Shown: positions 1 through 24,482 of the stretch, one piece after another
Layout: each line of letters begins with the position of its first letter
Position numbering within the stretch: the first letter of the stretch is position 1
NCBI GenBank assembly: GCA_016932575.1
Contig: JAFGCO010000047.1
Location: 1-24,482, forward strand
Length of the DNA: 24,482 nucleotides
Reading direction: 5' to 3'
Origin: a bacterium
GTDB lineage: Bacteria; Zhuqueibacterota; QNDG01; JAFGCO01
Translations under genes and position numbers: made by a program
Notes under the pieces: model-generated
Databases searched by the model: none
What the model was told of the DNA's origin: nothing
The model's input: the letters and a program-made list of their open reading frames with translations, nothing else

Positions 1-825
1 GGCGGCAATGTGGATCTGGTGGCCGGATCGAACATCACGATCACGCCGGATGATGCGGCCAACACCATCACCATCGCGGCCTCGGGAACCGCGGGCAGCG
101 GGGACATCACCGCAGTCAACGCCGGCACAGGGTTGACCGGCGGCGGCGATGCCGGCGACGTAACACTTTCCATCGCAGACAGCGGCGTGGATACGGATCA
201 GCTGGCCGATAATGCGGTCACTGAAGCCAAAATCACCAATGGATCGGTGACAGCGGCCAAGATCCAGCCCAATGTACTGAGCAGCCTCGACGGTGTGGTA
301 AATGATGGCGGCAATGTGGATCTGGTGGCCGGATCGAACATCACGATCACGCCGGACGATGGGGCCAACACCATCACCATCGCGGCCTCGGGAACCGGGG
401 GCGGCGGGGACATCACCGCAGTCAACGCAGGTATAGGGTTGACCGGCGGCGGAGCTTCAGGCGATGTGACACTGTCCATCGCAGACGGCGGCGTTGACAC
501 GGATCAGCTGGCCGTTAATGCGGTGACAGCGGCCAAGATCCAGCCCAATGTACTGAGCAGCATCGACGGCGTGGCCAATGACGCCGGCAATGTGGATCTG
601 GTGGCCGGATCGAACATCACGATCACGCCGGACGATGGGGCGAACACCATCACCATCGCGTCCTCGGGAACCGGGAGCGGCGGGGATATCACGGCAGTCA
701 ACGCCGGGGACGGTTTAAGAGGCGGCGGCGATGCCGGCGATGTGACGCTGTCCATTCTGGACGGCGGCGTGGATACGGATCAGCTGGCCGACGATGCGGT
801 GCGTACGGGCAAGATCAGAAACGGA
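1..825 (+). repeat. Three in-frame tandem repeats of about 306/276/240 bp
   Basis: Units begin at about 1, 307 and 583 (the Gly-Gly/Ala-Gly-Asn-Val-Asp-Leu codons). The first spacing is 306 bp and the second 276 bp. Unit 2 lacks 30 bp (ten residues, TEAKITNGSV) present in unit 1; the gap is bordered by a short direct repeat of the type CGGTSAC. The block from GTGGATCTGGTGGCCGG through the ITITPDD codons is nearly identical in all three units, including synonymous sites. Confidence 0.9.
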
Positions 826-1617
826 ACCATACTGGGAGAGGACATCAACAGCTCCACGTCGATTACTGTGGACAAATTACAGGCGGGTGGGACAGCCCCA
901 GTAAATACAAGTATATATGGATGTGGCACTGGTATTGGTGTATATGGTAGTGGTAGTATAGGTGTATATGGTAAAGGTTCTGGTAATGATGGTGTACGAG
1001 GAACATCTAATAGTGGTTCGGGTGTTTACGCTACATCTTCAAGTGGTTCGGGTGTTTATGGAGGATCCGTTTCTGGTACAGGTGTATATGGCCATCGGGA
1101 TGGAAAGGGCAATTTTGCAGGGTATTTCTATGGTAATGTCAAAATTGAAGGCACATTAAGCAAGACAGCCGGATCCTTTATTATCGACCACCCCCTGGAT
1201 CCCGAAAACAAGTATCTGCAGCACTCCTTTGTCGAGAGCCCGGACATGATGAATATTTACAACGGCAACGTGACCCTCGACGCACAAGGAGAGGCCTGGG
1301 TCACGCTTCCGGACTGGTTCGGGGCCCTGAACCGGGATTTCCGCTATCAGCTCACGCCCGTCGGGGGGCCGGGCCCCGGTCTCTACATCGCGGAAAAGAT
1401 ATCCGGCAACCGGTTCAAAATCGCGGGCGGCGCATCCGGACTCGAGGTCTCCTGGCAGGTAACGGGCATCCGCCACGATCCCTACGCAGAGGCCCATCGG
1501 ATTCCGGTTGAAAAAGATAAGGGCCCGGACGAACGCGGCAGATATCTCTCTCCTGCCGAATATGGTCTGCCGGAGACCATGGGGATTGGATATGAAAAAA
1601 TTCAGGAAATGAAATAA
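1..1617 (+). CDS. Tail-fibre-like repeat surface protein, 5'-partial
   Basis: The frame is open from base 1, so the true start lies outside the window. Three repeats of about 102, 92 and at least 80 residues fill the N-terminal half. Each contains VDLVAGSNITITPDD, ANTITIA, DITAVNAG, a Gly-rich GLTGGG turn, and DTDQLA/AKIQPNV, resembling beta-rich repeats of tail-fibre and adhesin-like stalks. A Gly-rich YG/GVYG segment follows (about residues 300-365), then a C-terminal domain beginning VKIEGTLSKTAGSF and running through HPLDPENKYLQHSFVESPD and SWQVTGIRHDPYA. I recognise this C-terminal module from uncharacterised proteins in KSB1/Calditrichota and related genomes; no activity is known. No phage genes are nearby, so a cell-surface or secreted role is likelier than a virion role. 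The GVYG segment is AT-rich compared with the rest. Gene confidence is high, function low. Confidence 0.85.
   Translation, partial: GGNVDLVAGSNITITPDDAANTITIAASGTAGSGDITAVNAGTGLTGGGDAGDVTLSIADSGVDTDQLADNAVTEAKITNGSVTAAKIQPNVLSSLDGVVNDGGNVDLVAGSNITITPDDGANTITIAASGTGGGGDITAVNAGIGLTGGGASGDVTLSIADGGVDTDQLAVNAVTAAKIQPNVLSSIDGVANDAGNVDLVAGSNITITPDDGANTITIASSGTGSGGDITAVNAGDGLRGGGDAGDVTLSILDGGVDTDQLADDAVRTGKIRNGTILGEDINSSTSITVDKLQAGGTAPVNTSIYGCGTGIGVYGSGSIGVYGKGSGNDGVRGTSNSGSGVYATSSSGSGVYGGSVSGTGVYGHRDGKGNFAGYFYGNVKIEGTLSKTAGSFIIDHPLDPENKYLQHSFVESPDMMNIYNGNVTLDAQGEAWVTLPDWFGALNRDFRYQLTPVGGPGPGLYIAEKISGNRFKIAGGASGLEVSWQVTGIRHDPYAEAHRIPVEKDKGPDERGRYLSPAEYGLPETMGIGYEKIQEMK
907..1092 (+). repeat. AT-rich Gly-Val-Tyr-Gly coding repeats
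   Basis: About ten to twelve codons per unit give degenerate SGxGVYG motifs. The 17-mer AGTGGTTCGGGTGTTTA occurs exactly at 1012-1028 and again at 1042-1058. Hand count of bases 901-960 gives 21/60 G+C, against 38/60 for both 1-60 and 1261-1320. Glycine codons are mostly GGT here and GGC elsewhere in the gene, so this patch has its own composition. Confidence 0.75.
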
Positions 1618-1674
1618 AATTTAAAGTATGATAATCTGTCATAGAGACTTTTTGATTTGGGCTTAAGGCATTTT

Positions 1675-1681
1675 AAGGAGG
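1675..1681 (+). promoter_or_regulatory. Strong ribosome binding site fixing the start at 1690
   Basis: AAGGAGG lies eight bases before ATG 1690. It rules out the upstream in-frame TTG at 1657, which would add eleven non-signal-like residues ahead of a good signal peptide. Confidence 0.8.
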
Positions 1682-1689
1682 ATGTGTTG

Positions 1690-2241
1690 ATGAAAATTGC
1701 AGGATTCAATGCCGGAATGGTTGCCGTTTTTGTGGCGTTTATTACAGCCGGTCCGATTGCCGGCCAGTACCGGATCGGGGCCGGCGTATTCGGGTGCGGC
1801 GGAGGAACCGCAGCCGGTTCCGGGATCCGTGTTTACGGCACACCAGGGCAGGTGATCACGGACGAGGCGGAAGGGCCGGATCTGTGCTTGATGTCCGGAT
1901 TCTGGCATATGCAGGCATCGCTCATAACAGATGTGGAAACAAAACAGGAAAACGTTCCGGCTGAATTCCGTCTCGAGCGTAACTATCCGAACCCCTTCAA
2001 TCCGAATACGACCATTGCGTTTTCTATTTCCGGCCCCTCTTTGTTGCGGCTCGAGGTATACAATGTATTCGGAGAAAAAATCAGGACACTGATATCGGAT
2101 CGACAGTATGAGGCGGGCCGGTGGAAAGCAGTGTGGGACGGCCGTAACGATAAGGGCGCTGCTGTATCCAGCGGCATTTATTTCTTCCGTCTCACAGCGG
2201 GATCCCGTGTGCAAACGCGCAAAATGATGCTGGTAAAATAA
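1690..2241 (+). CDS. Small secreted protein with T9SS-type C-terminal sorting domain
   Basis: 183 residues. A signal peptide (MKIAGFNAGMVAVFVAFI, then AGPIAGQ) is followed by a short module with IRVYGTPGQV and LMSGFWHMQA. That GTxGQ...SGFW pattern recurs in small exported proteins of FCB bacteria. From about residue 93 to the end is a FlgD-like sorting domain: FRLERNYPNPFNPNTTIAF, VYNVFGEKIRTL, WDGRNDKGAAVSSGIYF and a Lys/Arg-rich end (TRKMMLVK). Established knowledge: this domain type directs proteins through the type IX secretion system to the surface. It lies 72 bases downstream of the tail-fibre-like gene and probably shares its transcript. With almost no passenger domain beyond the short module, it may be a surface anchor or partner for the upstream protein; that is inference. 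Confidence 0.85.
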   Translation: MKIAGFNAGMVAVFVAFITAGPIAGQYRIGAGVFGCGGGTAAGSGIRVYGTPGQVITDEAEGPDLCLMSGFWHMQASLITDVETKQENVPAEFRLERNYPNPFNPNTTIAFSISGPSLLRLEVYNVFGEKIRTLISDRQYEAGRWKAVWDGRNDKGAAVSSGIYFFRLTAGSRVQTRKMMLVK

Positions 2242-2264
2242 TTCCGGGACGGCAGGAGACATGA

Positions 2265-2355
2265 ATAAGTGATATAATCAGACAGAAATCGTGTGTCACG
2301 ATTTTTAAGCCACGCCTGTGGAACGGATTTGGTCGTTTTTCACATATTTAAGTAT
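2265..2355. repeat. Intergenic repeat, short copy
   Basis: This stretch shares landmarks in order with 5224-5409: ATAAGT, then ACAGAAATCGTGTG, then CACGATTT, ACGGATTT and a T-rich CACAT...AGTA end. The shared 13-mer CAGAAATCGTGTG is at 2283-2295. This copy lacks the palindrome-bearing middle part of the other copy. Both copies begin a few tens of bases after the stop codon of a T9SS-sorted gene. Confidence 0.45.
2286..2306 (+). terminator. Rho-independent terminator candidate
   Basis: AAATCGTG (2286-2293), loop TGT, CACGATTT (2297-2304) and a T run to 2306 form an 8-bp stem about 45 bases after the T9SS gene stop. The left arm is also part of a 13-bp repeat seen again at 5233, so the hairpin may be a repeat element serving as a terminator. 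Confidence 0.55.
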
Positions 2356-2360
2356 ATAGG

Positions 2361-2455
2361 CCGGGTTGGATACTGTAAAACCCGGAACCGGTATGCTTCA
2401 ATGGATCCGTCATGAATCAAAGGCGGGATTGCAATATCGCAAGCCTGCCTTTTTT
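2361..2455 (+). ncRNA. Possible structured RNA between two terminators
   Basis: A 7-bp hairpin CCGGGTT (2361-2367)/AACCCGG (2379-2385) precedes a strong terminator hairpin by about 35 bases, with no open frame between. Either a small independent RNA or a long 3' end of the upstream message would fit. I compared it by eye with c-di-GMP-I, THF, TPP and fluoride riboswitch consensus elements and saw no match. No convincing promoter was identified. Confidence 0.2.
2419..2455 (+). terminator. Strong rho-independent terminator
   Basis: AAAGGCGGG (2419-2427) pairs with CCTGCCTTT (2444-2452) through one G-U pair. An inner TTGC/GCAA helix extends it after one mismatch, and the loop is AATATC. A T run continues to 2455. 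It separates the surface-protein genes from the next unit. Bases 2456-2626 are AT-rich, with stops in every frame and no feature I can name. Confidence 0.8.
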
Positions 2456-2626
2456 ATTGATTTTATAATCGATTGTTGTTATAATAAAATAATTCAACCT
2501 CCAACGACGATTGAAAGCACTCACGCTTGATAAAAATCCTGCATAGAGAGTTCACCGTGTATTATGACTAAGTGATATAAAAAATTTTTAAATCATGCGG
2601 CACTGCATGAAGAATAAATATTGCGT

Positions 2627-2926
2627 ATGATAGAAAATTATATGGGCGGCGACGCCATGGAATGCGTTTATGCAAGGCTTCCGGGCGGATGCGGGAATAC
2701 AATTCACTGCAAAACATGCACAATAAGAAATTCTGTTACGGAGACTTTTAATACGGGGAAAAGCTTGCGGAAAGTGCCGGCCTATCTGGATCAAATGCAG
2801 GATGAATCAGTCAAGGAAATCAAATTTCTGATATCGACTGAGATGGTGAACGACATTGTGCTGTTGAGAATTGATGAGATAATTAACTCAAATTCAAAAC
2901 CGGATCCAACAAACAGAAAACCATGA
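2627..2926 (+). CDS. Short Cys-rich protein, possibly a truncated sensor-type domain
   Basis: 99 residues from ATG 2627; TTG 2621, ATG 2642 and ATG 2657 are alternatives, and none has a clear ribosome binding site. Four cysteines are spaced C13-x8-C22-x5-C28-x2-C31 within ECVYARLPGGCGN and HCKTCTIR, followed by a conserved-looking RKVPAYLDQ segment and a hydrophobic strand. Similar GGCGxxxxCxxCxIR stretches occur, from memory, in PAS-like or sensor-associated proteins of anaerobic bacteria, where the cysteines may bind metal or act in redox. The frame is closed by TAA at 2615-2617 immediately upstream, so the protein is either naturally short or an N-terminally truncated relic. It lies between a terminator and the arylsulfotransferase gene, 19 bases before the latter. 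Confidence 0.55.
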   Translation: MIENYMGGDAMECVYARLPGGCGNTIHCKTCTIRNSVTETFNTGKSLRKVPAYLDQMQDESVKEIKFLISTEMVNDIVLLRIDEIINSNSKPDPTNRKP

Positions 2927-2945
2927 ATGCGTATTATGGGGAATA

Positions 2946-5174
2946 ATGATAAATTTTAATCCTGATAAAACACGATCCTGTTTGACTCCGCTCGCCACTT
3001 GTCTGCTGTTTCTGATCTCGCAAACAATTGTTGCCGGTTTTAAATGTGATGAATCGCCGGCAATGAATACTCACAATGATCGTTTTACAGATCCCGTTGT
3101 GCTCAATGGCGTTTCTGTTCCGGCCGATTACCCCTTTATCAACATCACGGTCAACGAGAATCCCGATGCAGGGCATATTTTCTTTACCACCGCCTGGATG
3201 CCCCCTCACTACAGCATGATTCTGGACAATTCAGGCGCCCCTGTCTGGTATCGAAAATTTGAAGATGCCCATGTGGATTTCAAGGTTCAGCCGGACGGCA
3301 GATTAACCATGACGGATCTCCGAAACGATCAGTATATAGCCATGGATCAAACATACACTGTTGTGGATTCGTTTGTGGTGCCCAGAGGTTATCGGCCGGA
3401 TGAACACGAACTGCAGGTACTCCCCAACGGACATTATTTTCTGATTGCCAGAAGGGATTCCATTATTGACATGAGTCAACTGATCGAAGGAGGTGAGACA
3501 AAAGCAAGAGTATACGGGAACTCGCTGGTGGAAATGGATGCCGATGACAAGATTGTCCGGATGTGGAGCGGATGGAAACACTATCATATGTTCGATGCGG
3601 TTCATGAGAATTTTCAGAATATTATTATCGATCCCGTACATATGAATGCGGTCGCTGTGGATCTCGATGGTCACATTCTGGTCTCATGCAGAGCCATGAA
3701 TGAAATCACGAAATTCAGCAGGCATACCGATGAAGTCATCTGGCGCCTTGGCGGCGCGAATGATTATTTTACATGGCCCGAAGGAGAAGACCGCATCAAT
3801 TACCAGCATGATATCCGTGTTCTGCCCGATGGGAATTACACAATTTTCGACAACGGCAACTTCCGTACGCCTGAATATTCACGTGTCATCGAACTGTCTC
3901 TGGATACTGAAAACTGGAGTGTCACCAAGGTCTGGGAATACCGGGAAAATCCGGATATATACACACCCTATATGGGAAATACCCAGAGGCTGCCCAACGG
4001 AAACACACTCATCTGCTGGTCGAACTGGGAACTTCCCAAACTGACCGAAGTGCGGCCGGACGGCTCAAAAGCGTTCGAGATGGATTTTGTGAATGCAACA
4101 CTGAGAACATACCGGACTTTCCGCTTCCCATGGAATGGCAAAGCTGCCATTCCCTATCTCATCATCGAGCCCGGTGCATACTGTGTGACACTGCTTATGA
4201 ACAAATTCGGTGATCCGGACGTGGCCGAGTACCGGATTTACGGAGGAACGCATCCGAATCCCGATCATGTCATCACAACCACCGCAAAACCCTTTGTCCA
4301 CTTGACTTCAGAGCTTCAGAATCAAAATAATTATTACTTCAGGGTCACCGCAGTCAATTCTCAGGGGCAGGAGAGCGGATTCTCGAATGAAGAGACTCTA
4401 TTTGTCAATATGGTATCACCCGGTGAAAACATGATTATGAATGGAGATTTCTCAGACGGACTTAATTCCTGGACATGGCAAATTCTTTCTTCTGTCGCTG
4501 CAAACTGGGATATTACAAATGATGGAGAACTTCACTGCAATATTCATGCGGGCGGTTCTGTTGCCACGCTTATACAGATTCAGTCATCGAATATTCAATT
4601 AAGATATGGAAACACATATTTGTTTGAGTTTGATGCTTACGCCGATCAAAACAGAGAAGCGGAAATCGCGGTTAAAAAGAAAGATCCGCCTTTTACAAAA
4701 TATTCGCAAACGGGTTTGACATGGCTGACAACCGAGAAAACACATTTTACGGACGAATTTGTGATGAAATCACCTTCAGAATTTCATGCAAACGTTCGGC
4801 TGGATGTGGGGGGATCCGATCACGATGTCTATTTTGACAATATCACTGTCAGGGAAATCATCACCGCAGAAGCCGGTCAGGCCAGGCCGAAGTTCAATGA
4901 CTGCACATTAATGAACAATTATCCGAATCCCTTCAATCCAGCAACAACAATTTGTTTTTCATTACCGGAAACATCGCACATTGAACTCAAAGTATATATT
5001 ATAACAGGTCAGGAAGTAACAACACTGGTGAACAAACGAATGTCAGCAGGTGTTCATCAAGTCATATGGAACGGAAAAAACGATTTCGGCACCTTGTCTC
5101 CATCGGGTCTTTACATTTATAAATTAAAAGCGGTTAATTCCGTAAAAACCGGGAAAATGATATTATTGAGGTGA
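2946..5174 (+). CDS. Arylsulfotransferase-family protein with FnIII, carbohydrate-binding-like and T9SS sorting domains
   Basis: 742 residues. Signal peptide about 1-30 (TCLLFLISQTIVAG). Residues about 65-395 form a beta-propeller of the arylsulfotransferase (ASST) family. Blades carry LDNSGAPVWY, DEHELQVLPNGHY, DPVHMNAVAVDLDGHILVS, VIWRLGG and YQHDIRVLPDGNYTIFDNGN. H154, H232 and H288 are candidates for the conserved histidines; in characterised ASST a histidine carries the sulfate from one phenol to another without PAPS. About 400-490 is fibronectin-III-like (YYFRVTAVNSQGQESGFSNE). About 494-638 resembles CenC/CBM4-type jelly rolls (NMIMNGDFSDGLNSW ... FDNITVRE). About 650-742 is a T9SS sorting domain (NNYPNPFNPATTI). 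GGGGA precedes the ATG. Substrate unknown; some family members may not be sulfotransferases. Confidence 0.88.
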   Translation: MINFNPDKTRSCLTPLATCLLFLISQTIVAGFKCDESPAMNTHNDRFTDPVVLNGVSVPADYPFINITVNENPDAGHIFFTTAWMPPHYSMILDNSGAPVWYRKFEDAHVDFKVQPDGRLTMTDLRNDQYIAMDQTYTVVDSFVVPRGYRPDEHELQVLPNGHYFLIARRDSIIDMSQLIEGGETKARVYGNSLVEMDADDKIVRMWSGWKHYHMFDAVHENFQNIIIDPVHMNAVAVDLDGHILVSCRAMNEITKFSRHTDEVIWRLGGANDYFTWPEGEDRINYQHDIRVLPDGNYTIFDNGNFRTPEYSRVIELSLDTENWSVTKVWEYRENPDIYTPYMGNTQRLPNGNTLICWSNWELPKLTEVRPDGSKAFEMDFVNATLRTYRTFRFPWNGKAAIPYLIIEPGAYCVTLLMNKFGDPDVAEYRIYGGTHPNPDHVITTTAKPFVHLTSELQNQNNYYFRVTAVNSQGQESGFSNEETLFVNMVSPGENMIMNGDFSDGLNSWTWQILSSVAANWDITNDGELHCNIHAGGSVATLIQIQSSNIQLRYGNTYLFEFDAYADQNREAEIAVKKKDPPFTKYSQTGLTWLTTEKTHFTDEFVMKSPSEFHANVRLDVGGSDHDVYFDNITVREIITAEAGQARPKFNDCTLMNNYPNPFNPATTICFSLPETSHIELKVYIITGQEVTTLVNKRMSAGVHQVIWNGKNDFGTLSPSGLYIYKLKAVNSVKTGKMILLR

Positions 5175-5223
5175 TCAAGGTTTTCATCAGACTGGACCCG
5201 GATAGGCTGCCTGGAGGTATTGC

Positions 5224-5409
5224 ATAAGTAAACAGAAATCGTGTGAGATACCCTTCAGAAAGCGTGGAAAAACAAAAGAACGAGCAATTGTATATATCAT
5301 TCCTGCGAAAGCAGGAATCCGGGGAGGAGGAAAAGGGTGGATTCCCGCTCAAAACATGACGGATTTTTTAGACCACGATTTCTGATTTTTGACACATTTT
5401 TCAGTAAAG
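5224..5409. repeat. Intergenic repeat, long copy with terminal inverted repeats
   Basis: CAGAAATCGTG (5233-5243) and its exact complement CACGATTTCTG (5374-5384) bracket about 150 bp, like a small non-coding MITE or REP-type unit. Inside lie a REP-like palindrome and a GGATTCCCGCTCAAAACATG stretch (5339-5358), a pairing familiar from dispersed repeats in many bacterial genomes. The outer landmarks match the short copy at 2265-2355. No open frame is present. Confidence 0.55.
5299..5318. repeat. REP-like palindrome
   Basis: ATTCCTGCGAAAGCAGGAAT is an 8-bp stem (ATTCCTGC/GCAGGAAT) around a GAAA loop. The same kind of hairpin, with variant stem bases, is widespread as an intergenic repeat in unrelated bacteria. 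No T run follows, so it is not a typical terminator. Confidence 0.75.
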
Positions 5410-5454
5410 TTGACGTGAATTGCCGGCGGGCAATCAAGACAACAGCTTTATATC

Positions 5455-5469
5455 TGTCATGAAATGACA
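5455..5469. promoter_or_regulatory. Small dyad TGTCAT-GAA-ATGACA, possible operator
   Basis: A perfect 6-bp inverted repeat with a 3-base centre lies about 97 bases before the GH3 start, in a stretch (5410-5565) with no other identifiable feature. It could be a regulator site, but a dyad this short can occur by chance. Confidence 0.2.
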
Positions 5470-5565
5470 AGGATGCGTATATTCTATACAGTCTCAGACC
5501 GCGGGAACATGAAAAGGTGAATCTCCCCGTATCGGGAAGCCGGGAATCATTAAAAGGGATCCCTT

Positions 5566-7473
5566 ATGGGCCATATTATTGATTGCAAAGCATTAACAAC
5601 TGTTATTCCGATCGTTTCTTTTGTCCTCCTTTCCTTTGGATGCGGTCCTGAAAAACATAATTCCGTAAAAACAATTGTATTAGAAGGCCGGGCGTTCCGG
5701 GATTTAAATAAAAACGGCACCCTGGATGCTTATGAAAACCAGCGCCTTGCTGTTGATGAAAGAATCGATGATCTATTATCAAAAATGTCACTGAATGAAA
5801 AAGCGGGTCTCATGTTTCCGGTGATATTGGATATTGGAAAAAACGGTGAAATTATCGATGAAGTCAGGCTCGGAAATCATATCAAAGCAGCGGATGCCAT
5901 CCTGAAAAGAAAAATAAACCACATTTTTATCTATTCTCCGGGACCGCCGCAGGTCATTGCCAGATGGAGCAACAATATTCAGAGACTGGCCGAACAGACC
6001 CGGCTCGGCATACCGGTCACTGTTTGCACGGATCCGCGGCATGCCATTCAAAGGCCTTATCATATCAACAACTATCATACGCAGGGGTTCACTCAATGGC
6101 CCGATCCGATCGGACTGGCGGCAACCTGTGATACGGCGCTGGCAAGTCAATTTGCATCAATTGCTGCTCGGGAATACAGAGCCGTAGGAATTCATTATGC
6201 CTGTCATCCCATGGCCGATCTCGCTACAGAGCCGCGATGGGGCAGGATCGCGGGCACCTTTGGTGAAGATGCTCACCTGGCCGCCAGACTGATCGGTGCG
6301 TACATTCACGGATTCCAGGGAGATGTGCTGGGCCCCCGCAGTGTTGCGTGCATGACAAAGCATTTCCCAGGCGGCGGTCCCCAAAAAGACGGCTGGGATG
6401 TCCATTACCAATACGGGAAGGAACAGGTTTATCCCGGGAATAATTTAAATTATCATCTTGTTCCGTTTCAAGCGGCGATCAAGGCGGGAACCGCGGCCAT
6501 TATGCCCTATTATGGTATTCCTGTGGATCAGACATCCGAAAATGTCGGCATGGGATTTAATAAAGAGATTATTACGGGAATCCTGAGAAAGCAAATGCAC
6601 TTTGACGGGGTTGTTTGTGCGGATTATATCACTATCTCTCCGGATGAATGCAATGGAAAAATCGTCGGGGATGCGAAATGCTGGGGGGTTGAAGCGCTTA
6701 CGATCGAAGAGCGGTTTTTAAAAGCGATCGAGGCAGGAGTCGATCAGTTTGGCGGAGAAAAAAATCCGGATATTGTGATTCAATTGATCGAAAAAGGCAG
6801 GGTTTCAGAAGAGAGAATCAATATTTCTGCCAGACGCATATTAAGAGATAAATTTAAACTCGGTCTGTTTGACAATCCGTACGTGGACGAAGCCGAAGCA
6901 GGCAATATCTGCGGCAATCCGGAATTTCAGGCGATTGCGGATTCGGCCCAGAGAAAATCGATTGTTTTGCTGAAAAACAAATCGAATATTTTGCCAGTAA
7001 AGGAACCAGCAAAAATTTACATTTTAAATATGGATTCCAATATTGCCGGCCCGTATGCGACAGTTGTTGACAGTATCGACTTGTGTGATTTTGTGATCAT
7101 GCGTCTGGATGCGCCCTATGAAGAGAAGTCCGGCCCGCTTGAATTCCTCATGCACCAGGGCTCACTCGAATTTGACGAACAGGCATTGAAAGGAATATTG
7201 GCGATACTGAAACACAAGCCGGCCATTGTCTGTCTGAATCTGGACCGGCCTGCTGTGATACCAGAAATTGCTGAAAATGCCGCTTCATTGCTCGCCGCCT
7301 TTGGCGCAACGGATGCGGCCATTCTGGATATTATCTTTGGAAAATTCGTTCCGACGGGGAAACTTCCATTTGATATGCCTTCATCAATGAAAGCCGTATA
7401 TCATCAAAAAGAAGATGTTCCTTTTGACAGTGAAAATCCTTTATTCAAGTTTGGATTTGGATTGTCGTATTAG
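5566..7473 (+). CDS. Glycoside hydrolase family 3 lipoprotein (beta-glucosidase-like)
   Basis: 635 residues. The N-terminus is a lipoprotein-type signal (VSFVLLSFGCGPEK, lipid-bearing Cys candidate C26), although Phe at -2 is unusual for a lipobox. Residues 45-58 (RDLNKNGTLDAYEN) look like an EF-hand/dockerin-type calcium loop, common before the catalytic domain in this GH3 subgroup. The GH3 N-terminal barrel follows, with WGRIAGTFGED, ACMTKHFPGGG (K265-H266) and FDGVVCADY, where D353 is the expected nucleophile. The GH3 C-terminal domain spans about 455-635 (KSIVLLKNKSNILPV ... TGKLPFDMP) and ends exactly at FKFGFGLSY, so the FnIII tail of longer family members is absent. AAGGGAT lies upstream of the ATG. 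Role: cleavage of beta-linked sugars at the cell envelope; exact glycosidic specificity cannot be read. Confidence 0.9.
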   Translation: MGHIIDCKALTTVIPIVSFVLLSFGCGPEKHNSVKTIVLEGRAFRDLNKNGTLDAYENQRLAVDERIDDLLSKMSLNEKAGLMFPVILDIGKNGEIIDEVRLGNHIKAADAILKRKINHIFIYSPGPPQVIARWSNNIQRLAEQTRLGIPVTVCTDPRHAIQRPYHINNYHTQGFTQWPDPIGLAATCDTALASQFASIAAREYRAVGIHYACHPMADLATEPRWGRIAGTFGEDAHLAARLIGAYIHGFQGDVLGPRSVACMTKHFPGGGPQKDGWDVHYQYGKEQVYPGNNLNYHLVPFQAAIKAGTAAIMPYYGIPVDQTSENVGMGFNKEIITGILRKQMHFDGVVCADYITISPDECNGKIVGDAKCWGVEALTIEERFLKAIEAGVDQFGGEKNPDIVIQLIEKGRVSEERINISARRILRDKFKLGLFDNPYVDEAEAGNICGNPEFQAIADSAQRKSIVLLKNKSNILPVKEPAKIYILNMDSNIAGPYATVVDSIDLCDFVIMRLDAPYEEKSGPLEFLMHQGSLEFDEQALKGILAILKHKPAIVCLNLDRPAVIPEIAENAASLLAAFGATDAAILDIIFGKFVPTGKLPFDMPSSMKAVYHQKEDVPFDSENPLFKFGFGLSY

Positions 7474-7495
7474 ATTACAGGATATTGAAATGCCT

Positions 7496-7546
7496 GCAGC
7501 TGACTGGCAATGTTTTAAGTCATCCCACTGTCAGTACGTCGGCTGC
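7496..7546 (+). promoter_or_regulatory. Long stem-loop abutting the ribosome binding site of the barrel gene
   Basis: GCAGCTGAC (7496-7504) can pair with GTCGGCTGC (7538-7546), nine pairs including one G-U, leaving a 33-base loop. It ends two bases before AAGGAGG (7549-7555). CTGAC (7500-7504) could instead pair with GTCAG (7530-7534), so two exclusive folds exist. No T run follows, so translation control or mRNA processing is likelier than termination. Confidence 0.3.
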
Positions 7547-7561
7547 TCAAGGAGGTTTTAA

Positions 7562-8305
7562 ATGAACGCAAAATGTCATGCAATACACAGACTGGCTGGC
7601 AGTATGATCATTATTTTTTTCTTGACTCCTCTCTATTCAAAGGAAAATACGACTGATCATTCACAGAATGTTGTTTCCGGATTATATTCAATCCAATTTA
7701 AAATTGATCGGTTTTTTACATTGAGTTCCTTCGAAGGTTCACTGATATCCTTTACAAAACACATTTCAGAAAACAAATCTGTCAGGCTCGGAGTCAGTGC
7801 TTATGGTGAAACATATGATACTGATGACAACAGTTGGGCGAATGCTGATTATATAGAGCATACAGACAATTGTAAAACGACTCACAATCTGACGATCGTG
7901 ACCAATATTCTCTTTTACCCGAATTCAAAAAACACGATAAAATTTTATTACGGTCTTGGCCCTTTATTTCAATATTCAAGAAATAAAGATAATAAATATA
8001 TAGACCTATATGATGATGCAATATCTGATGATGAATTGATATCACATTATGCCGCCAAGGATACTGAACAATTATTCGGATTCGGCATGAATTTTACATG
8101 GGGTGCAGAATGGTTTCCATATAAACACATCAGTCTTTTGGCTGAATATGGTGCAGATTTTATCTACAGCATTTCAAATCGTGAGACGCGGCTGGAAAAT
8201 TTTTACGATTCACACGATCATAAATTATCCGAAAAAAAATTACCAAAATATTCATTCTATCCGTCGAATGTAAAATTCGGGATTTCGATCTATTTAAATA
8301 AGTGA
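7562..8305 (+). CDS. Putative outer-membrane beta-barrel protein
   Basis: 247 residues. Signal peptide about 1-26 (LAGSMIIIFFLTPLYSKE). The rest alternates aromatic/hydrophobic with polar residues, as in small outer-membrane barrels: IKFYYGLGPLFQYSRN, FGFGMNFTWGAEWFPYKHISLLAEYGADFIYS and a C-terminal strand VKFGISIYLNK. Two charged acidic loops (DTDDNSWANADYIEH and the DLYDDAISDDEL stretch) would face outward. AAGGAGG seven bases before ATG fixes the start. It follows the GH3 gene by 88 bases and may be co-transcribed. The gene is more AT-rich than its downstream neighbours. I do not recognise a specific family; a porin-like, lipid-transport or structural role is possible. Confidence 0.75.
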   Translation: MNAKCHAIHRLAGSMIIIFFLTPLYSKENTTDHSQNVVSGLYSIQFKIDRFFTLSSFEGSLISFTKHISENKSVRLGVSAYGETYDTDDNSWANADYIEHTDNCKTTHNLTIVTNILFYPNSKNTIKFYYGLGPLFQYSRNKDNKYIDLYDDAISDDELISHYAAKDTEQLFGFGMNFTWGAEWFPYKHISLLAEYGADFIYSISNRETRLENFYDSHDHKLSEKKLPKYSFYPSNVKFGISIYLNK

Positions 8306-8475
8306 ATCCTCCGATTACGATAATCAGCCGGGAAGTGCTTGCCAGGGGACTCATTGTGGTTGTTTTTCTAAAATCCCTTTCTTATCTTAGCAAATACTGC
8401 AGGAATTCTCCTGTTTCCGGTATTTTAATGATCTGCTTTGGATTATTGTTCGGTTATTTCGGCTTTTTAAAGTAA
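8302..8475 (+). CDS. Possible 57-residue hydrophobic peptide, GTG start overlapping the barrel stop
   Basis: A GTG at 8302-8304 overlaps the TGA of the barrel gene (GTGA), and the frame stays open to TAA at 8473-8475. The product would have two hydrophobic stretches (LARGLIVVVFLKSLSYL and SGILMICFGLLFGYFGFL) with basic residues around them, ending in Lys. The stop/start overlap and the membrane-like composition argue for a real small gene. The lack of its own ribosome binding site and its shortness argue against. Bases 8476-8686 hold no other frame or clear signal. Confidence 0.3.
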   Translation: MNPPITIISREVLARGLIVVVFLKSLSYLSKYCRNSPVSGILMICFGLLFGYFGFLK

Positions 8476-8686
8476 ATTGATGTTTTATCATCTGACAATT
8501 CAGACGGGAAATAAATATATCCATGGATGGTGCCGCGCATCACAACAGAGTGCAGAAATCACAAATCTGCTGCATGCCATAGGACGCCGGAAATGCATGT
8601 CTATCGGAAAAACTTGAAAAACCTGGTCGCAGGATAATAAAACAGGGATATTCATGATAACGATTTATTAAAGAGGAAATAAACCC

Positions 8687-9334
8687 ATGACACAGACCTT
8701 ATCCGATCACGACCGTGATCAGCTCGACAGGCTCGTCGCGGAAACAGAAAAAAACACAAATACCCAGATTGTGCTGGCCGTTATCAGGCGCAGCGACAAT
8801 TATGAGGAGCTGCCCTGGAAAGCTTTTGCTCTGGGGGCGTCTGTTGCCGGTCTGGTGATTCTCATTCTGAATCTGTTCTTTTGCACCTGGTACCAGCCGG
8901 AAACGGCACTTCTCATAGTGGCGGCGACACTTGCCGGCGGTTTTGTATTCGCGCTCCTGACTGTTCTGGAGCCGGGATTTGCGAAATGGTTTCTGTCTGC
9001 CCATCGCGCCAAAGTGGAAGTCAAACAATATGCGCAATCCCTTTTTCTGCAGCGGGAGCTGTTTGCCACCAGCCGGCGGACAGGCATTCTGCTGCTGGTC
9101 AGTCTGTTCGAGCGGAAGGTGGTTGTGCTTCCGGACAAGGGGCTGAATGACCAGCTCACAAAGAAAGCCATGAAACGCGTGATTGCTGAGATGACACCAC
9201 TGCTTAAACGGAAAAAAACATGCGAGGCATTTGAAGCGGGCCTGAAACGATTGTCTCGTATACTGGCAGCAGAGTCGCCGGGAATCGCTAAAAATGAACT
9301 GCCTGACCAGATCATCGAGGAGAAGGGCGTATGA
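8687..9334 (+). CDS. TPM-domain membrane protein
   Basis: 215 residues. An N-terminal TPM-type (Psb32/YgcG-like) start (HDRDQLDRLVAETEKNTNTQIVLAV) is interrupted by two membrane spans, about 44-66 and 70-93. The domain then resumes (RAKVEVKQYAQSLFLQRELFATSRRTGILLLVSLFERKVVVLPDKGL), followed by a basic helix region (LLKRKKTCEAFEAGLKRL). This split arrangement is typical of the short TPM partner in LemA-TPM-TPM operons. The biochemical role of bacterial TPM proteins is unsettled; related plant domains have phosphatase activity or act in photosystem repair. AGAGGAAAT precedes the ATG. Its stop overlaps the next start by four bases (ATGA), so the two products are probably made together. Confidence 0.85.
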   Translation: MTQTLSDHDRDQLDRLVAETEKNTNTQIVLAVIRRSDNYEELPWKAFALGASVAGLVILILNLFFCTWYQPETALLIVAATLAGGFVFALLTVLEPGFAKWFLSAHRAKVEVKQYAQSLFLQRELFATSRRTGILLLVSLFERKVVVLPDKGLNDQLTKKAMKRVIAEMTPLLKRKKTCEAFEAGLKRLSRILAAESPGIAKNELPDQIIEEKGV

Positions 9335-10278
9335 AGACATCATTGAGAACCTTTATGCTGCCGGTCCTGATTCTGAGTTATTCAATGCTCACCGGAACGG
9401 ATATTCCTTACCTGACCGGCCGGGTGAATGATTATGCACAAATTCTTTCATCGGAAACACACCAGTCACTGACAGAAATCCTGAGGGCGCATGAAAACCG
9501 CACAGGCAATCAGATCGTCGTCCTGACCATTCCCACAATCGGCGGAGAGAGCATCGAAGAATATGCTGCCGATGTTTTTAAAGCGTGGGGGCTCGGGCAG
9601 AAAGGCATTGATAACGGCATTCTGATCGTCGTTGTTCCGAATGACCGTCGCATGCGAATTGAAGTGGGTTATGGACTGGAGCCGGCACTCACGGACGGGA
9701 TGGCCGGCCAGATCATCCGGACTGTCATGACACCAAGATTTAAAGACGGCAACTATGACGAAGGAATCGCCGGTGGCGCGAGAGCCGTCATCGGGGTGCT
9801 CGAGGGAGGTGAATTGCCGGATATGGCCGAAGACAGCGGATCATCGGCCGGGTCAAATGATTTTTTTGAGGGACCGGATCTTCCCATCAGAGAGCGCATT
9901 CTCATCGGCGCCTTTATTTTTGGCATTATCGGCCTGTTTACTGTGATGGGCATTCTTACGCCCGCCGGCGGCTGGTTTCTTTACTTCTTTCTCATACCGT
10001 TCTGGGCAATGTTCCCGATTGTCGTTGTCGGCTCAAGGGGTGCATTTGCATGCCTGATTACCTATCTGATTGCTTTTCCAATTGCAAAACTTATTATCAG
10101 AAACTCCAAATGGTATAAAAAAGCCAAAAAAGATATGCGCTCAAAAGGAAGGGCCTCTATCGGCGGTTTCCGGTTCACATCCGGCGGTTCCGGCAGATCC
10201 TGGAGTTCAGGCAGCAGCTCCAGCTTTTCAGGAGGAGGCGGATCATCGGGCGGCGGTGGCGCTTCCGGAAGCTGGTAA
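9331..10278 (+). CDS. YgcG-like TPM-domain protein with Gly/Ser-rich tail
   Basis: 315 residues. Signal peptide about 1-25 (FMLPVLILSYSMLTGTDIP). The TPM domain spans about 30-155: LTGRVNDYAQILS, ENRTGNQIVVLTIPTIGG, YAADVFKAWGLGQKGIDNGI, LIVVVPNDRRMRIEVGYGLE and GGARAVIGVLEGG. Two to three membrane spans lie at about 189-255, followed by a basic cytoplasmic stretch and a low-complexity Gly/Ser tail ending GGGGASGSW, a hallmark of the family. It is translationally coupled to the preceding TPM gene. The usual third partner, LemA, is not seen on either side within this window. Function unknown; envelope stress or membrane-protein maintenance is often proposed. Confidence 0.9.
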   Translation: MKTSLRTFMLPVLILSYSMLTGTDIPYLTGRVNDYAQILSSETHQSLTEILRAHENRTGNQIVVLTIPTIGGESIEEYAADVFKAWGLGQKGIDNGILIVVVPNDRRMRIEVGYGLEPALTDGMAGQIIRTVMTPRFKDGNYDEGIAGGARAVIGVLEGGELPDMAEDSGSSAGSNDFFEGPDLPIRERILIGAFIFGIIGLFTVMGILTPAGGWFLYFFLIPFWAMFPIVVVGSRGAFACLITYLIAFPIAKLIIRNSKWYKKAKKDMRSKGRASIGGFRFTSGGSGRSWSSGSSSSFSGGGGSSGGGGASGSW

Positions 10279-10316
10279 ATATCATACGACGAAGATAAGA
10301 CATTTCACATCGCCAG

Positions 10317-11177
10317 ATGATAAATTCAATGAAAAATTTGATGAAAAACCGCATTTGCCTCGTCACCGGGGGCACATCCGGTGTCGGCAGAGCCATTGCC
10401 GCTGGATTGACGGAGCTCGGCGCCATAGTAATTATCGTATCCAAAAGTGCCGAACGTGGCGCCGCCGCTGTGAAAGATTTCCGCAGGAAAACCGGAAATT
10501 CACAGACTTTCTATCGGACTCTCGATCTGGAAAAACCGGACCGTATACCCCGGTTTGTTGAACAATTCAGACAGGAATTTCAGACGCTTCATGTGTTGTC
10601 GAACAATGCGGCCGTGTTTCCCCGCAAGACTGAATTCACGCCAGGCGGTATGGAAAAAATATTCGCGGTGAATTATCTCGCGCATTTCGTGCTGACATAT
10701 TCTCTGCTGGACCTGCTAAAATCAAGCGCCCCCTCACGCATCCTTATCGTATCCGGAAGCCCGTCAATACTCAAATATGGAAAAATAAATATGGATGACA
10801 TGCCTCCGAAAAAACCGGTGCATCCATTCAGGGCCACTTATCTTGCAGCTCTTGCGAAAGTCGCGTTTTCTTATGAGCTGGCCAGACGTCTCGAGGGCTC
10901 CGGTGTCACTTCAAACACATTCCATCCCGGACTGGTAAAAACGAATCTGACCCGGCACTTTCCCTGGATTTTCCGAATACCGGTCAGCCTGGCCCAGATC
11001 TTTTTTTCACAGCGCTGCGATACCGGTGTTTATCTGGCCTCCTCGCATGAAGTGGAGGGAATCACCAGTCAATTCTTTAAGCGCAAAAAAATCGTCTCTT
11101 TTCATCCAAAGCAGCCTCTGGAAGCCTACGCATCCGAGTTGTGGGAAAAAAGCAAACAATGGACGGGTTTGAAATGA
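10317..11177 (+). CDS. Short-chain dehydrogenase/reductase with atypical active site
   Basis: 286 residues. A Rossmann fold starts with LVTGGTSGVGRAIAAGL (TGxxxGxG), followed by a DLEKP strand, LSNNAAVFP (NNAG-like) and RILIVSGSPS, where S146 or S148 could be the catalytic serine. HPGLVKTNLTRHF marks the substrate-side loop. In retinol-dehydrogenase-like SDRs the next motif is YSxSKLANxxFxxELARRL. Here it reads TYLAALAKVAFSYELARRL, so in that alignment the Tyr is shifted by one and the Lys is Ala. Substrate unknown. The start is uncertain (ATG 10317, 10329 or 10341, none with a clear ribosome binding site). It sits 38 bases after the TPM gene and 20 before photolyase, so a role with the downstream light-protection genes is possible but unproven. 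Confidence 0.85.
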   Translation: MINSMKNLMKNRICLVTGGTSGVGRAIAAGLTELGAIVIIVSKSAERGAAAVKDFRRKTGNSQTFYRTLDLEKPDRIPRFVEQFRQEFQTLHVLSNNAAVFPRKTEFTPGGMEKIFAVNYLAHFVLTYSLLDLLKSSAPSRILIVSGSPSILKYGKINMDDMPPKKPVHPFRATYLAALAKVAFSYELARRLEGSGVTSNTFHPGLVKTNLTRHFPWIFRIPVSLAQIFFSQRCDTGVYLASSHEVEGITSQFFKRKKIVSFHPKQPLEAYASELWEKSKQWTGLK

Positions 11178-11197
11178 CAGAAATTACAGGACGCTGA

Positions 11198-12550
11198 ATG
11201 ATCAATGCCGGCAGGATTCACAGCCTGAATCAGTTGGAATATCAATCCGGATCCGTGGTGTACTGGATGAGCCGTGACCAGCGGGTTCGGGATAACTGGG
11301 CGCTGCTCTACGCACAAAATCAGGCATTGAAATACCGGGTGCCGCTGAAGGTGGTTTTCTGCCGGGCACCCAAGTTCCTGGGCGCCCGGAAACAGCAATA
11401 CGCATTCATGATGGAGGGGCTCAGGCAGGTCAGTCAGGATCTGAATCTGCTGCATATCCCCTTTCACTGGCTGAAGGGAGACCCTGAAAAGGAAGTACCC
11501 GAATTTTTAAACCGGACCCGGGCTGGCCTTTTGGTCACCGACTTCGATCCGCTGAAAATCAAGAAACGGTGGAAAGAAAAAGTCTGCATGAATGTCAGCA
11601 TACCGGTTGCCGACGTGGACACGCATAATATCATCCCCTGCCGGATTGCCTCTGACAAACAGGAATATGCGGCCTATACTCTCCGTCCGAAAATCCACAG
11701 GAAACTGTACGAATTTTTAGAGCCCTTTCCTGAGCTGAAGCCGCATCCGTTTTCAATACAAACCGGGAGTGCAGACCAAACCGGCGAAAAAATCGGAACG
11801 GACGATTTAAAAATCAAAGAAACCGGCGACCGGACGCAATTTTTTCAATCAGGAGAAAAGCATGCCTTTAGCGTATTGGAGCGGTTCATCCGGGAAAAGC
11901 TGGATCACTATTCCCGGGATCGAAATGATCCGGCAAAAGACGGTATCTCGGGCTTATCCCCGTATCTGCATTTCGGACAGATATCGGCCCAGAAAATCGC
12001 CATTGAGGTCATGGAAACCGATGTGAATGAGGTTTCCAAAGAATCATTTTTGGAAGAACTGATCGTCCGGCGGGAACTTTCTGACAATTATTGCTATTAC
12101 AATAACAATTATGATTCATTTGAAGGCTTTCCCCAGTGGGCCCGGAAGACACTGTCCGCACACCGGAGAGATCCGCGTGAGAACATTTATCAATGGGAAC
12201 AATTCGAAAATGCCGAAACCCATGACCCGCTCTGGAACGCCGCACAGATGGAAATGGTAAAAAAAGGCAAAATGCACGGATACATACGCATGTACTGGGC
12301 GAAAAAAATTCTGGAATGGACCTCTTCGGTGGAAGCAGCCGTGGAAACAGCCATCGCCCTGAACGATAAATATGAACTGGACGGAAGAGATCCAAACGGT
12401 TATACCGGCATTGCCTGGGCCATCGGGGGTGTGCACGACCGCGCCTGGTTCGAGCGGCCGGTATTCGGCAAGGTGCGTTATATGAGCGAGCGGGGCTGCC
12501 GCTCGAAATTCGATGTGGATCAGTATATTCAGCAAATTGAACGTTTATAA
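11198..12550 (+). CDS. phr: Class II deoxyribodipyrimidine photolyase
   Basis: 450 residues, normal for class II CPD photolyases. The N-terminal alpha/beta domain has VVYWMSRDQRVRDNWALLYA, LLVTDFDPLKIKKRW, and DTHNIIPCRIASDKQEYAAY followed by TLRPKIH. The C-terminal FAD domain has DGISGLSPYLHFGQIS, ELIVRRELSDNYCYY, MHGYIRMYWAKKILEW and DPNGYTGIAWAIGG. These are class II signatures. The enzyme splits UV-made cyclobutane pyrimidine dimers in DNA using blue/near-UV light and reduced FAD. It lies between the SDR and the TPR-like/carotenoid genes, 12 bases before the latter, in a layout consistent with co-expression of photorepair and photoprotection. The start ATG at 11198 gives the expected N-terminus. 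Confidence 0.95.
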   Translation: MINAGRIHSLNQLEYQSGSVVYWMSRDQRVRDNWALLYAQNQALKYRVPLKVVFCRAPKFLGARKQQYAFMMEGLRQVSQDLNLLHIPFHWLKGDPEKEVPEFLNRTRAGLLVTDFDPLKIKKRWKEKVCMNVSIPVADVDTHNIIPCRIASDKQEYAAYTLRPKIHRKLYEFLEPFPELKPHPFSIQTGSADQTGEKIGTDDLKIKETGDRTQFFQSGEKHAFSVLERFIREKLDHYSRDRNDPAKDGISGLSPYLHFGQISAQKIAIEVMETDVNEVSKESFLEELIVRRELSDNYCYYNNNYDSFEGFPQWARKTLSAHRRDPRENIYQWEQFENAETHDPLWNAAQMEMVKKGKMHGYIRMYWAKKILEWTSSVEAAVETAIALNDKYELDGRDPNGYTGIAWAIGGVHDRAWFERPVFGKVRYMSERGCRSKFDVDQYIQQIERL

Positions 12551-12562
12551 ACAAGCGTTATA

Positions 12563-13159
12563 ATGAGACATTTGACTTTATCAGATAACAGAACATACAG
12601 AATTTACCTGCTAATCTTCGCATGGATGTGTATCCTGGGAGGACAGGACTCCCTGACCGCCTCGGAATCGCTGCTCATACACCGGGCGAGGCAGCTTTTT
12701 TACCAAAGCGTGGAACACAAGGATTCACTTGAAAAAGCCATCCGGCTTTTCAAAATAATAGAAAAAAACGAAGCATATGAAGGCATGGCCTTAACGTATA
12801 TCGGCGCGCTCACCGCGCTGAAAGGAAAATTCGCATTTTTACCCATAACAAAATATCGTCGGGTTCTGCATGGCCTTGAGCTCATGGATCAGGGCATCCG
12901 AAAAAGCCCCGGCAATATCGAAGCGCGGTTCATCCGGGGTATGACATGCTTTTACCTGCCGTTTTTTTTCGACAGAAAAAAAACGGCGCATGAGGATTTC
13001 AGGCACATTGTCCGTAAATTGCACACAGAAGCCGATCACTATGATGCCGGTCTCATCATGAATGTGACGGATTTTCTGATAGAAAACGCTGAATTGACTT
13101 CTGAAGAATCAGAGAGGATCAAACAGATACAAATCCGGGTTCGTGAAAATGAGGATTGA
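12563..13159 (+). CDS. Exported TPR-like protein in the carotenoid cluster
   Basis: 198 residues. A hydrophobic N-terminus (YRIYLLIFAWMCILGGQ) serves as signal peptide or anchor. Helix pairs follow that resemble tetratricopeptide repeats: LIHRARQLFYQSVEHKDSLEKAIRLFKIIEK, then AYEGMALTYIGALTALKGKF and IRKSPGNIEARFIRGMTCFYLP. It begins 12 bases after the photolyase stop, and its 3' end overlaps the lycopene cyclase start, so translation is likely coupled. No enzyme motif is visible. It may be a periplasmic scaffold for pigment enzymes or transport, but that rests only on position. Confidence 0.75.
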   Translation: MRHLTLSDNRTYRIYLLIFAWMCILGGQDSLTASESLLIHRARQLFYQSVEHKDSLEKAIRLFKIIEKNEAYEGMALTYIGALTALKGKFAFLPITKYRRVLHGLELMDQGIRKSPGNIEARFIRGMTCFYLPFFFDRKKTAHEDFRHIVRKLHTEADHYDAGLIMNVTDFLIENAELTSEESERIKQIQIRVRENED

Positions 13160-13826
13160 ATATCTGTCGTTGAATTTATTGATTATTATCGGGCCTCTTC
13201 TGTTGAGTTTCGATCAAAAGGTTCGGTTTGTCAGATACTGGCCAAAAGCTCTGTCGAGTATCGTGCTGGTCATGATTCCTTTTCTTCTCTGGGATGCGGC
13301 AGTCAGCGGTCTCCACTGGCACTTCAATGAAAAATACACCCTTCCGTTCCGTTTTTTGGGCCTGCCTGCGGGCGAGATCCTTTTTTTCATTTCGGTCCCT
13401 TTCGCCTGCCTGTTCATCTGGCAGATCATTGTCACCCATCATAAGATCGTCTGGATAAATAATCATCAATGCTTATGGCTGTTTACGGGAGCCGGAATTT
13501 TATCGGGTCTTTTGTTCATACTGTGGGATAAGCCGTATACTTCCATTGTCTGTTTCGGGCTTGCATTGACAATAGGCATGGACAAACTGCTGAAAACGCA
13601 TATCCTCTCACAAAAAAGAATCTTTCTGTTTTTTATTATATTAACCGGTCTCATTCTTGTTTTTAACGGGTATTTAACGGCGCGGCCGGTGGTACTTTAC
13701 GACAGTCGTTATTTTTTAAATATCCGGATATGGACCATCCCGATTGAAGATTTCGCATACGGATATGCACTCATTTTATTGTGCACGATCGGTTTTGAAA
13801 AATTAAAAGGACGGTCTAATGCCTAA
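13149..13826 (+). CDS. Heterodimer-type (CrtYcd) lycopene cyclase-like membrane protein
   Basis: 225 residues from ATG 13149 (GTG 13143 is an alternative); the start overlaps the TPR-like gene by 11 bases. There are about six to seven membrane spans. Two halves each carry the lycopene-cyclase-domain motif: LGLPAGEILFFISVPFACLFIW in the first and WTIPIEDFAYGY in the second. WDAAVSGLHWHFNEKY is also typical. This is the fused CrtYc-CrtYd form found in Bacteroidota, which closes the beta ring on lycopene ends. The first-half motif, usually PxEE, is PAGE here. The second (PIED) keeps the acid pair. The last eight bases overlap the CrtD-like gene. Only one or two ends may be cyclised; the cluster content suggests one. 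Confidence 0.85.
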   Translation: MRIEYLSLNLLIIIGPLLLSFDQKVRFVRYWPKALSSIVLVMIPFLLWDAAVSGLHWHFNEKYTLPFRFLGLPAGEILFFISVPFACLFIWQIIVTHHKIVWINNHQCLWLFTGAGILSGLLFILWDKPYTSIVCFGLALTIGMDKLLKTHILSQKRIFLFFIILTGLILVFNGYLTARPVVLYDSRYFLNIRIWTIPIEDFAYGYALILLCTIGFEKLKGRSNA

Positions 13827-15303
13827 AAAAATCATCGTTATCGGAGGAGGGATCGGAGGGTTGAGCGGCGCGATCCGGCTTGCGAAAATGGGATACGATG
13901 TGCATCTGTATGAAAAAAATAAAATGCTTGGCGGAAAAATGGGCCGGATCTGCAGGGAAGGATTCACCTTTGATACAGGCCCCACACTGCTCACCATGCC
14001 CTTTGTGGTCGAAGAGCTGTTTCAATTTGCCGGTTTCGATGCTGCGGATATGCTGCAAATAACACCCGTCGAACCGGTCTGCCGGTATTTTTTCAGAGAT
14101 TCGGATCCGTTCGATGCCAGTGCCGATCAAAAAACAATGCAGCGAAACCTGATGAAACGGTTTCCGAAAGACATGGTCAATTATCAGCGTTTCATGCACT
14201 ACGCGGAACGTATTTACAATAAAACCGCACCGGTCTTTATTTTTTCACCGGTTCATGAAATCAGAAAACTCCTCAAATGGCAGGTTTTCCAAACCCTGCT
14301 GACCCTGTATCAAATCGATCCTTTCCGTACGGTGCATCAATCCGTAAAAAGGCATTTTCAGGATCCCCGGCTCGTTCAATTATTTGACCGGTATCCGACC
14401 TACAATGGATCGAATCCTTATCGAGCGCCCGCAACATTAAACGTGATTCCCTACGTTGAACTGGGACTCGGGGGGTATTATATCAAAGGAGGACTGTATT
14501 CACTCGTTGAATCGATGCAGAAAGCCGCGAAAACATTGAATGTCAAGATCCATACCGAAACTGAAGTCGAGCGTATTTGTCATGATAACCACCGGATTCA
14601 AGGGGTGAGTATCCATGGAGAAAAAATCGATGCGGATGCGGTGCTCTGCAATGCGGATGTTGTGACGAGCCATCACGATTTAATAGACGGGTTTCAAAAA
14701 AAAGCAAAGCGGCTGGGCCGGCTTGAACCTTCCCTTTCCGGATTGATTTTCTTTTGGGGGATCCGGGGAGAACATCCGAATCTCGGGCAGCATAATATAT
14801 TTTTCTCACAGGATTATCAAAAAGAGTTCACCCGGATATTTCAAGACCTGATCCCGTCTGAGGATCCGACAGTCTATGTATCGATTTCATCAAAATCGGA
14901 GTCCCGGCACGCACCCGAAGGATGTGAAAACTGGTTCGTCCTGGTCAATATGCCGTATTTAAATGAAAATCAGTCAGACGAAAATGAACTGACAAACCGG
15001 ATCCGTCAGGCAGTTCTTCAAAAACTGAAAACCTGCGGACTGGACATTGAAAAAAACATTCTTATTGAAAAAACCATCACACCCCGGGATATCGCGATCC
15101 GCTTTCGCAGCAATCGCGGCAGCATTTACGGGATTTCATCCAATACCCTGAATTCTGCATTTAAACGGCCGCCCAACCGCAGCCGGCAGCTGCGCGGACT
15201 TTATTTTGCAGGCGGGTCAACGCATCCGGGCGGAGGTGTGCCTATGTGTATGCTGTCAGGTAAAATCGCCGCCGAGTTGATCAATGAATTTGAAAGCCGC
15301 TGA
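13819..15303 (+). CDS. crtD: CrtD-like carotenoid desaturase (FAD-dependent)
   Basis: 494 residues. An N-terminal FAD-binding motif (VIGGGIGGLSGAIRLAKMG; G9, G11, G14) is followed by LGGKMGR and FDTGPTLLTMP. The middle carries NPYRAPATLNVIPYVELGLG and GGLYSLVESMQKAA, and the end LYFAGGSTHPGGGVPMCMLSG. The family is CrtI/CrtN/CrtD. The ending GGSxHPGGGxPxCxLSGK is more like CrtD (1-hydroxycarotenoid 3,4-desaturase) than phytoene desaturase, and a better CrtI lies immediately downstream. CrtD would add a double bond next to the hydroxyl made by the CruF-like protein encoded at the end of this cluster. A carotene ketolase or a second phytoene desaturase cannot be excluded. Start AAAAGGACGG-ATG overlaps the cyclase gene by eight bases. 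Confidence 0.85.
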   Translation: MPKKIIVIGGGIGGLSGAIRLAKMGYDVHLYEKNKMLGGKMGRICREGFTFDTGPTLLTMPFVVEELFQFAGFDAADMLQITPVEPVCRYFFRDSDPFDASADQKTMQRNLMKRFPKDMVNYQRFMHYAERIYNKTAPVFIFSPVHEIRKLLKWQVFQTLLTLYQIDPFRTVHQSVKRHFQDPRLVQLFDRYPTYNGSNPYRAPATLNVIPYVELGLGGYYIKGGLYSLVESMQKAAKTLNVKIHTETEVERICHDNHRIQGVSIHGEKIDADAVLCNADVVTSHHDLIDGFQKKAKRLGRLEPSLSGLIFFWGIRGEHPNLGQHNIFFSQDYQKEFTRIFQDLIPSEDPTVYVSISSKSESRHAPEGCENWFVLVNMPYLNENQSDENELTNRIRQAVLQKLKTCGLDIEKNILIEKTITPRDIAIRFRSNRGSIYGISSNTLNSAFKRPPNRSRQLRGLYFAGGSTHPGGGVPMCMLSGKIAAELINEFESR

Positions 15304-15340
15304 GTCGGCAGGCAATGAATTCTGAACAGGAGAGTTTTAA

Positions 15341-16819
15341 ATGAAAAAAATCGCGATCATCGGTTCCGGAATCGGCGGGCTGGCACTGGGTATACGTTTA
15401 CAGTCCCGGGGATTTCAGGTGACCCTATATGAAAAAAATGAAAAAATCGGCGGGCACGCTTATCCTCTGAAAAAAAACGGATACACCTTCGACATGGGTC
15501 CCTCTCTGATTACGGCTACTGAAATTCTCGAACGGCTTTTTCAATGCGCGGGCCGCCGCCTGTTTGATGACGTTAAAATGATAAAGCTCAATCCATTTTA
15601 CCGGATTTATTTTCATGACAAAAGCTTTCTGGATTATACCGACGATTCGGATAAGATGATGGAACAAATGGCTGCATTCAACAGGAAAGACGCAAAAAAT
15701 TATTTGAAATTCATTGAGGCTTCTAAAAAAATTCACGATGTGGTCATCGAACAGAGAGAGGGAACACGGCCCTTTCTGACGCCCTGGAGCATGCTGAGAT
15801 TTGCCCCTCGTGCCGTGAGCATGCGAGCCATGCTGTCAACCTACCGGTTCGCCTGCATGTATTTTCGTGATCCGCGGAACCGCTTTACTTTCAGTTTTCA
15901 TCCGCTGTTTATCGGCGGCAATCCATTCAGAGCCCCCGCCATCTACGAAATGATTCCTTATCTGGAAAAAACAGGCGGCGTCTGGTACAGCAAAGGCGGC
16001 ATGTATTCTCTGATCCGGGCCATGGGCAATGCCTTTCAGAAAGCCGGAGGAAAACTCATGCTGGATGCGGAAGTCAACAAAATCATCATTCAGGATAAAA
16101 AGGCCACAGGTATTCGGACAGGCAGTGAGGTCCACGAGGCTGATGCCATTGTATCGAATGCGGATTTTATTCACTCCTACCGGGATTTAATCGAACCTTC
16201 ACACAGAAAAAAATGGACCGACCGCAGGCTCGAACGGATCAAGTATTCCATGAGTGCTTTTCTGATTTACATGGGGGTTCGTAAAAAATATCCGCAGCTG
16301 CTTCATCATACTTTGATTCTCTCACATCGCTACAAACCGCTCATCCGGGACATTTTCGACTGCCATGTTCTGCCCGATGATTTTTCTATGTATCTGCACG
16401 TGCCGTCGCGCACCGAGCCCGCCATGGCCCCCGAAAACTGCGAAAGCATGTATGTGCTGGTACCGGTGACAAATCTGCAGGCCGGCGTGGACTGGGAACA
16501 CATCAAACAGAAATATGCAAAGAAAATTCTCGATTTTTTGGAACACAGTTTCGGATTACAGGGATTACAAAACGCTGTTGAGGTGCTTGAAATTTTTACG
16601 CCCCTGGATTTTCAGTCAAAACAAAACGCGGTTTACGGAAGTGCCTGGGGTGTCGAACCGCGGCTTTCTCAAACCGCGTATTTCAGGCCGCATAATCGAA
16701 GTGAAGACATCCCGAATCTCTATCTGGTGGGGGCCAGCACCCATCCGGGCGCGGGACTGCCCGGCTGTCTGCTGACCGCCGAGACCACTGAATCTATAAT
16801 TATAAAGGACCTTGTGTAA
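15341..16819 (+). CDS. crtI: Phytoene desaturase
   Basis: 492 residues. FAD/NAD-binding start AIIGSGIGGLALGIRLQSRG (G8, G10, G13), then KIGGHAYPLKKNGYTFDMGPS. The middle has FHPLFIGGNPFRAPAIYEMI and GGVWYSKGGMYSLI. The C-terminal signature NLYLVGASTHPGAGLPGCLL is classical bacterial CrtI. The enzyme converts phytoene to lycopene by successive desaturations at the membrane. AGGAGAG lies ten bases before the ATG. Its TAA shares one base with the ATG of the phytoene synthase gene (TAATG), so synthase and desaturase are probably translated in step. Confidence 0.93.
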   Translation: MKKIAIIGSGIGGLALGIRLQSRGFQVTLYEKNEKIGGHAYPLKKNGYTFDMGPSLITATEILERLFQCAGRRLFDDVKMIKLNPFYRIYFHDKSFLDYTDDSDKMMEQMAAFNRKDAKNYLKFIEASKKIHDVVIEQREGTRPFLTPWSMLRFAPRAVSMRAMLSTYRFACMYFRDPRNRFTFSFHPLFIGGNPFRAPAIYEMIPYLEKTGGVWYSKGGMYSLIRAMGNAFQKAGGKLMLDAEVNKIIIQDKKATGIRTGSEVHEADAIVSNADFIHSYRDLIEPSHRKKWTDRRLERIKYSMSAFLIYMGVRKKYPQLLHHTLILSHRYKPLIRDIFDCHVLPDDFSMYLHVPSRTEPAMAPENCESMYVLVPVTNLQAGVDWEHIKQKYAKKILDFLEHSFGLQGLQNAVEVLEIFTPLDFQSKQNAVYGSAWGVEPRLSQTAYFRPHNRSEDIPNLYLVGASTHPGAGLPGCLLTAETTESIIIKDLV

Positions 16820-17709
16820 TGATGAATATACAACTGGAACTCTGTCACAAATACAATCGACAGCTGCTCAAAGTGTATTCGAAAAGTTTTTTTATATCCA
16901 CACTTCTGCTGCCCCGCAGCCGGCGCAAAGCCGTCTACGCGCTGTATGGTTTCTGCCGGTTCATGGATAACCTGGTGGATAAACCCAGAGATCGGTCGAA
17001 AGAGGAGCTCATCCAGGAAATTCACGATCTGGAAAAGGAACTAAAGATCGCCTGCCGAACAGGCGAATCCGAACATCCGGTGCTCTGCTCTTTCATTCAT
17101 ATCGCCGGAAAGTATCGGATTCCGATAGAGCATCCGCTAGAACTTGTCAGGGGCATTTTAATGGATGTGGACCATCAGCATTATCAGACTTTTCAAGACC
17201 TCTATCTGTTTTGCCATCGCGTGGCCGGTGTGGTGGGATTGATGATGACGCATGTGCTCGGATACAGCAGCGACAAGGCCTTCGGTTATGCCGCCAAATT
17301 AGGCATTGCCATGCAACTGACCAATATCCTTCGTGATATTCAGGAAGATAAAAATAACGGCAGAATTTATCTGCCGCTGGATGAGATGGAAAAATTCAAC
17401 GTTCAGAAAACAGATATTCTGCAAGAAAATGTTACACCCGAATTGAAAAAACTGATTCGATTTTCCGTTGACCGCGCACACCGGTATTATCAGGAAGCCA
17501 GTCCGGGTATTGAAATGCTGACCCCGCAGTGCCGGTTCGCCATTTATTCGGCAAGCGACATTTACAGAAATATCCTGCATGAAATCGAAAGCAATGATTA
17601 CAATCCCTTTCTGGGCCGTGTCTATGTTACCCAGGTAAAAAAGACCGGGATTATTCTTTCCAATTATTTCCGGGAAAAATTGAGCAGGAACCGTCGACAG
17701 CATGATTGA
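16819..17709 (+). CDS. crtB: Phytoene synthase
   Basis: 296 residues, all-alpha prenyl-synthase fold. Both Asp-rich magnesium sites are present: FMDNLVDKPRD (D50-x3-D54) and NILRDIQEDKNNGRIYLP (D173-x3-D177), with AMQLTNILRD as in squalene/phytoene synthases. SKSFFISTLLLP and AVYALYGFCR are typical of the N-terminal half. It joins two geranylgeranyl diphosphates to phytoene. No geranylgeranyl diphosphate synthase lies in the window, so the precursor must come from elsewhere. ATG 16819 and ATG 16822 are both possible starts. The last eight bases overlap the acyltransferase gene. Confidence 0.95.
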   Translation: MMNIQLELCHKYNRQLLKVYSKSFFISTLLLPRSRRKAVYALYGFCRFMDNLVDKPRDRSKEELIQEIHDLEKELKIACRTGESEHPVLCSFIHIAGKYRIPIEHPLELVRGILMDVDHQHYQTFQDLYLFCHRVAGVVGLMMTHVLGYSSDKAFGYAAKLGIAMQLTNILRDIQEDKNNGRIYLPLDEMEKFNVQKTDILQENVTPELKKLIRFSVDRAHRYYQEASPGIEMLTPQCRFAIYSASDIYRNILHEIESNDYNPFLGRVYVTQVKKTGIILSNYFREKLSRNRRQHD

Positions 17710-18415
17710 AGCATCACATAAAAAATGGGCGGATCTGATTTTTCATCCTTATTTGCATGGACTGCTGAATCATCATTTTTATGCGGTCCATCTGTTCGGG
17801 CCGGTACCGGACATTCAGCCGCTCAGGCCATTATTGGTATTGCCGAATCACAGCTCATGGTGGGACGGATTTTTTATTTATCTGCTGAACAAAAAACGTC
17901 TGCATCGCAAAATCTATCTCATGATGCTGGAACGGCAATTGAAACAAAACCGGTTCTTCCGATTTCTGGGCGCGTATTCGATTGCTCCCGATCACGCGAA
18001 AGGAGTCAAACGCTCCCTTGAATATACCATGGATCTGCTGAAGAGGCAGAATGAACCGACACTGATTTGCTTTTTTCCACAGGGAAAATTGCTGCCCTGG
18101 CACATCAGGCCGGTTCATTTTGGGAGAGGCCTTGAATTTATTTTCAATCGAATTGAAAATGAAATTCAACTCTGTTTTCTGGGCATCCGGATCGAATTCC
18201 TCGAGCAGCAGCGGCCGGAAGTGTTTATGGAATTATCTCCGCTCAAAATCATCCGTCCGAAAAGTGATTTTTCACTGTCTGAATTTGAATCGGAATTCAA
18301 CATATTTTTGGACCGGCTCGAAAGAAGAATTGTCAAGGGAGATCATGGCAGCCGGCTCTTTCAGGGAAAAAAATCAATCAATGAACAGGTCCGGATGTTC
18401 GGAAAATGTGATTAA
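17702..18415 (+). CDS. PlsC-type acyltransferase of the carotenoid cluster
   Basis: 237 residues. The lysophospholipid acyltransferase (AGPAT/PlsC) fold shows LPNHSSWWDGFFIYLL (H50 and D55 of the HxxxxD catalytic pair), then IYLMMLERQL, FFRFLGAYSI and ICFFPQGKLLPW in place of the common FPEGT. As I recall, FPQG is normal for the branch found in carotenoid clusters of Rhodothermus/Bacteroidota-type genomes. It has no obvious membrane span. The gene overlaps crtB by eight bases and lies 30 bases before a GT2 glycosyltransferase, so the likely acceptor is the sugar of a carotenoid glycoside. A glycerolipid acceptor is the alternative. Confidence 0.85.
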   Translation: MIEASHKKWADLIFHPYLHGLLNHHFYAVHLFGPVPDIQPLRPLLVLPNHSSWWDGFFIYLLNKKRLHRKIYLMMLERQLKQNRFFRFLGAYSIAPDHAKGVKRSLEYTMDLLKRQNEPTLICFFPQGKLLPWHIRPVHFGRGLEFIFNRIENEIQLCFLGIRIEFLEQQRPEVFMELSPLKIIRPKSDFSLSEFESEFNIFLDRLERRIVKGDHGSRLFQGKKSINEQVRMFGKCD

Positions 18416-18445
18416 ACAACGCATATTCCTTGAGGTTATCATTCG

Positions 18446-19558
18446 TTGATCATTTTTATTTACTGCATACTGGGTTTTCTCGGTATTGTCCTGTGTGTGA
18501 CGGTTTTCAATGCCTGTACAGCACCTATGCTGAAACACGGTCCTGAATCTTATAAACAGGACCGCATTTCCTTTTTAATTCCCGTCCGTAATGAAGGCCG
18601 GAACATTCAGGGATGCCTTGAATCGCTTCTTGATCAGGCCTATCCCCGCTTTGAAATTCTGATTCTCGACGACCATTCATCGGATGATACAGCAGAACGC
18701 GTTCAAAATGTCGCACGCCGCGATTCTCGTATCCGATACATTCGGGGAAAAGACCTGCCTGAAAAATGGACCGGAAAAAACTGGGCCTGTCATCAATTGG
18801 GTCAGCATGCGAAAGGTGATATATTTATATTCACGGATGCGGACAATCGATACACGCGAAGTGCCGGCCTCAAGACCGTAGGATGGATGCGTAAACTGAA
18901 TCTGGATATGTTTTCCGCATTTCCCCAGCAGTATACGCTGACACTTGCGGAAAAATTGGTTGTCCCTTCTGTGTACATGACAGTTTACTGCTATCTGCCG
19001 CTGTGGCTGACCTGCCTGCTTCCTTATCCTTCTCTGGCAGCCGCCAACGGGCAATGGATCGCCTTTACCCGGGAGGCGTATCAAAAACTGGGCGGCCATG
19101 AGGCGGCAAAAAATCAAATTGTCGAAGATACCTGGCTGGCCCGCTTTGCCAAAAAAAACCGCATGAAAGTCCTGACATCCCCGGGAACCGGGGCGGTTTA
19201 TGGTCGCATGTATCATCACTGGACCGATATCTGGCAGGGATTTTCAAAAAATTTATTCGGCTTGATGGATTATCATATCATTCCGTTCTGCATCTTGCTT
19301 TTATGGATGCTGATAGGATATGTCTGTCCCTATGTTTTTCTGTTTCATCCGCTTTGGATAAAAGCCGCCGGCAGTGCGGTTGCTCTGAACATCGTCATGC
19401 GTTCGATTCTTGCATTGAAATACAAAGATCCGTGGATCACGATTCTCCTGCATCCGCTGGCCATTCTGCTGACCATCGCCATCGGATTGAATTCGATCCG
19501 TGTGTTTAAGCAGGGAAAACTGAAATGGAAAGGTCGAACGATCAGTCGTTCAACATGA
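18446..19558 (+). CDS. GT2 glycosyltransferase, CrtQ/CruG-like
   Basis: 370 residues from TTG 18446, chosen because the next in-frame ATG (18530 region) would remove the N-terminal membrane span (IYCILGFLGIVLCVTVF) and TGAGGTT sits upstream. The GT-A domain has ISFLIPVRNEGRNI, ILDDHSSDDTAE, LPEKWTGKNWACHQLG, FTDADN (D131-x-D133), VEDTWLARFA (E227-D228) and WQGFSKNLF. Two to three membrane spans lie at the C-terminus. This layout matches CrtQ (staphyloxanthin) and CruG (myxoxanthophyll) families. Adjacency to a CruF-like gene repeats the cyanobacterial cruF-cruG pairing and points to glycosylation of the hydroxylated carotenoid end. Sugar donor unknown. Confidence 0.87.
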   Translation: MIIFIYCILGFLGIVLCVTVFNACTAPMLKHGPESYKQDRISFLIPVRNEGRNIQGCLESLLDQAYPRFEILILDDHSSDDTAERVQNVARRDSRIRYIRGKDLPEKWTGKNWACHQLGQHAKGDIFIFTDADNRYTRSAGLKTVGWMRKLNLDMFSAFPQQYTLTLAEKLVVPSVYMTVYCYLPLWLTCLLPYPSLAAANGQWIAFTREAYQKLGGHEAAKNQIVEDTWLARFAKKNRMKVLTSPGTGAVYGRMYHHWTDIWQGFSKNLFGLMDYHIIPFCILLLWMLIGYVCPYVFLFHPLWIKAAGSAVALNIVMRSILALKYKDPWITILLHPLAILLTIAIGLNSIRVFKQGKLKWKGRTISRST

Positions 19559-20247
19559 CCCAAATGAAAAAAAACCACCTGAAAATAATCTGTCTTTATA
19601 TCCTGTTCGGATTCGGCGGACTGTGGCATGTGCTGAACTGGTTTCAGCCGGCCATGCAAATTCTGGCGTCTCCCCTTATCATTGGCGTCTCCCTTCTGCT
19701 GGCATTTGAAGGTTTCAGATCGCTTTCCCGTACATTGAAACGCGGATATCTTTTGTGGTGTATCATTATGCTTCTAAGCGGATTTGGAATCGAGGTCCTG
19801 GGTGTGCATTACCGGTTTCCTTTTGGCCGTTATCAGTACGGACAAGTGCTCAAACCGCAAATTTTTCAGGTTCCGGTTGCGATAGGCTTTGCCTGGCTGC
19901 TGATTTGTCTATCCTCTTATATGCTGGCCTGCAGAATCACACTGCATAATAAAATGAAAAAGAATCACCACAATATTCTGATCCCTTTTGTTACGGCTGC
20001 ATTCATGGTTCTTTTTGACCTGATTATGGAAATGGCGGCTCCCGGACTGGGATATTGGCACTGGACCAGTCAAACGGTACCGGTGAAAAATTATCTCTCC
20101 TGGTTTGTGCTGGGCATGCTGTTTTCATGGCTCGGGCTGAAGTTAAATATCACATTCAAACTGGATTCGGCACTGGGAATGCATGTGTACGCTTCGCAAA
20201 TGATTTACTTCATCCTGTCATTATTCAAATCTGCCCGTGTCCTGTAG
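19525..20247 (+). CDS. cruF: CruF-like carotenoid 1',2'-hydratase (DUF422 family)
   Basis: 240 residues with about six to seven membrane spans. Family motifs seen are SGFGIEVLGVHYRFPFGRYQYG (E90), QVPVAIGFAWL, FDLIMEMAAPGLGYWHW (D165, E169) and LDSALGMHVYASQMIYF. The DUF422 family includes CruF, which adds water to the psi end of monocyclic carotenes, and bisanhydrobacterioruberin-type hydratases. ATG 19525 has AGGG upstream and overlaps the GT2 gene by 34 bases. ATG 19555 overlaps only by ATGA and is an equally plausible start. It is the last gene of the carotenoid run; 20248-20392 is AT-rich and shows no convincing terminator. Confidence 0.88.
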   Translation: MERSNDQSFNMTQMKKNHLKIICLYILFGFGGLWHVLNWFQPAMQILASPLIIGVSLLLAFEGFRSLSRTLKRGYLLWCIIMLLSGFGIEVLGVHYRFPFGRYQYGQVLKPQIFQVPVAIGFAWLLICLSSYMLACRITLHNKMKKNHHNILIPFVTAAFMVLFDLIMEMAAPGLGYWHWTSQTVPVKNYLSWFVLGMLFSWLGLKLNITFKLDSALGMHVYASQMIYFILSLFKSARVL

Positions 20248-20377
20248 GATCTGTTCAGATGTGCATTGAATATCTGTTTGCTGAAGTCTCTGTTAATAAC
20301 TTTTTATTTTATCATTATGAAATGTTTTTTTACATTTATTGGAAAGGCATCGGACGAGTGTAACTGCATGATTATGT

Positions 20378-20387
20378 AAAAGGAGGG
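20378..20387 (+). promoter_or_regulatory. Ribosome binding site fixing the start at 20393
   Basis: AAAAGGAGGG ends five bases before ATG 20393. The in-frame GTG at 20387 overlaps this site and so cannot be the start. Confidence 0.8.
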
Positions 20388-20392
20388 TGAGT

Positions 20393-22930
20393 ATGCAGTA
20401 TCGAAAATATTTCGCGGGCGCATTGATCATTTTATGCCTGTTTGCCTGCGATAACAAAGAAAGCATCACAAATCCGAAAACCAAAACCGTCGATATCCAT
20501 GGCACGGTAACATTTCCAGGTGACCGGATGATCGACCACCAGGAATTAACGGTCGGTCTCGGCGATCGTGAAGCGAGCGTATCGGAAGACTGTACTTTTA
20601 AAATCAAGGGCAATAAGGGTGCAGCAGGTCTGATTTTCGCTTGTGATGAGAATAACCGTCCGATATTGATGAGTATTCTGCCGAATGCGCAAAAAGGATC
20701 CACCGTTTCGCTGAATGCGCGTTCAACTGCATTGGCCATGACTTTTCTCTGTCCCATGGTTTGTGTTTCTGATCCGGATGACGCGCAGGAGGTTCTGTCT
20801 GTGCTTGAAAATCTGGATGAACTGGAGGACCTGGAAGCATTGCTTCAACAAATACTCGCTTCGAACCTGCCGGATCCCTTCCAAGGCGATTCAGAAATCG
20901 ATTCTTTGCTTATGAAAACAGTGAATGCGTACATTGAAACCTATTTACCTGTCGCTGAAAAATACTATCCGGTATCTTCACGGCAAATGAAAAAAATGAC
21001 CCGTACGCGGGAAGAAGAGATTGTGATTGCTCCGGGAAACATTGTGAGCGGCCACCAGATTACCCATTCGAGCGGTAACAGCTTTAAAATCAGCAACTGG
21101 AGCGGACGATGGGCATACTGTGTGATGCCAGGACAGTCGTTTTATTTATTCCCCAACGGATCATTGCTCGACGTACTGAAACTGGACAGCCCCTGGGCAC
21201 CGTCGGAGAGAGAGTTTTCACTGACCATTGAAGCAAATAAGCCTCCTGTTGAAGTGAACGTATTTGGATTCGGATGGAATGATGATCCGGATAACCTGTG
21301 GGACAATTTATCGGTTGAAGAAAAAAGCTATGCGTATTTCGGAGGATTTTCCACCATTCTTTTGGAATTTGCGCCCCAGGTCATTTCAGTTGTCTGCAAT
21401 ACCTCGACAACCATTGGCAGAAGCAAACTCGCAAAAAACAAGATTTTCAAGGCATTGAATTATATATTTTCAAATACAATGGCCATGGATCGTTACTATG
21501 AATTCATACAGAAAAACGATCCTTATGGACTTTCCTGGTTCACCACAAAAATCATTATCGATCTGATTGTCACCGATGATGAATTCAGAGAAACCATTAT
21601 CGAGATAATGAATATCACAATTACAGATGGCGCCTTGAAACGGTTGGCTGCGGCTGCCCATGTTTTCGGGCAAATTCTGATTACCGGCGATGCACTGACA
21701 TCACTTGCAAAAACAACCCTTTCATTTTTTACAACCCGCTTTAAAACCACTTTTCAAATCTCGAAAGAAGACGTCAGTTTCGGCCTGGTCGAAGGATATA
21801 TTTTGGACGAATCATCGGGACGGCCCATTGAGGGCGCCACCGTCGAACTCAAAGGAGATGAAGACAATCCCATGAATCCTGTTCATACTTATATTACGCT
21901 GGGAGATGGCTCGTTTCGGTTTGAAAATATCATGGTCGGTGAAAAAACACTGACAGCAAGCAAACCGGGCTATGAAGTAAAGACTGTGTCTGTTACGGTC
22001 GAAGATGACAAAACAAGTTTTATCAATATTAAACTGAGTCAGACCAGCGGGCATGTTTCAGGTCAGGTTCTGAATAAAATTTTCATCGATCATAATGTGA
22101 CTCCGGCCCTCTTTAAAGAAGAAGTCCATCTGGATATTACAGAGATCGGAGGAGCGGGGAATACTGAAAGTTACTGGGCTTATAATGGAACCTATGACGC
22201 GGACCTGGCTCCGGGAAGATACCGGATTACTGCAACGCATGAGGATTATCAGTCGGCCAGTGTGGAAGTCAATATACCCGCGGAAGAAGACGTGTCCGCT
22301 CCCGATATCATCATGAATCCGGACGGCTTTATGCGGGGAAACATATATATCAATATGAATGCGGATGAAGATGACAGCTATGAAATTCAAAGGGCTTTTG
22401 ATGCCTCTGGCTCATCTGTGGGTTGTACAAAAGAAGCAACAGATTATGCATGCCCCTCAGATAATCAGCGGACTTTTATCAATATTGCAGGCATTGTTAT
22501 GCTACCCGACGGTTCAATCGATAATATATGCGTAAATACGGTGTCCAACATAAGTATGGGAACTTTCACTCTCGGCAATGACGATTTGGTCGGCTGTCCG
22601 GGATATCAAGTGGTCGCGGGCGCCTGGTTCAATACATCGATCAACAGATGTGTTCCTCCCGATGGAGACATGCCGGAGGACATGGATTTTAAGGTGTCAG
22701 AAAACGAAGCGTGCAATTGCGGGATCACCAATTTCGGCAGCCTGTATCTGGATGAAGTGGGCCTTGAGCTGGGAGAAATCATTCAGGGCAAAATCGTGGT
22801 CGATCTGCCAGGCTCTGCTAACTGTCAATGTGGTGGACCTACAAGACCGCCTGAATGTGCGAAAGCCAGCATCGATGTTGAATTTCGAATGTTAATCGGT
22901 TCCGGCGAATATGAATTTTTAGGCAAATGA
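20393..22930 (+). CDS. Large lipoprotein with carboxypeptidase-regulatory-like domains
   Basis: 845 residues. The N-terminus is a good lipoprotein signal (YFAGALIILCLFACDNKE, lipid Cys C19). Residues about 30-100 form a beta-rich domain (VDIHGTVTFPGDR). A mostly helical middle (about 120-450) has no recognisable motif. About 466-545 is a carboxypeptidase-regulatory-like domain (VEGYILDESSGRPIEGATVEL ... FRFENIMVGEKTLTASKPGY), and a second similar fold follows (about 550-645; HVSGQVLNKIF ... LAPGRYRITATHEDYQSASV). The C-terminal part is Cys-rich (ENEACNCGITNFG, SANCQCGGP), suggesting disulfides or metal binding. There is no T9SS tail, so lipidation is the expected anchor. Overall function unknown. 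It ends at a strong terminator and stands alone as a transcription unit. Confidence 0.88.
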   Translation: MQYRKYFAGALIILCLFACDNKESITNPKTKTVDIHGTVTFPGDRMIDHQELTVGLGDREASVSEDCTFKIKGNKGAAGLIFACDENNRPILMSILPNAQKGSTVSLNARSTALAMTFLCPMVCVSDPDDAQEVLSVLENLDELEDLEALLQQILASNLPDPFQGDSEIDSLLMKTVNAYIETYLPVAEKYYPVSSRQMKKMTRTREEEIVIAPGNIVSGHQITHSSGNSFKISNWSGRWAYCVMPGQSFYLFPNGSLLDVLKLDSPWAPSEREFSLTIEANKPPVEVNVFGFGWNDDPDNLWDNLSVEEKSYAYFGGFSTILLEFAPQVISVVCNTSTTIGRSKLAKNKIFKALNYIFSNTMAMDRYYEFIQKNDPYGLSWFTTKIIIDLIVTDDEFRETIIEIMNITITDGALKRLAAAAHVFGQILITGDALTSLAKTTLSFFTTRFKTTFQISKEDVSFGLVEGYILDESSGRPIEGATVELKGDEDNPMNPVHTYITLGDGSFRFENIMVGEKTLTASKPGYEVKTVSVTVEDDKTSFINIKLSQTSGHVSGQVLNKIFIDHNVTPALFKEEVHLDITEIGGAGNTESYWAYNGTYDADLAPGRYRITATHEDYQSASVEVNIPAEEDVSAPDIIMNPDGFMRGNIYINMNADEDDSYEIQRAFDASGSSVGCTKEATDYACPSDNQRTFINIAGIVMLPDGSIDNICVNTVSNISMGTFTLGNDDLVGCPGYQVVAGAWFNTSINRCVPPDGDMPEDMDFKVSENEACNCGITNFGSLYLDEVGLELGEIIQGKIVVDLPGSANCQCGGPTRPPECAKASIDVEFRMLIGSGEYEFLGK

Positions 22931-22987
22931 AAGCGTCGCCGCTTGAAATAATCATTTTCAATATCTGTTTTTAATTCAGTTTTCACA

Positions 22988-23030
22988 GAAAATCCCCATT
23001 CCGGCCTACTTGATCCAGATGGGGATTTTC
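22988..23030. terminator. Strong bidirectional terminator
   Basis: GAAAATCCCCAT (22988-22999) pairs perfectly with ATGGGGATTTTC (23019-23030) around a 19-base loop. The TTTT of the right arm and AAAA of the left arm allow termination on either strand. It closes the lipoprotein gene before the AT-rich promoter region. Confidence 0.85.
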
Positions 23031-23154
23031 TTTAATCCCTGATCCGCAGGTTCTTCCTTGAATGGACATGTGAACCATTCGGATTTTTTTCGCAAATAGA
23101 TTTCTCACTCTAAATTAATTATTTTAATCTTAATATTAATTTATTTAATTTATA

Positions 23155-23183
23155 TTGACTTTACAATGAAACTTATTTATATT
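23155..23183 (+). promoter_or_regulatory. Sigma70-type promoter with AT-rich upstream element
   Basis: TTGACT (23155-23160) and TATATT (23178-23183) are separated by exactly 17 bases. Upstream, 23110-23154 is almost pure A/T and could be an UP element. Transcription would begin near 23190 and leave a leader of about 30 bases before ATG 23222. If the organism uses a Bacteroidota-type primary sigma factor the boxes could be misleading. Confidence 0.65.
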
Positions 23184-23203
23184 TACCGCGTAAATATAAA
23201 TAA
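23173..23203. promoter_or_regulatory. Perfect 14-bp dyad over the -10 box and start site (operator)
   Basis: TTATTTATATTTAC (23173-23186) and GTAAATATAAATAA (23190-23203) are exact complements around a CGC centre. A second nested pair, TTGACTTT (23155-23162) and AAAGTCAA (23203-23210), brackets it and includes the -35 box. A dimeric repressor here would block RNA polymerase; the obvious candidate is the HTH protein encoded 19 bases downstream. Confidence 0.7.
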
Positions 23204-23221
23204 AAGTCAAAGAGGCAATTC

Positions 23222-23590
23222 ATGACACAATCCTGGTACACTCTGTCCAAACTGGTTCAAGACGAAGAGATCATCGTAGAGCGCATCCGGGTAAAACAAA
23301 CAGGGATTGCGGTTGAAGGTGAATTTGAACTGCCGCCGCTTTCTCAGCTGACCGAAGAAGACCAGATGTTTGTCGCCGCGTTTATCCGGTGCCACGGCTC
23401 GATTAAGGAAATGGAAACCCTGTTCGGTGTCAGCTACCCCACCATTAAAAACCGACTCAACCGCATTGGCCGGCTGCTCAATTTTGTCGAAATCAATCCT
23501 CCGGTGATCAGGGAGGATGTGCTGGAGAAACTCGAAAAAGGAGAAATTAACGTAGATGAAGCCGAAAAGATGTTAAGGGGGCGCACATGA
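23222..23590 (+). CDS. DUF2089-type helix-turn-helix regulator
   Basis: 122 residues. The core VEGEFELPPLSQLTEEDQMFV with AAFIRCHGSIKEMETLFGVSYPTIKNRLNRI is the DUF2089 signature, with a helix-turn-helix at about 60-84. Typical members begin with a four-Cys zinc ribbon. Here the first 30 residues (MTQSWYTLSKLVQDEEIIVE) contain no cysteine, so the metal site is lost. The C-terminus (about 98-119, VLEKLEKGEINVDEAEKML) matches the N-terminal SHOCT-like helices of the third protein in this unit. AGAGG lies six bases before the ATG. Its stop overlaps the next start (ATGA). It probably represses its own operon through the dyad at the promoter; that is inference. Confidence 0.88.
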   Translation: MTQSWYTLSKLVQDEEIIVERIRVKQTGIAVEGEFELPPLSQLTEEDQMFVAAFIRCHGSIKEMETLFGVSYPTIKNRLNRIGRLLNFVEINPPVIREDVLEKLEKGEINVDEAEKMLRGRT

Positions 23591-23862
23591 TACCCTGTTG
23601 GATGCAAATGAAGATTCCAAAAAAAAATGAGACTCCGGCAACACTCACCATTCCGATTTTTATCTTATGGATTTTGCTGTTTATGGTATTGGTCCTGATT
23701 TTGCCGGTCTGGCTGATCGCCTCTTTCATACTGATCCTCGCCGGTTACGGCTGGACCGGATTTCTCACTTTGGGTCTTTTGTGTCAGGTCTTCTGGACCC
23801 TGCAGGGCCTTGAAGTGGATGTAAAAACAAAAGATATCACAGTGTATTTCAAGTTAATCTGA
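23587..23862 (+). CDS. Small membrane protein in the DUF2089 unit
   Basis: 91 residues. The short cytoplasmic N-terminus is followed by two closely packed membrane spans (about 22-45 and 46-72: IFILWILLFMVLVLILPVWLI, FILILAGYGWTGFLTLGLL). A C-terminal beta-like tail (LEVDVKTKDITVYFKLI) comes last. Translation is coupled to the regulator by an ATGA overlap, with AAGGGGG upstream. I recognise no named family. Similar small membrane proteins accompany YvlB-like genes in other bacteria, where the set is linked to envelope stress. Confidence 0.8.
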   Translation: MIPCWMQMKIPKKNETPATLTIPIFILWILLFMVLVLILPVWLIASFILILAGYGWTGFLTLGLLCQVFWTLQGLEVDVKTKDITVYFKLI

Positions 23863-23873
23863 AGGAGTACAAC

Positions 23874-24287
23874 ATGAGCAATGAAAAAAAACGCATCCTT
23901 GAGATGTTATCGCAAAACAAAATCAATGTGGATGAGGCTGAACGGCTCCTGGCTGCCATTGAAGAGCCATCCGATGGCACCAATGCCAATCCTGAAAAGA
24001 AAATGCTGAAATACCTGCGCGTTCTGGTAGAGCCAATCGGTCCGGATTCAAAAGGCGACCGGGTGAATGTACGCATTCCCATGAATCTGATCCGGGCGGG
24101 GCTGAAATGGATCAGTCTGATTCCGAAAGAGGCCCGGGGCAAGGTCGAAAGCGCACTGAATGATAAAGGAATCGATATGGATTTCAAAAAGCTCAGGCCC
24201 GAAGATTTTGAAGAAATTCTTTTCAATCTGAATGACTTACAGGTCGAAGTGGACGGCGGGGAAAAAGTGCGGGTGTTCTGCGAATAA
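23874..24287 (+). CDS. SHOCT-like domain protein (YvlB N-terminal-like)
   Basis: 137 residues, soluble. The first 30 residues (KKRILEMLSQNKINVDEAERLLAAIE) are a SHOCT-like helical hairpin as found at the start of YvlB/LiaX-type proteins. About 47-90 has YLRVLVEPIG and VNVRIPMNLIRAGLKW, the beta/helix motif of the same family. The end (FNLNDLQVEVDGGEKVRVFCE) resembles the start of the beta-helical adhesin-like part that full-length YvlB carries, but that part is absent. GAAGGAG precedes the ATG; the gap from the membrane protein is 11 bases. Probable envelope-stress or regulatory partner of the DUF2089 protein. Confidence 0.82.
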   Translation: MSNEKKRILEMLSQNKINVDEAERLLAAIEEPSDGTNANPEKKMLKYLRVLVEPIGPDSKGDRVNVRIPMNLIRAGLKWISLIPKEARGKVESALNDKGIDMDFKKLRPEDFEEILFNLNDLQVEVDGGEKVRVFCE

Positions 24288-24308
24288 AAAATCAAATAAA
24301 GCCTTTGT

Positions 24309-24482
24309 ATGAAGCTGAAAATCAAAAAACGGTTCAGCACACTGCTCTATCCGATTACAGGCCTGGCGGCGCTTTTCTGGTTTTTATTTCGTGTTATCCC
24401 CAGACCGAGCAGGGCCGCTTATCCCTGTCAAAAAGTTGCCGCTCCTGCGGCCTCCGGTTTTTTAATCTGGCTGGCAGGATTA
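24309..24482 (+). CDS. Start of a DUF362-type membrane-anchored protein, 3'-partial
   Basis: 58 codons from ATG 24309 run off the window edge. The basic N-terminus (MKLKIKKRF) is followed by a membrane span (ITGLAALFWFLFRVIP), then RPSRAAYPCQKVAAPAASG and a second hydrophobic start (FLIWLAGL). The PxPSRAxYPCxxAA pattern is one I associate with the N-terminus of DUF362 proteins in FCB and related bacteria. It begins 21 bases after the SHOCT-like gene with no clear ribosome binding site, so it may belong to the same transcript. Confidence 0.65.
   Translation, partial: MKLKIKKRFSTLLYPITGLAALFWFLFRVIPRPSRAAYPCQKVAAPAASGFLIWLAGL

Follow-up and report, generated by a model that had tools for sequence, protein, structure and literature searches.

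Proteins of the DUF2089 family, in which PF09862 is joined to a PF22747 zinc ribbon and a PF22746 SHOCT-like domain, have been described as uncharacterised ZnR-HTH-SHOCT proteins encoded in PSP/Lia-like membrane-stress neighbourhoods (Ravi et al. 2024, PMC11237479), and the family has also been treated as having an HTH fold (PMC2686095). The parts of these two papers drawn on here give no DNA site for DUF2089. A preliminary description of the present locus had stated that no operator was known for these proteins, and this agrees with the literature searched (subscription papers and preprints lay outside the search), which contained no published DUF2089 operator or target and no match to the ATTAATnnnATTAAT array described below; queries with the exact sequence returned unrelated papers only.

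The window considered here is the whole stretch of 24,482 nucleotides, and the genes of interest lie on its forward strand close to the end of the contig. The first of them (23222..23590) encodes a DUF2089 HTH regulator of 122 aa that matches PF09862 with an E-value of 1.1e-18 and 67.1 bits (cut-off 33.4), a family matched by all 35 of its 35 aligned relatives as well. The second (23587..23862) begins on the stop codon of the first, with an overlap of 4 bp, and encodes a hydrophobic protein of 91 aa that is probably a membrane protein; it matches no Pfam family and is found in the same position in many relatives. The third (23874..24287), shortly past which the contig ends, has a product of 137 aa whose N-terminal SHOCT-like domain (PF22746, E 7.8e-8) scores over the cut-off and is homologous to the C-terminus of the regulator, which itself matches PF22746 at E 5e-4 and 20 bits, below the 27-bit cut-off. 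By Pfam, neither the second nor the third gene encodes a PspA, PspC, LiaI-LiaF-TM or Toastrack domain.

The AlphaFold model of the regulator (pLDDT 84) has an N-terminal beta hairpin and two C-terminal helices, the latter forming a putative bihelical SHOCT-like domain. The hairpin resembles a zinc ribbon without cysteines, there being no CxxC in the window's regulator, and the PF22747 zinc ribbon was matched in only one of the 35 relatives. The HTH segment, GVSYPTIKNRLNRI, is nearly invariant among relatives. A fold search with the regulator yielded nothing beyond weak similarity to LuxR-type HTH domains and to sigma region 4; among solved structures there was no sequence relative of meaningful E-value, and the search of viral_contigs found no relative. 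The succession regulator, probable membrane protein, SHOCT-like protein recurs in both other members of the order whose genomes carry a close DUF2089 relative, and the operon, whole or minus its middle gene, is present in relatives labelled Acidobacteriota/Aminicenantes, Zixibacteria, Latescibacterota, Spirochaetota, Chloroflexi, Planctomycetota and Actinomycetota. Within the window's phylum the family occurs in just 4 genomes out of 82, and the operon has therefore probably spread by transfer.

Several other features of the window may be recorded here. A carotenoid gene cluster (13819-20247) comprises two phytoene desaturase-like oxidoreductases, a phytoene synthase (PF00494), an acyltransferase-like ORF, a family 2 glycosyltransferase and a Caroten_synth protein (PF04240), and a DNA photolyase (PF00875; 11198-12550) lies near it, making this a light-protection neighbourhood. 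The ORF at the start of the contig (10-1617) contains repeated units of about 80 residues (VDLVAGSNITITPDD...), which suggest a surface or fibre-like protein. The gene before the regulator probably has its terminator at 22976-23042, where AAAATCCCCAT...ATGGGGATTTT forms an imperfect inverted repeat that runs into CTTT; the 19-nt loop is too long for the scanner.

Upstream of the regulator there is a pair of near-identical 15-bp palindromes of the form ATTAATnnnATTAAT, set exactly 21 bp apart at 23114-23149. The first unit, ATTAATTATTTTAAT (23114..23128, + strand), reads as the palindrome ATTAAT-TAT-TTTAAT, and the second, ATTAATTTATTTAAT (23135..23149, + strand), as ATTAAT-TTA-TTTAAT; each agrees with ATTAATnnnATTAAT at 11 of 12 positions, and together they are the two best matches to it within the window. 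Their TTAA half-sites begin at 23115, 23124, 23136 and 23145, an exact 9-12-9 spacing. A tandem of such units at 21 bp appeared in none of 3000 shuffles (0/3000), and the array is the sole site in the window for the four-half-site pattern H5H8H5H; the 4.4-Mb genome holds two copies of that pattern, of which only the one at 23114-23149 is free of a TCGA half-site. The array lies just upstream of the coordinates given in the preliminary description, which had rightly placed a candidate DUF2089 operator ahead of this gene and had named the wrong sequence for it, the conserved element being 23114-23149.

That conservation was assessed from 86 DUF2089 upstream regions, among which arrays of TTAA, TCAA and TTGA half-sites are shared and the 14-bp dyad discussed below is not. 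Motif searches by EM, in which 48 actinobacterial regions were treated apart from 33 others, returned.TTAAGAAAATTAAGATCaAC.TCTTGAAAGTTgAa and ATTAATAtTaTtAATaTa.aaaTTGACATTaTTAAT, respectively, motifs of the same geometry, with likelihoods of 1477 vs about 122 and 377 vs about 87 for dinucleotide shuffles. The spectrum of half-site spacings peaks at 9, 21, 12 and 30/31 bp. Outside the actinobacteria the 9-bp spacing was seen 58 times against 4.5 expected and the 21-bp spacing 45 times against 4.1; in the actinobacteria the corresponding figures are 41 against 0.9 and 42 against 0.8, so that both spacings reach at least 10 times the shuffled expectation in both groups. Half-sites fall at -21, -12, 0 and +9 relative to the -35 box outside the actinobacteria and at -23, -14 and +7 within them; the 9/21 geometry of the putative operator is constant, and what has shifted from one group to the other, by 2 bp, is the -35 box.

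In 229 kb of non-actinobacterial locus DNA, all 13 of the 13 H5H8H5H sites (each counted on both strands, the pattern being symmetric) lie ahead of DUF2089 genes, as do 31 of the 32 sites of the three-site pattern H5H17H in actinobacterial loci. The exact four-site pattern is present in just 13 of the 33 non-actinobacterial loci and H5H17H in 17 of the 33; at locus L002, half-sites are extra or shifted. Spirochaete DUF2089 genes of the zinc-ribbon type, no more than distant relatives, share the spacings of 21 (z 9.9), 30 (z 6.0), 12 (z 5.7) and 9 bp (z 4.5) in a set of 10 loci unfiltered for relatedness, and one of them, L140, has the exact four-site pattern, so the association with the array seems to belong to the DUF2089 family, beyond the window's own branch. 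Several relatives (upstream regions of L016, L067 and L088) have another TTAA pair close to the ribosome binding site, at the enriched position +41 from the -35 box, which may be a third operator unit.

Transfer of position weight matrices (PWMs) by score between the groups was set aside: the sharp actinobacterial PWM failed on other phyla, scoring above shuffles at just 5 of their 34 loci, and in the opposite direction the test passed, but so did the reversed PWM, because an AT-rich island in GC-rich DNA is enough to satisfy it. Our conclusions therefore rest on the statistics of half-site spacing and on counts across genomes, and what the groups have in common is the spacing, not the exact word.

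In each of ten actinobacterial genomes (5.6-12.3 Mb) the actinobacterial profile finds one strong site (E 7e-7 to 4e-10), and this is always the DUF2089 promoter; one of the ten has an additional marginal match (E 0.6), and in two more genomes, whose sites had not gone into the profile, there was one partial match (E 0.24) and no match, respectively. With the non-actinobacterial profile, the DUF2089 site is the sole, nearly the sole or the best match in GC-rich genomes of other phyla, while in AT-rich genomes more than the profile is needed to pick it out, the site scoring 10.7 bits (E 4) among 30 matches in the window's own genome. These counts bear on two other ways of reading the array. It is AT-rich and directly upstream of the window's -35 box, as would suit an UP element or curved DNA for RNA polymerase or nucleoid proteins, but the fixed spacings of 9, 12 and 21 bp far exceed those of shuffles, the relatives' array reaches past the start of the -35 box (to +7 or +9), and actinobacterial genomes, with their G+C content of about 70%, contain it a single time, at the DUF2089 gene; we regard this reading as very improbable. 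That another regulator, for instance a response regulator of the OmpR/PhoP type, binds the array and controls the DUF2089 operon is suggested by a superficial likeness of TTAA-N5-TTAA to PhoP-type sites, which are TTAA-like direct repeats; this too we think very unlikely, given that the spacing alternates between 9 and 12 rather than holding at 11, and that a single site in each genome, always before this gene although the phyla are many and the spread is patchy and transfer-like, points to the gene's own product. Because the site accompanies the gene from phylum to phylum and the HTH hardly varies, we infer that the operon's own DUF2089 protein is the binder.

The preliminary description had instead offered a different dyad as the operator. 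A perfect 14-bp inverted repeat, TTATTTATATTTAC (23173-23186) and GTAAATATAAATAA (23190-23203) around CGC, does indeed cover the -10 box and the presumed start site, and it is the longest perfect short-loop dyad in the whole 24.5-kb window; no arm of 14 bp arose in 3000 dinucleotide-preserving shuffles (0/3000) of 23091-23222, a segment of 20% G+C, the longest shuffled arm being 13. Its perfection and its position over the -10 box and start would fit a repressor site for DUF2089 in this species, and other loci have possible counterparts: a weak TTATAC-N5-GTATAA at a similar place in L002, only TTTACTGTAT at about that place in L003, and, in the AT-rich actinomycete locus L022, a 12-bp dyad that starts at the same distance from its own -35 box. 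The comparison of upstream regions that had been proposed as a check was decisive, however: nearly all relatives with the same operon, orthologues of identical gene order among them, are without the dyad, and a conserved TTTAC-CGC-GTAAA operator is thereby contradicted. Dyad symmetry is not enriched at that place in the relatives' upstream regions, and within this genome the motif does not recur, WTTTACNNNGTAAAW with one mismatch allowed being found 87 times vs 198 for the reversed control and so rarer than the control; moreover, the nearly invariant recognition helix goes with a different sequence. We consider it very unlikely that DUF2089 binds here, and take the dyad to be a real, lineage-specific addition. 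An RNA hairpin was also considered for it and rejected because the transcript would hold the right arm alone.

An outer 8-bp pair, TTGACTTT (23155-23162) and AAAGTCAA (23203-23210), was likewise present as described, perfect and with 40 nt separating its arms (23155..23210 in all), though pairs of this kind are at chance level, about 1.2 being expected in the region. The 52-bp distance from its TTGA to its TCAA was compared with an enriched spacing of 52/53 bp in the relatives and the connection was rejected, because that enrichment has another source than a site at +52 from the -35 box. Downstream of the box it is +41 that is enriched, and we therefore treat the outer pair as chance.

The promoter itself was accurately described, with its -35 box TTGACT (23155..23160, + strand) and -10 box TATATT (23178..23183, + strand) separated by a 17-bp spacer, and transcription would be expected to start near 23190. 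Promoter-like matches are no more frequent than chance (1 found vs 1.7 expected), although a similar promoter, similarly spaced from the DUF2089 gene, is present in relatives. In L003 and most relatives the second operator unit holds the -35 box, the TTGA of which serves as one of its half-sites. The window differs in having its two units wholly before the -35 box, the tandem being about 19 bp further upstream than in relatives, with a degenerate third unit, TTGACTTTACAAT, over the box itself; this shift is the main difference of the window's site from those of its relatives.

Taken together, the array at 23114-23149 is best explained as an autoregulatory operator of the downstream DUF2089 regulator, probably a repressing one, and we put the probability of this at roughly 0.7. 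The regulator would mainly control its own three-gene operon through this site. Because the 21 bp between the palindromes amount to two turns of the helix, a pair of regulator dimers could bind next to each other along the same face, in contact with the -35 region, and the bound regulator would then block RNA polymerase in negative autoregulation. Repression seems the most likely outcome because the -35 box lies inside the second palindrome in most relatives and the promoter is near-consensus; in the window, where the tandem is about 19 bp farther away, occlusion of the -35 box would be less direct and the sign of regulation is less certain.

Near-consensus -35 and -10 boxes are usually missing from activator-dependent promoters, and their presence in most relatives weighs against the converse possibility, that DUF2089 binds the conserved array and activates its own operon as a class II activator in contact with RNA polymerase at -35, in the manner of HTH proteins of the LuxR/NarL type. 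The operator is centred near -41 in the relatives and lies wholly upstream of -35 in the window, positions that would suit an activator, as would the weak resemblance of the HTH to sigma region 4 and LuxR-type domains and the report of the C-terminus of NarL as a relative (PMC2686095). Activation is the less likely sign, yet one to be taken seriously.

In the simplest model, the products of the second and third genes would release the regulator from the DNA, or tether it at the membrane, through SHOCT-SHOCT contacts, with the state of the envelope as the signal and the third protein competing for the regulator or tethering it. It is conceivable, at somewhat less than even odds, that DUF2089 proteins in general, zinc-ribbon and cysteine-free alike and in many phyla, are dedicated single-target autoregulators acting on tandem ATTAATnnnATTAAT sites whose 9/21-bp geometry stayed fixed as the promoter slid, their SHOCT-like tails forming a membrane-linked on/off switch with a SHOCT-like partner encoded in the operon. 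For a widespread family of predicted regulators, an operator that crosses phyla would make function directly testable; the main target would be the family's own operon with its membrane protein and SHOCT-like partner, and the vague link of DUF2089 to envelope stress would become a concrete circuit.

Compared with the proteins in the relevant part of PMC11237479, the system has in common an HTH, a putative SHOCT-like C-terminus, a small, probable membrane protein with a SHOCT-like partner and a predicted transcriptional output; it differs in that its zinc ribbon is without cysteines and its partners, by Pfam, are without Toastrack, PspC or LiaI-LiaF domains. The TTGA/TCAA half-sites near -41 recall boxes of the FNR/CRP type (TTGAT-N4-ATCAA), but the half-site spacing is 9 and not 10, there are two units 21 bp apart, and the DUF2089 operon encodes no FNR/CRP-type protein. 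As in autoregulatory operators with tandem palindromes spaced by two helical turns, the units are in phase, overlap or abut the -35 box of their own gene and occur as one site per genome, while the ATTAATnnnATTAAT sequence and the 9/12/9 spacing of its half-sites set this array apart from such operators in general.
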